Shown here: positions 1 to 64,000 of the stretch, one piece after another
How the letters are laid out: each line of letters opens with the position of its first letter
Position numbering within the stretch: the first letter of the stretch is position 1
Assembly (NCBI RefSeq): GCF_028289705.1
Contig: NZ_JANQOI010000032.1
Coordinates: 1-64,000, forward strand
Reading direction: 5' to 3'
DNA from: Pelagibius sp.
GTDB taxonomy: Bacteria > Pseudomonadota > Alphaproteobacteria > Kiloniellales > Kiloniellaceae
Length of the DNA stretch: 64,000 nucleotides
Translations under genes and position numbers: made by a program
Notes under the pieces: model-generated
The model's input: the letters and a program-made list of their open reading frames with translations, nothing else
What the model was told of the DNA's origin: nothing
Database searches by the model: none

Positions 1-218
1 GATCGCTCCTATCTTTCCTGGTTTGCCGACCTAAAAGATAGCCGATCCCGTCGCCGCCAACCCACATAGCATCTTGTTCCGGCAATCCATCGCGGTCCGG
101 GTCTCGGTCTTTCCATGGAGCCCCAAAAGCTATGGGGGACAAGCCCGAGGGTGACGATATGAGTGGGAATGACTGTGGGAAGTTATTGAAATAAGAGCGC
201 TTATTTCAATTCACATCC
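1..218. other. Left edge, no gene seen
   Basis: No coding region on either strand can be supported here. The stretch contains only the AT-rich hairpin near 185-210 that follows the minus-strand helicase gene. A gene reaching in from outside the window cannot be excluded. Confidence 0.4.
185..210 (-). terminator. Hairpin downstream of the helicase gene
   Basis: A perfect 11-bp stem (ATTGAAATAAG with CTTATTTCAAT) closes on a 4-nt loop, ending 8 bases past the helicase stop codon on the minus strand. The stem is AT-rich and no clean T-run follows, so it may be a weak terminator or a 3' mRNA stabiliser. Confidence 0.35.
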
Positions 219-1685
219 TCAAGCGACCTTGGCGGGGCGCAGCAGGAAGGCCGGGATATGATCGCCGAAGGCCGTCTCGCCCGGGGCAAGGCTGCCGCCC
301 TTCGGCTTCCGGCTGCGGTCCTGCCGCGGCGGCTGGCTGTTCGCCGCCTTGGGCGTCGCCTCTTCGCCGTCGCTCGCCCGCGGCGTTCCCTCGAAGGGGA
401 CGACATCGCGCGCGCCTTGGTCTTCGCGGTCCTCCGCTGCGCTGCGTGAGCGCCTGGAGGGACGCCGGGAAGAACCGCGCCGCTCGCCCTCTTCGCCGCG
501 GCCGCCGCGCCGGCGCCGTCCGCCACGCGAAGCCTCGCTGGCCCCGGCCTGCCAGCCGCCGACCTCGTCCAGGGTGACCTGGGGAATCTCTTTGCCGATC
601 AACCGGACCACGGCGGAGAGGTATTTGCTCTCGTCCCTGAGCGCCAGAGTGAAGGCTTTGCCGCTGCGCCCGGCACGGCCGGTGCGCCCGATGCGGTGGA
701 TGTAGTCCTCGGAATTGGAGGGCACATCGAAGTTGAAGACATGAGAGACGGCGGGGATGTCCAGGCCGCGGGCCGCCACGTCGGAGCAGACCAGGAACTG
801 GACGCTGCCGTCCTTGAAGGACTGCAGGGTGTCCATGCGCACCGGCTGAGCCATGTCGCCGTGCAGGGCGGCCACGGAAAAGCCGTGGCGTTGCATGGAG
901 CGGAAGACGATATCCACGTCGCGCTTGCGGTTGCAGAACACCAGCGCCGACTTGACGTCTTCGCTGCGGATCAAGGCGCGCAGGGCGGCGCGCTTTTCCT
1001 TGGCCGCGCCGTCGACCTTGAGCAGGCCCTGGGTCACGGTCTCCGCGGCGGAGGTTGGCGGGTCCACCGAAATCTCTTTCGGGTTCATCAGGAAGCTGTC
1101 CGCCAGGCGCCGGATTTCCGGCGGCATGGTGGCGGAGAAGAACAGGGTCTGCCGGATCTTCGGCAGCAGGCCGACGATGCGCTCGACATCCGGCATGAAG
1201 CCCATGTCCAGCATGCGGTCGGCCTCGTCGATCACCAGGATCTTCACGTCGGCGAGCAGGATCTTGCCACGCTCGAAGAGGTCGATGAGGCGCCCCGGCG
1301 TGGCGATCAGCACGTCGACGCCACGGTCCAGCTTCTGCTCCTGCTCCACGAAGGAGGAGCCGCCGATGAGCAGCGCCATGGAGAGCTTGCCGTACTTGCC
1401 GTAAAGCTCGAAGTTCTCCGACACCTGGGCCGCCAGCTCGCGGGTCGGCGCGATGATCAGGGAGCGCGGCATCCGCGCCCGCGCGCGCCCGCGCGAAAGG
1501 ATATCGATCATCGGAAGGGTGAAGGAGGCAGTCTTGCCGGTGCCGGTTTGGGCGCAGCCCAGGACATCGCGACCAATCAATACGACCGGGATGGCCTTTT
1601 CCTGAATCGGTGTCGGGGTGGTGTAACCGACTTCCTCGACAGCTTTCAGGACCTCTGGACTCAGTCCAAGATCTTCAAACGTCAT
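219..1685 (-). CDS. DEAD-box ATP-dependent RNA helicase (RhlE-like)
   Basis: Cytoplasmic RNA-unwinding ATPase, probably acting in ribosome assembly or RNA decay. The 488-aa product has the full DEAD-box set: Q motif near residues 3-28, AQTGTGKT at about 45-52, PTRELA at about 80, DEAD at 153-156, SAT at about 184, and HRIGRTGRAG in the second RecA domain. A basic, Arg/Gly/Ser-rich tail follows, typical of RhlE-type proteins and likely to bind RNA. The start at MTFEDLG was chosen because the Q motif begins there; an in-frame start 16 codons upstream exists but adds unconserved residues. It is divergent from the isochorismatase-fold gene. Family assignment is firm; the RhlE subtype is inferred. 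Confidence 0.93.
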   Translation of the reverse strand: MTFEDLGLSPEVLKAVEEVGYTTPTPIQEKAIPVVLIGRDVLGCAQTGTGKTASFTLPMIDILSRGRARARMPRSLIIAPTRELAAQVSENFELYGKYGKLSMALLIGGSSFVEQEQKLDRGVDVLIATPGRLIDLFERGKILLADVKILVIDEADRMLDMGFMPDVERIVGLLPKIRQTLFFSATMPPEIRRLADSFLMNPKEISVDPPTSAAETVTQGLLKVDGAAKEKRAALRALIRSEDVKSALVFCNRKRDVDIVFRSMQRHGFSVAALHGDMAQPVRMDTLQSFKDGSVQFLVCSDVAARGLDIPAVSHVFNFDVPSNSEDYIHRIGRTGRAGRSGKAFTLALRDESKYLSAVVRLIGKEIPQVTLDEVGGWQAGASEASRGGRRRRGGRGEEGERRGSSRRPSRRSRSAAEDREDQGARDVVPFEGTPRASDGEEATPKAANSQPPRQDRSRKPKGGSLAPGETAFGDHIPAFLLRPAKVA

Positions 1686-1855
1686 GCAGCTCGTTGTCTT
1701 CTTGAAGTGCGAACGCCGATCGAATTCATCCATTCGCGGCTCGGGCGGATCATAAGAAAAACCGACAACATGTCAATCATTGGAAATCGTCGTCTTGAAT
1801 TGGCCGGCAGTTCTCATTGTCCATTATAATAATGTTCCTATATCCTGGTCGTATT

Positions 1856-2419
1856 ATGGTTAATATTTCTGATACGACGATAGTGCAGCCTGCGGTTGTC
1901 AGCAAAACGCTCGGGCTGCTTGTCGTTGATCTGCAGACGCGCTTGGCGCCGGCCATCCCGGAAAGCGCAGCGGTCGTGGCGCGAATCTCAAGGCTGCTGT
2001 CGGCGGCGGAGGCGGCGGGCCTTCCGGTTCTGGCGACCGAGCAATACTCGAAGGGCCTGGGCCCCACAGTTCCCGAGTTGCGCCGGCACGTGGCAGAGGA
2101 GTGCATCTTCGAGAAGACGGCGTTCGCCGCGCCGCGCGAGGGCGGTTTCCGCGATGTCCTCTCCGGGCTTGGCCTTCGGACGCTGATGGTCGCCGGGATG
2201 GAGGCGCATGTCTGTGTGCAGCAGACCGTGCTCTGCCTTCTTGAACAAGGCTTTGCCGTGCATCTCGTGGGCGATGCCGTCGCTTCCCGGGTGCCGCTGA
2301 ACAAGGCGGTCGCCCTGCATCGCATGGCGGCGGCCGGGGCCCATATCACCGATACCGAAGCCGCGCTTGTCTGGCTCGGCGGGCTGCAATCCAACAGGCC
2401 ACCCGCGCGACGGGCATAG
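1856..2419 (+). CDS. Isochorismatase-fold cysteine hydrolase
   Basis: A 187-aa member of the isochorismatase/nicotinamidase-like hydrolase superfamily. The catalytic triad of the fold can be read: Asp25 in VVDLQ, Lys87 in FEKTAF, and the nucleophile Cys120 in MEAHVCVQQT. The family cleaves small amide or vinyl-ether substrates; the substrate here is unknown. The ATG at 1856 was preferred over one 13 codons upstream, which lies in the AT-rich promoter region and would add an atypical N-terminus. It is divergent from the helicase gene and followed 56 bp later by an alpha/beta hydrolase, so the two may be co-transcribed. Confidence 0.85.
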   Translation: MVNISDTTIVQPAVVSKTLGLLVVDLQTRLAPAIPESAAVVARISRLLSAAEAAGLPVLATEQYSKGLGPTVPELRRHVAEECIFEKTAFAAPREGGFRDVLSGLGLRTLMVAGMEAHVCVQQTVLCLLEQGFAVHLVGDAVASRVPLNKAVALHRMAAAGAHITDTEAALVWLGGLQSNRPPARRA

Positions 2420-2475
2420 GGCCTCCCGTCACCGCAATCACCCCGCTGTTCCCCTCGCAAGCAAAGAAAGAAACG

Positions 2476-3177
2476 ATGGCTGAAAGACTTCCGCTCGCGC
2501 TGCTGCCCGGTCTGCTCTGCGATGCCGCCCTCTGGGAGCATCAGGTCGCCAGGCTCTCCGACATGGCCGACTGTTGGGTGGCGGACTTTACCACCCAGGA
2601 TTCCGCCGAGGCCATGGTCGAGAGCGTCCTCGCGGCCATGCCGGAGCGCTTCTACCTGGCGGGGCTCTCCATGGGCGGCTATGTCGCGCTGGAGCTGATG
2701 GCCCGTGCGCCGGAGCGGGTCGAGAAGCTGGCGCTGATCGACACCCGGGCCCAGGGCGACACGGAGGAGCAGACGGCGCGCCGCCGCGGGCTGATCGAGC
2801 TGGCTCAGAAGGGGCAGTTCAAGGGCGTGACGCCACGCCTCCTGCCGCTGTTCATCCATCCCGACCGGATGGCGGACGAAGCCCTGACCGCTGTCGTCAT
2901 GGGCATGGCCGAGCGGGTGGGCAAGGATGCTTTCCTGTCCCAGCAACGCGCCATCATGACCCGGCGCAGCCATACCGAGACCCTGGCCGGCATCACGGTG
3001 CCCACCCTGATCCTCTGTGGGCGGCAGGATGCGCTGACCCCGCTGGCCGACCACGAGGCCATGGCCGCGGCCATCGCCGGGTCGGAGCTGGTGGTGGTGG
3101 AGGACTGCGGCCACCTGGCCACCATCGAGCGGCCGGAGCCGGTCACCGCCGCCATGCGCCGCTGGCTTCAGGGCTGA
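2476..3177 (+). CDS. Alpha/beta hydrolase
   Basis: A 233-aa cytoplasmic alpha/beta-hydrolase fold enzyme, probably an esterase or related hydrolase of unknown substrate. The nucleophile elbow GLSMGG places Ser65; the acid Asp185 lies in GRQDALTP; the catalytic His213 lies in EDCGHLATIERP. Length is normal for a single-domain family member without signal peptide. A purine-rich AAGAAAG lies just before the ATG. It shares strand and short spacing with the upstream isochorismatase-fold gene, consistent with a two-gene unit. Confidence 0.85.
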   Translation: MAERLPLALLPGLLCDAALWEHQVARLSDMADCWVADFTTQDSAEAMVESVLAAMPERFYLAGLSMGGYVALELMARAPERVEKLALIDTRAQGDTEEQTARRRGLIELAQKGQFKGVTPRLLPLFIHPDRMADEALTAVVMGMAERVGKDAFLSQQRAIMTRRSHTETLAGITVPTLILCGRQDALTPLADHEAMAAAIAGSELVVVEDCGHLATIERPEPVTAAMRRWLQG

Positions 3178-3403
3178 GGACGACCGGCGGTCCGCGCGCT
3201 TGTTCCATGCGGTTAACGCATGGCCGGCTTGACGAAGAAGCGGGCGAGCCACCTTGACGCGGAGAGTTCGTTAGCGCACTTGCAGTCTGCCGCTGTTACC
3301 GGTTGTCGGAGTCTTCTTGGCGGACGTTGTGCCTCGGCAGAGGCAGCGCCGGCCGACTCCCCGCCGGGCAGGGGGTAGCGCGGAACTATTGGACGACAGA
3401 CTC

Positions 3404-3607
3404 ATGGATATTGCCCTCGACGCACCGGTCCGGGCGACCGTTGCAGTTGAAAAGAACAAGGCCGACACCTGGAGCGTCGGCTTCTACTTCATCGATGCCG
3501 ACGGCCGCCGCGACCGGCGCTGCCTCGGCGTCTACGAGACCGACGCCGACGCCGCCCAGGCCGTCCGGCGCCTCTGGTTCGGGATGAGCCTGGAGAACGC
3601 CGCCTAA
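3404..3607 (+). CDS. Small hypothetical protein
   Basis: A 67-aa reading frame starting at MDIALDAPV. The sequence predicts a small beta-rich soluble protein (KADTWSVGFYFIDADGRRD) ending in an amphipathic helix (DADAAQAVRRLWFGM). No function is recognised. A longer in-frame form from 3317 exists, but its first 29 residues are Arg/Pro-rich and look non-coding. It stands alone between an alpha/beta hydrolase and the convergent ABC transporter operon. Codon composition matches the surrounding genes; it is supported only by composition and length. Confidence 0.45.
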   Translation: MDIALDAPVRATVAVEKNKADTWSVGFYFIDADGRRDRRCLGVYETDADAAQAVRRLWFGMSLENAA

Positions 3608-3685
3608 GGCGCTTTCCACTCACTTTAAATCGGAACCGACCTGCTGCTCTGTGCCGAGCATGGAGCAGTGGGCTTCCGGTCGCCT

Positions 3686-4696
3686 TCAATTGAATCGGCG
3701 CTGGAGCAGCATCACAAAGATGAAGCTCGCGCCGATGGACGCCGTGATGATGCCGATCGGCAGCTCCTGAGGGGCCAGCAGCACCCGCGCGACAAGGTCG
3801 CTCGACAGCAGCAGCAGCGCGCCGAAGAGGGCGGAGAGCAGGAGGTTCGCGCGGTGCAGCGGCCCGACCAGGGCGCGTGCCATGTGCGGCACCATCAGGC
3901 CCACGAAGCCGATCACCCCCGTCACCGACACGAAGATCGCCGTCGAGAACGCCGAGACCAGGAAGACCTCGAGGCGAAAGCGGCCTGCTTTCACGCCGAG
4001 GCTCGTGGCCGTCATCTCTCCGCCCAGCAGGGCATCAAGGTGGCGGTGCCGCAGGGCGGAGAATGCCGCCAGCGCGGCAAAGCCGAAGAACACCAGGGGC
4101 AGGTTCTCCCAGCGCGCCAGGCCGAGGCCGCCGAGGCTCCAGAACAGCACCGAATGGGCGGCCCGCTGGTCGCCGGCGAAGACCATGTAGTTGGTCACCG
4201 CGGTGAACAGGAAGGAGACCGCGAGCCCGGCCAGCACCAGCTTCTCGGGTCCCTGAAAGCCCATCCTGCGGACCAGCGCCAGAACGATCAGGGCCGCCAG
4301 CATGCCGCCGCAGAAGGCCGCCAGCGGCAGGGTCCAGATGCCGAGCCGGTCGCCGGTCACGGTGATGACGAACACCGCCCCGGCCGCGGCGCCGGAGGAG
4401 AGGCCGAAGAGAAAGGGATCGGCCAGGTCGTTGCGCGTCACGGTCTGCAGCAGGCAGCCCACCACACCGAGGCCCCCGCCGACGAGGATGGCGAGCAGGG
4501 CCCGCGGTGTGCGCAGGTCGATGACGATCCGGTCCACCGGCGTCGCCGCTGTGCCTTCCGCCAGTCCGAGCGCCCGGGCGAAGGCGGCCAGCAGATCCCC
4601 GAGCGCGATGGGTGTGGACCCCCAGCCGACGGACAGGAGCGCGAGTGCGGCAAGCCCCGCTACCCCTGCCGCGGCCGTAAAGGACAGACGGAACAC
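3686..4696 (-). CDS. FecCD/BtuC-family ABC transporter permease
   Basis: Inner-membrane permease of a metal-chelate or vitamin B12-type importer, 336 aa, strongly hydrophobic with about ten predicted membrane segments. Family-typical stretches include RTPRALLAILVGGGLGVVGCLLQ near the N-terminus and TGVIGFVGLMVPHMAR toward the C-terminus. A GTG start 7 bases after the binding-protein stop is used. It is the last gene of the riboswitch-controlled operon DUF1636-ATPase-binding protein-permease. Family assignment is secure; the cargo (cobalamin, cobinamide or another cobalt-related chelate) is inferred from the riboswitch. Confidence 0.9.
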   Translation of the reverse strand: MFRLSFTAAAGVAGLAALALLSVGWGSTPIALGDLLAAFARALGLAEGTAATPVDRIVIDLRTPRALLAILVGGGLGVVGCLLQTVTRNDLADPFLFGLSSGAAAGAVFVITVTGDRLGIWTLPLAAFCGGMLAALIVLALVRRMGFQGPEKLVLAGLAVSFLFTAVTNYMVFAGDQRAAHSVLFWSLGGLGLARWENLPLVFFGFAALAAFSALRHRHLDALLGGEMTATSLGVKAGRFRLEVFLVSAFSTAIFVSVTGVIGFVGLMVPHMARALVGPLHRANLLLSALFGALLLLSSDLVARVLLAPQELPIGIITASIGASFIFVMLLQRRFN

Positions 4697-4703
4697 AAGC
4701 CGA

Positions 4704-5651
4704 TCAGAAGGCTTTGGGGTTCATCGCCTCTGCAATCTTGGCGATGGCGGCGATGTTGGCCGGGCCGGGAGTCAGTTCCTCATAGCGCAGCGCAACGAAA
4801 CGCCCCGCTTTGACGGCATCGGTCTCCTTCATCGCCGGGTGGGTGCGCAGCCAGTCGAGAAGACCCTGAGCGCCGGTGCCCTGCTGATAGTCCAGCAGGA
4901 TGAGGAACTGAGGGTTCGCCGCGGCGACCGCTTCCCACGAGGATCGTCCCCAACTGGTTTCCATGTCGCCGGTGACGTTGACGCCGCCGGCTGCTTCGAT
5001 CATCGCGTTGATGATGGCGTATTTGCCCGCGGTGAAGGGTTTGTCCTCGCCTGAGTCGAAGAGGAACACCCGGGTCCCCTTTGCGTCACCGATCTTGGCG
5101 GTGATGTCGGCAAGCTGTGTTTTCCAGCCCTCCACCAGGGCTTCGGCCTCCGCCGTCTTGCCGAAAACCGTGCCCAGACGCAGAACGTCTTTGTAGAGCA
5201 GATCCATGGAGGCCGGCGGCTGGGACTTGTTGAGGTGGATGCAGCTCTCGGAAAGGATCAGGGTCTTGATCCCGTGGGCCGCCAGCGTGTCGGGGGTGAC
5301 GTCCCCACCGGGCTTCATCCCATAGTACCAGCCGGCAAGGAACGCGTCCGGAGCGGCCGCCACCAGGGTTTCGACCGTCGGATACTTGGGCGCCAGTTCG
5401 GGGATGTCGCCTCTCTTGATCTCGAACTCCGGGCTAGTCTTGTACCAGCCGGAAATCCCGGTCACGCCCACCATCTTGTCCTGCAGGCCGAGCGCGAAAG
5501 CCATTTCGGACATGTTGATGTCGTGGACCACCAGGCGTTCGGGGCTCTTGTCGAAGGTCAGTTGCTCACCGCAGTTGTCGACGGTCACGGGAAAGGCCTG
5601 GGCCGATCCGGCAAACGCCAGGCTGAACAGCACCGGCATGAGGTACTTCAT
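4704..5651 (-). CDS. Periplasmic substrate-binding protein of chelate ABC importer
   Basis: A 315-aa precursor of the FepB/BtuF-type (helical-backbone) binding-protein family that captures a metal chelate or corrinoid and delivers it to the permease. A classical Sec signal peptide is visible, with likely cleavage after Ala19 (GSAQA). The mature protein shows PERLVVHDINMSEMAFALG and later VETLVAAAPDAFLAG, characteristic of the fold. It has no lipobox, so it should be soluble in the periplasm. It is third in a tight operon under a cobalamin riboswitch; ligand specificity is inferred only from that control. Confidence 0.9.
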   Translation of the reverse strand: MKYLMPVLFSLAFAGSAQAFPVTVDNCGEQLTFDKSPERLVVHDINMSEMAFALGLQDKMVGVTGISGWYKTSPEFEIKRGDIPELAPKYPTVETLVAAAPDAFLAGWYYGMKPGGDVTPDTLAAHGIKTLILSESCIHLNKSQPPASMDLLYKDVLRLGTVFGKTAEAEALVEGWKTQLADITAKIGDAKGTRVFLFDSGEDKPFTAGKYAIINAMIEAAGGVNVTGDMETSWGRSSWEAVAAANPQFLILLDYQQGTGAQGLLDWLRTHPAMKETDAVKAGRFVALRYEELTPGPANIAAIAKIAEAMNPKAF

Positions 5652-5663
5652 CGAAAGGCTCCT

Positions 5664-6476
5664 TCAGTTGGGGGTGGTGTGATTGCGGTCGACCGGGATA
5701 TCCAGCACCGAGACCAGCCGGTTCTCCGTCGGGTGCGCCAGATGCAGGAAGTCGACGCCGAAGACCTGGCGCACGGCGCTGGTGGTCAGCACGTCTGCTG
5801 TCGCTCCGGCGGCCACCACATAGCCGCCGTTCATCAGCAGGGTGTGGCTGGCCAGTTTGGGGATCAGCGCCAGTTCATGCAGCACGCAGAGACAGGTGAT
5901 CCCGCGGGCGGCGACCAGGGACAGCAGCGTGCCCTTGGCCTTCGGGTCCAGATGGTTGGTCGGTTCGTCGAGAAACAGGATGTCCGGTTCCTGGCACAGC
6001 GCCCGGGCGACCGACGCGCGCTGCAACTCGCCGCCGGAGATCCGGCCGAGCCGGCTCGCCTCCTTGCCCGCAAGCTGAAGATCGGCGATCGCGTCTTCGA
6101 CCACGCGGTGGTGCGCCGCGCGGGAGACACTCGTCTTGTGCGGGATGCGCCCAAGGGCCACGTAGTCGTAGACCGTCAGGCGCCGGTCCGGTTCGTCCAG
6201 TTGTCCGACATAGGCGATGCGGCGGGCCCGCTCCAAGGGCGCGTAGCTGTCGAAGGGTTTGCCGGACAGGCGGAGCGCGCCTCTTGTCGGGGTCAGCAGC
6301 CCGGCGAGCATGCGCAGAAGCGTCGATTTGCCGGCGCCGTTGGGACCGGCAATCGCGACGATATCGCCGGCCCGGACGGTGACGCTGGCATTGCGGACAA
6401 GCGCGCGCCCGGACTCCCCGTGATAGGCAAGGCCCTCGGCCTGAAGCACAGCCGGATTGCCGGACGAATCCGTCAT
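5664..6476 (-). CDS. ABC transporter ATP-binding protein (FecE/BtuD type)
   Basis: ATPase that powers the adjacent FecCD/BtuC-type permease, 270 aa. Walker A GPNGAGKST is at 44-52, the signature SGGELQRASVARAL near 147-160, Walker B DILFLDEP at about 165-172, and an H-loop His in CVLHELAL. Its ATG overlaps the DUF1636 stop by 4 bp, showing translational coupling, and 12 bp separate it from the binding-protein gene. Regulation is presumably through the upstream cobalamin riboswitch. Confidence 0.93.
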   Translation of the reverse strand: MTDSSGNPAVLQAEGLAYHGESGRALVRNASVTVRAGDIVAIAGPNGAGKSTLLRMLAGLLTPTRGALRLSGKPFDSYAPLERARRIAYVGQLDEPDRRLTVYDYVALGRIPHKTSVSRAAHHRVVEDAIADLQLAGKEASRLGRISGGELQRASVARALCQEPDILFLDEPTNHLDPKAKGTLLSLVAARGITCLCVLHELALIPKLASHTLLMNGGYVVAAGATADVLTTSAVRQVFGVDFLHLAHPTENRLVSVLDIPVDRNHTTPN

Positions 6477-6898
6477 GGCGCGATTTCTCCATCGGCATTG
6501 GCGATGCTGCTGAGGGCGGGCACTCGGGCCAGCGTCTTTCCGGCAAGGGCGGGGGGGCGCTCCCCGGAGCGGGTCCAGCCGTTGGCAGAGGTCTCATAGA
6601 GCCTCGCAAAGGCGACGAGTGCATCGATGTCGTCGGCCGGGTCGATGTCGCCGAACAGGTAGGTGGCCTTGTCGCTGGCCTGGAAGGCGACGGTGCAGGG
6701 CCGGTTGCAGCCGGCCATGCAGGCAATACCGGAAACCGAGAAGCCCTGCGCAACACCGGACTGCGCTACAGGTCCGAGAGCTGTCCGCAGGCGCCTGATC
6801 AAATCCCAGCCGGGTGCCGATGCCGTCGGCACCGGCCGGCAGGTTGTGCAGACGGCAATACGATGGCTGCGATCGGATGATTGAGGAGGGGTCGCCAT
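6473..6898 (-). CDS. DUF1636 cysteine-rich protein, first gene of B12-regulated operon
   Basis: A 141-aa soluble protein recognised as DUF1636. Conserved cysteines are Cys17 and Cys20 (CTTC), then Cys60, Cys64 and Cys68 (CMAGCNRPC). The spacing resembles thioredoxin-fold [2Fe-2S] ferredoxins, so a metal-binding or redox role is plausible but inferred. The start was set at MATPPQ because upstream in-frame starts fall within the leader and riboswitch. It is first in the operon, 4-bp overlapped with the ABC ATPase, and preceded by a cobalamin riboswitch about 120 nt upstream. Biochemical function is unknown to me. Confidence 0.85.
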   Translation of the reverse strand: MATPPQSSDRSHRIAVCTTCRPVPTASAPGWDLIRRLRTALGPVAQSGVAQGFSVSGIACMAGCNRPCTVAFQASDKATYLFGDIDPADDIDALVAFARLYETSANGWTRSGERPPALAGKTLARVPALSSIANADGEIAP

Positions 6899-6901
6899 GG
6901 C

Positions 6902-6933
6902 CAGTTCTGGTCTTAGAGGAGGGACGAGAACTG
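6902..6933 (-). promoter_or_regulatory. Hairpin beside the DUF1636 start codon (possible riboswitch expression platform)
   Basis: On the minus strand CAGTTCT (6927-6933) can pair with AGAACTG (6902-6908), enclosing about 18 nt and ending three bases before the ATG at 6898. No clean Shine-Dalgarno is free next to the start. This could be the translation-control element of the upstream cobalamin riboswitch; that link is inference. Confidence 0.4.
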
Positions 6934-7021
6934 AGTGGTTAAGCCCGAACAACCAACAGGGTAGATTCTGTATGCCATTCCAACCCTCGGAAACACCCCG
7001 TCCCGGTTTCAAACGCGGCGA

Positions 7022-7205
7022 TGGCAGGTCTCCTGGCTCGCGGCTCATCGCTTCGCACCCGCCTTCCCGATCCTACCGGATCAGTGGCCTTATCGGGTGC
7101 ACGCTCGCCGCTTACAGTTGCGGGGGCAGCCACGGCTTTGGTCGCGGATCGACGGACCGCACCGTGTTCCCTTTTCATCCGCCGTCCCGTTGAAACGGCG
7201 GAACC
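7022..7205 (-). promoter_or_regulatory. Cobalamin (AdoCbl) riboswitch
   Basis: Read on the minus strand, the hallmark segments of the B12 element occur in order: AAAAGGGAACACGGTG (about 7160-7176), GCTGCCCCCGCAACTGTAAG (about 7111-7130), GCCACTG (about 7083-7090), and the 3' B12 box AGCCAGGAGACCTGCC (about 7023-7038). Together these identify the riboswitch with little ambiguity. It lies about 120 nt upstream of the DUF1636 gene and should repress the transporter operon when adenosylcobalamin is abundant. Exact 5' boundary is approximate. Confidence 0.95.
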
Positions 7206-7327
7206 ATCACTGCGCACTTTGGGGCAGTTCGATTGCGCTTGCAATCGATTTGACGTATCCGCGGCCGGGTCGGTCAGACCGGACAGTCTCAAGCAGATTG
7301 TGGAGAGAGTGTCTGCAGGGAGTACGC

Positions 7328-7433
7328 CACCCTTCGAGACGCGGTTCTACGAACCGCTCCTCAGGGTGAGGCAAGGTGTTGGACTGATTGGCCTCATGCT
7401 GAGGAGGCCCAACGGGCCGTCTCGAAGCACGAG
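7328..7433. repeat. Inverted pair of REP-like palindromic repeats
   Basis: Two copies of the same repeat face each other: CTTCGAGACG...CTCCTCAGGGTGAGG at 7332-7371 and its inverted relative CCTCATGCTGAGGAGG...CGTCTCGAAG at 7392-7428. Each carries its own GC-rich hairpin (CGGTTC/GAACCG and GGCCC/GGGCC). This is the style of extragenic palindromic repeat common in alphaproteobacterial genomes. It sits between the riboswitch leader and the 3' end of parE and could affect the parE mRNA end. Confidence 0.75.
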
Positions 7434-7456
7434 GTCAATCACCAAACTGGCTCATT

Positions 7457-7488
7457 CAACAGCCTGCCAACAGCCTGCCAACAGCCTG
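7457..7488. repeat. Three tandem copies of an 11-bp repeat abutting the parE stop codon
   Basis: The unit CAACAGCCTGC occurs at 7457, 7468 and 7479 (the last lacking one base) and ends immediately before the parE stop codon at 7489-7491. Copies are identical, suggesting recent slippage in the 3' flank of parE. No function can be assigned. Confidence 0.8.
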
Positions 7489-9480
7489 TTATATGTCCAG
7501 CTCTTCGACGAAGCGGGCGTTTTCCTGGATGAAGGCGAAGCGCGCCTCCGGCTTGCGGCCCATCAGGCGCTCGATGATGTCGGCGGCCTTCTTTTCCTCC
7601 GCCGCCAGGCTCTTGTCGCCCTCGGTGGCCACCATCACCCGCAGCAGGGTGCGCTTGGCCGGGTCCATGGTGGTGTCCTTGAGCTGCCGGGCCGGCATCT
7701 CGCCCAGGCCCTTGAAGCGGCTGACGTCGATCTTGCCGCGGCCCTTGAAGTGGGACTTCATCAGCCGGTCCTTGTCGGGGTCGTCCATGGCATAGACGCT
7801 CTCGCTGCCCTGGGTCAGGCGGTAGAGCGGAGGCTGTGCCAGATAGAGGCGGCCGCTTTCGATGAGGCCGGGCATCTCCCGATAGAAGAAGGTGATCAGC
7901 AGCGAGGCGATGTGGGCGCCGTCCACATCGGCGTCGGTCATGATGATGATGCGCTCGTAGCGCAGCTTGTCGACATCGAAAGCGCCGCGGGTGCCGCAGC
8001 CCAGCGCCTGGCTGATATCGGCGATTTCCTGATTGGCCTTCAGCTTATCGGCCGAGGCGCTGGCGACATTGAGGATCTTGCCGCGCAGCGGCAGCACCGC
8101 CTGGCTCTCCCGGTTGCGTGCCTGCTTGGCCGAGCCGCCGGCGGAATCCCCCTCCACCAGAAAGATCTCGGTGCCTTCCGAACGGTTGCGGCTGCAGTCC
8201 GACAGCTTGCCGGGCAGGCGCAGCTTGCGGGTGGCGGTCTTGCGGGCCTGCTCCTTTTCCTGGCGTCGGCGCTGACGCTCCTCGGCCCGCTCGACGAAGC
8301 GCTCCATCAGCATCTTGGCGCGCTCCGGGTGGCCGGAGAGCCAGTGGTCGAAGTGATCCTTGATGGAGGTCTCGATCAGCCGTGTTGCCCCGGCGGTCGC
8401 CAGCTTCTCCTTGGTCTGGCCCTGGAACTGTGGATCGCGGATGAACAGCGACAGCATGGCGCTGGCGCCGCCGAGGATGTCGTCGGCGGTCACCTGGCCG
8501 GCCTTCTTGGTGCCGGTCAGTTCGCCATAGGCCTTTATGCTTTTCAGGAGGCCCGCGCGCAGCCCCGACTCGTGCGTACCGCCTTCGGGCGTCGGCACGG
8601 TGTTGCAGTAGGAGTTCAGGAAGCCGTTCTCGTCGGCCGGCCAGGAGATCGCCCACTCGACCCGGCCCTGCTCCTCAGGGAAGGCGGCCTCGCCGACGAA
8701 GGGGTCCGGCGTCAGGGTCTTGCGCTGCTTCAGGGTGGCGGCCAGGAAGTCGGAGAGGCCGTTCGGGAAGTGCAGCGAGTCCTTGTCCGGAACGCCGTCC
8801 TCTTTCTTGAGCAGCTTCTTGTCGCAGGACCAGCGGATCTCAACGCCGCGGTATAGATAGGCCTTGGAGCGCGCCATGCGATAGAGCTGGCCGGGGCGGA
8901 AGCTGGCCTCCTCGCCGAAGATCGAGGGGTCCGGGTGGAACAGGATCGTGGTGCCGCGCCGGTTGTTGACGGGCTTGCCCTTGGACAGCTTGTTCTTGGG
9001 CTTGCCCTTGCTGTAGGCCTGCTCGTAGAGCTTTTTGTCCCGCGCCACCTGGATGATCAGTTCGTCGGCCAGCGCGTTGACCACCGAGAGGCCGACGCCG
9101 TGCAGGCCGCCTGAGGTGGCATAGGCCTTCTGCGAGAACTTGGCACCGGAGTGCAGCGTGGTCAGGATCACCTCCAGCGCCGACTTGGGCTTGTACTTCG
9201 GGTGCGGGTCGACCGGGATGCCGCGGCCGTTGTCGGTGACCACCACCACGTTGCCTTCATGGAGCTCCAGCTCGATGCGGCTGGCGTGGCCGGCCACGGC
9301 CTCATCCATGGCATTGTCCAGCACTTCGGCGACCAGATGGTGCATCGCCCGTTCGTCGCTGCCGCCAATGTACATGCCGGGACGGCGCCGGACCGGCTCC
9401 AACCCTTCGAGGACTTCGATATCCTTCGCCGAGTATTTGTCCGGGGTCTTTTTCACTGCTGATTGGAAGAGGTCCGCCAT
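7489..9480 (-). CDS. parE: DNA topoisomerase IV subunit B
   Basis: ATPase subunit of topoisomerase IV, which decatenates daughter chromosomes together with ParC (not in this window). The 663-aa protein has a GHKL ATPase domain with AEVLDNAMDEA near 51-61, DNGRGIPVD and GLHGVG, then a TOPRIM domain with EGDSAGGSAKQARNR and DADVDGAHI, and a C-terminal GyrB-type segment. It lacks the long insert of gram-negative GyrB and starts with the ParE-like DLFQSAVKKTPDKYSAKDI. It is monocistronic on the minus strand, with tandem and REP-like repeats after its stop. Confidence 0.95.
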   Translation of the reverse strand: MADLFQSAVKKTPDKYSAKDIEVLEGLEPVRRRPGMYIGGSDERAMHHLVAEVLDNAMDEAVAGHASRIELELHEGNVVVVTDNGRGIPVDPHPKYKPKSALEVILTTLHSGAKFSQKAYATSGGLHGVGLSVVNALADELIIQVARDKKLYEQAYSKGKPKNKLSKGKPVNNRRGTTILFHPDPSIFGEEASFRPGQLYRMARSKAYLYRGVEIRWSCDKKLLKKEDGVPDKDSLHFPNGLSDFLAATLKQRKTLTPDPFVGEAAFPEEQGRVEWAISWPADENGFLNSYCNTVPTPEGGTHESGLRAGLLKSIKAYGELTGTKKAGQVTADDILGGASAMLSLFIRDPQFQGQTKEKLATAGATRLIETSIKDHFDHWLSGHPERAKMLMERFVERAEERQRRRQEKEQARKTATRKLRLPGKLSDCSRNRSEGTEIFLVEGDSAGGSAKQARNRESQAVLPLRGKILNVASASADKLKANQEIADISQALGCGTRGAFDVDKLRYERIIIMTDADVDGAHIASLLITFFYREMPGLIESGRLYLAQPPLYRLTQGSESVYAMDDPDKDRLMKSHFKGRGKIDVSRFKGLGEMPARQLKDTTMDPAKRTLLRVMVATEGDKSLAAEEKKAADIIERLMGRKPEARFAFIQENARFVEELDI

Positions 9481-9702
9481 CTTGGCCTATGCTTTGAGGA
9501 GAATCTTAAATTTCGGTAACCGAGGTGACGCCCTGAAGGCTGCGCCACGGGAGAGAATCGGCCTATAGAGTATGGTACCTGATGTTTACCCCCGATATCT
9601 AGTTGCCCCCGGCATCGCTTCGCGAGGTAATCCGACTCGCTGCGGGGATGGCCGGTCCCAGTATCTATGTCCAGGGAGGGGACAAGTCCATGTCTTACAC
9701 TG

Positions 9703-10113
9703 ATGCCGTCTAGCGGCTCCGATACGCCGGCCAGCCCGCGCGGCGAACTGGCGACCCGTACCCTGACCATGCCGGCCGATGCCAACCCCAGCGGTGACAT
9801 CTTCGGCGGCTGGGTGCTCTCGCAGATGGACATCGCCGGCGGCATCACCGCCGGGGCCCGGTCCGTCGGGCGGGTGGCCACCGTCGCCATCGATGCCATG
9901 ACCTTTCATCGGCCGGTTTTCGTCGGCGACGTGCTCTGCACCTATGCTGACATCATCCGGGTCGGGCGCAGCTCCATGGCCATCCATATCGAGGCCTGGG
10001 CCCTGCGCGGACGCATGGGCGAGCGGGTCAAGGTGACCGAAGGCACCTTCACCTTCGTCGCCATCGACGAGTCCGGCAAGCCGCGCCCGGTGCCGGAGCA
10101 GGGGGCCGGATGA
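9703..10113 (+). CDS. YciA-like acyl-CoA thioesterase (hotdog fold)
   Basis: Hydrolyses acyl-CoA to free acid and CoA in the cytoplasm. The 136-aa product carries the YciA/BFIT signature: RGELATRTLTMPADANPSGDIFGGWVLSQMD, then GGITAG, VAIDAMTFHRPVFVGD and EGTFTFVAID. The Asn-Pro-x-Gly-Asp segment supplies the family's active-site residues. An alternative ATG 12 codons upstream (9667) is possible; neither start has a clear ribosome-binding site. The stop overlaps the next gene by 4 bp (ATGA), so translation is coupled to the small exported protein. Confidence 0.85.
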   Translation: MPSSGSDTPASPRGELATRTLTMPADANPSGDIFGGWVLSQMDIAGGITAGARSVGRVATVAIDAMTFHRPVFVGDVLCTYADIIRVGRSSMAIHIEAWALRGRMGERVKVTEGTFTFVAIDESGKPRPVPEQGAG

Positions 10114-10475
10114 GACGCCTCTGCCTTTGCCTGCTCATGATGGTGGGGACGGTTGGGGCCGCAATGGCCGGTGAGGCCGATGTGGTGGGTGCCGAGGCGG
10201 TGCGGGAAGGGGACGGTACCTGGCGCTTCCGCGTCACCGTGCGCCATGCCGACGAGGGCTGGGACCACTATGCCGACCGCTGGCAGGTGGTGGCGCCGGA
10301 CGGACGGGTGCTGGGCACCCGCGTGCTGCTGCATCCCCATGAGACCGAGCAGCCCTTCACCCGCTCACTGGGCGGCGTAAGCATCCCCGACGGCATCGAC
10401 CGGGTGATCATCCGCGCCCACGATTCCGTGCACGGGGACGGCGGTGCCGAGATCGAGGTGGAGCTGTCGCCCTGA
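10110..10475 (+). CDS. Small exported protein of unknown function
   Basis: A 121-aa precursor with an obvious Sec signal peptide (MRRLCLCLLMMVGTVGAAMA, cleavage near residue 20). The mature part is a compact beta-rich domain (WRFRVTVRHADEGWDHYADRWQV, then DRVIIRAHDSVHG) that looks like a periplasmic immunoglobulin-like or copper-chaperone-like fold, but I do not recognise a named family. It overlaps the thioesterase gene by 4 bp and converges on the protease gene 20 bp downstream. Confidence 0.75.
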   Translation: MRRLCLCLLMMVGTVGAAMAGEADVVGAEAVREGDGTWRFRVTVRHADEGWDHYADRWQVVAPDGRVLGTRVLLHPHETEQPFTRSLGGVSIPDGIDRVIIRAHDSVHGDGGAEIEVELSP

Positions 10476-10494
10476 GGTCTTCGGCGCTGTCAGG

Positions 10495-11133
10495 TCACGC
10501 GATCAGCTTGCGCCACAACCCGAAGGGCGCCCCCGGTTCCTCCCGCGCGACCCAGCGATAGGCCAGGCGCTGCCAGGGCTCGACGCGGCGGCGGCGGTTG
10601 TCGAGCGCATAGACGCCCTTGTCGCTGTGGACCAGCAGCACCGCATGACCCTGGCCGTTCTGCAGGCGGCAGGCGGCGAGGGTCAGGGCCGAGCGGGGCC
10701 AGCCATGATCGTTGCACAGCGCAGCCAGCTTGCTGATGGCGAAGTCCTCGCAGTCGCCTTCGGACACGGCGATCTGCCAGCGGTCGGAGCCGTCCGGGCG
10801 GAAGCGGATCAGCCGATTGATCCGCTCCTGAACCTGCGCCAGTTCGCTTTCGCGCTCGCGGGTCAGTGTGATGGGGCTGAGCGTATGGGCGGCGGGATCG
10901 AGATCCGGGTGTTGCCTGATCAGCTCAAACCAGGCCGCCGGCGCGGCACGGAAGCCGGCGGCTTGCATGTCGCTTGAGAGCGGCAGGGGTGGCGGGAGCG
11001 AAGTGCGATTGGCCAGCGCCGCGGAGGGCAGGGCACAGCCGGCGGCGAGGCCTGCGAAGGCGCCCAGCAGGCTGCGCCGGCTCAGGCCAGGGTACGGCTT
11101 GCAAAGACCGAGGGGGGAGGGTTTGGGGGACAC
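10495..11133 (-). CDS. Transglutaminase-like cysteine peptidase (BTLCP family, LapG-like)
   Basis: Periplasmic cysteine protease of the bacterial transglutaminase-like family (PF06035), the family of LapG, which trims large surface adhesins. The triad is visible: Cys128 in SEGDCEDFAISK, His163 in GQGHAVLLV and Asp178 in ALDNRRR. The N-terminus LSRRSLLGAFAGLAAGCALP resembles a twin-arginine signal. A GTG start with CGGAG about 8 bases upstream is used. No LapD-like receptor or giant adhesin is in the window, so the target is unknown. It converges with the preceding small exported gene. Confidence 0.88.
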   Translation of the reverse strand: MSPKPSPLGLCKPYPGLSRRSLLGAFAGLAAGCALPSAALANRTSLPPPLPLSSDMQAAGFRAAPAAWFELIRQHPDLDPAAHTLSPITLTRERESELAQVQERINRLIRFRPDGSDRWQIAVSEGDCEDFAISKLAALCNDHGWPRSALTLAACRLQNGQGHAVLLVHSDKGVYALDNRRRRVEPWQRLAYRWVAREEPGAPFGLWRKLIA

Positions 11134-11308
11134 GCTGAACTCCGAGCAAAGAGATCGATGACCGGAGTTCTACAGGTATTACTGTGTTTGAATGGTGGAT
11201 TATTAGAGTTGATTTTGTGCAAATTAAATAAGAAAGGCGTGTTATTTGTTTTTTATTAACTATTAATTAGGGATTATCGGAATACGTTAGTTTAATATTT
11301 ACAAACTG

Positions 11309-11336
11309 TAAATAAATCAGGGAATAGATCCCTGAT
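11309..11336 (-). terminator. Terminator-like hairpin after the small minus-strand gene
   Basis: On the minus strand an 8-bp perfect stem (ATCAGGGA/TCCCTGAT, 5-nt loop) is followed by TTATTT. A second 6-bp hairpin (GGTGCC/GGCACC, 11337-11354) sits just before it. They lie 55-95 bases past the stop of the 11408-11644 gene and fit the end of its transcript. Confidence 0.55.
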
Positions 11337-11407
11337 GGTGCCGATGGCGGCACCAATGGTGTAGAGACCCTCCGGCCCCACTGTCATTTTCAAGCTACAG
11401 GCTGGTT

Positions 11408-11644
11408 CTAGGGCCCCGGACTCACCTGATCATCGGCCTCCTCGGCGGCGCGCCGGTTGGTCACCGTGAGGCTGAGACGCTCCGGCGCGATGGCCAGGCG
11501 CGGCGGGATCGGCCGCGCTTCGGCCGTGGTGATCCAGGCGACCTCCGTTGCCCGCGGGAACGCGGCGATGCTGAGGACAAGACAAACGACAACCAGGAGA
11601 CCGTGCCAGGCGAGGCGTATCGACATAACGAGACTGAACCACAT
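11408..11644 (-). CDS. Small hypothetical exported or membrane-anchored protein
   Basis: A 78-aa frame with a hydrophobic N-terminal segment (AWHGLLVVVCLVLSIAAF) that could be a signal peptide or anchor, followed by a short Pro/Arg-containing tail with no recognisable domain. The start is uncertain: ATG at 11644 or ATG at 11626, neither with a good ribosome-binding site. Support comes from the terminator-like hairpins directly downstream on the same strand and an AT-rich promoter-like region upstream. It may not be a real gene. Confidence 0.4.
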   Translation of the reverse strand: MWFSLVMSIRLAWHGLLVVVCLVLSIAAFPRATEVAWITTAEARPIPPRLAIAPERLSLTVTNRRAAEEADDQVSPGP

Positions 11645-11782
11645 CAAGAAAACACGATCGCTTTATAAGGAATGTCTTGTGGTTCGGGCGTGATCTCTTG
11701 GCGGCAGAAATATGCTTTAAATAAAGTCGTTCTGTGATTTCGCGTGTTCTTTTACTTTTCCTTAACCACATAAGCGATCGAC

Positions 11783-11824
11783 AGAAAGAAAAACCCCGCC
11801 GAGCCTCGCCCGGCGGGGTTGTTT
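11783..11824 (-). terminator. Rho-independent terminator of glnA
   Basis: A 9-bp perfect GC-rich stem (AACCCCGCC with GGCGGGGTT, 11-nt loop) is followed on the minus strand by TTTCTTTCT, the classical intrinsic terminator shape. It lies about 55 bases past the glnA stop codon. The plus strand also has a short GTTTC, so weak bidirectional use is possible. Confidence 0.88.
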
Positions 11825-11877
11825 CGGTCTGCTGCGCCCTTGATCGGACGCGCAGCGCCTGCGGAGTGGGAGGCCCG

Positions 11878-13287
11878 TCAGGCGGAGTAGTACATCTTGA
11901 ACTCCACCGGGTGCGGGGAGTGCTCGAACTGATAGACCTCTTCCCACTTCAGGTCGATGTAGCCTGCGATCTGGTCCTTGCTGAAGACGTCGCCGGCCAG
12001 CAGGAACTCGTGGTCCGCTTCCAGGCAGGCGACGGCCTCGCGCAGGGAGCCGCAGACCGTCGGAACGTCGGCCAATTCCTCTGGCGGCAGGTCGTAGAGG
12101 TCCTTGTCCATGGGATCGCCGGGATGGATCTTGTTCTTGATGCCGTCCAGGCCGGCCATGAGCATCGCCGAGAAGGCGAGGTAGGGGTTGGCCGTGGGAT
12201 CGGGGAAGCGCACTTCGACGCGCTTGGCCTTGGGGCTGTCGCCATAGGGAATGCGGCAGGAGGCCGAACGGTTGCGCGCCGAGTAGGCCAGCAGGACCGG
12301 CGCCTCGAAGCCGGGGATCAACCGCTTGTAGCTGTTGGTCGAGGGGTTGGTGAAGGCGTTGATGGTCTTGGCGTGCTTGATGATGCCGCCGATGTAGTGG
12401 AGGCAGGTTTCCGACAGGCCCGCATAGCTGTCGCCGGCGAACAGCGGATTGCCGTCCTTCCAGATGGACTGGTGCGTGTGCATGCCCGAGCCGTTGTCCT
12501 CGGCCACCGGCTTCGGCATGAAGGTCGCCGACTTGCCGTACTGGTGGGCCACCTGATGGACGACGTACTTGTAGATCTGCAGCTGGTCGGCGGCCTGCAC
12601 CAGGGGTGCGAACTTCATGCCCAGTTCATGCTGCGAGGGGGCGACTTCGTGGTGGTGCTTTTCGATGGACAGGCCCATCTCGCCCATGACCTTCAGCATC
12701 TCGGCGCGCAGGTCCATGCCGGAGTCCACCGGCGGCACCGGGAAGTAGCCGCCCTTGATCCCCGGGCGGTGGCCCAGGTTGCCGTTCTCGAAGACCGATC
12801 CGGTGTTGTAGGGGCCTTCCTCGGAGTCCAGGAAATAGAAGGTCTGGTTCTGGGAGACGTCGAAGCGCACGTCGTCGAAGACGAAGAACTCGGCCTCCGG
12901 TCCCCAGAAGCACTGATCGCCGATGCCCGAGGCCTTCAGGTAGTTCTCGGCGCGCACTGCCGTCGAGCGCGGGTCGCGATGGTAGAGCTGGCCGGTCGAG
13001 GGCTCGACGATGTTGCAGAAGAGAATGAGCTGCGGAAGGTTGGAGAAGGGGTCCATCACCGCGGTGCTGAGATCCGGCTGCAGGATCATGTCGGACTCGT
13101 TGATCGCTTTCCAGCCGGCGATCGAAGACCCGTCGAACATGACGCCTTCGGTCAGCGCGTCGTCGTCCACTGCGTCGACATGGATCGCCAGGTGCTGCCA
13201 CTTGCCGCGCGGATCGGTGAAGCGGTAGTCGACATAAACGACGTTGTTCTCTTTGATCATCTCGAGGATGGTTTTTGCGTCTGACAT
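11878..13287 (-). CDS. glnA: Glutamine synthetase, type I
   Basis: Converts glutamate, ammonia and ATP to glutamine; the central ammonium-assimilating enzyme, a cytoplasmic dodecamer. The 469-aa length is standard for GSI. Visible motifs are the DGSSIAGW latch segment near 52-59, the metal-binding EAEFFVFD at about 131-138, MHTHQSIW near 269-276, and the adenylylation Tyr398 in DLYDLPPEE, so GlnE-type control is expected. It follows glnB at 99 bp on the same strand and ends in a strong terminator, a glnBA operon with a sigma-54-type promoter in front of glnB. Confidence 0.97.
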
Positions 13288-13386
13288 GGATGCTCTTTCC
13301 GTTCTCTTGGACTTTGTGATTGAAAACCTGATGACCGCCCGCAGATCCCGGGGCCCCAGCGGCCCCGGACAGTCCGGCAGGCGGGC

Positions 13387-13788
<402 letters not shown>

Positions 13789-13790
13789 CT

Positions 13791-13808
13791 AAGCAGGACG
13801 CGTGCCAA
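13791..13808 (-). promoter_or_regulatory. Sigma-54 (RpoN) promoter upstream of glnB
   Basis: On the minus strand the sequence TTGGCACGCGTCCTGCTT matches the -24/-12 consensus with the required GG-N10-GC spacing; the main deviation is a C for the first T of TTGC. It would start transcription about 55 bases before glnB. Sigma-54/NtrC control of glnBA is established in related alphaproteobacteria; no clear NtrC site was seen. Confidence 0.7.
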
Positions 13809-13916
13809 CCGGGAGGCCGCTGAGAAGATCCGGGATTCCCGGACGGCGGGCCCGCGAAATTCGACTGTAGACGTGCGATCTCTGCCTATTTTTTAGGCGG
13901 TATGAGCAAATTCCGG

Positions 13917-15113
13917 TCAGGCGGCGCCGGTTTGTCTGGCGTCCAGGTGAGTGCCGATCCGCTCCAGCGCCAGGCGGATGTTCTCCAGGGAATTGGCGTA
14001 GGAGAGCCGCAGGTAGCCCTCGCCGAAGCGCCCGAAGGAGGTGCCGGCGATGGTGGCCACCCCGGCCTCTTCCAGCAGTTCCAATTCCAGGGTCTTTGCC
14101 GGAATGCGGGTGCCGGAGATGTTGGGGAAGGCGTAGAAGGCGCCGGTCGGCTCCACGCAGGAGACCCCGGGCAGGGCGTTGAGGGCCCCGTGGATGGCCC
14201 GGCGCCGCACGTCGAAGGCCGCCATCATCTCCGCCACCGCGTCCTGCGGCCCGCGCAGGGCGGCGATGCCGGCGTACTGCGCCGCCGCGTTGACGCAGGA
14301 ATGACAATTGATGGCGAGCCGCGTTGCGGTTTCGGCCAGCGCCGTGGGCCAGACCGCAAAGCCGAGGCGCCAGCCGGTCATTGCATAGGTCTTGCTCCAG
14401 CCGTCCAGCATGATCACCCGCTCGCGGATCTCCGGGTACTGCAGCAGGCTGACGTGCTCGCGCCCGTCGTAAAGCATCTGGCTGTAGATCTCGTCTGAGA
14501 GAATCGCGACCTGCGGATGCTCGGCGAGGCCTTCGACCAGCCGCTCCACCTCCTCGCGCGGGGTCACGCCCCCGGTGGGGTTGGCGGGGCTGTTGATGAT
14601 GATCAGCCGGGTGTTGGGCGTGATCGACTGCAGCACCGCCTCGGCGGAGAAGGCAAAACCCTTCTCCTCGGAGAGTTCGATTGGGACCGCCTTAGCCCCG
14701 GAAAAGTTGATCACCGACTCATAGATGGGAAAGCCGGGGTTCGGATAGAGGATCTCGGCCCCCGGCTCGCCGAACATCAGCACGGCGAAGAACATGGTCA
14801 CCTTGCCGCCGGGAACCACCACCACCTGGCCGGGATCGATCTGCACGCGATGGCGCAGTTCCAGATCCTCCGCCACGGCTTCGCGCAGTTCCAGAATTCC
14901 GTTGGCCGGCGTGTAGCCGTGGTGTCCGTCGCGCAGGGCCTTCACCGCCGCTTCGACGACATGCTCGGGCGTTTGGAAGTCAGGCTGTCCGATCCCCAGG
15001 TTGATGATCGACTTGCCCTGCAGTTCCAGTTGCTTGGCCCGCGCCAGCACTTCAAAGGCGCTCTCGGTGCCGAGCCGCCCGATGGCTGTGGCCAGTTGAC
15101 GCATCTCCGCCAT
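13917..15113 (-). CDS. Pyridoxal-phosphate aminotransferase, class I/II
   Basis: Fold-type I PLP enzyme, 398 aa, transferring an amino group between an amino acid and a 2-oxo acid. Recognisable residues are NSPANPTGG (Asn178), Asp207 and Tyr210 in LSDEIYSQML, and the PLP-binding Lys241 in DGWSKTYAMTGWRLG. The overall sequence resembles AspC-like bacterial aspartate/aromatic or alanine aminotransferases, but substrate cannot be fixed. It is transcribed alone on the minus strand; a small GCCTA/TAGGC hairpin follows its stop near 13884. Confidence 0.9.
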   Translation of the reverse strand: MAEMRQLATAIGRLGTESAFEVLARAKQLELQGKSIINLGIGQPDFQTPEHVVEAAVKALRDGHHGYTPANGILELREAVAEDLELRHRVQIDPGQVVVVPGGKVTMFFAVLMFGEPGAEILYPNPGFPIYESVINFSGAKAVPIELSEEKGFAFSAEAVLQSITPNTRLIIINSPANPTGGVTPREEVERLVEGLAEHPQVAILSDEIYSQMLYDGREHVSLLQYPEIRERVIMLDGWSKTYAMTGWRLGFAVWPTALAETATRLAINCHSCVNAAAQYAGIAALRGPQDAVAEMMAAFDVRRRAIHGALNALPGVSCVEPTGAFYAFPNISGTRIPAKTLELELLEEAGVATIAGTSFGRFGEGYLRLSYANSLENIRLALERIGTHLDARQTGAA

Positions 15114-15401
15114 TCCCTTTCTTATGTGCCCGGATCTCCAGGCGGCAGCACACTAAGGCAGGGGCATACAAGGCGGCAAGCCGGACCCTCGTTCGTGTCT
15201 GCCGGTCTCGTGAGGTGCCGCCGTCTCGGCGGGTATCTCCCGGCGTATTCGTCTTGCGCGTTACAGAGCGATGAAATCTTGCTATCCCATAGGAAGAAAG
15301 GCGGCCCCTGTGGGTGGGTCAGATTGACAAATCGCGTTTTGGCCCTAGGCTCCCGCGGCGCGAGGGCGATTGCAAATCGTTGATTGGAGAAGCAACCGGT
15401 T

Positions 15402-15830
15402 ATGGAGGATCCCGCTATCGAAACCGAGACTCTCAGTCCAGCAGATCACGATCGCCCAGAGGACCACAATCAAACAGACACCATCGGCTGCCGGATCGGC
15501 CGCGCGCGCGAAGCCGCCGGATTGACGGCCGCGCAGGCCGCCCGCCGCCTGGCCGTCAAGACCGCGACCTGGCAGGCTTGGGAGACCAACCGGTCAGAGC
15601 CCCGCTCCAACAAGCTGATCATGATCGCCGGCACCCTGGCAGTGAGCCCGGCCTGGTTGCTGACCGGGCGGGGCGAAGGTCCCACCGAGGCCATCGCGGA
15701 CGACGTCCAGTTGCTGTTTCAGGAACTGCGGCTGATTTCGCAGGAAGTCGATACGGCGAAAGCCCGCCTGGATGGCATCCTGCAACGCCTGGAGACCTTC
15801 CACTCCTATAACCACGTCGAGTCGCAATAA
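15402..15830 (+). CDS. XRE-family helix-turn-helix regulator
   Basis: A 142-aa DNA-binding protein. After about 28 polar acidic residues comes a Cro/C1-type HTH (IGRAREAAGLTAAQAARRLAVKTATWQAWETNRSEPRSNKLIMIAGTLAVSPAWLLTG), then a C-terminal helix likely to be a coiled coil (LFQELRLISQEVDTAKARLDGILQRLE). The ATG at 15402 has GGAG about ten bases upstream; a TTG at 15384 is less likely. Its target is unknown; tRNA-His follows downstream and the aminotransferase is divergent. Confidence 0.82.
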   Translation: MEDPAIETETLSPADHDRPEDHNQTDTIGCRIGRAREAAGLTAAQAARRLAVKTATWQAWETNRSEPRSNKLIMIAGTLAVSPAWLLTGRGEGPTEAIADDVQLLFQELRLISQEVDTAKARLDGILQRLETFHSYNHVESQ

Positions 15831-15863
15831 AGCGCGGCCGGCGGTTACCGTTCCCGCCAATCG

Positions 15864-15886
15864 GAGCGGCCGAAGCCTGGCCGCTC
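15864..15886 (+). terminator. Terminator-like hairpin after the XRE gene
   Basis: An 8-bp perfect stem (GAGCGGCC/GGCCGCTC, 7-nt loop) lies 34 bases past the XRE stop and is followed only by TTGA, so it is at best a weak intrinsic terminator. Confidence 0.35.
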
Positions 15887-15994
15887 TTGACGCTCCCGTG
15901 GTATGGGCTTAAACACGCGATCTCCGTGCAAGCCGCCGGTTCCCCGGCGGGCGGATCAGCGAAGATTGCGCCCGTATTCACGCCTTCGCGGATG

Positions 15995-16071
15995 GTGGCT
16001 GTAGCTCAGTTGGTTAGAGCGCCTGGTTGTGGTCCAGGAGGTCGTGGGTTCAAATCCCATCAGCCACCCCA
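15995..16071 (+). tRNA. tRNA-His (GTG)
   Basis: A complete cloverleaf: acceptor GTGGCTG/CAGCCAC, D-arm with AGCTCAGTTGGTTAGAGC, anticodon stem CCTGG/CCAGG with anticodon GTG at 16029-16031, T-arm GTGGGTTCAAATCCCAT and encoded CCA. A G at 15994 opposite the C discriminator matches the extra G-1 typical of tRNA-His. Confidence 0.97.
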
Positions 16072-16156
16072 GATTCCGATTTTTCCAACCGGCTACAGAC
16101 GCCTTGGGTTTGGTCCCGACCCCGCGTGATCGCCTAGGGTCGAACCAGGGATTTTC

Positions 16157-17038
16157 CTAGTCGTATTCGCTGATCGATAGAAGCCCGAAGCTGTCCTGCA
16201 CCGCCGTGCGCCGCGCGTTGGTCTGGAGGGCTGTCAGCAGGCTCGAGAGACGCCACTCCGGCGCGGCGGGTGCGGGGCCCAGATCGAGGGCGAAGGTGAT
16301 GCCCACGCTGTAGCCGCCGCCGCTGTCAGCGGCGAAGTCGGACCCGAAGGTGAACGGCCCGAGGTGCTGGTCGAGCCCAAGGCGCGCCTCGGAATGAGAG
16401 GCGAGCGGATCGTGGGTCAGGTCCAGCGCCGCTTCCAACCCGCGCTCCAGGGACCAGCGGGAGGCAAGCGAGAGTTCGGTGAGCTGGCGCTGCGGCAGCA
16501 CATCGAACTCCAATTGGCCCTCATGGCGTGCGCCCATCCAATCGAAGCCAAAAGTGAGCTCCCCGTCGGCGGCGCCTTCCGCGGTGCCGCCAGCCTGGAA
16601 ATCCTGCGCCAGGTCCAGCGCCGCACCGATGTTCAGGCGGGGCAGGTGGAGGCTGCCGGTCACGGCGAAGTCGAAACTGTGTTTTCCCGAGGCGAAAGAC
16701 CGGAAGTCGCCGCTGAAGGTCAGGGGCAGCTCGACGGCCTGGCCCAGATCGAACCGCGCCGCCGCGCTCACCCGGCTGTGGCGGGCGAGGGGATCGTCCG
16801 CTTCGTCGGCCTGGGAGAGGTTCAGGGAGGCGAAATACTCCCTGTGCTCGGCGAGCAGATGCAGGGGGCCCAGATCGAACCGGGTGGAGACCTCGCCCAT
16901 GGCCGAGCCGTCCCCGTCCATGACGAGATCCAGTTCTTCACTGTGACCGAGGGAGGTAGTGGCAAGAGCGAGCAGCAGCGTCAGGCTGATCAGGACACTG
17001 TGCAGCGGCGATCTGCTATCGCAGGCGGAAACGCGCAT
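16157..17038 (-). CDS. Secreted beta-rich protein of unknown function
   Basis: A 293-aa precursor with a Sec signal peptide (SVLISLTLLLALATTSLG). The mature sequence is a series of amphipathic strands separated by short turns (STRFDLGPLHLLAEHREYF, SAARFDLGQAVELPLTFSG, GALDLAQDFQAGGT, ARLGLDQHLGPFTFGSDF), the look of an outer-membrane beta-barrel or beta-helix. It does not end in the usual aromatic C-terminal residue, so barrel status is uncertain. The ATG at 17038 follows a TTG by one codon. It is alone on the minus strand, divergent from the parS gap. Confidence 0.65.
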   Translation of the reverse strand: MRVSACDSRSPLHSVLISLTLLLALATTSLGHSEELDLVMDGDGSAMGEVSTRFDLGPLHLLAEHREYFASLNLSQADEADDPLARHSRVSAAARFDLGQAVELPLTFSGDFRSFASGKHSFDFAVTGSLHLPRLNIGAALDLAQDFQAGGTAEGAADGELTFGFDWMGARHEGQLEFDVLPQRQLTELSLASRWSLERGLEAALDLTHDPLASHSEARLGLDQHLGPFTFGSDFAADSGGGYSVGITFALDLGPAPAAPEWRLSSLLTALQTNARRTAVQDSFGLLSISEYD

Positions 17039-17640
17039 CAATCGCTTGGCTCGTTTGGCCCCGGCAGCGCCCTGGGGCCCGGTAATATCTCGTTAAGAAT
17101 TCATAAAGTAATCATCTTAATATTTCGTAAACCATAATAAATTTGTTCGTTTCACGTGAAACAATGAATCGAGATCTTGTGTATAAATACAGATATGTAA
17201 GTAATAAGTCTTATGAGGAAGAATGTTGGTGGCAGACGTGTAGTCACGAACAAAGTCAGCAAAGAACTGTGTGACACCAAAGTGTCCTGTGACAGGGATG
17301 TGACCGCCAAACGATTTCAGATTGTTGTTAATGCCCGGCGGCTGTTATTTCGGGGGAGGGCGTTGAGGGCTGGCTTGGCGGCGCGCTTCCGAGGCGCCCG
17401 TTGCCGCTCTGCGGTTTTGATTTGCCGTTACTTCCAGACCGGGTGCCCCCGCCGCCGGGGGCGGCCTGCACGCTTGGCAGAGCCGGGTCTGAGACCTTAT
17501 GCAAGGGGAAGCCGCGGTGCGGGCCGTGCAGGCGAGCGGCTGTACGCCCCTGGTGCGGACCGCGGCCTGTACGGGGTCTGGCAGTGCTCATTGTACGTGC
17601 TTCCGGCTATGGGCGTGATTGAGAGAGGGGAACGAAGGCG
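17039..17640. other. 602-bp gap between divergent genes; AT-rich half with parS-like site
   Basis: No convincing gene. The first 180 bases (about 17088-17216) are markedly AT-rich and contain a parS-like palindrome. Around 17270-17303 there are three TGTGAC repeats and a GACAC/GTGTC mini-hairpin. The remainder is GC-rich; a 155-codon plus-strand frame at 17213 is Arg-rich, overlaps the nnrDE start and looks non-coding. Confidence 0.6.
17148..17163. other. parS-like ParB-binding palindrome
   Basis: CGTTTCACGTGAAACA matches the conserved parS 16-mer TGTTTCACGTGAAACA at 15 of 16 positions, the only change being the outermost base. It lies in an AT-rich non-coding stretch. ParB nucleates on such sites for chromosome segregation; they cluster in the origin-proximal part of bacterial chromosomes. 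No parA or parB gene is in this window. Confidence 0.7.
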
Positions 17641-19140
17641 ATGCCGGACGGGCGCGCGGGACGAGGCAGCGAAGTTCTGACGGTCGCACAGATGTATGAG
17701 GCCGACCGTCTTGCCATGGACGCCGGTATACCGGGGATCGAACTGATGGAAGCGGCGGGCCGGGCCGTCGCCGAGCGCGCCCTGGAGATCGCTCCGGCCG
17801 ATGCCACCGTCCTTATATTATGCGGGCCGGGGAACAACGGCGGCGACGGTTTCGTTGCGGCACGCCACCTGGAGGCCGCCGGCCGCCAGGTCCGCCTGGC
17901 CCTGCTCGGAAGTCTGGAGGGGCTGTCGGGCGATGCCGCCGCCGCTTCCAAAACCTGGGAGGGGGCGGTCGAAGCCCTCGACCCGGGGGGGCTCGCCGGG
18001 GTCGGCCTGGTGGTGGATGCGCTCTTCGGGGCCGGCCTCAACCGCGCCCTGGACGGCGAGCCGGCCGCGCTGGTGGAGGCGGTTGCCGAGGCGGGAATCC
18101 CGGTGCTGGCCGTGGACGTGCCCAGCGGGATCGCCGGCGACCGTGGCGAGCCGCTGGGCGGGGTGGCCTTTCGCGCGGTGGCGACGGTCACCTTCTTTCG
18201 CAAGAAGCCGGCGCACCTGCTTGTGCCGTCACGCGCCTTCTGCGGCACCGTCTCTCAGGTGGATATCGGCATTCCCGAGAGCGTCCTGGAGCGGATCGAA
18301 ACTACCTGTTACGAGAACGGCCCGCCGCTCTGGCTGGACGGCTTTCCCTGGCGCCGGGCGGACGCGCACAAGTATCACGCCGGCCACGCCCTGATCTGCG
18401 GGGGCGCGACGATGACCGGGGCGGCCCAACTGGCTTCGCGGGCCGCGCTGCGCGTCGGGGCGGGGCTGGTCACCGTCACCTGCACAGCCGACAGCCTGCC
18501 CGTCTATGCCCTGGCAAACCCCAGCGTGATCACCCTGCCGCTGGCCGCGCCGGAGGACTTCGCCGCTGCCCTGGAGGACCCGCGCCGCAACGCCCTGCTG
18601 CTCGGGCCCGGCAACGGCGCTACGGCGGAGACCCGCGCGCGGGCGCTGTTGGCCCTAGGGAGCAGACGAACCGTGGTGCTGGATGCCGATGGGCTGACTA
18701 TCTTCGAGAACGGGTCCGCGGAACTCTTTACGGCCATCGCCGTGGCTGAGGGCGAGACGGTACTGACGCCCCATGACGGGGAGTTCAGGCGCCTCTTTCC
18801 GGATCTGGAGGGTAGTCGCCTGGAGCGTGCCCGTGCCGCCGCGCAGCGCTGCGGCGCGACGCTGGTGTTGAAGGGGCCGGACAGCGTGGTGGCGGCGCCG
18901 GACGGCCGCGCTTCCATCAACCCGGCGGCCCCGCCCTGGCTGGCCACCGCGGGCACCGGCGATGTGCTGGCGGGCATGGTCACGGGTCTGTTGGCGCAGG
19001 GCATGCCGGCCTTCGAGGCGGCGAGCGCGGCGGTTTGGCTGCACACGGCGGCGGCCTTCCGCTTCGGCCCCGGCATGATCTCGGAAGACCTGCCCGATGC
19101 CCTTCCCGATGTGCTGGGCGAGCTCTACGAGGTCGCGTAA
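17641..19140 (+). CDS. nnrDE: Bifunctional NAD(P)H-hydrate epimerase / ADP-dependent NAD(P)H-hydrate dehydratase
   Basis: Repairs hydrated NADH and NADPH: the N-terminal domain interconverts R and S epimers and the C-terminal domain dehydrates the S form using ADP or ATP. The 499-aa product shows the YjeF_N segment GPGNNGGDGFVAARHL from residue 62, and the C-terminal carbohydrate-kinase-like domain with HALICGGATMTGAAQLA, TPHDGEFRRL and GTGDVLAGM. Length fits the fused form. A purine-rich site (GAGGGGAACGAAGG) precedes the ATG. In many alphaproteobacteria this gene is near glnB; here it is about 4 kb away. Confidence 0.93.
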   Translation: MPDGRAGRGSEVLTVAQMYEADRLAMDAGIPGIELMEAAGRAVAERALEIAPADATVLILCGPGNNGGDGFVAARHLEAAGRQVRLALLGSLEGLSGDAAAASKTWEGAVEALDPGGLAGVGLVVDALFGAGLNRALDGEPAALVEAVAEAGIPVLAVDVPSGIAGDRGEPLGGVAFRAVATVTFFRKKPAHLLVPSRAFCGTVSQVDIGIPESVLERIETTCYENGPPLWLDGFPWRRADAHKYHAGHALICGGATMTGAAQLASRAALRVGAGLVTVTCTADSLPVYALANPSVITLPLAAPEDFAAALEDPRRNALLLGPGNGATAETRARALLALGSRRTVVLDADGLTIFENGSAELFTAIAVAEGETVLTPHDGEFRRLFPDLEGSRLERARAAAQRCGATLVLKGPDSVVAAPDGRASINPAAPPWLATAGTGDVLAGMVTGLLAQGMPAFEAASAAVWLHTAAAFRFGPGMISEDLPDALPDVLGELYEVA

Positions 19141-19297
19141 TCCGCGCCCTATCGTTCTGAAATTATGCAATAATTTTAGGCAGTTCGCTTGTAATCGTTA
19201 ACGAAAACTTCACGCCTGCAGGCGCAAAATCACGCCTAAGTTGGTCAAGGATTGGCCTTTCTCGGGGGGTGGCCTTGATTGAGAAGGTATTGAAATC

Positions 19298-19612
19298 ATG
19301 CTTGCAACGAACTGGTTTCGGCAATCTGCGCCAGCCGACCAGATAAAGGTCGGCAGCGTCTACCAGCGGGCTCATGACGGTAACATCATCGAAACGGCGA
19401 AGGTGATCGACGTCGGCCGCGACGCCTTGGGCATTCCCCACGTGACCTATGACGTCTCGGTCGAACGGGCTCGGCTCGCCAAATACGAAGAGCGGCGTAC
19501 CCTGGGTCTCGAGAGTTTCGCCGAGCGCTTTCGCGAATCCATTGCCGCCGACCGGAAGGGCGACGGCAAGCCCGCCGCTTCCAGGAAGTCCCCCGCCAAG
19601 CACGACGCCTGA
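19298..19612 (+). CDS. Small conserved-looking protein, first of two tandem paralogues
   Basis: A 104-aa soluble protein of unknown function. The core (about residues 17-78) predicts an SH3- or Tudor-like beta-rich fold: KVGSVYQRAHDGNIIETAKV, then DALGIPHVTYDVSV and RTLGLESFAERF. A basic disordered tail (PAASRKSPAKH) follows. The next gene carries the same landmarks ETAxVI, LGxPHVxYD and LGxxxFxExF, so the two are paralogues. GAGAAGG precedes the ATG at suitable spacing. It lies between nnrDE and tRNA-Leu. Confidence 0.7.
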   Translation: MLATNWFRQSAPADQIKVGSVYQRAHDGNIIETAKVIDVGRDALGIPHVTYDVSVERARLAKYEERRTLGLESFAERFRESIAADRKGDGKPAASRKSPAKHDA

Positions 19613-19792
19613 ACCGCCGGCGCCACGTTCCGGCAGGATCGCTTTCCCGCGGTCGGTCGTGCCGATGGCCCGGCCGGCGACGATGGCGCCCCAGGCCCCA
19701 TGGACAAGTCCCCACGGACAAGGCTCAGCGCGCCCCGCAGTGGTTAGGTGAAATTAATCCTGCGTCAAAGATTTATCCCTAATCTGACCGAC

Positions 19793-20188
19793 ATGGAAAC
19801 CACGCGACAGGAAAAGGCCCAGACGTCCGTCGACCAGACGTCCGTCGACCAGACGTCCGTCAACCAGTCGGCCGAGACCTCGGCCCGGCCGAGCAGCCTT
19901 TGGCGGCAGCTCTCGGGCGCCTTCGGCGGCGGCGACCGGCGCAGCCTTTTCTCCAAGCGCGGCACCAACGCGGCGGGCGTCAAGGCCGGCCGCATCTTTC
20001 GCCACAGCGACGGCAAGGGCCGCAACGAGACCGCGACAGTCATCGGCCTCTGCGAGATCCTGGGCATGCCCCACGTCCGTTACGACCTGCGGATCGATCA
20101 GCCGGGCCACCGGCCGTTCGAGGACGGCCCGCGGGTGCTCGGAATGAAGACCTTCGTGGAGCACTTCTGCGAGCCCGTCGGCTCCTGA
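19793..20188 (+). CDS. Second tandem paralogue with repeat-bearing N-terminus
   Basis: A 131-aa soluble protein. Residues 1-50 are low-complexity and contain a QTSVD pentapeptide repeated three times from a 15-bp DNA repeat. The core from about residue 55 (AGRIFRHSDGKGRNETATV, LGMPHVRYDLRI, VLGMKTFVEHFCEP) matches the preceding 104-aa protein. The ATG at 19793 was chosen because the upstream alternative reads through an AT-rich leader. Function is unknown; duplication followed by divergence of the N-terminus is inferred. Confidence 0.68.
   Translation: METTRQEKAQTSVDQTSVDQTSVNQSAETSARPSSLWRQLSGAFGGGDRRSLFSKRGTNAAGVKAGRIFRHSDGKGRNETATVIGLCEILGMPHVRYDLRIDQPGHRPFEDGPRVLGMKTFVEHFCEPVGS
19820..19864. 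repeat. 15-bp in-frame tandem repeat, three copies
   Basis: CAGACGTCCGTCGAC is repeated at 19820, 19835 and 19850 (third copy with one change), adding QTSVD units to the N-terminus of the 131-aa protein. The near identity of the copies suggests recent slippage and possible length variation between strains. Confidence 0.9.
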
Positions 20189-20355
20189 CCGCCGGCGTCG
20201 CGGCGTCCGTCGCCTCAATTCCACCGCTCTGACCCCCGGCCGCCACCTGGGCACTGCCGCAGCAGCGCAAATTCGCCGATTTTCCGCGCCCTTGCGTGGC
20301 CGCTTGCTATTGCGCGACCGGTCCCGATGATATACATCGGCCATCCGCGGATAAC

Positions 20356-20440
20356 GCGGGCGTGGCGGAACTGGTAGACGCGCTGGTTTTAGGTACCAGT
20401 GGAGTGATCCATGGGGGTTCGAGTCCCTCCGCCCGCACCA
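20356..20440 (+). tRNA. tRNA-Leu (TAG)
   Basis: Class II tRNA of 85 nt with acceptor GCGGGCG/CGCCCGC, anticodon stem CTGGT/ACCAG, anticodon TAG at 20390-20392, a long variable arm, T-loop GGTTCGAGTCC and encoded CCA. It lies between the paralogue pair and tig. Confidence 0.97.
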
Positions 20441-20531
20441 ACCGAACGTGGTGGGATCACGGTCCTGCCCGGCTCAACAGGCACCCCTCGGATCATCACA
20501 TGAGACAAGGCTCGGAAAGGCCTAGCCGAAC

Positions 20532-22007
20532 ATGCAGGTCACGGAAGTAAGCAGCGAAGGCTTGAAGCGCGACTTCAAGGTTGTCATCGGCGCCAAGGAG
20601 ATTGGCGAGAAGGTCGAAGCCCGCCTGCGGGAGCTGAGCGTCAAGGTCAAGGTCCCCGGCTTCCGGCCGGGCAAGGCGCCCATCAAGCTGCTGAAGCAGC
20701 GCTTCGGCCCCTCGGTGATGGGCGAGGTGCTGGAACGGGCGGTCACCGACTCCTCGGCCCAGGCGCTGAACGAGCGCGGGCTGCGTCCGGCAGTCCAGCC
20801 GAAGATCGAGATCGTCTCCTTCGACGACGGCCAGGACCTCGAATACAGCATGGCCATCGAGCTGCTGCCGGAAATCGAGCCAATGGACTTCTCCAAGATC
20901 GAGCTGGAGCGGGTCAAGGTGATGGTTCCGGACGAGGAGGTCGGCGCGGCCATCGACCGCCTGGCGGAGGCCCGCAAGGAGTCCAAGCCGCTGGAGACCC
21001 CGCGCAAATCGGAGTCCGGCGACATTCTGGTCATCGATTTCAAGGGCACCGTCCACGGTGAGGCGCTGCCCGGGATGGCCGCCGACGATCATCACCTGGA
21101 GCTGGGATCCAACAGCTTCATTGCCGGCTTCGAGGACCAGCTCATCGGCGTCGAGGTGGGGGAGACCCGGGAAGTCAAGGTGACCTTCCCCGAGGCCTAT
21201 GGCAACGAGAAGCTGGCCGGCCAGCCCGCGGTCTTCCAATGCACCGTCAAGGAGATCCGCGAAGCGGTGCCCGTGGCGGTCGATGACGAGATGGCCAAGT
21301 CGATGGGGGCGGAGAGCCTGGAAGACCTGCGCGACAAGGTGAAGGAGCGGCTCGGCGCCGACTATGACGGCCTGTCGCGCATGCGCATGAAGCGCAAGAT
21401 CCTGGACAAGCTGGCCGACGCCCACGACTTCGGCGTGCCGGAGAGCATGGTCGAGCTGGAGTTCGAGGCGATCTGGCAACAGGTCGAGGCGGACCGCCAG
21501 AGGGGCAATGTCGACCCGGACGACGAAGGCAAGGAAGACGACGACGTGAAAGCCGAGTACCGGGAGATCGCCGAGCGGCGGGTGCGCCTCGGGCTGCTGC
21601 TCTCGGAGGTCGGCCGTCTCAACCAGATCGACGTGACCCAGGACGAGGTCAATCAGGCGCTGTTCCGCGAGGCCCAGCGCCACCCCGGCCAGGAACAGCA
21701 GGTGCTGGAGTTCTACCGGGCGAATCCGGAGGCCATGGCCCAGCTCCGCGCCCCCCTGTTCGAGGACAAGGTGGTCGACTTCATCGTCGACCTGGCTCAG
21801 GTAACCGAGCGCGAGCTCTCGCCGGATCAGCTCCGCGAGGAAGAGGAGAAGGAGGCCGCCGAGGCCGAGACACCGAAGAAGCCAGCCAAGAAATCTGCCA
21901 AGAAAGCGGCCAAAAAGGCGGCTGGCGCGGACGCGGCACAGGCGGAAGAGACCGAGGCCGGCGAGGCTGCGGCCGAGGCGGGCGCGGCGGACAAGGACGG
22001 GTCCTGA
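20532..22007 (+). CDS. tig: Trigger factor
   Basis: Ribosome-associated chaperone and peptidyl-prolyl isomerase that binds nascent chains at the exit tunnel. The 491-aa product has the ribosome-docking signature GFRPGKAPIKLLKQRFG near residues 46-62, a central FKBP-like domain (GDILVIDFKGTVHGE, AGFEDQLIGVEVGE), and the helical C-domain. The tail after about residue 435 is an acidic and Lys/Ala-rich extension (PKKPAKKSAKKAAKKAAG), seen in several alphaproteobacteria. GGAAAGG lies upstream of the ATG. It heads the tig-clpP-clpX-lon protein-quality cluster. Confidence 0.96.
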   Translation: MQVTEVSSEGLKRDFKVVIGAKEIGEKVEARLRELSVKVKVPGFRPGKAPIKLLKQRFGPSVMGEVLERAVTDSSAQALNERGLRPAVQPKIEIVSFDDGQDLEYSMAIELLPEIEPMDFSKIELERVKVMVPDEEVGAAIDRLAEARKESKPLETPRKSESGDILVIDFKGTVHGEALPGMAADDHHLELGSNSFIAGFEDQLIGVEVGETREVKVTFPEAYGNEKLAGQPAVFQCTVKEIREAVPVAVDDEMAKSMGAESLEDLRDKVKERLGADYDGLSRMRMKRKILDKLADAHDFGVPESMVELEFEAIWQQVEADRQRGNVDPDDEGKEDDDVKAEYREIAERRVRLGLLLSEVGRLNQIDVTQDEVNQALFREAQRHPGQEQQVLEFYRANPEAMAQLRAPLFEDKVVDFIVDLAQVTERELSPDQLREEEEKEAAEAETPKKPAKKSAKKAAKKAAGADAAQAEETEAGEAAAEAGAADKDGS

Positions 22008-22144
22008 GGGCCGCCGGCCGGCGGCCTGCGTGCGAAGTGCTTTTCATAGCGGCGCGAAACACTTAGATGTGACGTTGTCTTGGTCGACGGCGCCACGGCG
22101 GGCGTGCCCGGCGCACCGGAGGCCAGCTCAATAGAGGAAGGTCC

Positions 22145-22819
22145 ATGAGCTACCTGTCTGACTCGGTCCCCAACCATCACGATCTGGTAATGAACACCCT
22201 GGTGCCGATGGTGGTCGAACAGACCAGCCGCGGCGAGCGCGCCTACGATATCTATTCCCGGCTGCTCAAGGAGCGCATCATCTTCCTGACCGGGCCGGTG
22301 CACGACGCGGTGGCCAGCCTGGTCTGCGCCCAGCTCCTGTATCTGGAGTCGGAGAACCCGACCCAGGACATCTTCTTCTACATCAACTCGCCCGGCGGCG
22401 TGGTGACCTCGGGCCTGGCCATGTACGACACCATGCAATACATCCGGCCGGCGGTGCAGACCGTCTGCATCGGCCAGGCCGCCTCCGCCGGCTCCCTGCT
22501 GTTGATGGCCGGTGCGCAGGGCAAGCGCTTCGCGCTGCCGAACTCCAAGATCATGATCCACCAGCCCTCCGGCGGCTACCAGGGGCAGGTCACCGACATC
22601 CAGATCCATGCCGAGGACATCCTCCGCACGCGGACCCGGCTGAACGAGATTTACGCCCAGCACTGCGGCAAGGATCTGGCCACCATCGAATCCTCCATGG
22701 AGCGCGACAATTTCATGTCGCCCGAGGAGGCCAAGGACTTCGGTCTGATCGACGAGGTGGTCACCGAGCGGCCGCGCGGCGACGACGAGGCGGCGGGTGA
22801 GGACGGGAAGGACGGCTAG
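22145..22819 (+). CDS. clpP: ATP-dependent Clp protease proteolytic subunit
   Basis: Serine protease that forms a double heptameric chamber and degrades substrates fed by ClpX or ClpA. The 224-aa protein shows the triad: Ser114 in GQAASAGS, His139 in IMIHQPSGG and Asp188 in MERDNFMS. The short acidic C-terminal tail ([13 protein letters not shown]) is dispensable-looking. AGAGGAAG precedes the ATG. Its position between tig and clpX is the conserved arrangement. Confidence 0.97.
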
Positions 22820-23098
22820 CGGGGCCGGGCGCGGCCTGATGGGACGGGTCCCGGCGCTCCAGGGTGGCATGGCCGGCCGGCGCTCCGCCCGTATGGGTTG
22901 TGGGCGCCGGTGGCGATCGTTAACCCTTCCATTAAGAGATTATTGAACCCTGGCAATTAGGCTCAAATTGCCCTGTTGGAGAAGCACCCCCGTACCCCCT
23001 TCGGAGCAACCTGGAATACCTTGGTTTTTGTCGTTGTGCGGGCACGGGGCGTATGACTAACATGGCAAGGTGAGGAACAAGCGCCTAGAAAAAGCGGT

Positions 23099-24364
23099 AT
23101 GAGCAAGTCAAGCGGCAGCGATTCCAAGAATACCCTCTATTGCTCCTTCTGCGGCAAAAGCCAGCATGAGGTGCGCAAGCTCATCGCCGGTCCGACGGTG
23201 TTCATCTGCGACGAGTGCGTCGTGCTCTGCATGGACATCATCCGCGAAGAGCACAAGACGACCCTCGTCAAGTCGCGCGACGGCGTTCCCACACCCCAGG
23301 ACATCTGCACGGTGCTGGATGACTATGTGATCGGCCAGGCGCATGCCAAGCGCGTGCTCTCGGTGGCTGTCCATAATCACTACAAGCGCCTGGCCCATGG
23401 GGCCAAGTCGGCCGATGTCGAGCTGGCCAAGTCCAACATCCTGCTCATCGGTCCGACGGGCTGCGGCAAGACGCTGCTGGCCCAGACCCTGGCGCGGATT
23501 CTCGACGTGCCCTTTACCATGGCCGACGCCACGACCCTGACCGAGGCCGGCTACGTGGGCGAGGATGTCGAGAACATCATTCTAAAGCTGCTGCAGTCTG
23601 CCGACTACAACGTCGAGCGCGCCCAGCGCGGCATCGTCTACATCGACGAGGTGGACAAGATCAGCCGCAAGTCCGACAACCCCTCCATCACCCGCGATGT
23701 GTCGGGCGAGGGCGTCCAGCAGGCGCTCTTGAAGATCATGGAGGGCACGGTGGCCTCGGTCCCGCCCCAGGGCGGCCGCAAGCACCCGCAGCAGGAATTC
23801 CTGCAGGTCGACACCACCAACATCCTGTTCATCTGTGGCGGCGCCTTCGCCGGCCTCGACAAACTGATCGCTGGCCGCGGCAAGGGAACCTCCATCGGCT
23901 TCGGCGCCGATGTGCGCGGGCCCGACGACCGCTCCACCGGCGAGGTGCTGAAGGATGTGGAGCCGGAAGATCTGCTCAAGTTCGGTCTGATCCCGGAGTT
24001 CGTCGGCCGCCTGCCGGTGGTGGCGACCCTGGAGGATCTCGACGAGGATGCGCTCATCGAAATCCTCACCCAGCCGAAGAACGCCCTGGTCAAGCAGTAC
24101 GAGCGGCTGTTCGAGATGGAGGACGTGCGGGTCGACTTTACCGAAGACGCGCTCCGCGCGATTTCCGCCAAGGCAATTGCGCGCAAGACCGGCGCGCGCG
24201 GGCTGCGTTCCATCATGGAAAGCATCCTGCTCGATCCCATGTACGATCTCCCCGGCCTGGAAGGGGTGGAGGAAATCGTCATCAACCGGGAGGTCGTCGA
24301 CGGGCGGGCCAAGCCTCTCTACATCTACACAGACCGTCGTGAGGATCTCGGAACAAGCGCTTAG
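23099..24364 (+). CDS. clpX: ATP-dependent Clp protease ATP-binding subunit ClpX
   Basis: AAA+ unfoldase that recognises tagged or specific substrates and threads them into ClpP. The 421-aa protein has the N-terminal four-cysteine zinc domain (Cys15, Cys18, Cys37, Cys40), Walker A GPTGCGKT at 118-125, Walker [10 protein letters not shown], the pore loop GYVGEDVE, and the IGF loop region [13 protein letters not shown] terminator-like hairpin overlaps its stop codon, and lon follows after 144 bp, probably with its own promoter. Confidence 0.97.
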
Positions 24365-24375
24365 GTGCTTGTTTT
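24352..24375 (+). terminator. Terminator-like hairpin whose loop contains the clpX stop codon
   Basis: AACAAGCGC (24352-24360) pairs with GTGCTTGTT (24365-24373), nine pairs with one G-T, closing on the loop TTAG that holds the clpX stop TAG. It ends in GTTTTG. The T-run is short and partly in the stem, so efficiency is uncertain; translating ribosomes would disrupt it. Confidence 0.5.
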
Positions 24376-24508
24376 GCTGCCATTAATGCGGGACCTTGAA
24401 GTCCCGGCAAGAATCTACAATTTTTAACGGATGACGCTCTAGACTCGGCCCCCGACCGTTGTTCGTTGGTATGCGGCCTGTCCGCTCTTAGGTCTCATAA
24501 GAGGTATC

Positions 24509-26920
<2,412 letters not shown>

Positions 26921-27105
26921 CTGCGACTCCAAATTCCTCGATTCGCGGGGCAAATGTGAGGCCAAAACCGGCCAAAACCCTTGCATTTCCGCCCTTCTCA
27001 CGTTGACTGCCGATCACGGCGCGATTTACAATTCGCACCTCCTCGGAGCGGTTTTCTTTATCTCTCTGCACATCCTTATCCCTACTGTTAGGAGGGGGGT
27101 TCAAC

Positions 27106-27378
27106 GTGAACAAAAATGATCTGGTAGCAGTCGTTGCGGACAAGACGGGCCTGTCGAAGGCTGATGCGACGAAGTCGGTCGATGGCGTGTTCGACGCGAT
27201 CACCGAGTCGCTGAAGTCCGGAAACGAGGTGCGCCTCGTTGGCTTCGGCACCTTCACCGTCACCAAGCGCGCTGCTTCTCAAGGCCGTAATCCCCGCACG
27301 GGCGAGCCGATTCAGATCGCTGCGTCCATGCAACCGAAGTTCAAGGCCGGCAAGGGCCTGAAGGACGCCGTCAACTAG
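27106..27378 (+). CDS. hup: DNA-binding protein HU
   Basis: Small nucleoid protein that bends DNA as a dimer. The 90-aa product has the standard HU layout: helical N-half (NKNDLVAVVADKTGLSKADA), GFGTFTV, and the DNA-gripping arm with RNPRTGEPIQIAASMQPKFKAGKGLKDAVN. A GTG start with AGGAGGGGGG upstream defines the N-terminus. It follows lon at 185 bp and is ended by an intrinsic terminator. Confidence 0.97.
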   Translation: MNKNDLVAVVADKTGLSKADATKSVDGVFDAITESLKSGNEVRLVGFGTFTVTKRAASQGRNPRTGEPIQIAASMQPKFKAGKGLKDAVN

Positions 27379-27404
27379 TTATTGACGCGCTTCGCGCGGA
27401 TATC

Positions 27405-27446
27405 GCCGGCCGCCCCGTTTGCTTCGGAGGCGGCCGGTGCTATTTT
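27405..27446 (+). terminator. Rho-independent terminator of hup
   Basis: CCGGCCGCC (27406-27414) pairs with GGCGGCCGG (27429-27437) across a 14-nt loop and is followed by TGCTATTTT. It begins 27 bases past the hup stop. Confidence 0.65.
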
Positions 27447-27549
27447 GGGCCCGCTTTCAGGACCCGCGAGGCAGGGGCCATCGCCCGTTCTTCTGTCTTC
27501 CCCGAGCAGAGCTTCGGCCAGGCCGAGGCGGCACCCTTGGGGTCCTCTG

Positions 27550-27625
27550 GGGCGGTTAGCTCAGCTGGCAGAGCATCGCGTTTACACCGCGAGTGTCGGC
27601 GGTTCGATCCCGTCACCGCCCACCA
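27550..27625 (+). tRNA. tRNA-Val (TAC)
   Basis: Full 76-nt cloverleaf with acceptor GGGCGGT/ACCGCCC, anticodon stem TCGCG/CGCGA, anticodon TAC at 27583-27585, T-arm GGCGGTTCGATCCCGTC and encoded CCA. Confidence 0.97.
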
Positions 27626-27692
27626 CCCTTCGCTCTCCGAGTTTCGGGTGGCTTACGCCAGTAAGCCGCGCGAAGTCGGTAGAGCTGGGAGT

Positions 27693-27720
27693 GTCCGCCG
27701 AAGCCTCGGCGTAGGCGGAC
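27693..27720. repeat. REP-like palindrome in the 310-bp gap between tRNA-Val and tRNA-Asp
   Basis: GTCCGCC (27693-27699) pairs with GGCGGAC (27714-27720), with an inner GCC/GGC pairing, giving a compact interrupted hairpin. Such GC-rich extragenic palindromes are common in alphaproteobacteria. Nothing else recognisable lies between 27626 and 27935. Confidence 0.55.
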
Positions 27721-27935
27721 CGATCTCCACGGATGCTCTGAAGTTGCCAGGCGCCCAGGTCCGGTCCTTCAGGAAGCCTTAAGACGCCCATGACAGGCTG
27801 GCGCCAGGAGCGAGCTCGCCTGGAATCCGCGCCTCCCAAGGGCCCGTAGGGAATTCCCGGTGAACGGCCTTGCAGGGCCCCTCGCGCCGCTTGACACCAT
27901 GGGGGCGGTGGAGTACATCACCGCGTCCCTGACAA

Positions 27936-28012
<77 letters not shown>

Positions 28013-28307
28013 TCTCATGACCAAACCCATAGGCAAAGATCTCGCGGCTAATTTCCTGTGCCGCGAGCGGCCCCGCGCGCCCGCGCGGCAGAACGACGCG
28101 CCTCGAAGGCCGCCGGGGGATTGGCGCTTTCCCGGGAATCCTTTCCGCCCTATATTTCAAGTAAATGAAGGCGCTGGGGGGGCGCCGCACGAATGACCTT
28201 GCATTGCAGCATCCCTTGCGGCAGTAAACGCTGGATCAAGGGGAATGCGTGCTCCGGTGGGGCCAGCGGGAACGACACGCCGAAAATGGCGGGCAGGAGA
28301 GTGACAG

Positions 28308-28673
28308 ATGAATGCCTTGTTGGCTGAGTACCTGCCGATCCTGGTGTTTCTGGGTATCGCGATCGGTCTTTCGGTGTTGATCGTCGCAGCCTCCTACATC
28401 GTTGCGCGCCAGCGACCCGATTCAGAAAAGATCTCGGCTTACGAGTGCGGCTTCGAAGCCTTCGACGACGCCCGCAGCCGTTTCGACGTGCGCTTCTATC
28501 TCGTGGCCATCCTGTTCATCATCTTCGACCTCGAGGTCGCCTTTCTATTCCCCTGGGCTGTCGCCCTCGGCGACATCGGGCTCTTCGGCTTCTGGTCGAT
28601 GGTGATCTTCCTGGGGATCCTGACCATCGGGTTCATCTACGAATGGAAGAAGGGGGCCCTGGAATGGGAGTAG
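28308..28673 (+). CDS. nuoA: NADH-quinone oxidoreductase subunit A
   Basis: Membrane subunit of proton-pumping complex I, 121 aa with three transmembrane helices. The conserved loop [24 protein letters not shown] and the helix [13 protein letters not shown] are present. It is the first gene of the complete nuoA-N operon; its last codons overlap the nuoB start by 10 bp, so nuoB translation is coupled. Confidence 0.96.
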
Positions 28674-29236
28674 AGTCCTTGACACCGTCTTCCGCACCCT
28701 CTGCGTCCGACCCGGCTGCGCCTTTGGCGCCCGGCCGCGCGCAGGACGCCGTGCTCAGCCGCGTCGCCACGGAGATCTCCGACAAGGGTTTCGTGGTCGC
28801 CCAGATGGACAAGCTGGCGGCCTGGGCCCAGTCCGGTTCGCTGTGGCCCATGACCTTCGGGCTGGCGTGCTGTGCCGTGGAAATGATGCACACCGCTTGC
28901 AGCCGCTATGACCTCGACCGCTTCGGCATGTTCTTCCGGCCCAGTCCGCGCCAGTCGGATGTGATGATCGTGGCGGGCACCCTGACCAACAAGATGGCGC
29001 CGGCCCTGCGCAAGGTCTACGACCAGATGCCGGAGCCGCGCTGGGTGATCTCCATGGGATCCTGCGCCAACGGCGGCGGCTACTATCACTATTCCTACTC
29101 CGTTGTGCGGGGATGCGACCGAATCGTGCCGGTGGACATCTACGTTCCCGGCTGCCCGCCGACTGCCGAGGCACTGCTCTACGGCATCATTCAGCTCCAG
29201 AAAAAGATCAAGCGCAGCGCGGCGATTGCCCGCTGA
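28664..29236 (+). CDS. nuoB: NADH-quinone oxidoreductase subunit B
   Basis: Peripheral-arm subunit carrying cluster N2, the last iron-sulfur centre before quinone. The 190-aa protein has Cys69-Cys70 in [32 protein letters not shown], the Cys of [16 protein letters not shown] and [11 protein letters not shown]. The ATG inside the nuoA 3' end gives the expected N-terminus; a longer in-frame opening further upstream lies wholly within nuoA and is rejected. Confidence 0.96.
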
Positions 29237-29274
29237 CCGATTGCGCCATTGCGACGAGGAAACGCGGGAGTCCG

Positions 29275-29898
29275 ATGATCGAAGCGCTGCAGGACCTGGG
29301 CGATTATCTTGCTGCGGCACTGGCTGATGACCTGCTGTCTCAGGACATCGGCCACGGGCAGTTGAACCTTCACATCAAGCGGCCGTCGCTGCTGAAGGTG
29401 CTGACCTTCCTGCGCGACGACCAGAACTGTCAGTTCAAGCAACTGGTCGATGTCACCGCTGTCGACCGGCCCGAGCAGCCCGACCGCCTTGAGCTGGTCT
29501 ACAATCTGCTGTCCCTGAAGCTGAACCAGCGGATCCGGGTCAAGCTGACCACCGACGAGCGCAACCCGGTCGACTCCGCCTCAGGCGTTTTCTCCTCGGC
29601 GATCTGGATGGAGCGGGAGGCCTGGGACATGTTCGGCATCTTCTTCTCCGGCCACCCCGACCTGCGGCGCATCCTCACAGACTACGGCTTCGAGGGGCAT
29701 CCGCTGCGCAAGGACTTCCCGCTCACCGGCTTCAAGGAAGTGCGCTACGACCAGGAGCAGAAGCGGGTGGTCTACGAGCCGGTGAACCTGCCGCAGGAGT
29801 TCCGCCGCTTCGATTTCCTCAGCCCCTGGGAGGGCATGCTGCGCCTGCCGGGCGACGAGAAGGCCGAAGCGCAGAAGAGCGAGGAAGGAGGGGCCTGA
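29275..29898 (+). CDS. nuoC: NADH-quinone oxidoreductase subunit C
   Basis: Hydrophilic 30-kDa-type subunit of the peripheral arm, 207 aa. The family signature [40 protein letters not shown] is clear near residues 113-153. The start [14 protein letters not shown] was preferred over an upstream in-frame start inside nuoB. The stop TGA overlaps the nuoD ATG by one base. NuoC and NuoD are separate polypeptides here, unlike the E. coli fusion. Confidence 0.95.
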
Positions 29899-31076
29899 TG
29901 GCCGAGGTTCAGATCAAGCCGCTGACCCTCAACTTCGGGCCTCAGCATCCGGCGGCCCACGCGGTCCTGCGCCTGGTCCTGGAAATGGACGGCGAGATCA
30001 TCGAGCGGGCGGACCCGCACATCGGCCTGCTGCACCGGGGCACCGAGAAGCTCATCGAGTACAAGACCTACCTGCAGGCGGTGCCCTATTTCGACCGCCT
30101 GGACTATGTCGCGCCGATGAACCAGGAGCATGCCTTCGCCCTGGCCGTCGAGCGGCTGCTGGGGGTGGAGGTGCCGGCCCGCGGCCAGTACATCCGCGTG
30201 CTCTATTGCGAGATCGGCCGCATCCTGAACCACCTTCTGAACATCACCACCTTCGCCATCGACGTCGGGGCGATGACGCCGATCCTCTGGGGCTTCGAGG
30301 AACGCGAGAAGCTGATGGAGTTCTACGAGCGGGCCTGCGGCGCGCGCCTGCACGCCGCCTATTTCCGGCCGGGCGGGGTGCACCAGGACCTGCCGGCGGG
30401 CCTGCTCGACGACATCGCCACCTTCTGCGACACCTTTCCCCAGATCATCGACGACTTCGAAGGCCTGCTCACCGAGAACCGCATTTTCCGTCAGCGCACG
30501 GTGGACATAGGCGTGGTGAGCCGCGAAGAGGCTGAGGACTGGGGCTTCTCAGGACCCATGGTGCGCGGCTCCGGCATTCCCTGGGACCTGCGCAAGTCGC
30601 AGCCCTACGACTGCTATGCCGAGCTCGATTTCGACATTCCGGTGGGCAAAGGCGGCGACTGCTTCGCCCGCTATCTCGTGCGCATCGAGGAGATGCGCCA
30701 GAGCCTGAGGATCATCCGCCAGTGCGTTGAAAAGATGCCGGAAGGTCCGGTCCAGGTGGAGGACCAGAAGATCACGCCGCCGAAGCGCGGGGAGATGAAG
30801 CGCTCCATGGAAGCGCTGATCCATCACTTCAAGCTCTATACCGAGGGCTATCACGTGCCGCCGGGCGACACCTACGCGGCGGTCGAGGCGCCGAAGGGCG
30901 AGTTCGCCGTCTATCTGGTCTCCGACGGCACCAACCGCCCCTACCGTTGCAAGATCCGGGCGCCGGGCTTCGCCCATCTGGCCGCCATGGACTACATGTG
31001 CAAAGGCCACATGCTGGCCGATTCCGTGGCCATCCTCGGCTCCATGGACATTGTCTTCGGCGAGGTCGATCGATGA
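29898..31076 (+). CDS. nuoD: NADH-quinone oxidoreductase subunit D
   Basis: The 49-kDa-type subunit that forms the quinone pocket with NuoB, 392 aa. Recognised segments are [21 protein letters not shown] at the N-terminus, [35 protein letters not shown] and the C-terminal [17 protein letters not shown] site within the end of nuoC serves its ATG. It overlaps nuoE by 4 bp. Confidence 0.97.
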
Positions 31077-31699
31077 AGGCCACCAGCTATCCCCAGGGGC
31101 AAAGCGAGGACTTTGCCTTCACCCAGGAGAACCTGCGCCGCGCCGAGACGGTGATCGCCCGCTATCCGAAGGATCGCAAGTCCAGCGCCCTCATCGCCCT
31201 GCTGGATCTGGCGCAACGCCAGAACGGCGGCTGGCTCTCGGTCCCGGCCATCGAATACGTCGCCAACTATCTGGAGATCGCGCCGATCCGCGCCCACGAG
31301 GTGGCGAGCTTCTATTCCATGTTCAACGACCAGCCGGTGGGCAAGTACTTCATCCAGGTCTGCCGCACCACGCCCTGCTGGCTGCGCGGCTCCGACGGTA
31401 TCACCGAGGCTTGCAAGAAGAAGCTCGGCGTGGGGCTGCGGCAGGTCAGCGAGGACGGCCTGTTCAGCGTCATCGAGGTGGAGTGCCTGGGCGCCTGCGC
31501 CAACGCGCCGATGGTCCAGATCAACGACGACTACTATGAGGACCTGACGCCTGAGCGCATGGCCGAGATCATCGATGCGTTGCGCGAAGGCGGCGAGGTG
31601 CCCGTCGGCTCCCAGACCGGGCGTCTCAGCTCCGCGCCGGAAGGCGGCCCGCAGACGCTGCTGGAAGTCGCGGACGCCAAGCCGGGGGAGGGGGCCTGA
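31073..31699 (+). CDS. nuoE: NADH-quinone oxidoreductase subunit E
   Basis: The 24-kDa-type thioredoxin-fold subunit with the [2Fe-2S] cluster N1a, 208 aa. Cluster ligands are visible in [15 protein letters not shown] and [17 protein letters not shown]. The ATG overlapping the nuoD stop was chosen; the upstream in-frame extension belongs to nuoD sequence. The last 45 residues form an acidic, probably flexible tail. It overlaps the nuoF start by one base. Confidence 0.95.
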
Positions 31700-32985
31700 T
31701 GCTGCACGACCGCGACCGCATCTTCACCAACCTCTACGGCCAGGACGACTGGAGCCTGGCGGCGGCCCGGCGCCGCGGCTGTTGGGACAACACCAAGTCG
31801 CTGCTGGAACTGGGGCGCGACAAGATCATCGAGATGGTCAAGGAAAGCGGCCTGCGCGGCCGCGGCGGGGCCGGCTTTCCCACCGGCCTGAAGTGGTCCT
31901 TCATGCCCAAGGAGCGCGGCGACCGCCCGGCCTATCTGGTGGTCAACGCCGACGAGTCCGAGCCCGGCTCCTGCAAGGACCGGGAGATCCTGCGCAACGA
32001 CCCCCACCGCCTGCTGGAGGGCTGTCTGGTGGCCGGCTTCGCCATGGGGGCCGGCGCCTGCTACATCTATATCCGCGGTGAGTATTTCTTCGAGGGCTCG
32101 CAGATCCAAAGGGCCATCGACGAGGCCTATGAGGCCGGCCTCATCGGCAAGAACGCCGGCGGCTCGGGCTACGACTACGACATCTATCTGCACCGTGGGG
32201 CGGGAGCCTACATCTGCGGCGAGGAAACCGCGCTGCTGGAAAGCCTGGAAGGCAAGAAGGGCCAGCCGCGCCTGAAGCCGCCGTTTCCGGCGGCGGTCGG
32301 CCTCTACGGCTGCCCCACCACCATCAACAACGTCGAAACCATCGCCGTGGTGCCGGAGATCCTGCGCCGCGGCGTCGAATGGTGGACCGGCCTCGGCCGC
32401 CCCAACAACACCGGCACCAAGATCTTCAGCATCTCCGGCCATGTGCACAAGCCGCTGAACGTGGAAGAGGAGATGGGCATCCCCATGAAGGAGCTCATCG
32501 AAAAGCACGCCGGCGGCGTGATCGGCGGCTGGGACAACCTGCTGGCGGTGATCCCCGGCGGCTCCTCCGTGCCCTGCCTGCCGGCGACCACCTGCACGAA
32601 CATCCTGATGGACTTCGACTCGCTGCGCGAGGCCCAGTCGGGCCTGGGGACCGCTGCCGTCATCGTCATGGACAAGTCCACCGACATCGTGGCGGCCATC
32701 GCCCGGCTCTCTCACTTCTACATGCACGAGAGCTGCGGCCAGTGCACGCCCTGCCGCGAGGGCACCGGCTGGATGTACCGGGTGGTCACCCGGATGATCC
32801 GCGGCGAGGCGGAAATCGAGGAGATCGATACGCTGCTCGACGTCACCTATCAGGTAGAGGGGCATACCATCTGTGCCCTCGGCGACGCGGCGGCCTGGCC
32901 GGTGCAGGGCCTGCTGCGCCACTTCCGGCCGGAAGTCGAGCGGCGCATTCTCGACTACAAGAAAACCCAGCAGGCGGCGGACTAG
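31699..32985 (+). CDS. nuoF: NADH-quinone oxidoreductase subunit F
   Basis: The 51-kDa-type subunit that binds NADH and FMN and carries [4Fe-4S] cluster N3, 428 aa. Visible are the glycine-rich NADH site [16 protein letters not shown], the FMN segment [16 protein letters not shown], and the cluster motif [12 protein letters not shown] with a later Cys in HTICALGDA. It begins directly at the nuoE stop (TGATG), and nuoG follows after 10 bp. Confidence 0.97.
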
Positions 32986-32995
32986 GGGGAAAGCC

Positions 32996-35074
32996 ATGCC
33001 GAAGCTGACGATCAACGGCAAGGAAATCGAGGTCGCGGACGGGCTCAACGTCCTCCAGGCCTGCGAACTGGCCGGCGTCGAGATCCCGCGCTTCTGTTAC
33101 CACGACCGCCTGTCGGTGGCCGGCAACTGCCGCATGTGCCTGGTGGAAATGGAACGCGCGCCCAAGCCCATCGCCTCCTGCGCCATGCCGGTGGGCGACG
33201 GCATGGTCATCCGCACCGATACCGACAAGGTCCGCAAGGCCCGCCAGGGCGTGATGGAATTCCTGCTGATCAACCACCCCCTGGATTGCCCGATCTGCGA
33301 TCAGGGTGGCGAATGCGATCTGCAGGACCAGGCCATGGCCTACGGCTTCGACCGCAGCCGCTTCAAGGAGAACAAGCGGGCGGTCAAAGAGAAGTACATG
33401 GGCCCGCTGATCAAGACGATCATGACCCGCTGCATCCAGTGCACCCGCTGCGTGCGCTTTGCCACCGAGGTGGCCGGCGTCGAGGAGATCGGGCTGGTGA
33501 ACCGCGGCGAACATGCCGAGATCACCACGCTGGAGCAGGCGGTCGATTCTGAGCTCTCGGGCAACCTCGTCGATGTCTGTCCGGTGGGCGCTCTGACCTC
33601 GCGGCCCTATGCCTTCGCGGCGCGCCCCTGGGAGCTGCGCAAGACCGATTCCATCGACGTAATGGACGCCGTCGGCTCCAACGTGCGCATCGATACCCGC
33701 GGGCGCGAGGTCATGCGGGTGCTGCCGCGTCTGCACGAGGACGTCAATGAGGAGTGGATCTCCGACAAGACCCGCCATGCCTGCGACGGTCTGGCGCGCC
33801 AGCGTCTCGACCGGCCCTATCTGCGCAACGGCGAAGGCCGCCTGGAGGCGGTCTCCTGGGATACGGTGTTCCGCGCCATCGCCGAACGGCTGAGCGGGCT
33901 CTCCGGCGACAAGTTCGCCGCCCTGGCCGGCGACCTCTGCGACGCCGAGTCCATGATGGCGCTGAAGGATCTGATGGCGGGGCTGGGATCGGAGAACCTG
34001 GACTGCCGTCAGGACGGCGCCCGGATCGATCCCTCCTGCCGCGCCGGCTATCTCTTCAACACTACCATCGCCGGCATCGAAAAGGCGGATGCGGTCCTCA
34101 TCGTCGGCAGCAATCCGCGCTGGGAGGCGGCGATCATAAACGCCCGGCTGCGCAAGCGCGTGCTGATGGGCGGCTTCAAGGTCGGGCTGATCGGCCAGCA
34201 GATCGACCTGACCTACCCTTACGACTATCTCGGCGCCGGGCCGGAAAGCCTCTCGGAGGTCGCGGAAGGACGCGGCGCCTTCGCCGAGGCCCTGGACAAG
34301 GCCGAGCGGCCGATGCTGATCCTCGGCATGGGCGCCCTGGCGCGCGGCGACGGCGACGCCGTCCTGGCCACGGCCCGCAAGATCGCCGAGCGCTATGGCA
34401 TGGTGGCCGAGGGCTGGAACGGCTTTAATGTCCTGCACACCGCCGCGGGGCGGGTCGCGGGCCTGGATCTCGGCTTCCTGCCCGGTGCACAGGGCCGCGA
34501 CACCGAGGCCATTCTTGCGGGCTGCCAGGACGGGTCCATCCAGGCGCTCTACCTGCTGGGGGCCGACGAAATCAACATGGCGCGTCTCGGCGCGCCGGAC
34601 AGCGGCCCCTTCGTGATTTATCAGGGCCATCACGGCGACGCCGGCGCGCACCGTGCCGACGTGATCCTGCCGGGGGCGGCCTATCCGGAGAAGAACGCCA
34701 CCTACGTGAACACCGAGGGCAGGGTGCAGCTTGCGCGCCTGGCCAGTTTCCCGCCGGGCGAGGCGCGGGAGGACTGGACCATCCTGCGCGCCCTTTCGGA
34801 GGTGGTCGGCAAGCGCCTGCCGTACGACAACCTCGGCGAGCTGCGCCAGCGCCTGATCGAGGCCAATCCGGTCTTCGCCGCGGTGGACCAGACCGAGGCG
34901 GCGGCCTGGGGCGCCTTCGGACAGGACGGGGCCATGGACGCCGCGCCCTTCGTCTCGCCCATCGGCAACTTCTACATGACCGACCCCATCAGCCGGGCCT
35001 CGGAGACCATGGCCGAATGCACCGAGGCCTTCGGGCTCGGCGCCAACAAGGGGGCGACCGGGACCGATGGCTGA
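32996..35074 (+). CDS. nuoG: NADH-quinone oxidoreductase subunit G
   Basis: The 75-kDa-type subunit that relays electrons through [2Fe-2S] N1b and [4Fe-4S] N4/N5, 692 aa. Cluster motifs: [16 protein letters not shown] (2Fe-2S), [18 protein letters not shown] (His/Cys 4Fe-4S), and [10 protein letters not shown] with CPVGALTS. The remainder is a degenerate molybdopterin-oxidoreductase fold ([20 protein letters not shown]). The start [10 protein letters not shown] is preceded by GGGGGAAAG. It overlaps nuoH by 8 bp. Length is that of the short mitochondrial-like form. Confidence 0.96.
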
Positions 35075-36110
35075 ATTCATGGACTGGTGGTTCTGGGACA
35101 GCTTTGCCGGGCAGGGTGTGCTCATCGTTGCCCAGATCGTTGCCATCCTGGTTCCCCTGCTGCTGGGCGTGGCCTATCTGACCTATGCCGAGCGCAAGGT
35201 GATCGCGGCGATGCAGCTGCGCAAAGGCCCCAACGTGGTCGGCCCCTTCGGCCTGCTGCAGCCCATCGCCGATGCCGTCAAGCTGCTGTTCAAGGAAACC
35301 ATTCTGCCCTCCGGCGCCAACCGGATCGTCTTCCTGATGGCGCCGATGCTGACCTTCGTCCTGGCGCTGATCGGCTGGGCAGTCATTCCCTTCGACTTCG
35401 GCCTGGTGCTGGCCGACATCAACGTCGGCATTCTCTACCTCTTCGCCATTTCCTCGCTCGGCGTCTACGGCGTGATCATGGCCGGCTGGGCCTCCAACTC
35501 GAAGTATCCCTTCCTCGGCGCGCTGCGCTCGGCGGCGCAGATGGTCTCCTACGAAGTCTCCATGGGCTTCGTGATCATCACCGTGCTGTTGCTGGTGGGC
35601 TCGTTGAACCTCACCGACATCGTCAGGGCGCAGCAGGGCGATTACGGCCTCTTCAGCTGGTTCTGGCTGCCCATGCTGCCGATGTTCGTGATCTTCTTCA
35701 TCTCGGTGCTGGCGGAAACAAACCGTTCGCCCTTCGACCTGCCCGAAGGCGAGTCGGAGTTGGTCGCCGGCTTCATGGTCGAGTACTCCTCCATGAGCTT
35801 CGCGCTCTTCTTCCTGGGCGAGTACGCGAACATGATCCTCATGAGCGCGATGACCGCGATCCTGTTCCTCGGCGGCTGGCTGCCGCCCTTCGACATCGCG
35901 CCCTTCAACTGGATCCCCGGGCCGTTCTGGCTGGCGGCCAAGATCGCCATGGTGCTGTTCTGCTTCCTCTGGGTCCGTGCCACCTTCCCGCGCTTCCGCT
36001 ACGACCAGCTGATGCGCCTGGGCTGGAAGGTCTTCCTGCCTTTCTCGCTGTTCTGGGTGGTGCTGACCGCGGGAGCACTGCACGCCTTCGACATGGTGCC
36101 GCAGCCATGA
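35067..36110 (+). CDS. nuoH: NADH-quinone oxidoreductase subunit H
   Basis: Membrane subunit that closes the quinone tunnel, 347 aa with about eight helices. Signature segments: [41 protein letters not shown], then [21 protein letters not shown], and [24 protein letters not shown]. The start lies within the nuoG 3' end, consistent with translational coupling. Confidence 0.97.
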
Positions 36111-36144
36111 GGGAACGGGGAACGACAACCGCAGGAGATGTGCC

Positions 36145-36633
36145 ATGGGTGTGATGGAACGTGGCCTGAAGAGCCTTCTGCTCAAAGAACTGCTTTCGGG
36201 TATGTCTTTGACCCTGCGCTATTTCTTCAAGCCCAAGGTGACGCTGAACTATCCCCACGAGAAGGGGCCGCTGAGCCCGCGCTTCCGGGGCGAGCACGCG
36301 CTCCGGCGCTATCCCAACGGGGAGGAGCGCTGCATCGCCTGCAAGCTCTGCGAGGCGATCTGTCCGGCCCAGGCCATCACGATCGAGGCCGAGCCGCGCG
36401 CCGACGGCAGCCGGCGGACGACGCGCTACGACATCGACATGACCAAGTGCATCTACTGCGGATTCTGCCAGGAAGCCTGTCCGGTGGACGCCATCGTCGA
36501 GGGGCCGAATTTCGAGTTTGCCGCGGAGACCCGCGAAGAGCTGTTCTACAACAAGGAAAAGCTGCTGGATAACGGCGATCGCTGGGAGACCGAGATCGCA
36601 CAGAACCTTGAATTGGATGCGCCTTACCGCTAA
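36145..36633 (+). CDS. nuoI: NADH-quinone oxidoreductase subunit I
   Basis: The TYKY-type ferredoxin subunit holding two [4Fe-4S] clusters (N6a/N6b), 162 aa. Two CxxCxxCxxxCP motifs are present: [12 protein letters not shown] and [12 protein letters not shown]. The N-terminal amphipathic helix ([25 protein letters not shown]) docks it on the membrane arm. GCAGGAG lies before the ATG. A 122-bp gap follows before nuoJ, the largest inside the operon. Confidence 0.96.
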
Positions 36634-36755
36634 GCCGCGGGCGAGGGGCATCGCCGGGGCAAGGCCGGCGGCCGAGTGATTGGGGGAAGAACCGTGCGCA
36701 GAGTGACCAGTGCCGGACATCGGGGCGGACCGAGGGCCCGTGGGGGAGGCATGCC

Positions 36756-37370
36756 ATGATTCTCCAGGGCCTCGCCTTCTATCTCTTTGCCGCGGTCACC
36801 GTGGCCGCCGGCGTGATGGTGATCACCTCCCGCAATCCGGTGCACTCCGTGCTCTTCCTGATCCTCGCCTTCTTCAACTCCGCCGGGCTCTTCGTGCTGA
36901 TGGGCGCGGAGTTCCTGGCGATGATCCTGGTCGTCGTCTATGTCGGCGCCGTCGCCGTGCTGTTCCTCTTCGTGGTGATGATGCTGGACATCAACTTCGT
37001 GCAGATGCGCGAAGGCTTCCTGCAGTACCTGCCGCTCGGCGCGATGATCGGCCTGATCCTGCTGGTCGAACTGATCCTGATCGGCGGCGCCTGGGTGATC
37101 TCGCCGGAGGCCGAGACCCTGGCGGCGCTGCCGGTGGTGCCGGCCGGCGAGATGCACAACACCCGCGCCCTGGGGGCGGTGCTCTATACCGACTACGTCT
37201 ACCTCTTCCAGGCCGCCGGGCTGATCCTGCTGGTGGCCATGGTGGGTGCCATCGTGCTCACCCTGCGTCAGCGCGAGGGCGTGCGGCGCCAGTCCATCGC
37301 CGAACAGAACACGCGGCCCCGCTCCGAGGCGGTGGAGGTCAAGCAGGTTCCCACGGGAAGCGGGGTCTAG
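36756..37370 (+). CDS. nuoJ: NADH-quinone oxidoreductase subunit J
   Basis: ND6-like membrane subunit, 204 aa with five predicted helices. Conserved [58 protein letters not shown] covers the helix with the pi-bulge in this family. The hydrophilic C-terminus after about residue 170 is variable. It is separated from nuoK by 4 bp. Confidence 0.96.
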
Positions 37371-37374
37371 GGCG

Positions 37375-37686
37375 ATGCTGGAAATCGGACTGGGCCACTA
37401 TCTGACCGTCGCCGCCATCCTCTTCACCCTGGGAATCTTCGGCATCTTCCTGAACCGCAAGAACGTCATCATCATTCTCATGTCCATCGAGCTGATGCTG
37501 TTGGCGGTGAACATCAACCTCGTCGCTTTCTCGACCCACCTGCAGGACCTGGTGGGCCAGATCTTCGCCATGTTCGTGCTGACCGTGGCGGCGGCCGAGG
37601 CGGCCATCGGCCTCGCCATCCTCGTGGTCTACTTCCGCAACCGCGGTTCCATCGAGGTGGAAGACATCAACATGATGAAGGGTTAG
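37375..37686 (+). CDS. nuoK: NADH-quinone oxidoreductase subunit K
   Basis: ND4L-like membrane subunit, 103 aa with three helices. The conserved acidic residues sit in [17 protein letters not shown] and [21 protein letters not shown], both part of the proton path. The start [17 protein letters not shown] follows the nuoJ stop by 4 bp; an earlier in-frame opening lies within nuoJ and is rejected. Confidence 0.96.
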
Positions 37687-37701
37687 GGGAGCAGCGGTCT
37701 C

Positions 37702-39651
37702 ATGGATCAACTGATCGTCCTCCTGCCGCTGCTCGGCGCCATCGTCGCGGGCCTTTTCGGTCGCCTGATCGGCGACAAGATCTCCATGCTGGTGACCTGC
37801 GGCCTGCTGGTGATCTCCGCCATCCTCTCGGGTATCGTCTTCTACGACGTCGCCATCGCCGGCAACGCCCGGGTGACGGAGCTCTTCACCTGGATCGATT
37901 CCGGCAGCTTCGAAGTGAGCTGGGCGCTGCGCGTCGACACCCTGACGGCGGTGATGCTGATCGTGGTCACCTGGGTCTCGGCCATGGTGCACATCTATTC
38001 CGTCGGCTACATGTCGCACGACGATGCCAAGCCGCGCTTCTTCGCCTACCTCAGCCTCTTCACCTTCTTCATGCTGATGCTGGTGACTGCCGATAACTTC
38101 GTGCAGATGTTCTTCGGCTGGGAGGGTGTGGGCCTGGCCTCCTACCTGCTGATCGGCTTCTGGTACAAGCGGCCCAGCGCCTGCGCCGCGGCGATCAAGG
38201 CCTTCCTGGTCAACCGCGTCGGCGACGTCGGCTTCGCGCTGGGCATCTGCGGCGCCTTCGCGCTGTTCGGCGCGGCCGGCTTCACCGAGGTCTTCGCCGC
38301 CGTGCCGGGCATGGCGGACGCGCAGTTCTCCGCCTTCGGCATCGAGGGCCATGCGCTCACCATCATCTGCATCCTCTTGTTCATCGGTGCCATGGGCAAA
38401 TCGGCGCAGCTCGGCCTGCATACCTGGCTGCCGGATGCCATGGAGGGCCCGACCCCGGTCTCCGCCCTGATCCATGCCGCCACCATGGTGACCGCCGGCG
38501 TCTTCATGGTGGCCCGCCTCTCGCCGATGTTCGAGTATTCGCCGACGGCCCTCGAGCTGGTCACCTACATCGGTGCGCTCACCGCCTTCTTCGCCGCCAG
38601 CGTCGGCCTCACCCAGAACGACATCAAGCGGGTCATCGCCTATTCGACCTGCTCGCAGCTCGGCTACATGTTCTTCGCCATCGGCGTTTCGGCCTATTCG
38701 GCGGCGATCTTCCACCTGATGACCCACGCCTTCTTCAAGGCGCTGTTGTTCCTGGGCGCCGGTTCGGTGATCCATGCCATGTCCGACGAGCAGGACATGC
38801 GCAAGATGGGCGGCATCTACAAGATGATCCCCGCCACCTACATCCTAATGTGGATCGGCACGCTTTCGCTGCTCGGCATCGGCATCCCCGGAACGCCCAT
38901 CGGCTTCGCCGGCTTCTTCTCCAAGGACATCGTCGTGGAGGCGGCCTTCGCCGACCACTCGGCGCACGGCACCTTCGCCTTCATCGTCGGCGTCTCTGCA
39001 GCCGCCATGACCGCCTTCTACTCCTGCCGCCTCATGTTCATGACCTTCCACGGCACGCCCCGTGCCTCCCAGGAGGTCATGTCCCACGTCCACGAGTCGC
39101 CGCAGGTGATGCTCATCCCGCTCTACTTCCTGGCGGCGGGGGCGGTGATCGCCGGCGGGGCCATGTACTACTTCTTCGTCGGCAGCGGCATGGAGAGCTT
39201 CTGGGGCGAGTCCCTGAAGGTGCTGCCCGGCAACAACACCGTGGAGGAGGCCCATCACGTGCCCTTCTGGGTGAAGGCCTCGCCGTTGGTGGCCGGCCTG
39301 GTCGGCATCGGCCTTGCCTGGGTGATGTACATCGGCTCGCCGGGCCTTGCCCCGCAGCTCGCCCGTTCGCTCAGGCCGCTCTACCTCTTCTCTTTCAACA
39401 AGTGGTACTTCGACGAGCTCTTCGACCGCATCTTCGTGCAGCCGGCGCGGGTCATCGGCTTCGGCCTCTGGAAGGGCGGCGACGGGGCCATCATCGACGG
39501 TCTCGGGCCCGACGGCATCGCCGCCACCACGCGCAACCTCGCGCGCCGCGCCTCGCTGCTGCAGAGCGGCTATGTCTATCACTATGCCTTCGCCATGCTG
39601 ATCGGGGTGGTCATCCTGGTCACCTGGTACGTGCTGAGCCAATTGGGGTGA
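37702..39651 (+). CDS. nuoL: NADH-quinone oxidoreductase subunit L
   Basis: ND5-like antiporter-type subunit, distal proton pump, 649 aa. Typical stretches are [19 protein letters not shown] with the key Glu, [37 protein letters not shown] with the essential Lys nearby, and [17 protein letters not shown]. The long C-terminal part includes the lateral helix seen in complex I. nuoM starts 7 bp after its stop. Confidence 0.97.
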
Positions 39652-39658
39652 TCATCCG

Positions 39659-41191
39659 ATGACGGGCTGGCCGCTGCTTTCGACGATCACCTTCCTGCCC
39701 TTGGCGGGGGCACTCATCATTCTGCTTATCGGCCGTCACGAGGACGAGGCGGTGGTGGCCAAGAACGCCCGCTACATGGCGCTCTGGACCTCCTTCGTCA
39801 CCTTCATCGTCTCGCTGTTCCTCTGGACCGAGTTCGACCGCGGCACCGCGGACTTCCAGTTCGTCGAGAAGGTCGACTGGATTCCCGCATTCAACATCAG
39901 CTACCACATGGGTGTCGACGGCATCTCCATGATGTTCGTCCTGCTCTCCACGCTGCTGACGCCGCTCTGCGTGCTGGCAAGCTGGGATGCGATCCAGAGC
40001 CGGGTGAAGGAATACATGGTCGCCTTCCTGGTTCTGGAGACCCTGATGGTCGGCATGTTCTGCGCCCTCGACCTGGTGGTCTTCTACATCTTCTTCGAGG
40101 GCGTGCTGATCCCGATGTTCCTGATAATCGGCATCTGGGGTGGCGGCCGGCGGGTCTATGCGGCCTTCAAGTTCTTCCTCTACACGCTGCTCGGCTCGGT
40201 GCTGATGCTCCTGGCGATCCTCGCCATGTACTTTGACGCCGGCACCACCGACATTCCGACCCTGCTGGCCCATGGCTTCCCGGCCTCCATGCAGACCTGG
40301 CTGTGGCTGGCCTTCTTCGCCTCCTTCGCCGTCAAGATCCCCATGTGGCCGGTCCACACCTGGCTGCCGGACGCCCACGTGGAGGCACCGACCGCCGGCT
40401 CGGTGATCCTGGCGGGCGTGCTCCTGAAGATGGGCGGCTACGGCTTCCTGCGGTTCTCGCTGCCGATGATGCCGCTGGCCTCCGACTTCTTCGCGCCCTT
40501 CGTCTTCACCCTCTCGGTGGTCGCGGTGATCTACACCTCGCTGGTCGCCCTGGCGCAGGAGGACATGAAGAAGCTGATCGCCTATTCCTCCGTCGCCCAC
40601 ATGGGCTTCGTGACCATTGGCATCTTCGTGGCGAACCAGCAGGGTATCGAGGGGGCGATCTTCCAGATGCTCTCCCACGGCGTGGTCTCCGCCGCGCTCT
40701 TCCTCATCGTCGGCGTGGTCTACGACCGCCTCCACACCCGCCTGATCGCCCGCTACGACGGACTGGTGGAGCGCATGCCCGCCTATGCCCTGGTGTTCAT
40801 GATCTTCATGCTGGCCTCCGTCGGCCTGCCCGGGACCAGCGGCTTCGTCGGCGAGTTCCTGGTCCTGGTCGGGGCCTTCCAGGTGAACACCTGGGTGGCG
40901 CTCCTGGCCGCGACGGGCATGGTGCTGGGCGCCGCCTACATGCTTTACCTCTACCGCCGGGTGATCTTCGGCAAGATGACCAAGGATGACCTGAAGGCGA
41001 TCCTAGACATGAACTGGCGCGAGCAGGCGGTTTTCGCCCCGCTGGTCGTGCTGGTCTTCTGGATGGGGATCTATCCCGCCTCCTTCATCGATGTGATGTC
41101 GCTCTCGGTGGAGCGCCTTGTCGAGAACTACCAGCTCGCCCTCGCCACATCCGAGGGCCCGCTGTTTGCCGGCCTCTGGCCGTCGCGTTAG
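39659..41191 (+). CDS. nuoM: NADH-quinone oxidoreductase subunit M
   Basis: ND4-like antiporter-type proton-pumping subunit, 510 aa with about 14 helices. Diagnostic segments: [21 protein letters not shown] with the pumping Glu, [37 protein letters not shown], and [17 protein letters not shown]. It sits between nuoL and nuoN with gaps under 10 bp. Confidence 0.97.
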
Positions 41192-41200
41192 GAGAGAGCC

Positions 41201-42655
41201 ATGCCCGAATTGAACCTCTCTGCGGTTCTGCCGGAGCTTCTCCTGGCCGTCGCCGGCATGCTCCTGCTGATTCTGGGCGTGTTCCGCGGCAACAGCGGCA
41301 CCCGTCTGGTGCTGTGGCTGACCGTCGCCATCTTCGCCGTTGCCTTCGTCATCATCCTCGGCTCTATCGGCCGCAACGAGGTGGCGCTCGGCGGGCTCTT
41401 CGTGGCCGACGCCTTCGGCGATTTCATGAAGCTGCTGGCGCTGATCGGCTCGGCGGTGACCCTGATCATGTCGCTGCGCTTCATCGAGCGGGAGGACATG
41501 GCGCGCTTCGAGTTCCCGGTGCTGATCCTCTTCGCCACCCTCGGCATGCTGTTGATGATCTCGGCCAACGACCTGCTGTCGCTCTACATGGGCCTGGAGC
41601 TGCAGAGCCTCTCGCTCTACGTGGTGGCGGCCTTCCGCCGCGATCACCTGCGCTCCAGCGAGGCCGGGCTGAAGTACTTCGTCCTGGGGGCCCTGTCGTC
41701 GGGCATGCTGCTCTATGGCATGTCGATGATCTACGGTTTCGCCGGCACCACCTCCTTCGAGGCCCTGGCGGGTCTGATGGCGCAGAAGGTGGCGGCGGGC
41801 GATGCGCCGCCCATCGGCCTCGTCGTCGGCCTGGTGTTCCTCTCGGCCGGGCTTGCCTTCAAGATCTCGGCGGTGCCTTTCCACATGTGGACGCCGGACG
41901 TCTACGAGGGGGCGCCGACCCCGGTCACCGCCTTCTTCGCGACGGCGCCCAAAGTCGCCGCCATGGCGCTCATCGTGCGGGTGATGATCGAGCCCTTCGG
42001 CGACCTCCTGGCGCAGTGGCAACAGATCATCTGGTTCATCTCCCTGGCCTCCATGGTGCTGGGGGCGGTTGCCGCCATCGCCCAGACCAACATCAAGCGT
42101 CTGATGGCCTACAGCTCCATCGGTCATATCGGCTATGCGCTGGTCGGTCTGGCCGCCGGAACGGAGGAGGGGGTCCGCGGGATCCTGCTCTATCTGACGA
42201 TCTACATCTTCATGAACCTCGGCACCTTCGCCTGCATCCTCTGCATGCGTCAGAAGGACGTCATGGTGGAGGGGATCGACGACCTGAAGGGACTCAGCAA
42301 GACCCACCCCCTGATGGCCTTCGCGCTCGCCGCCTTCATGTTCTCCATGGCCGGCATCCCGCCGCTGGCCGGCTTCTTCGGCAAGCTCTACATCTTCCTC
42401 GCGGCCATCGAGGCCGGGCTCTACTATCTGGCCGTGCTGGGCGTGGTCGCCTCGGTGGTCGGCGCCTTCTATTACCTGCGCATCGTCAAGCTGATGTACT
42501 TCGATGAGCCGGCGGAGGCTTTCGACCGCCCCATCGGGCGCGAGATGTCGCTGATCCTGACTGGTTCCACGGTGGTCGTCCTGCTGCTGATCATCGTGCT
42601 GGGGCCGCTCCTCGACGGCACGGCCATGGCGGCTGCCTCGCTGTTTGAGGGATGA
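41201..42655 (+). CDS. nuoN: NADH-quinone oxidoreductase subunit N
   Basis: ND2-like antiporter-type proton-pumping subunit, 484 aa. Conserved segments include [18 protein letters not shown] with the key Glu, [37 protein letters not shown], and [20 protein letters not shown]. It is the last complex I gene; its stop overlaps the birA start by 4 bp (ATGA), so the downstream metabolic genes are translationally linked. Confidence 0.97.
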
Positions 42656-43437
42656 CCGCAGCGCCAGCGCAGGGCCGCGCACCGAAGCTGCCGCCGGCCT
42701 ATCGGCTGGTGCCGCGTGACGAGGTCGAGAGCACCAACATCGAAGCCAAGCGCCTCGCCGCCGAGGGGGCGGAGGATGGAACCCTGGTCTGGGCGCGCCG
42801 GCAGACCGCCGGCTACGGTCGCCAGGGGAGGGGCTGGGACAGCGCCGAAGGCAACCTCTTCCTCTCCCTGATCGCCCGGCCGGACTGCACGCTGGCCGAG
42901 GCCGCGCAGCTCTCCTTCATCGCCGCTCTGGCGCTGGGCGATGCCGTGGGCAGCGTGGCGCCGCCGATGATCGAGGTCACCTACAAGTGGCCCAACGACG
43001 TGCTCTTCAACGGCCGCAAGGGGGCCGGCATCCTGCTCGAATCCAAGGGCGACGCGGCAGGCGCGGTGGACTGGCTGGTGGTCGGGATCGGCGCCAACGT
43101 GACATCCTTTCCGACCCAGGCGCGTTATCCCGCCACCTCGCTGCACTTCGAGGGCTGCCCCACAAGCCTCACATCAGTCGACCTCTTGGAGGCCTTCGGC
43201 CGCCACTTTCTCTCCTGGATCAACCGCTGGCTGGACGACGGCTTCGAGCCGGTGCGGCGGACCTGGCTGAACCACGCCCATGGCCTGGAGGAGGAAATCG
43301 AGGTGCGCCTGCCCTCGGAAAGCCTCACCGGTCGCTTTCAGGATCTCGACCCGGGCGGCGCCTTGCTGCTGCAGCTTCCTGACGGGCGTCAGCGCAGCAT
43401 CGCCGCCGGGGAGGTTTACTTCCCAGCCGGCGGCTGA
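42652..43437 (+). CDS. birA: Biotin--[acetyl-CoA-carboxylase] ligase
   Basis: Attaches biotin to the carboxyl-carrier protein through biotinyl-AMP. The 261-aa product shows the ligase core: [34 protein letters not shown] (biotin/ATP loop), [25 protein letters not shown], and GIGANV. There is no N-terminal winged-helix domain, so it is a monofunctional ligase and not a repressor. The start overlaps nuoN by 4 bp, a conserved alphaproteobacterial arrangement. Confidence 0.94.
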
Positions 43438-43465
43438 GGCCGCTGAACGGGAAGGGTTGTTGGCC

Positions 43466-44239
43466 ATGCTGCTCACCATCGATGCCGGGAACACCAACGT
43501 CGTCTTCGCCATTTTCGAGGGCGAGACGATGCGCGCCAAGTGGCGGGCCTCCAGCGATGCCAAGCGCACCGCCGACGAGTACGCGGTCTGGCTGACCCAG
43601 CTCATGGCCCTGGAAGGGCTGGAGCCGAAGGACGTCACCGAGGCCATCATCGCCAACGTCGTGCCGGCGGCGACCTTTCAGCTCACCTCGCTCTGCGAGT
43701 CCTTCTTCGAGTCCAATCCGCTGATGATCGGCGACCCGCAGGTCGATCTGGGCATCGCGGTCAGGATGGATCGACCGGAGAACGTCGGCGCCGACCGTCT
43801 GGTCAACGCCCTGGCCGCCCACCGCAGCTATGGGGGCCCGCTCATCGCCATCGACTTCGGCACGGCGACCACCTTCGACATCGTCGGGCCCGACGGTGCC
43901 TATGAAGGCGGTGTTATCGCACCCTCCGCCCAGCACTCCAGCGAGGCGCTCTACCGGGCCGCCGCCCAGCTTCCGCGGGTCAAGATCGAGCGGCCGGAGC
44001 GGGTGATCGGCAAGGATACGGTGCCGGGCATGAAATCCGGGATCTACTGGGGCTACGTCGGGCTGATCGAGGGCCTGGTCCAGCGCATCCGCGAGGAGTA
44101 CGGCCAACCCATGAAGGTCATCGCCACCGGCGGCCTGGCGCCGATCTATGCCGAGGCAACGCCGGTCATCGAGGCCGTCGACCAGGACCTGACCCTGCGC
44201 GGGCTGTGCCTGATTCATGCCGCCAACTGCGGGACCTGA
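43466..44239 (+). CDS. coaX: Type III pantothenate kinase
   Basis: First step of coenzyme A synthesis, phosphorylating pantothenate. The 257-aa protein has the ASKHA-fold phosphate loop DAGNTNVVFAIFEGE at the N-terminus, ENVGADRLVNALAAH, DFGTATTFDIVGPDGAYEGGVIAPS, and the C-terminal VIATGGLAPI. The start was set at MLLTIDAGNTN; an upstream in-frame stretch lies in birA. No CoaA is seen in the window. Confidence 0.95.
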   Translation: MLLTIDAGNTNVVFAIFEGETMRAKWRASSDAKRTADEYAVWLTQLMALEGLEPKDVTEAIIANVVPAATFQLTSLCESFFESNPLMIGDPQVDLGIAVRMDRPENVGADRLVNALAAHRSYGGPLIAIDFGTATTFDIVGPDGAYEGGVIAPSAQHSSEALYRAAAQLPRVKIERPERVIGKDTVPGMKSGIYWGYVGLIEGLVQRIREEYGQPMKVIATGGLAPIYAEATPVIEAVDQDLTLRGLCLIHAANCGT

Positions 44240-44243
44240 TCGC

Positions 44244-45923
44244 ATGTCCGAACGCTACGCCGCTGCCGATCTGGGCGAGGACGAGCTCTATTTCCTGCCC
44301 CTGGGCGGGACCGGCGAGATCGGCATGAACCTCAACCTCTATGGCCACAAGGGCGCCTGGTTGATGGTGGACCTGGGCATCACCTTCGCCGACGACCGGC
44401 TGCCGGGTGTCGATGTCCTGATGCCCGATCCGATCTTCATCGAGGAGCGGCGCGAGGATCTGGCGGGACTCGTCCTGACCCACGCCCATGAGGACCACAT
44501 CGGCGCCGTGCCCTACATCTGGCCGCTGCTGCGCTGCCCGGTCTACGCCACCCGCTTCACGGCGGCCTTGCTGCGGCGCAAGCTGGCGGAGTTCGACCTG
44601 CTGGACGAGGTGCCGCTCACCGAGGTGCCCCAATCCGGCACCTTCTCCGTCGGCCCCTTCGAGATTGAGCTGGTCACCCTGACCCATTCGATTCCCGAGC
44701 CCAACGCCGTGGTCATCCGCACCGCCGCCGGCACGGTCCTGCACACCGGCGACTGGAAGCTCGACCCCGAGCCGCTGGTGGGGGAGAGCTACGACGAGGC
44801 GCGGCTGAAGGCCCTGGCCGACGAAGACGTGCTGGCCATGGTGGGCGATTCGACCAACGCCATGGTCACCGGCGAGGCGGGCTCGGAAGGGGCGGTCAGA
44901 GAACGCCTGCGGGAGGTGATCGCCGGGCTGAACCAGCGCGTCGCCGTGGCCTGCTTCGCCAGCAACGTGGCCCGGCTGGAAACGGTCATCCGGGTGGCGG
45001 AGGAGACCGGGCGTCGGATCTGCCTTCTGGGCCGCTCCATGCATCGCATCGTCGAGTGTGCGCGGGAGAGCGGCTATCTGAAGGACCATCAGCCCTTCCT
45101 TTCGGACGACGAGGTGGACTATCTGCCGCGCAACGAGGTGCTGCTGCTCTGCACCGGCAGCCAGGGGGAACCGCGCGCCGCCCTCTGGCGCATCGCCCGC
45201 GGCGACCACCCGGCCGTCGGCCTCGACAGGGGGGACGCCGTGGTCTTCTCCTCCCGCATGATCCCCGGCAACGAGACCCGGATCTTCGAGCTTCAGAATG
45301 CTCTGGTGGAGGCGGGGATCGAGATCATCGACGACCGCGACCACGACATCCACGTCTCCGGCCATCCCGGCCGCGACGAGCTGATCCAGATGTATCAATG
45401 GGTCCGCCCGCAGGTCGCCATTCCGGTGCACGGCGAGCCGCGGCATCTCGCCGCCCATGCGAAGATTGCCAAGGACTGTCAGGTGCCGCAGCAGATCGTC
45501 GCCGAGAACGGCGCCGTGATCCGATTGGCGCCCGGCGCGGCACAGGTCGTCGATCAGGTGCCGACAGGCCGCCTGGCCTACGAGGGGCGGCGCCTTCTGC
45601 CGCTGGACAGCCCGGTCATCAAGGGGCGCCAGAAGCTTGCCTTCAACGGAACCGCGGCGGTCACCCTGGTCATGGACGAGCGCGGGCAGTTGGACGGCGA
45701 TCCCGAACTCAGCACCGTCGGGCTCTACGAGCCCGAGGACGAGCGCGAGGAACTGGAGGCGGTGGAAGCGGCAATCCGCACTGCCGTCCAGCGGCTCGGC
45801 CGCCGTGACCGCCGGGAGGACTCGGCGGTCAAGGAGGCTGTGCAGCAGGCGGTGCGCCGCACCGTCAACCGCCAACTCGGCAAGAAACCGATGACCGTGG
45901 TGCACGTCATCCGCTTCGAATAG
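44244..45923 (+). CDS. rnj: Ribonuclease J
   Basis: Metallo-beta-lactamase/beta-CASP ribonuclease with 5' exonuclease and endonuclease activity in RNA processing and decay, 559 aa. The zinc-binding motif HAHEDHIG is at 80-87; further landmarks are HTGDWKLDPEPL, GDSTNAM, and the C-terminal FSSRMIPGNE and PVHGEPRHLAAH. The start MSERYAAADLGEDELYFLPLGG was chosen as the nearest to the family N-terminus. It lies 4 bp after coaX, in the conserved birA-coaX-rnj-mce order. Confidence 0.95.
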   Translation: MSERYAAADLGEDELYFLPLGGTGEIGMNLNLYGHKGAWLMVDLGITFADDRLPGVDVLMPDPIFIEERREDLAGLVLTHAHEDHIGAVPYIWPLLRCPVYATRFTAALLRRKLAEFDLLDEVPLTEVPQSGTFSVGPFEIELVTLTHSIPEPNAVVIRTAAGTVLHTGDWKLDPEPLVGESYDEARLKALADEDVLAMVGDSTNAMVTGEAGSEGAVRERLREVIAGLNQRVAVACFASNVARLETVIRVAEETGRRICLLGRSMHRIVECARESGYLKDHQPFLSDDEVDYLPRNEVLLLCTGSQGEPRAALWRIARGDHPAVGLDRGDAVVFSSRMIPGNETRIFELQNALVEAGIEIIDDRDHDIHVSGHPGRDELIQMYQWVRPQVAIPVHGEPRHLAAHAKIAKDCQVPQQIVAENGAVIRLAPGAAQVVDQVPTGRLAYEGRRLLPLDSPVIKGRQKLAFNGTAAVTLVMDERGQLDGDPELSTVGLYEPEDEREELEAVEAAIRTAVQRLGRRDRREDSAVKEAVQQAVRRTVNRQLGKKPMTVVHVIRFE

Positions 45924-45972
45924 GCTGTATGGCCGGACGACGTCGACGATCACAGCGAGGAGATGGAATGAG

Positions 45973-46377
45973 ATGATCGGCCGCTTGAATCATGTCGCCA
46001 TTGCGGTGCCGGACCTGGAGGCCGGGGCAGCGGTCTACCGCGGAATGCTGGGCGCCGAGCTCTCGGAGCCCGTGCCGCAGCCCAAGCACGGGGTGACGGT
46101 GATCTTCGTCACCCTGCCCAACACCAAGATCGAGCTGCTGGAGCCGCTCGGCGAGGGATCGCCCATCGCCGCCTTTCTGGAGCGCAATCCCTCCGGCGGC
46201 ATCCACCACGTTTGCTACGAGGTGGACGACATCCTGGCCGCGCGGGACCATCTGAAGGGGCAGGGGGCCCGCGTCCTCGGCGACGGCGAGCCCAAGATCG
46301 GCGCCCACGACAAGCCGGTCCTGTTCCTGCATCCCAAGGACTTTTGCGGCACCCTCGTGGAACTGGAACAGGCCTGA
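45973..46377 (+). CDS. mce: Methylmalonyl-CoA epimerase
   Basis: Interconverts (S)- and (R)-methylmalonyl-CoA in propionate metabolism upstream of the B12-dependent mutase. The 134-aa vicinal-oxygen-chelate protein shows LNHVAIAVPDLEAG with metal His7, NTKIELLEPLGEGSPIAAFLERNPSGGIHHVCYEVDD with a second His pair, and FLHPKDFCGTLVELEQ with the Glu ligand. GGAGATGG lies before the ATG. It is 50 bp after rnj and 8 bp before the DUF1467 gene. Confidence 0.93.
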   Translation: MIGRLNHVAIAVPDLEAGAAVYRGMLGAELSEPVPQPKHGVTVIFVTLPNTKIELLEPLGEGSPIAAFLERNPSGGIHHVCYEVDDILAARDHLKGQGARVLGDGEPKIGAHDKPVLFLHPKDFCGTLVELEQA

Positions 46378-46385
46378 ACCCTGCC

Positions 46386-46625
46386 GTGAACTGGTTCACC
46401 GGCATTCTGGTCTACTGCATGGTCTGGTGCGTGGTCTTTCTGACCGTGCTGCCCTTCGGCGTGCGCCGGGTCGAAAAGCCGGAGCCGGGGCATGAGGCCG
46501 GGGCGCCGGAAAAGCCCATGCTGGTCCGCAAGGTGCTGGTGACCACCGCGCTCGCCGCAGTCATCTTCGCGGCGATCTACTTCGTCATCGAACAGAACTG
46601 GATCTCCTTTCGGGCGGGAGCCTGA
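46386..46625 (+). CDS. DUF1467 family small membrane protein
   Basis: A 79-aa inner-membrane protein with two predicted helices, NWFTGILVYCMVWCVVFLTVLPFGVR and KVLVTTALAAVIFAAIYFVI, separated by a polar loop. The layout and sequence match DUF1467, usually found between mce and proS in alphaproteobacteria. Translation is assigned to the GTG at 46386; the first ATG would remove half of the first helix. Function is unknown. Confidence 0.82.
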   Translation: MNWFTGILVYCMVWCVVFLTVLPFGVRRVEKPEPGHEAGAPEKPMLVRKVLVTTALAAVIFAAIYFVIEQNWISFRAGA

Positions 46626-46655
46626 GGGCCAGGCCGCTATCCGGAACCGAGTGAG

Positions 46656-47201
46656 ATGAGCAGCTATTGCGACTTTGCCCCGGGCCACCCGGTCCATGCT
46701 CCCTACCACGACAATGAGTACGGCTTTCCGACGGACGACGAGGCGGTGCTGTTCGAGCGCCTGATCCTGGAAATCAACCAGGCGGGGCTCTCCTGGGAGC
46801 TGATGCTGAAGAAGCGGGATAGCTTCCGCGCCGCCTACGACGGTTTCGACGTCGATCGGGTGGCGGCCTATGGCGAAGACGACCGTGCGCGTCTGCTGAA
46901 CGATGCCGGCATCGTGCGCAACCGCCTGAAGGTCAATGCCGCCATCGAAAACGCCCGGCGGATCGTCGAGCTGCGCCGGGACTACGGCTCCTTCGCCGGC
47001 TGGATCGCTGCCCAGCACCCGCTGCCGAAGGAGGACTGGGTGAAGCTGTTCCGCAAGACCTTCAAGTTCACCGGCGGGGAAATTGTTGGCGAATTTCTGA
47101 TGAGCATTGGCTACCTGCCGGGCGCCCATCGCGAGGACTGCCCGGTCTTTCGCAGGATCGCCAGCCTGGCTCCCCCCTGGATGACTGCAGAAAAACGTTG
47201 A
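46656..47201 (+). CDS. tag: DNA-3-methyladenine glycosylase I
   Basis: Excises 3-methyladenine from alkylated DNA, starting base-excision repair. The 181-aa product has the Tag layout: YHDNEYGFP near 17-25, EINQAGLSWELMLKKRDSFRAAYDGFD, and NDAGIVRNRLKVNAAI. The zinc-snap ligands of the family appear conserved: an N-terminal Cys5 and His, and the HxxxC pair in GAHREDCPVF. It is 30 bp after DUF1467 and interrupts the usual DUF1467-proS adjacency. Confidence 0.9.
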   Translation: MSSYCDFAPGHPVHAPYHDNEYGFPTDDEAVLFERLILEINQAGLSWELMLKKRDSFRAAYDGFDVDRVAAYGEDDRARLLNDAGIVRNRLKVNAAIENARRIVELRRDYGSFAGWIAAQHPLPKEDWVKLFRKTFKFTGGEIVGEFLMSIGYLPGAHREDCPVFRRIASLAPPWMTAEKR

Positions 47202-47229
47202 AGTCTGCGCTTCAAGGTGCTGAAAACGC

Positions 47230-47257
47230 AAAAAAATAGGCAAGCACGAAGCTTGCC
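47230..47257 (-). terminator. Strong rho-independent terminator on the minus strand
   Basis: Read on the minus strand, GGCAAGC pairs with GCTTGCC (7 bp, 5-nt loop TTCGT) and is followed by TATTTTTTT. No minus-strand protein gene lies upstream of it, so it points to a non-coding transcript from the 47.26-47.4 kb interval. The plus-strand orientation lacks a T-run and would not serve tag. Confidence 0.8.
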
Positions 47258-47393
47258 ATCTCGAGTTCCCTGTCAGGTAGTGGGGCCTATTGCCAGGACC
47301 CTCTCATTCTTGGACGGCCCGCAGGCCGTCAAGAAGGCGTATCCACCCTAAACCTAGGCCGCGCTGCCGTTTCTTCGGCAGTTCTTACGGAGC
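47230..47393 (-). ncRNA. Candidate structured small RNA
   Basis: An approximately 164-nt minus-strand RNA is proposed, ending at the terminator. Going 5' to 3' it has a hairpin CTGCCG/CGGCAG (47364-47381), then GGCCTA/TAGGCC (47284-47289 with 47355-47360) enclosing two unpaired flanks of about 17-19 nt and a 12-bp stem TTCTTGACGGCC/GGCCGTCcAAGAA with loop TGCG (47307-47335), then the terminator hairpin. A -10-like GATAAT lies at 47400-47405. The 5' end is an estimate. The stem-bubble-stem shape recalls 6S RNA, but sequence identity to it was not recognised. Confidence 0.45.
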
Positions 47394-47439
47394 AATACTA
47401 TTATCCCAAAGCCTTCCTGTAGTCATCTCTTTTCTAACA

Positions 47440-47459
47440 ATGTTGTGCCGGCACAACAT
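47440..47459. promoter_or_regulatory. Perfect 20-bp palindrome, possible operator
   Basis: ATGTTGTGCCGGCACAACAT is perfectly self-complementary. It lies about 50 bases upstream of the candidate sRNA start on the minus strand and 145 bases before the 47604 gene. The size and symmetry fit a dimeric regulator site; the regulator is unknown. Confidence 0.5.
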
Positions 47460-47603
47460 GCTGCATTGCATCAATTTCCATAAAGCCGATTCAAGGCTGT
47501 AATCGCTTACAGAAATGGTGATTTACGGTAGTGGAAGGGAGCAGGCGATGGCCGCCGCGAACCCTTATTGCTTTGTTAACGCGCCGCGCCCTAGGGTCGG
47601 GCA

Positions 47604-48092
47604 ATGACCCCCAAATTGGACCGAAGCCGCCGCTGTCGCCGCCTGAGCCATGCTCTGGTGCTGTGCTTCGGCCTGCCGGCCGTGCTTCCGTCTGCCGCGC
47701 TGGGGGCCGATCCCTATGTGGTCATCAGCGAGGAGGACTGCAGCCGTCTGGTGCGTCATGTGCCCTCGGCGGATGTCGCCTATCGGCCGGGCATGGACGT
47801 TCGGGGCCGGCCGGTGGCACCGGCGGACCTGGGGGCGGAAGACCCGGCAGGCCCGCGCGCGCTGGTCCTGCCGCAGGCGGTGCTGATCCCCATCGAGGTC
47901 GAACTCTTCGAGCGCTTCGGCATCCCGCCCGGGGGCACGTCCTTCAAGGCCGATGCGCTGATCGGCGAGGTCACCGTCGACCTCGAAAGCGGGCAGGCGC
48001 TGTTCAACGGCCAGCCCTTGCAGAGCGAAGCAGAGGCGGAACTGGCCGCCCGCTGCCAGCGCATCATGCGCAACGGAAAAACGTCCAACTAG
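47604..48092 (+). CDS. Exported protein of unknown function
   Basis: A 162-aa precursor with an N-terminal basic region and signal peptide (LSHALVLCFGLPAVLPSAALGA, cleavage near residue 35). The mature part (YVVISEEDCSRLVRHVPSADVAYRPGMDVRGRPVAPADL, then LIGEVTVDLESGQALFNGQPL) has two cysteines that could form a disulfide. No domain is recognised. Its only ribosome-binding support is a weak GGGTCGGGC. It stands in the 2.4-kb block inserted between DUF1467 and proS. Confidence 0.65.
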   Translation: MTPKLDRSRRCRRLSHALVLCFGLPAVLPSAALGADPYVVISEEDCSRLVRHVPSADVAYRPGMDVRGRPVAPADLGAEDPAGPRALVLPQAVLIPIEVELFERFGIPPGGTSFKADALIGEVTVDLESGQALFNGQPLQSEAEAELAARCQRIMRNGKTSN

Positions 48093-48229
48093 CGCCATCG
48101 CCAGCGCTGGATGGCAGGGGCCATAAAGAAAGCAAACAGGAGCAAAGGCCGCTCGACTTAAAATTGGTGATCCTCTAACGTCCTCCCCGTATGGGTAGAA
48201 CGTTGTCACGCTGATATCGGGGAGAGCCA

Positions 48230-48982
48230 ATGCGTTTCGTTGCTGTTTTTGCGTCCATTCTTCTTTTGTCCGCCTGCGGTCAGCGGGCCATCGACGATCC
48301 GGAAGCCAAGCTCTATTTCCAGCAGACGCCGAGCCCGAACGCCGGTGCCGGTCTTGCGGCCAAGGAGCCACCGAAGCTGGCGGACAAGGCCATCGTCATC
48401 CTGAGGGTCGACTACAACGCCCCCAACGACGACGAGTACAAGGCTGTTGCCGCGCTCTTTACGACTCAGCCGATCGATAAGCCCTATGCCGGCCGTGGGA
48501 TTTTCAGCGCAACCGGCATCGATGCCGCCCACCGCATCGGCTATCTGTCCGATGAGAACGTCTTCATGGCGGTAGCCGTCGAGCCGGGCACCTACCGCTA
48601 CATTCAAGGTGTGATCGGCGATCCGGCGTGGCGCTGGCCCCGGTTTTCTCCGACCCAGCGCATAGAGTTCACCGTGGAAGCGGGTGAGGCGGTCTATGTG
48701 GGCGATCTGACGCTCTACTTTAATGATTTCGACATTGCGCTGCACGAGAACGCCTTTGGGACGCGGTCCTGGCGCCCCCAGAGAAACGACTATCGCTTCT
48801 CGGTCACCGTGGACCAGACCGCCGCGCGGGCGTTCTACGACTCGCTGGAAATCGAAAACGCGCCGCCGCTTCAGGTCCGCCTGATGACCAACGAGCCCAT
48901 GCCCTACGTCGAGACCTATCAGAACCCGAACTGCAACGGTTTCTTCAATCCGCGCTACTCGTCGCGGGGATTCTGCAAATAG
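48230..48982 (+). CDS. Lipoprotein of unknown function
   Basis: A 250-aa putative lipoprotein: signal peptide MRFVAVFASILLLSAC with lipobox LSAC placing the lipidated Cys at residue 16. The mature protein predicts a beta-rich domain (AIVILRVDYNAPNDDEY, VEPGTYRYIQGVIG, EAGEAVYVGDLTLYF) reminiscent of DUF2846-like or carbohydrate-binding beta sandwiches, but no family is certain. GGAGAG precedes the ATG. It is between an exported unknown and proS and likely has its own promoter in the 137-bp gap. Confidence 0.72.
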   Translation: MRFVAVFASILLLSACGQRAIDDPEAKLYFQQTPSPNAGAGLAAKEPPKLADKAIVILRVDYNAPNDDEYKAVAALFTTQPIDKPYAGRGIFSATGIDAAHRIGYLSDENVFMAVAVEPGTYRYIQGVIGDPAWRWPRFSPTQRIEFTVEAGEAVYVGDLTLYFNDFDIALHENAFGTRSWRPQRNDYRFSVTVDQTAARAFYDSLEIENAPPLQVRLMTNEPMPYVETYQNPNCNGFFNPRYSSRGFCK

Positions 48983-49076
48983 GCCCTGCTGGGCCTTGCG
49001 AAACGGCTGATTCACCGTCATTTTCCAGCCAGGGGCCGCGCCGGGCCCCTGGCGGAACGGTGGACAAGGGATTCGT

Positions 49077-50405
49077 ATGCGCCTAACGCAGTACTTCATG
49101 CCGACCCTGAAGGAGACCCCGAAGGAAGCGGAGATCGTCTCTCATCGCCTGATGCTGCGCGCCGGCATGATCCGCCAGGCCTCTGCCGGCATCTACTCCT
49201 GGCTGCCGCTCGGCTACCGGGTCCTGCGCAAGATCGAGCAGATCGTCCGCGAGGAACAGGATGCCTCCGGCTGCCAGGAACTGCTGATGCCGACCATCCA
49301 GTCGGCGGACCTCTGGAAGCAGTCCGGCCGCTACGAGGATTACGGCAAGGAGATGCTGCGCATCCAGGACCGGCATGAGCGCGAGATGCTCTACGGGCCG
49401 ACCAACGAGGAACTGATCACCGAGATCTTCCGCAACGGGGCCAAGAGCTACCGGGACCTGCCGAAGGGGCTCTATCACATTCAGTGGAAGTTCCGCGACG
49501 AGGTGCGGCCGCGCTTCGGGGTGATGCGCGGGCGCGAGTTTCTGATGAAGGACGCCTATTCCTTCGACCTCGACTACGAGGCCGCCAAGCGCGCCTATCA
49601 GAAACAGTTCGTCGCCTATCTGCGCACCTTCGCGCGGCTCGGGCTCAAGGCCATCCCCATGGAGGCGGATACCGGCCCCATCGGCGGCGACCTCAGCCAC
49701 GAGTTCATCGTCCTCGCCGAGACCGGCGAGTCCGAGGTCTACTGCGACCGCGATTTCCTCGATCACGATGTGCTTGGGGACGACTTCGACTATCAGGACG
49801 ATACCGGTGTCCAGAAGGTGGTCGACTACTTCACCTCGCTCTACGCGCGCACCGACGAGAAGCACGACCAGGCCCTCTTCGAACAGGCGGTGCCGGAGGC
49901 GCGGCGCTACATCGGCCGCGGCATCGAGGTGGGGCACATCTTCTACTTCGGCACCAAGTATTCCGAGCCTCTCGGCGCAATGGTGACCACGCCGGACGAT
50001 CAGACCGTACCGGTGCACATGGGCTCCTACGGCATCGGCGTGTCGCGGCTGGTCGGCGGCATCATCGAGGCCTGTCACGACGACAACGGTATCGTTTGGC
50101 CGGAGGCGGTGGCGCCCTTCAAGGTCGGCCTTGTGAACCTGCGGGCCGCCGATGCGGACTGCACCGCTGCCTGCGACCGGCTCTACGCCCAACTCTGCGA
50201 GGCGGGGGCGGAAGTGCTCTACGACGACCGCGACGAGTCCGCGGGGGCCAAGTTCGCCTCCATGGATCTCATCGGGCTGCCCTGGCAGCTCGTGGTCGGA
50301 CCGCGCGGGCTGAAGAACGGCGTGGTCGAGCTGAAGCGGCGCGGCGGCAACGAGGAGCGTGCCGAGCTCGCGCCGGACTCCGCCGTCGCCCAGATGGTCG
50401 CCTAG
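49077..50405 (+). CDS. proS: Prolyl-tRNA synthetase
   Basis: Class II synthetase charging tRNA-Pro, 442 aa, the short bacterial form without the editing insertion. Motif 1 lies in [33 protein letters not shown], motif 2 in [33 protein letters not shown], and motif 3 in [21 protein letters not shown]; the C-terminal anticodon-binding domain follows. The stop TAG is formed by the TA target dinucleotide plus the first G of the palindromic element that follows. No lolCDE genes follow, unlike many relatives. Confidence 0.96.
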
Positions 50406-50671
50406 GGCCTGTTGAGATTTATTTCGCCGTCATGGTCCGAGCGGATTTGGCCCGCGGTTAGGAGCGACGAGGAAGGACATGCCTAAGCATATTCGACGAG
50501 GAGCGACGCGGCCGCGGGCCAAATGCGCCGGATCCCTTCGGGACGGGGCAGATATTCGCCAGGGCCGCGTCACGGACGCCTTGTGGGGGATCCACCCCAC
50601 GGCGCCGCCCGCTCCTAGCCCTGGCGAATATCTGCTCCCGCCACGACGGCGAAATGAACCTCAACAGGCCC
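50405..50671. mobile_element. MITE-like palindromic element with TA target duplication
   Basis: A 267-bp non-coding element with 31-bp terminal inverted repeats beginning GGGCCTGTTGAG (28 of 31 positions matching), flanked on both sides by TA (50403-50404 and 50672-50673). Two further perfect inverted repeats are nested inside: 13 bp ATTTGGCCCGCGG (50445-50457 with 50512-50524) and 18 bp GCAGATATTCGCCAGGGC (50548-50565 with 50618-50635). No transposase is encoded. TA duplication points to mobilisation by an IS630/Tc1- or IS5-type transposase elsewhere. Confidence 0.8.
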
Positions 50672-51183
50672 TAACCGCGCTCGGCGACGATCCTGTCGAC
50701 GACCGCGGGGTCGGAGAGATCGCGGTGCCACCAGTGGCGGCAGCCCCGGCGCGCGCAGCGCCGGCGACGCCGCTCGTCCGCCTCCATCAACAGGGTGACC
50801 AGCAGGGTGAACGACGTCGGGCGTTCGTCGGGCGGCAAGGCGATGATCTTGGCCAGCGCGACAGCCACGCCGCCGCTGCCCAGGGGGTTCATCTTCGCCG
50901 CCTTGCCCAGCAGCACGGCGGGCGCAGACGTCAGACGAAGCCCGGAGCGCGCAAGCGCCGCCTCGGCGATCAGGCCGGTGGCGCCGGCCAGCGTGGCAAA
51001 GCTCGCCAGGGCGCGCAGCGCATCGGTCTGGTGGTCGTCGTCCTGGTGACGGAACCACCAGGCGCCCTTGTCCATCGGCACGATGCCCTGTGCCAGCTGG
51101 TTCAGGTAGATTTCGGTCCTGATGTCCAATCCGCCCGCGCCGCCGCTGTCTTGCCTCGACGGCGCGATGCTACTGCGGCGCAA
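50671..51183 (-). CDS. DUF5958-like protein of unknown function
   Basis: A frame of up to 170 aa that resembles DUF5958: LNQLAQGIVPMDKGAWWFRHQD in the N-half and CARRGCRHWWHRDLSD at the C-terminus with a Cys/His/Trp cluster. The family link is from memory of its pattern and is moderate. The start is unsure: TTG at 51183, TTG at 51129 just before the conserved segment, or an ATG at MDKGAWW. The stop codon uses the TA duplication of the adjacent element. It converges on proS. Confidence 0.6.
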   Translation of the reverse strand: MRRSSIAPSRQDSGGAGGLDIRTEIYLNQLAQGIVPMDKGAWWFRHQDDDHQTDALRALASFATLAGATGLIAEAALARSGLRLTSAPAVLLGKAAKMNPLGSGGVAVALAKIIALPPDERPTSFTLLVTLLMEADERRRRRCARRGCRHWWHRDLSDPAVVDRIVAERG

Positions 51184-51193
51184 CCCCGATGTC

Positions 51194-52075
51194 TTATGAC
51201 CGTCTTGGGGCCTCGCTCAGACCTCGGCGTGCTGCGGGTGGCCGCCAACCCGGACGGCGGAAGAGATAGCCGAAACCCTCGGACAGGGAGCGTGCGGCGG
51301 CCAGATCGCGGAACAGGGCGGGAAACTCCGAGAACCAGACCTTCAGCGGATTGACCGAGTCGAAGTCGCGGGCGAGGCCGTAGCGCGGCCGCTCCTCCTC
51401 GGCCTGGTAGGTGCCGAAGATGCGGTCCCAGACGATCAGGATGCCGCCGTAGTTCTTGTCGAGATACTTGGCATCGCAGCCGTGGTGCACCCGGTGGTTC
51501 GACGGCGTGTTGAATATGCGCTCCAGCGGCCCCAGCCTGCCGATCAGCTCGGTGTGGATCCAGGTCTGATAGGCCAGCACCGCCACCTGGCCGGCAAAGA
51601 CCACCAGGGGATGGAAGCCGATGAGCACCAATGGCAGGTGCACCAGGGCCGCCCAGGGGCTCTCGAAGATCCCGAATCGGAAGGCGACGGCGGTGTTCAT
51701 CTCCCGAGCGGAGTGGTGCACGGCGTGGGAGACCCAGAGCAGGCGCACCTCGTGGGCCACACGGTGCTCCCAGTAGTAGACGAAGTCGGCGACGATCAGC
51801 GCCAGGATGACCGTGCCGAGGGTGACCGGGATGGTGACCGGCGTCACCAACTCGTAGACCGTGAAGTAGACGAACACGGCGGCGGTGGTGAACAGCAGTT
51901 CTCCGGCCACATAGGGTATCTGGGTCGAGAGGCTGGCCAGGCTCTCCAGCAGGCGCTGGCCCGGCCGATGCCAGCGGATCAGGTCCCAAAGGGTCTCGAC
52001 GCTGAGCAGCGCGACCCCCACCAGCAGCGACAGGGTGTCCATCTGCGCCATCAGGTGTTCCATCTGGTCCAGCAC
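51194..52075 (-). CDS. Sterol desaturase / fatty acid hydroxylase family membrane protein
   Basis: Di-iron membrane oxygenase family, about 293 aa with four to five predicted helices. Three histidine boxes are visible: HRVAHE, HAVHHSAREMN and HRVHHGCD, with an additional His in TWIHTELIG. A GTG start at 52075 is preferred because AAGGGG lies about eight bases upstream; ATG at 52063 is the alternative. It is divergent from a TetR regulator with a palindromic operator between them, suggesting repression by TetR and relief by a lipid or hydrophobic ligand. The substrate is unknown. Confidence 0.88.
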   Translation of the reverse strand: MLDQMEHLMAQMDTLSLLVGVALLSVETLWDLIRWHRPGQRLLESLASLSTQIPYVAGELLFTTAAVFVYFTVYELVTPVTIPVTLGTVILALIVADFVYYWEHRVAHEVRLLWVSHAVHHSAREMNTAVAFRFGIFESPWAALVHLPLVLIGFHPLVVFAGQVAVLAYQTWIHTELIGRLGPLERIFNTPSNHRVHHGCDAKYLDKNYGGILIVWDRIFGTYQAEEERPRYGLARDFDSVNPLKVWFSEFPALFRDLAAARSLSEGFGYLFRRPGWRPPAARRGLSEAPRRS

Positions 52076-52152
52076 GTTTGCATCCCCTTGGGTACTTGCG
52101 GATCGATGGCTTGCCCGGCCGATCTTGGCAGGCAACCATTAATTATCTAACC

Positions 52153-52201
52153 TGACAATCAATTGGGGATGATCTATTGGTTGTCAAGTTTGACAATCAA
52201 T
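52153..52201. promoter_or_regulatory. Operator region for the TetR regulator
   Basis: TTGTCAAgtTTGACAA (52181-52196) is an inverted repeat that extends with one mismatch to ATTG...CAAT (52176-52201). The half-site TGACAATCAAT recurs as a direct copy at 52153-52163. The sites lie between the divergent desaturase and tetR genes and are the likely binding site of the TetR-family protein. Confidence 0.7.
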
Positions 52202-52231
52202 TAACGCCGGCAATCGACCAGGGAGACGCCC

Positions 52232-52816
52232 ATGGCCCGGCCCCGGGTAACCGCGGAAAGACGTGAGGAGATTCTGGCCGCTTTCGCCCGCTGTGTGGCG
52301 CGCGACGGCGTGGAGGGGGCCTCCCTGCAGCAGGTCGCCGACGAGGCGGGCCTGGCCCGCGGCCTGCTGCGCCATCACCTGGGCAACCGCGAGGAGATGG
52401 TCATGGCCCTGGCCGGGCGCTTCTGCCGCCACAGCCTGGAGGAGATGGCCGAGCTTCAGGCGATGCTGCCGAAGGCGCGGCGCCTGGAAAAGCTGATCGC
52501 CGCGCTCTTCACCGTCCACCATGCCAGCTCCGCACAGGAGCTGCAGGTGGGTGCCGCGCTCATCAATGCCGCCGCCGGCAGGCCGGCGCTGCGCAAGCTG
52601 CTGCGCGACTGGTACGACGCCTTCGAGGCGATCATCGCCGCGGAACTGCGCAAGGCCTATCCCAAGGCGCGGCGCGCCGCGGTGGCCGAAGTGGCCAGCG
52701 CCATCGCCGGCATGGCCTTCTCCGCCGACTCCCTCACGCCGCTGGGCGCGGTCGACGACCTCTTCGCCCGCTCCCGACGTGCCGCGCTGCGCCTGGCGGC
52801 AACCCTGGGCGATTGA
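52232..52816 (+). CDS. TetR-family transcriptional regulator
   Basis: A 194-aa repressor-type protein: N-terminal HTH (RREEILAAFARCVARDGVEGASLQQVADEAGLARGLLRHHLGNREEMV) followed by an all-helical ligand-binding and dimer domain. GGGAGAC precedes the ATG. It probably controls itself and the divergent desaturase through the TTGTCAA/TTGACAA palindrome about 35-55 bases upstream. The C-terminal part resembles the BetI-type group but no ligand is identifiable. Confidence 0.88.
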   Translation: MARPRVTAERREEILAAFARCVARDGVEGASLQQVADEAGLARGLLRHHLGNREEMVMALAGRFCRHSLEEMAELQAMLPKARRLEKLIAALFTVHHASSAQELQVGAALINAAAGRPALRKLLRDWYDAFEAIIAAELRKAYPKARRAAVAEVASAIAGMAFSADSLTPLGAVDDLFARSRRAALRLAATLGD

Positions 52817-52902
52817 TCCGCATTTCGCTGGACTCCCCGCCGGTGCCTTCGGTTAGGTTTCGCCGTGCTGGGGGGCGGACGGACAGTAGAGGATCGGGAC
52901 GG

Positions 52903-53325
52903 ATGGCGAGCAAGACCTTCAGGAAGCAATGCGCCGTCCTGGCCTATCGCAAGGGCAAGCGAGGCCCGAAGATCGCGCTGGTCACCTCGCTGGAGACCCA
53001 CCGCTGGGTGCTGCCCAAGGGCAATCTCGTGGACGGGCTCTCGGTGCGCGAGTCCGCGGCCTTGGAAGCCTTCGAGGAAGCCGGCCTGGAGGGCGAGCTG
53101 GCAAAGCGCAGCATCGGCACCTACGACTATCAGAAGACGGAATTGAAGGGCGGCGGCCTCTGCCGGGTCTGGGTCTACCCCATGGCGGTCACACGGGCAA
53201 AACGCCACTGGCCGGAAAAGGCGCAGCGCAAGCGCAAGTGGATGGATGTTAAGGCGGCAGCCGCCGCGGTGGACGAGCCCGAACTCAAAACCCTGATCGC
53301 CCGCTTCGGCAAGAGGTTCCGCTAA
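52903..53325 (+). CDS. Nudix hydrolase with degenerate Nudix box
   Basis: A 140-aa Nudix-fold protein similar to the diphosphoinositol-polyphosphate-phosphohydrolase-like group (WVLPKGNLVDGLSVRESAALEAFEEAGLEG). Against the consensus Gx5Ex7REUxEE, the first Glu and the Arg are both Leu here, whereas the Glu and the EE pair that bind metal are kept. The start MASKTFRKQ was chosen over an upstream in-frame ATG that adds a non-conserved Arg-rich stretch. Substrate unknown. It converges with the DUF2235 gene. Confidence 0.82.
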   Translation: MASKTFRKQCAVLAYRKGKRGPKIALVTSLETHRWVLPKGNLVDGLSVRESAALEAFEEAGLEGELAKRSIGTYDYQKTELKGGGLCRVWVYPMAVTRAKRHWPEKAQRKRKWMDVKAAAAAVDEPELKTLIARFGKRFR

Positions 53326-53355
53326 CGGCGAAACGCCACAAGCGGCAGCCGCGGG

Positions 53356-54585
53356 TCAGTCCGTCGGTTCTTGGTCCTCGTTTTCGTAGTCCCAGACGCG
53401 CCCGCTTTGGCCCTTCTCCCATTCGGGGAGGTTGTCTTTGACGGCGCGCTTGAGATTCTCTGAGTCATAAGGACCGCCGGGCTTGTCCCGATGATCGATG
53501 GGGTGGCCCTCATCGAGCGCTTGCCGCGCCGACCAGTGAACCCGCTCGTTCACCCCCGGCGTCTCTTTCTCCTCGCCGACCTGCTTGTCGCCGATCTCCC
53601 GGTCGTAGGGCGGGACACTGAGAAACCGCAGGACCTTGTAGGCTAAGGTGAAGGAGTTCTCGACACGGCCTGCCGCAACGGGTTCCGGTCTCAAGTCCAG
53701 CAGATGCTGTTTGAACTCCAGCCCGCATTCCTCGGCGCGCTGGACCATCCATTGCAGCGCGATGTCCGACAGGACGCGGTTTCTGTAGCTGCCGCCGATG
53801 TTGGAGTGCACGCCCGCGAACCAAACCTGTTCGACAACCTGCTTCGCATGCCCCTTCGCGGTCCAGAGGTCGGCCTTGAAGGGGCGCCGGCGCTCGTCGA
53901 CGGCAATCGCATGGTAAGCGTGTTTGACGGTCTTGCCGAGTTCAGTGTCGTGAAAGCCGACCCAGCGCCTGGAAAGCCGGTTGAGCAGCGGCGTCGGCGA
54001 CCCCAGGGCGCCGACCGTGTCCCAGACGCCGATGAAGTGAATGGGAAGGTCCGCCGCAAACTCGATCCCAAGCCCCTCGAGAGTCTTCTTGTAGGGCGAG
54101 TCCGCACGCTTGTCCGGCGGCGTCCGGTAGAGCTTGTAGGCCTCAGGCAGCCAGGCCAGACGCTTCTTGTCCAGCAGGCCGATGGCACCGATGAAGCCGG
54201 CGAGGGAGCGGGCCGCGAAGGCGCCCCGGCTGAAGCCGAAGATGTAGAGGCGGTCGCCCGGCAGGTAGTTGTTGGCGACGAAGCGGTAGGCTTCCTGCAC
54301 GTCCGTCGACAGGCCGACGCCCAGGGCGCCGCCGATCCACTTGTCGTAGAGCCCGGCATCCGTCCCGACGCCGGTGTGGTAGTAGGCAACCTGGACCACA
54401 CCCTCGGCATCGCGCGGCTTGACGCCCCGAACCACTTTCAGGACGTTGGTCGGCTCCTCCTTGAACTTGGCCTTCTCCGAAGCTTCCTCGGGCTCGTTCC
54501 AGGTCCCGTCGAGACAGATCACCAGCTTCTTGTGAGGCGGCTTCAGTGGCGGTGACGTCTGGGCAGCAGCGGTGGACTCCGACAT
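53356..54585 (-). CDS. DUF2235 alpha/beta-hydrolase
   Basis: A 409-aa protein of the DUF2235 family, related to T6SS phospholipase effectors of the Tle1 type. It opens with KKLVICLDGTWNEP; the nucleophile elbow is GFSRGAFAARSLAG, and VWDTVGALGSP and VWFAGVHSNIGGSY carry the expected Asp and His positions. The C-terminal 50 residues are charged and may be disordered. The start MSESTAAAQ is preceded by GGGGAAGGGGAA. No T6SS genes or immunity-like neighbour are present, so a housekeeping lipase or signalling role is as likely as an effector. Confidence 0.85.
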   Translation of the reverse strand: MSESTAAAQTSPPLKPPHKKLVICLDGTWNEPEEASEKAKFKEEPTNVLKVVRGVKPRDAEGVVQVAYYHTGVGTDAGLYDKWIGGALGVGLSTDVQEAYRFVANNYLPGDRLYIFGFSRGAFAARSLAGFIGAIGLLDKKRLAWLPEAYKLYRTPPDKRADSPYKKTLEGLGIEFAADLPIHFIGVWDTVGALGSPTPLLNRLSRRWVGFHDTELGKTVKHAYHAIAVDERRRPFKADLWTAKGHAKQVVEQVWFAGVHSNIGGSYRNRVLSDIALQWMVQRAEECGLEFKQHLLDLRPEPVAAGRVENSFTLAYKVLRFLSVPPYDREIGDKQVGEEKETPGVNERVHWSARQALDEGHPIDHRDKPGGPYDSENLKRAVKDNLPEWEKGQSGRVWDYENEDQEPTD

Positions 54586-54712
54586 TTCCCCTTCCCCTCT
54601 GCGCAGAGTTGTGCCTCCGGAGTCTAGTGCAGGCACGGACGATCAGGTAGACGCATTCATGCAAACAATAGAGGTAGTGCACCAAACGATGGGGCTAGCG
54701 TCCGGGGACCGC

Positions 54713-55219
54713 TTACCACCCCCTGGTGCCGGGTCCGCCTTTGAAGGGGCCGACAACTTCGGCCGTCCGCCAGCCGCCGTAGAAGTCCCCGTCCTGGGGG
54801 ACGACCCGTTCGCCGTCGACGAAGCAGGCGTCGACCCGCCCGGCGTAGAAGCAAAGGTGGTCCTTCAGGGCTTCGTAAGGGGACCAGGGGGCGGAATAGC
54901 TCCAGGCCGCCGCCTCGCTGAGCCGCGCGCCGACGCGGATCATCCAATAGCGAGCCTGGCCCTTGAATTCGCAAACCGTGCGCCCCGGCGCCGGCGCCAG
55001 AAGGGCGCGATCCACGTCCTCCGGGGGAATGTAGTAGCTGGGCGGATGGCTGGTTTCCAGAATGCGCAGGCCGCGCTGCGTCTCGGCGATGTAGCGACCG
55101 GCGAAGATCACCTTGAGGTGCCGGGCGGTGGGCTCGAGGCGCGGCGGGCGCGGATAGTCCCAGACCGACTCTTGGCCCGGGCCGGGCACCACACGGGACT
55201 TGGGCGGTGGATCGAACAT
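54713..55219 (-). CDS. DUF427 domain protein
   Basis: A 168-aa soluble protein of the DUF427 family. The family landmarks are VIFAGRYIAET, SYYIPPEDVDRALL, CEFKGQARYW, AAWSYSAP, FYAGRVDACFVDGERV, and the C-terminal FYGGWRTAEVVGPFKGGPG. Function is unknown in the family; the domain occurs in bacteria and fungi. It is transcribed alone and is divergent from the PEP mutase/ICL-like gene. Confidence 0.9.
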   Translation of the reverse strand: MFDPPPKSRVVPGPGQESVWDYPRPPRLEPTARHLKVIFAGRYIAETQRGLRILETSHPPSYYIPPEDVDRALLAPAPGRTVCEFKGQARYWMIRVGARLSEAAAWSYSAPWSPYEALKDHLCFYAGRVDACFVDGERVVPQDGDFYGGWRTAEVVGPFKGGPGTRGW

Positions 55220-55394
55220 GCGATAGATCTAGGACGCCCGTCCCTGAGGAAAAGCCCGGCATGACCCAACAACCAAACTTCGAGGACTCCCGAAGCAACG
55301 GCGTGAACAAATGCCATAGTGTTGAACCGTCGCAGTCTTGCCAGGGTCCGGAAGTTGGGCTCTGCCGTCTTGCCGAACCTCCCGGATACCCGCC

Positions 55395-56240
55395 ATGAGC
55401 CCCACTCAGATCGAAAAGTTCGAACGCTTTCAGTCCCTGCACCAGCGCCCCGGCGCTTTCGTGATCCCCAACCCCTGGAACGCCGGTACGGCGAAGATCC
55501 TGGCCGCCCTCGGCTTCGAAGCGCTGGCCACTACCAGCGCGGGTCTGGCCTTCGCGGCGGGCTACCCCGACGGCGCGCCGGAGCGGAGCCGCGCGGCGGT
55601 CCTCGAAAACGCGCGGGAGATCGTCGAGGCCACGCCCCTGCCGGTCACCGCCGACCTGGAAAACGGCTATGGCAACGTACCGGAAGACTGCGCCGAGACC
55701 ATTCGCCTGGCCGCAGCGATCGGCCTGGTGGGCGGATCCATCGAGGACGCCAGCGGTGACCCGGACGCACCGATCTACGAGCTCAGCCACGCGGTCGAGC
55801 GGGTCGCCGCCGCCCGCGGGGCGGCGCGGGACCTGCCGTTCCTGTTGACCGCGCGGGCCGAGAACTTCCTGCACGGCCGGCGCGACCTGGATGACACCAT
55901 CCGGCGCCTGCAGGCCTTTGCCGAGCTGGGGGCGGATGTTGTCTACGCCCCGGGTCTGCCGGACCTCGCGGCCATCCGCCGCGTCTGCGAAGCCGTCGAC
56001 AAGCCGGTGAACGTGGTGATGGGCCTGAAGGGGCCCGCCATCACGGTCGCGGACCTGGAGGCTGCCGGCGTCAAGCGCATCAGCGTCGGCGGCGGCTTTG
56101 CCCGCACGGCCCTCGGCGCCTTGGTGCGGGCCGCCAAGGAGGTCAGGGATCAGGGCACCTTCGGCTTTGCGGGCGAGGCTCTGCCCCACGCCGAGGCCAA
56201 CGCCTTCATGACCGAAGGGCGCAGCCCGCGGGACGGGTGA
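55395..56240 (+). CDS. Isocitrate lyase / phosphoenolpyruvate mutase family protein
   Basis: A 281-aa TIM-barrel protein of the ICL/PEPM superfamily, which cleaves or rearranges C-C or C-P bonds with Mg. Recognisable segments: VIPNPWNAGTAKILAALGFEALATTSAGLAFA, VTADLENGYGN with the Mg-binding Asp, GGSIEDASGD, TARAENFLHGRRDLDDTI, and GVKRISVGGGFARTA. It lacks the isocitrate-lyase KKCGH motif, so it is not a true isocitrate lyase. The start MSPTQIEKF follows the family N-terminus. Confidence 0.88.
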   Translation: MSPTQIEKFERFQSLHQRPGAFVIPNPWNAGTAKILAALGFEALATTSAGLAFAAGYPDGAPERSRAAVLENAREIVEATPLPVTADLENGYGNVPEDCAETIRLAAAIGLVGGSIEDASGDPDAPIYELSHAVERVAAARGAARDLPFLLTARAENFLHGRRDLDDTIRRLQAFAELGADVVYAPGLPDLAAIRRVCEAVDKPVNVVMGLKGPAITVADLEAAGVKRISVGGGFARTALGALVRAAKEVRDQGTFGFAGEALPHAEANAFMTEGRSPRDG

Positions 56241-56352
56241 CCCCCGCCGCCCGCCGGCTCCGTGCGGCCATTTCGGGCTTTGGCAAGGTCAGATGAAACC
56301 GCTATCGTGTCGCCGCCGCGCCACCGCGGGGAGCGGGAGACCGCCGACAGCG

Positions 56353-57681
56353 ATGCACAGTGATCTCAGGGGCCTGTCCCAGACCGCCGCCAGTGCCGCG
56401 GCGATGGATGCCTTCGATGCCACGGTCGAGGCCTTCATGGCCTACGAGCGCCAGACCGGCGACCGCCTGAAGGAGACCTTTGCGCTCGATCCGACCATGC
56501 CCATGGCGCTCTGCCTCAAGGGCTGTTTCCTGCTGCTGTTCAGCAAGCAGGCCCTGGTGCCCCGGGCCGCCAAGACGCTGGCCGATGCCCGCGCCGCCGC
56601 CGCCGAACGCGGCATCACCGGCCGGGAGGCCCGCCACCTGGACGGCCTGGAGCTCTGGCTGGAAGGCGACCTGCAGGCCGCCGCGGCGGTCTGGGCAGGC
56701 ATCGCGATCGACCATCCGCACGACATCGTCGCCCTGCGCATGGCCGAGTATCTGCACTTCTATCTCGGCGACGCGCCCGGGATGCGCAACTCCATCGCCC
56801 GGGCGCTCTACGCCTGGAACGACACAGTGCCCGGTTACACCTATGTCCTGGGAATGAAGGCCTTCGCCCTGGAGGAATGCGGCGACTACGCGGCGGCAGA
56901 AAGCGCCGGACGGGCGGCGATCGAGCGCAACCCGGCCAACATCTGGGCCGCCCATGCCGTAGCCCATGTCATGGAGATGCAGGACCGGCCGGAGGAGGGC
57001 ATCGCCTGGATCGGCGGGCTGGAGCAGCACTGGGACGGGTGCCACAACTTCACCTATCACGCCCACTGGCACCGCTGTCTCTTCCGCCTGGAGCTGGGCG
57101 ACACCGACGGCGTGCTGCGCGACTACGACGAGAAGGTGCGGGCCGATCAGTCGGACGAGTTCCTCGACGTCATCAACGCCGTCGCCCTGCTGTGGCGCCT
57201 GGAGCAGCGGGGCATCGACGTCGGCGGCCGCTGGGGCGAGCTCAGCGAGAAGTGCATCGAGCTCAGCACGAACCATCGAATGATCTTCGGCGACATGCAC
57301 TACATCATGGCCCTGGCCGCCGGGGACGACGGCGCCGCCATCGACGCAGCGCTGGCGGGCCTGGAAGACTTCGCCGAGGGCCGGGGCAGCGAGGAGGCCG
57401 CCGCCCGCGCCGCCGGTCTGCCACTGGCCCGCGCCGCCGTGGCCCATCGCCAGGGCCGCTTCGCCGATGCCATCGCCGCCCTGATGCCCCACCGCGCGGC
57501 CCTCTTCATGCTCGGCGGCAGCCGGGCACAGCGTGACCTCTTCGAGCAACTGCTGATCGACGCCGCCATGAAAGCCGAGGAGAAGGCCCTCGCACTGGCG
57601 CTGTTGTCGGAACGCGCGCTGCAGCGCCCCGGCAACCCCTGGAACCGCCGCATGACCGAGGCCGCCGCAGCCCTGCCGTGA
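56353..57681 (+). CDS. TPR protein related to TTC38
   Basis: A 442-aa helical-repeat protein resembling tetratricopeptide repeat protein 38. The repeats can be followed through PMALCLKGCFLLLFSKQ, GREARHLDGLELWLEGDLQAAAAVWAGI, MKAFALEECGDYAAAESAGRAAIERNP and the conserved AAHAVAHVMEMQDRPEEGIAWI, then NFTYHAHWHRCLFRLELGD. No signal peptide. The start MHSDLRG was preferred to an upstream Arg-rich extension. Role unknown; it is co-oriented with the OsmC gene 46 bp downstream. Confidence 0.85.
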   Translation: MHSDLRGLSQTAASAAAMDAFDATVEAFMAYERQTGDRLKETFALDPTMPMALCLKGCFLLLFSKQALVPRAAKTLADARAAAAERGITGREARHLDGLELWLEGDLQAAAAVWAGIAIDHPHDIVALRMAEYLHFYLGDAPGMRNSIARALYAWNDTVPGYTYVLGMKAFALEECGDYAAAESAGRAAIERNPANIWAAHAVAHVMEMQDRPEEGIAWIGGLEQHWDGCHNFTYHAHWHRCLFRLELGDTDGVLRDYDEKVRADQSDEFLDVINAVALLWRLEQRGIDVGGRWGELSEKCIELSTNHRMIFGDMHYIMALAAGDDGAAIDAALAGLEDFAEGRGSEEAAARAAGLPLARAAVAHRQGRFADAIAALMPHRAALFMLGGSRAQRDLFEQLLIDAAMKAEEKALALALLSERALQRPGNPWNRRMTEAAAALP

Positions 57682-57727
57682 ACCGGCGCACTAACGCCTG
57701 CGACCAGCCCCCGCAAAAGGAGATCCC

Positions 57728-58222
57728 ATGCCCCGCGGAAAGGAACATCACTACCGGGCGACGGTGACCTGGACCGGCGCCGCCCAGGGCGGCACCGAGA
57801 GCTATCACAGCTACAACCGGGAGTATCGCGTCGAGTTCGAGGGAAAACCCGCAATAGTAGCCTCTTCGGACCCGGCGTTCGGCGGCGACCCCAAACTTCA
57901 CAACCCGGAGGACATGCTGGTGGTGGCCCTTTCGTCCTGCCACATGCTCTCCTACCTCGCCCTGGCCTCCCTCGAGGGGCTTGTGGTCGTGGGCTATGAG
58001 GACGAGGCCAGCGGCACCATGCTGCAGGAGGGCCGTGGCGGGCGCTTCACCGAGGTCATGCTGCGGCCCAGGGTTGTCCTTGCCCCGGGGACCGATCTGG
58101 CGCGGGCCGAGGCGCTGCACGAAGACGCGCACAAGACCTGTTTCATCGCCAATTCCGTCAATTTCCCGGTCCGCCACGAGGCCGTCGTAACCTGCCAACC
58201 CGACCCGGCATCGGTCCCCTGA
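57728..58222 (+). CDS. OsmC-family peroxidase-like protein
   Basis: Family of thiol-dependent organic hydroperoxide reductases, 164 aa. The two reactive cysteines appear in VALSSCHMLSYLAL and HEDAHKTCFIANSVNFPV. The N-terminal HHYRATVTWTGAAQGGTESYHSYNREYRVEFEGKP fits the OsmC/YhfA branch. AAAGGAG precedes the ATG. It may protect against organic peroxides; induction is not visible from the sequence. Confidence 0.9.
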   Translation: MPRGKEHHYRATVTWTGAAQGGTESYHSYNREYRVEFEGKPAIVASSDPAFGGDPKLHNPEDMLVVALSSCHMLSYLALASLEGLVVVGYEDEASGTMLQEGRGGRFTEVMLRPRVVLAPGTDLARAEALHEDAHKTCFIANSVNFPVRHEAVVTCQPDPASVP

Positions 58223-58377
58223 AGGCGGAGGAGCAAGACAGCGCCGCCAAAATAGCTATGATTACAAGGGTGGCTTAGGAAAATGGGCCGCTGACGGCCG
58301 CCAACCACGAAATCGGCGGGGCGGGCCGGCTGGTGTTGGGTTCACGACGGTGAGGGCTGCAGAGTGAGCGCCCCAAA

Positions 58378-59526
58378 GTGAGTGCTGCAGAAGAGCTGCT
58401 GGCGGCCTCTTCCCTGGAGGTTTCGCGTGAGGGCGCGCGCATGACCCTGCGTTTCGTCGGGGCCTGGACCACCCACGAACTGGCACACCACGACGCCGCC
58501 CTGCGCAACCTGGATCTCCAGGGGGCTGGCGAGGTGGCGGTGGACCTCTCGGACTGCAGCGCCGTGGACAGCGCCGGCGCCTGGGTTCTGGACCGCACCC
58601 TCGACGATCTGCAGCGCCGTGGCCTCACCGTGTCCCTGGTCGGCCATTCCGCGGCGGTGGAGACCTTGATGAAGACCGTCGCCGCCCGCCATGTCGAGTG
58701 CCCGCCGGCGCCGAAAGCCGAAAACCCTCTGGCGGCGGTGGCCCTGCGGGTGGGGCGGGAGACGGCGCGGATCTCCCAAGAGTCCCAGGACCTCATTTCC
58801 TTCCTCGGCCTCACCATGATCGTCCTGGCCCGCTCCCTGACCATGCCCTGGCGCATCCGCTTCAAGGCGCTGATCAACCAGATGGAGCAGACCGGCCTCA
58901 ACTCCATGCCCATCGTCGGGCTGATCTCCTTCCTGGTGGGCGTCGTCCTGGCCTATCAGGGCGCCGACCAGTTGGCCCAGTTCGGCGCCCAGATCTTCAC
59001 CGTCAACCTGGTGGCCGTGGGGGTGCTGCGGGAGATGGGCATCCTGCTCACCGCCATCATCCTGGCCGGCCGTTCCGGCAGCGCCTTCACCGCCCAGATC
59101 GGCACCATGAAGGTGAACGAGGAAATCGACGCCATGCGCACCCTGGGGCTGGACCCCATGGAGGTGCTGGTGATGCCGCGGGTCATCGCCCTGGTTCTCG
59201 TCCTGCCGCTCTTGACCTTCTACGCCGACATCATGGGGCTCCTGGGCGGGGCGGTGATGGCGACCGTCGTGCTCGACATCTCCTTCTTCCAGTTCGCCCG
59301 CCAACTCAACGACGCGGTGACGGTGTCGACCCTGGCGGTCGGCATCATCAAGGCCCCCTTCTTCGCCTTCATCATCGGCATGATCGGCTGCTACGAGGGC
59401 CTGCAGGTCACCCGCAGCGCCGAATCCGTGGGCAAGCAGACCACCCGGGCGGTGGTCGAATCGATCTTCCTGGTCATCGTGCTCGATGCCCTGCTGTCGA
59501 TCTTCTTCTCGGTGATCGGGTTCTAG
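58378..59526 (+). CDS. mlaE: MlaE-type ABC lipid transporter permease with fused STAS domain
   Basis: Inner-membrane permease of an Mce-type phospholipid transporter, 382 aa. Residues 1-110 form a STAS domain (VDLSDCSAVDSAGAWVLDRTLDDL), the role played by the separate MlaB in E. coli. The MlaE core follows with LISFLVGVVLAYQGADQLAQFGA, REMGILLTAIILAGRSGSAFTAQIGTMKVNEEIDAMRTLG and GCYEGLQV. A GTG start is used. It heads a tight operon with mlaF, mlaD and an auxiliary lipoprotein gene; mlaF starts 4 bp after its stop. Confidence 0.93.
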   Translation: MSAAEELLAASSLEVSREGARMTLRFVGAWTTHELAHHDAALRNLDLQGAGEVAVDLSDCSAVDSAGAWVLDRTLDDLQRRGLTVSLVGHSAAVETLMKTVAARHVECPPAPKAENPLAAVALRVGRETARISQESQDLISFLGLTMIVLARSLTMPWRIRFKALINQMEQTGLNSMPIVGLISFLVGVVLAYQGADQLAQFGAQIFTVNLVAVGVLREMGILLTAIILAGRSGSAFTAQIGTMKVNEEIDAMRTLGLDPMEVLVMPRVIALVLVLPLLTFYADIMGLLGGAVMATVVLDISFFQFARQLNDAVTVSTLAVGIIKAPFFAFIIGMIGCYEGLQVTRSAESVGKQTTRAVVESIFLVIVLDALLSIFFSVIGF

Positions 59527-59530
59527 GGCG

Positions 59531-60409
59531 ATGGCGGTCAGCGAAGGCAACGGGGCCCAGGCCCCCCATCCCTCCGGGGCGCCGCCGGTGCTGACGATCA
59601 CCGGCCTGCGCACCCAGTTCGGCACCTCGGTGATCCACGACAATCTGGATTTCAGCGTCCAGGGCGGCGAGATCATGGGCGTGGTCGGCGGCTCTGGCAC
59701 CGGCAAGTCGGTGCTGGTCCGCACCATCATCGGCCTCATCAAACCCGCCGCCGGCCGCATCGCGGTCTTCGGGCGCGACCTGACCACCCTCAGCCAGGCA
59801 GAGACCAAGGCGATGCGGGCGCGCTGGGGCGTGCTGTTCCAGGACGGCGCGCTGTTCTCCTCGCTGACGGTGGCGCAGAACATCGAAGTGCCGATGATGG
59901 AACACAGCAACCTGCCGCCGGAGCTGCGGCGGGAGCTGATCGACGTGAAGGTCTCCATGGTCGGGCTGCCGCCCGATGCCGCCCACAAGTATCCGGCCGA
60001 GCTTTCCGGGGGCATGCGCAAGCGCGCCGGGCTCGCCCGGGCGCTGGCCCTGGACGCGGACATCCTGTTCCTCGACGAACCGACGGCGGGCCTCGACCCC
60101 ATCGGCGCCGCCAACTTCGACATCCTGATCGGCGACCTGCGCCGCGCCCTGGGGCTGACGGTGGTCATGGTCACCCACGACCTCGATTCCCTCTACGCCA
60201 TCTGCGACCGGGTTTCCGTGCTGGTGAACAAGCGTGTTAAGGTGGGCACAATAAGCGAGCTCATGGGCGAGCCGGACCCCTGGATTCAGGACTATTTCGG
60301 GGGGCCGCGGGGGCGGGCCGCGGCCGGCAGCGCCGGGCAGGAGACAACGAAGAATACCGGAACAGGCGGCGCCGGGACTGCGCCGATGAGACCGGAAACT
60401 GGGGACTAG
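59531..60409 (+). CDS. mlaF: MlaF-type ABC transporter ATP-binding protein
   Basis: ATPase of the Mce lipid transporter, 292 aa. Walker A GGSGTGKSVLVRTI, Q-loop QDGALFSS, signature LSGGMRKRAGLARAL, Walker B ILFLDEPTAGLDPI, and H-loop VMVTHDLDS are intact; the PTAGLDPIGA segment is typical of MlaF. The last 40 residues are Gly/Ala-rich and probably disordered. It lies 4 bp after mlaE and 7 bp before mlaD. Confidence 0.95.
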   Translation: MAVSEGNGAQAPHPSGAPPVLTITGLRTQFGTSVIHDNLDFSVQGGEIMGVVGGSGTGKSVLVRTIIGLIKPAAGRIAVFGRDLTTLSQAETKAMRARWGVLFQDGALFSSLTVAQNIEVPMMEHSNLPPELRRELIDVKVSMVGLPPDAAHKYPAELSGGMRKRAGLARALALDADILFLDEPTAGLDPIGAANFDILIGDLRRALGLTVVMVTHDLDSLYAICDRVSVLVNKRVKVGTISELMGEPDPWIQDYFGGPRGRAAAGSAGQETTKNTGTGGAGTAPMRPETGD

Positions 60410-60416
60410 GGGCTTC

Positions 60417-61448
60417 ATGGAGACACGCGCCAACTACATCATGGTCGGCTCCTTCGTGCTGCTGCTCGCCTTCGGGCTGCTCGGCTTCGTGCTCTGGCTC
60501 GCCAAGTTCCAGTTCGAACAGGAGTTCGCGCGCTACGACATCGTCTTCGAAAGCGCGGTCACCGGGGTCAAGGAGGGTAGCGCCGTGCGCTACCAGGGCG
60601 TGCGGGTCGGCGAGGTGATCGGCGTCGATCTGGACCCCGACCGCCCGACGGCAATCCGCGTGCGTATCGAGGTCGAAAAGCGCACGCCGGTGCGCGCCGA
60701 CAGCGAGGCGACCCTGGAACTGGAAGGCCTGACCGGCGGGCGCTACGTGCTGCTGAGCGGCGGATCGCCCGAGGCCGATGAGCTGGAGCCGCCGGAGGGC
60801 CGCAGATTTGCCGAAATCCCGCCCGGCACCTCTTCCTTCGAGGAAGTGCTGGAGGGCGCGCCGGAGGTGCTGGAGAACGTGAACCTGCTGCTGCGGCGTG
60901 CCCAGGCCCTGCTCAGCGACCATAACCTGAAGAACATCGAGGAGTTGATCGCCAATCTGACGACGGTGACCGGCGCTTTCGCCAAGAACAGCGACAACAT
61001 CGATGCGCTGATCGCCGATGCCGCCCTGACCATGGAGAACCTGCGCGAGGCCACCGGCAGCCTGGAAGTCATGGCGGCCTCGCTGGAGGGCAATGTCCAG
61101 CGCCTGACCGACCGGGCCGATTCGACCCTGACGACCTTCGAGTCCATGGCCGGCACCATCGATCGGGAGGTCACCCTGACCAGCGGGGACGCCCGCACGC
61201 TGATCGCCAGCCTGCAGGAAACCGCGGAAAACCTCACCGGCGCCTCGGCCCAGTTGGAGGCGCTGATCGCCGAGAACCGCGAGCCGATCCGCGACTTCGC
61301 CAATTCCGGTCTCTATGAACTGACCAACCTGCTGACCGAGGCCCGCGACCTGATCGTGGTGCTCAACCGGGTCACCACGGAGGTTCAGAGAGACCCCGCC
61401 CGCTTTATCTTCGGAGACCAACAGCAAGGCTATGAAGCACAGCAATAA
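60417..61448 (+). CDS. mlaD: MlaD-like MCE-domain protein
   Basis: Periplasm-facing substrate-binding subunit of the transporter, 343 aa. A single N-terminal membrane helix (YIMVGSFVLLLAFGLLGFVLWLA) anchors it; the MCE domain follows (FESAVTGVKEGSAVRYQGVRVGEV, LEGLTGGRYVLLSGG). After about residue 140 comes a long helical stretch (LLLRRAQALLSDHNLKNIEELIANL onward) that may form a needle or coiled bundle. The stop overlaps the next gene by 17 bp. Confidence 0.92.
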   Translation: METRANYIMVGSFVLLLAFGLLGFVLWLAKFQFEQEFARYDIVFESAVTGVKEGSAVRYQGVRVGEVIGVDLDPDRPTAIRVRIEVEKRTPVRADSEATLELEGLTGGRYVLLSGGSPEADELEPPEGRRFAEIPPGTSSFEEVLEGAPEVLENVNLLLRRAQALLSDHNLKNIEELIANLTTVTGAFAKNSDNIDALIADAALTMENLREATGSLEVMAASLEGNVQRLTDRADSTLTTFESMAGTIDREVTLTSGDARTLIASLQETAENLTGASAQLEALIAENREPIRDFANSGLYELTNLLTEARDLIVVLNRVTTEVQRDPARFIFGDQQQGYEAQQ

Positions 61449-62154
61449 CACCCTGACGGCTTGCCCCACCGAGGAGACCGGACGCCCGCCGGCGGCCGGG
61501 CGCCGCCGCTTTCTGCGCGCCGTCGCCGCGCTGCCCGCCGTCGCCCTGGCGCCCGGCTGCGGGCTGACGGTTCCCGGCCAGGGGCCGCCGCCGGAACTCT
61601 TCCGCCTGACCCCCAAGAGCTCCTTCCGCGGCGACCTGCCCGAAGCCAAGTGGCAGCTGATCCTGGAGCCGCCGGTGGCCAATGCGGGCCTCAACACCAC
61701 GCGCATCGCATTGCAACGCACCCCGACCCAGTTGGAGTACTATGCCCGCTCCGGATGGGCGGACCGGGCCCCGACCATGGTCCAGACCCTGATGATCGAG
61801 TCCTTCGAGAACTCCGGCAAGATCGTCTCCATCGGCCGGGAGTCGGTGGGTCTGCGCGCGGATTTCATTCTTAAGACCGAGCTGCGGGAGTTCCAGGCGG
61901 TCTACTTCAACGGCGAGAGTCCGGAAGCCTGGGTCAGCGTGAACGCCAAGCTGGTTCAGATGCCCCGGCGTTCCATCGTCGCCTCGGAGTCCTTTCAATA
62001 CACCGTGACCGCCGAGGCCGATCAGCTCTCCGCCATCATCGCCGCCTTCGACGAAGCCCTCGGCAAGGTGCTGCGCAAGATCGTGGAATGGACCCTGATC
62101 GAGGGCGATGTGGCGGCCAACCGCGGACGGCCCCGCCTGAAGCCGAGCAGCTGA
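61432..62154 (+). CDS. ABC-type transport auxiliary lipoprotein
   Basis: A 240-aa lipoprotein of the ABC_trans_aux (PF03886-like) family that partners with Mce transporters at the outer membrane, in the place of PqiC. The N-terminus RRRFLRAVAALPAVALAPGC combines a twin-arginine-like motif with a lipobox-like Cys at about residue 43. Family segments are LFRLTPKSSF, WQLILEPPVANAGLNTTRIALQ, YYARSGWADRAPTMVQTLMIESFE and FILKTELREFQAVY. It overlaps mlaD by 17 bp, so is translationally coupled. Confidence 0.88.
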   Translation: MKHSNNTLTACPTEETGRPPAAGRRRFLRAVAALPAVALAPGCGLTVPGQGPPPELFRLTPKSSFRGDLPEAKWQLILEPPVANAGLNTTRIALQRTPTQLEYYARSGWADRAPTMVQTLMIESFENSGKIVSIGRESVGLRADFILKTELREFQAVYFNGESPEAWVSVNAKLVQMPRRSIVASESFQYTVTAEADQLSAIIAAFDEALGKVLRKIVEWTLIEGDVAANRGRPRLKPSS

Positions 62155-62250
62155 TCGCCACAGCAGCGAATCCCTCAACGAACCGTCTCGAAAAGACCGC
62201 TTGCCGGCCATCGGACCGCTGACCGTTGTGTAGTCGGAACGTCACCGTCG

Positions 62251-62264
62251 GGCCGTTAACGGCC
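62251..62264. promoter_or_regulatory. Perfect 14-bp palindrome upstream of the acidic protein gene
   Basis: GGCCGTTAACGGCC is self-complementary and lies about 85 bases before the 62350 start, in the non-coding gap after the Mce operon. It could be an operator; no T-run follows, so it is not an intrinsic terminator. Confidence 0.3.
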
Positions 62265-62349
62265 GTGGTAAACGAAAGCTTGCAATTAGGAAAAAACAAA
62301 CCTTTCCCCACCATACTGCGGCGGTCAGCAGTTAAGGGAATCTCCGCCA

Positions 62350-63873
62350 ATGACCGAAATCAGCGATCTGCGCCGCCGCGTGGAAGAGGCCGAGCAGCGC
62401 TTCGGCCTGATTGACGAGGAACAGAAGCACTACAGCGATCGCCTGGTCGGTCTGCTGGAGACCATCGAGGTCCAGCTTGGCGCCGCCCGTTCGGAGATTG
62501 AGGCGCGCAACGGCGAAAACCAGCGGGTGACCCAGGAGAACGAAGAACTGCGGAGCCTGCTCCACACCCTGCTGCTGTCTATAGAAGAGAAGACTTTCAC
62601 ACAGACCCTGCAGTCGCTGGAGTCACGGGTGACCGCGATGCTCGGCGGCGGCAGCGCCGAAAGCAGCACCGCGCCCGAGGAGGCCCCCGCCGAACCCGAG
62701 GCGGTGGAACCCGAGCCCGCAATGCCAGAGCCTGAAATGGCAGAACCCGAGGTCGCCGAGCCCGAGATGTCCGAGCCGGACACGGCCGAACCCGAAATGG
62801 CCGAACCTGAACTGGCGGCGCCGGAAGACAGCGCCGAGGAGGCCGCGATCGCGGAGCCGGAGGCGAGCGACGCGGACGCGGCCGAAGGTGTTTCCGAGGT
62901 TGCCGGCGAGGCCGTCGCGGCCAAACCCGAGAGCGCCGAGCCGGCAGCGCCGGAAGCCGAGGTGGTTGAGACGGCGGCTCCCGAGACAGAGGCCACCGAG
63001 ATCGAAGCCCCGGAGATGGAGGCCCCGGAAATGGAGGCTGCCGATATGGAGGCCCCGGAGGTTGAGGCCACCGAGCCTGAGGCCACTGAGCCTGAGCCCG
63101 CAGAGCCTGAGATTGCAGAGCCTGAGATTGCAGAGCCTGAGACCGCAGAGATTGACGCCGCAGAGCCCGAGGCCGCGGCGATTGAAGATGAAGCGCCCGT
63201 TTCGGAGGCTGCAGAGGCCGATCCGGCGTCCGTCGATCCCTCTCCGGAACATCCTGCCGAAACCGCTGCTCCGGAGCCGAAAACTCCCGAGGTGAGCGCT
63301 GAGGCGCCCGAGGTTGAGGACCCGACGCCCGAGGCTGGCGCGGAGGCCGAGGCGCCGGCGGAAGTGGCCGAAGTCGCCGAGACGGCAGAGGCGCCAGAGG
63401 CCATGGAGGAAGCTCCGGCGGAGGGGACCGCCGAGGCGCCGGAAGCACCTGAAGCAGCGGACGCCGAGCCGGCCGCGACTGAGGAACCGGCCATCGAAGA
63501 GCCCGCCGCTGAAACGGCGGCGGAGCCGGCAGAGCCTGAGCAGACCGCAGAGGCCGTCGCGGAGGAAACCTCCGAAGAGTCCGAAGCGGCGGAGGTGGCG
63601 GCCTCGGCCGAGAGCGAGACCGCGGAACCGCCGGCAGCCCCGGCGGAGGCTGAGGGTCAGCCGGACTCCGTGATCGTCGGCGAGCCCAGCAGCGAGGCGC
63701 CGTCGGTGAAGGAAATCATCCGCAGGGTCGGGGACCTGGCCCGCGAGCTGGAACGCTCCGACGCCAAGCGCAAGGCGGGGCTGAAATCCGCACCCGCCGA
63801 CGACGACGCGGCTGCGGCGACAGAAAGCGCCACGGCGGAAGATCCCCCCATGGATGCCGCCGCCTCCGGCTGA
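62350..63873 (+). CDS. Highly acidic repeat protein of unknown function
   Basis: A 507-aa protein with three parts. Residues 1-98 predict a coiled coil (LRRRVEEAEQRFGLIDEEQKHYSDRLVGLLETIE, then NQRVTQENEELRSLL). Residues about 100-450 are an Ala/Glu/Pro/Thr low-complexity region with degenerate (A/x)EPExAEPE repeats, extremely acidic and presumably disordered. The C-terminal about 55 residues begin with a helix (SVKEIIRRVGDLARELERSDAKRKAGL). There is no signal peptide or membrane segment. It follows the Mce operon by 195 bp; a functional link is not shown. Confidence 0.75.
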   Translation: MTEISDLRRRVEEAEQRFGLIDEEQKHYSDRLVGLLETIEVQLGAARSEIEARNGENQRVTQENEELRSLLHTLLLSIEEKTFTQTLQSLESRVTAMLGGGSAESSTAPEEAPAEPEAVEPEPAMPEPEMAEPEVAEPEMSEPDTAEPEMAEPELAAPEDSAEEAAIAEPEASDADAAEGVSEVAGEAVAAKPESAEPAAPEAEVVETAAPETEATEIEAPEMEAPEMEAADMEAPEVEATEPEATEPEPAEPEIAEPEIAEPETAEIDAAEPEAAAIEDEAPVSEAAEADPASVDPSPEHPAETAAPEPKTPEVSAEAPEVEDPTPEAGAEAEAPAEVAEVAETAEAPEAMEEAPAEGTAEAPEAPEAADAEPAATEEPAIEEPAAETAAEPAEPEQTAEAVAEETSEESEAAEVAASAESETAEPPAAPAEAEGQPDSVIVGEPSSEAPSVKEIIRRVGDLARELERSDAKRKAGLKSAPADDDAAAATESATAEDPPMDAAASG

Positions 63874-64000
63874 CGCTTGCCGGTCAGGGGCCGCCTTCGC
63901 AGGCGACCGGATCACCGGCTGCCGCGGCCCCCGACACCCACTCTCCCCACTACCCCCTGTCTTTCAGGCCGGCTCTCCCGGCCGCAAGGCACGGCTGTTC

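What the first reader, a model, noticed from the sequence alone, without database searches (positions are those of the whole stretch)
47230..47393. Orphan minus-strand terminator reveals a candidate structured sRNA
A textbook terminator on the minus strand has no protein gene feeding it. The 160 bases upstream contain nested complementary arms (12-bp apical stem, symmetric bubble, 6-bp closing stem) and a GATAAT box. The stem-bubble-stem shape is like 6S RNA, though I could not match its sequence.
Basis: partly seen in the sequence, partly recalled or inferred. Interest (0 to 1): 0.5.

Follow-up and report, generated by a model that had tools for sequence, protein, structure and literature searches.

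The report
Likely sponge for MmgR-type small RNAs
In the marine bacterium Pelagibius the flagged spot very probably encodes a small RNA, not a 6S RNA, that looks built to soak up the MmgR-type small RNAs linked in other bacteria to carbon storage and starvation.

Summary
The minus strand at about 47230-47393 carries an intrinsic terminator with no gene feeding it, hairpins that covary, and a conserved promoter region. It is present and syntenic (tag / RNA / unknown ORF / proS) in 8 of 8 held genomes of the genus, Pelagibius. The RNA model finds no convincing member elsewhere in the order or in a class sample.

It is not 6S.

The most conserved block (CGCGGCCYAGGUUUAGGGUGGANACGCC) is the near-complement of the seed of alpha-r8 sRNAs (MmgR/SisA, RF00519). 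The genus holds 14 of these above the Rfam cut-off. In all 14 same-genome pairs 22-24 of 25 positions pair, and each hybridises better than all 500 shuffles.

Best reading: a sponge RNA that sequesters the alpha-r8 siblings, working like CrfA of Caulobacter (2025). A PhaR-type operator lies upstream of this RNA, of one alpha-r8 type and of 2 of 3 phasin genes, suggesting but not showing coupling to polyhydroxybutyrate storage. Everything here is computed; I had no expression data.

The parts
47230..47393 (-). sRNA gene (about 155-165 nt); 5' end inferred from the -10-like box, 3' end from the terminator U-run
   Evidence: conserved in 8 of 8 genus genomes, alignment, covariance model R1
47336..47363 (-). 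predicted alpha-r8 binding site CGCGGCCTAGGTTTAGGGTGGATACGCC; 47336-47360 can pair at 23 of 25 positions with the type A and 22 of 25 with the type B alpha-r8 RNA of the same genome
   Evidence: pair counts; 24 of 29 columns invariant in the alignment block; duplex energies; two dimer minimum-energy folds of G000
47364..47381 (-). hairpin SL1 (CTGCCG-AAGAAA-CGGCAG)
   Evidence: 2 of 6 pairs with changes on both sides
   Evidence: 5 of 7 pairs with changes on both sides
47285..47299 (-). hairpin SL4
   Evidence: 4 of 5 pairs with changes on both sides
47264..47273 (-). second conserved block ACAGGGAACT; in 7 of 8 genomes (not the window's) followed by G, giving GGAACUG, complementary to CAGUUCC of the type B alpha-r8 RNAs (6 bp in the window's species)
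   Evidence: 10 of 14 columns invariant; sequences
47230..47257 (-). intrinsic terminator with U-run
   Evidence: stem kept in 8 of 8; U-run in 8 of 8
47400..47427 (-). promoter-like region: GATGAC (47422-47427), 16 nt, GATAAT (47400-47405)
   Evidence: conserved among the 8 genomes; not reported by the consensus scan
47456..47476 (-). PhaR-type operator AATTGATGCAATGCAGCATGT, exact match to the S. meliloti consensus; centre about -73 from the inferred start
   Evidence: only exact match in the 64-kb window; box begins 91-92 nt upstream of GAACTG in 8 of 8 genomes with 0-2 mismatches
46656..47201 (+). tag, DNA-3-methyladenine glycosylase, convergent neighbour
   Evidence: Pfam PF03352
47604..48092 (+). 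conserved ORF of unknown function, divergent neighbour
   Evidence: no Pfam match; present in the other 7 genomes

Best explanation
The locus encodes a minus-strand sRNA of about 160 nt that acts as a sponge for the alpha-r8 (MmgR/SisA) sibling sRNAs of Pelagibius. Its conserved block 47336-47363 mimics the ribosome-binding sites that alpha-r8 RNAs bind with their anti-Shine-Dalgarno seed UUUCCUCCCU. The pairing runs on into the 5' arm of the alpha-r8 terminator. Binding would mask the seed and probably speed decay of the alpha-r8 RNA, helped by Hfq, and so release alpha-r8 target mRNAs. A PhaR-type operator would tie its transcription to the polyhydroxybutyrate (PHB) state. Shown by computation: the conserved structured RNA, its complementarity to alpha-r8 RNAs, the presence of alpha-r8, phaR and hfq genes, and the operator-like box. 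Inferred: transcription, pairing in the cell, direction of the effect, and PhaR control.
For: Conserved and syntenic in 8 of 8 genus genomes (in G004 the tag side falls off the contig). Covariation in SL1, SL3 and SL4. Invariance is concentrated in the alpha-r8-complementary block: 24 of 29 columns, against 6 of 27 in SL3 and 5 of 36 in the SL4 region. Each of the 8 genomes has 1-2 alpha-r8 genes over the Rfam cut-off, 14 in all (RF00519; sequences). Over a fixed stretch of 25 nt, 22-24 positions pair in 14 of 14 same-genome pairs. Duplex energies of 14 of 14 pairs beat all 500 dinucleotide shuffles (z -4.9 to -6.8). Tiles over this RNA rank first among 6384 tiles of the window against both alpha-r8 types of the genome: -63.0 against -56.4 for the best other place (type A), -58.2 against -50.3 (type B). 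With internal structure counted, 12 of 14 pairs bind better than all 30 shuffles, and the two minimum-energy dimers shown (G000 with A and with B) pair this block with the alpha-r8 seed. In the window's species a C-to-U change in the block (GGCCUAGG) faces a G-to-A change in its type A alpha-r8 (CUUAGGCC), keeping the pair (one event). A sponge of just these sRNAs, CrfA, is shown in Caulobacter (PMC12559287; abstract, Results parts 1 and 2 of 4, and Discussion read). Hfq present. PhaR gene present. PhaR-type boxes upstream of this RNA and of type B alpha-r8 RNAs and of 2 of 3 phasin genes.
Against: No expression data. In the binding-energy test 2 of 14 pairs did not clearly beat 30 shuffles (G006 type A was beaten, G007 type A tied). 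A mismatch inside the seed duplex (U opposite U) stands at the same place in 14 of 14 pairs. The block is also partly tied up in predicted internal pairings. Five weaker RF00519 matches in G001, G005 and G006, below the cut-off, were not tested for pairing. One of the five covariation measures, further pair types, is not above shuffles (129 of 500). The direction of effect (sponge, or target of alpha-r8) cannot be told from sequence. The PhaR box centre at about -73 is odd for simple repression, and the motif is loose: 19 exact sites in the genome against 13 for the reversed control pattern.
Confidence: 0.72

Rival explanations
1. The arrow points the other way: the RNA is an sRNA with its own mRNA targets, and alpha-r8 RNAs bind it in order to control it.
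For: The duplex is symmetric in sequence. In Caulobacter SisA also lowers full-length CrfA (PMC12559287). SL1, SL3, SL4 and block 2 are kept beyond what seed capture needs.
Against: The strongest conservation is the alpha-r8 site itself. No second conserved block that looks single-stranded other than block 2, which may also pair with type B alpha-r8.
Confidence: 0.13
2. A direct mRNA-binding sRNA whose likeness to a ribosome-binding site is incidental to alpha-r8.
For: CrfA was first described as such (stated in PMC12559287). The block is purine-rich. mRNA targets of this RNA were not searched for.
Against: Complementarity runs past the anti-Shine-Dalgarno seed through AAACUUGGGCC of alpha-r8 and ranks first among 6384 tiles. 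One change is matched between sponge and alpha-r8.
Confidence: 0.08
3. A relic: an antisense copy of an alpha-r8 gene or a non-functional transcript.
For: The block aligns to the reverse strand of alpha-r8 genes; the model's weak hits elsewhere include such reverse strands (L040, L113, L022, L023, L025, L036).
Against: Covariation, terminator, promoter region and synteny kept in 8 genomes; the matched DNA of the other 7 is 76-81% identical to the window.
Confidence: 0.04
4. A 6S-type RNA that binds RNA polymerase.
For: A hairpin with internal loops can be drawn in the single sequence.
Against: 6S of this genome is elsewhere; no Rfam hit; the closing stem has no covariation support.
Confidence: 0.01

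Closest known systems
CrfA of Caulobacter crescentus (sponge of SisA-D; PMC12559287)
   Same: An sRNA complementary to the conserved seed UUUCCUCCCU of the alpha-r8 siblings; predicted pairing block partly in a small hairpin ([quoted passage not shown] alpha-r8 siblings and hfq in the genome.
   Different: Another bacterial order (Caulobacter's order is recalled). About 25 nt of complementarity reaching into the alpha-r8 terminator arm, against protected residues G49-C63 in CrfA. PhaR-type box here, while CrfA's transcriptional control is undetermined.
alpha-r8 / MmgR / SisA family (Rfam RF00519, suhB)
   Same: Same sequence core, but as the complement; both this RNA and the type B alpha-r8 genes carry PhaR-type boxes.
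   Different: Opposite polarity: this RNA carries the anti-seed and does not match RF00519.
6S RNA (Rfam RF00013)
   Same: Length of about 160 nt and a terminator hairpin.
   Different: No covariation support for a closing stem; no Rfam match; the true 6S is on contig C190.
QrrX of Vibrio (sponge of Qrr siblings; described in PMC12559287)
   Same: One sponge RNA against a family of sibling sRNAs.
   Different: Unrelated sRNAs and bacteria; no sequence compared here.

Membership tests
6S RNA (RF00013) | Covariance-model match | tested here: not met
   No Rfam match up to E = 10 in 47190-47610; the genome's 6S is at G000:C190:14252-14409
6S RNA (RF00013) | Closing stem, central bubble, apical stem | tested here: not met
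alpha-r8 / MmgR (RF00519) | UUUCCUCCCU seed and terminator on the RNA strand | tested here: not met
   The RNA carries the complement; no RF00519 match at the locus
CrfA-type sponge of alpha-r8 RNAs | Base-pairing potential with the conserved alpha-r8 seed | tested here: met
   14 of 14 pairs beat all 500 shuffles; 22-24 of 25 positions pair in 14 of 14; with internal structure counted 12 of 14 beat all 30 shuffles
CrfA-type sponge of alpha-r8 RNAs | alpha-r8 genes and Hfq encoded in the same genome | tested here: met
   alpha-r8 over cut-off in 8 of 8 genus genomes, two copies in 6 and one in 2; Hfq in the window's genome
CrfA-type sponge of alpha-r8 RNAs | Sequence homology to CrfA | not tested
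   No CrfA sequence found in the main text by the terms; the original CrfA paper is not held
CrfA-type sponge of alpha-r8 RNAs | Lowers alpha-r8 levels, binds Hfq, induced by carbon starvation | not testable with these tools
   needs experiments
PhaR-controlled promoters | Operator matching WNWD2NYGCRNYGCRNH2WNW (PMC12542648) | tested here: inconclusive
   0 mismatches in 1, 1 in 6 and 2 in 1 of 8 genomes, fixed spacing; motif is loose; binding not tested

The most novel reading that the evidence does not exclude
A PHB-sensing double RNA switch: PhaR controls both the FGase-linked (type B) alpha-r8 sRNA and, through a separate operator, the sponge that titrates all alpha-r8 siblings, so that the storage state sets the alpha-r8 pool from both sides. 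The sponge would have arisen independently of CrfA, making sponging of alpha-r8 RNAs a recurrent solution in Alphaproteobacteria.
Probability: 0.3. Interest if true: 0.7.

Novelty: new variant of a known kind. Interest (0 to 1): 0.56.

Why it matters
alpha-r8 sRNAs were found in 54 of 61 genomes of this order at E up to 0.001, 40 of 61 over the Rfam cut-off, and PMC12559287 reports the family in all Alphaproteobacteria except Rickettsiales. Only one sponge for them, CrfA, turned up in the paper searches made here (listings). A second sponge, in another order and with a PhaR-type operator, would show that alpha-r8 control by sponging is not peculiar to Caulobacter. It would also link it to carbon storage, where MmgR itself acts. 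Two named strains, P. litoralis DSM 21314 and P. marinus NBU2595, carry it, so it can be tested directly.

Tried and rejected
Rfam on the whole window and on the locus with loose thresholds: nothing at the locus. 6S: rejected. Long-range helix predicted by RNAalifold (columns 45-57 with 139-153): hardly varies, so no covariation for or against. DNA search beyond the genus: 0 of 50 other relatives. Model R1 in the family (23 genomes, E up to 10: 8 sponge loci and 21 weak places), in the order (61 genomes, E up to 0.1: the 8 genus genomes plus 2 weak hits) and in a class sample (385 genomes, E up to 0.01: G000 plus 2 weak hits). I printed all 25 weak places. Six are reverse strands of alpha-r8 genes (L040, L113, L022, L023, L025, L036); in the others my search for the core pattern found nothing, and I take them for chance. 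The searches of more than 40 genomes used stricter filters that lose weak matches.

Rows dropped: one search gave 17 sites of TTCCNCCCTAAAC in the genus; 14 are the alpha-r8 genes used, 2 are the reverse strand of the sponge itself (L049, L052) and 1 (L063) is not like alpha-r8. One search gave 5 further RF00519 matches in G001, G005 and G006 below the cut-off; I did not use them. Of the 19 exact PhaR-type sites 15 have loci; I listed ORFs around those 15 and ran Pfam on genes near 6 of them.

TTGCAWTGCAA as operator pattern: 0 hits in the window's genome, although 7 other species of the genus have TTGCAATGC at the box; replaced by the published PhaR consensus. Block 2 (GGAACUG/CAGUUCC) as a second pairing site: kept as a suggestion only, 6-7 bp, and part of the alpha-r8 side looks to lie in a stem. 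Coding in the RNA: no ORF of at least 20 aa lies within it on its own strand in the window, and hairpin loops differ in length between species. Papers: no hit for Pelagibius with small RNA; mmgR with sponge lists CrfA's paper as the only one on an alpha-r8 sponge (listing).

Full report
WHAT IS THERE. The minus strand of 47230-47393 holds a gene-sized intergenic element between tag (46656-47201, Pfam Adenine_glyco) and a conserved ORF of unknown function (47604-48092), with proS beyond. The terminator is as described. The fold of the single sequence is only mildly better than chance (z -2.23), so the case rests on comparison.

CONSERVATION. A DNA search of 58 genomes found the element in 8 of 8 genomes of the same genus and in 0 of 50 others. 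A pattern scan of named genomes returned 6 records: 4 titled Pelagibius (P. litoralis, P. marinus and two metagenome-assembled genomes), one 'Rhodospirillales bacterium' and one 'Kiloniellaceae bacterium'. Their contig lengths equal those of six of the genus genomes, hence the genus name. The order tag - RNA - ORF - proS is kept in the other 7 genus genomes, except that the contig of G004 ends before tag. The alignment of 8 sequences gives four local hairpins plus the terminator. Three hairpins (SL1, SL3, SL4) show pairs changed on both sides: 11 pairs and 19 cells, each reached by 0 of 500 shuffles; one measure, further pair types, is not above shuffles (129 of 500). The fourth hairpin, inside the conserved block, and the terminator show no change on both sides. 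The long-range helix of the RNAalifold model cannot be judged because its columns hardly vary.

NOT 6S. The window's genome has a 6S RNA over the Rfam cut-off on contig C190, and Rfam gives nothing for this locus up to E = 10.

THE LEAD. A weak hit of the covariance model in another family (L040, E 0.085) turned out to be the reverse strand of an alpha-r8 sRNA gene, RF00519 'Makes More Granules Regulator RNA', beside an N-formylglutamate amidohydrolase (FGase) gene. PMC12559287 gives that as the usual alpha-r8 location. The window RNA therefore carries the complement of the alpha-r8 core.

THE PARTNERS. A search of 61 genomes of the order finds RF00519 in 54 at E up to 0.001 (40 over the cut-off), and in all 8 genus genomes over the cut-off, 14 genes in all. 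I sort the 14 into two types. Type B (7 genes) has CAGUUCCAUAGGGCAUUUCCUCCCUAAACUUGGGCCGCG and, in the window's genome, sits beside the FGase gene (L053). Type A (7 genes) has GGGCGUUUCCUCCCUAAACUU(A/G)GGCCACC. Over the 25 nt facing 47336-47360, type A pairs at 23-24 and type B at 22-23 positions in all 14 same-genome pairs, counting one or two G-U pairs. The U.U miss in the middle of the seed stands in 14 of 14.

TESTS OF COMPLEMENTARITY. Duplex energy (no cost for internal structure) of each sponge with its own genome's alpha-r8 core: 14 of 14 pairs are better than all 500 dinucleotide shuffles (z -4.9 to -6.8). Against 6384 tiles of 160 nt from both strands of the 64-kb window, the tiles over this RNA rank first for both alpha-r8 types of the genome (-63.0 against -56.4 for the best other place, and -58.2 against -50.3). 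When the cost of opening internal structure is counted, 12 of 14 pairs bind better than all 30 shuffles; G006 type A does not, and G007 type A ties with the best shuffle. The two minimum-energy dimers printed (window RNA with its type A and type B) join this block to the alpha-r8 seed. Invariant columns are 24 of 29 in the block, 10 of 14 in block 2, 18 of 28 at the terminator, 9 of 19 in SL1, 6 of 19 at the 5' end, 6 of 27 in SL3 and 5 of 36 in the SL4 region. One change in the window's species (C to U in the block) is matched by a change in its type A alpha-r8 (G to A), which keeps the pair. This is a single event, so only suggestive. A second block, GGGAACUG in 7 of 8 genomes (not the window's), could pair in the right order with CAGUUCC of type B; this too is only a suggestion.

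MECHANISM. In Caulobacter the sRNA CrfA pairs with the seed UUUCCUCCCU of four alpha-r8 siblings (SisA-D), lowers SisA with the help of Hfq and frees target mRNAs during carbon starvation (PMC12559287; abstract, Results parts 1 and 2 of 4, and Discussion read). The same logic fits here: seed complement, siblings present, Hfq present. The sponge reading is inference from anatomy. The reverse reading, that alpha-r8 controls this RNA, cannot be excluded by sequence, and in Caulobacter both RNAs lower each other. I did not search for mRNA targets of this RNA.

CONTROL OF THE SPONGE. The box at 47456-47476 matches the S. meliloti PhaR consensus without mismatch and is the only exact match in the window. 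It has 1 mismatch in 6 and 2 in 1 of the other 7 genomes, and begins 91-92 nt upstream of GAACTG in 8 of 8. Within 250 nt upstream of the alpha-r8 seed, 7 of 7 type B genes have a box with 0-2 mismatches and 7 of 7 type A genes have none better than 3; for scale, the 64-kb window holds 6 places with at most 1 mismatch and 19 with 2. In the window's genome 2 of 3 phasin genes have boxes with 0-1 mismatch, about 40-200 nt upstream of the likely start codons, and a phaR gene is present. In S. meliloti PhaR binds the mmgR and phasin promoters (PMC12542648, passages only), and mmgR transcription is repressed by AniA, which is PhaR (PMC7143759, passages only). Against this: the consensus is loose (19 exact sites in the genome, 13 for the reversed pattern), and the box lies at about -73, so whether PhaR acts here, and in which sense, is open.

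RANGE. Model R1 finds nothing convincing outside the genus in 23 family genomes, 61 order genomes or a class sample of 385. alpha-r8 is thus far wider than this sponge.

VERDICT. A real, conserved sRNA candidate without an Rfam match; most likely a sponge for alpha-r8 sRNAs; not 6S.

Noticed in passing
window 47440-47459: Perfect 20-bp palindrome ATGTTGTGCCGGCACAACAT just downstream of, and overlapping by 4 bases, the PhaR-type box; by eye not at this place in the other 7 genomes, so perhaps an extra operator in this species.
   Followed up: partly
window 7006-7223 (minus): Cobalamin riboswitch, 147 bits.
   Followed up: no
window 48230-48982: ORF between the unknown ORF and proS, with no Pfam match and a lipoprotein-like signal by eye; tblastn at E up to 1e-4 found no counterpart in the other 7 genus loci.
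   Followed up: partly
L053 (G000:C10) and the other type B alpha-r8 loci: Two PhaR-type boxes with 0-2 mismatches upstream of the type B alpha-r8 sRNA in G000, G002, G005, G001 and G004 (in G007 and G003 the two have 2 and 3), pointing to conserved PhaR control of this alpha-r8 copy.
   Followed up: partly
L078 (G000:C151:68910-68930): An exact PhaR-type box lies about 28 bases past the stop of a minus-strand response-regulator ORF, so not in its promoter; what it serves is unclear.
   Followed up: no
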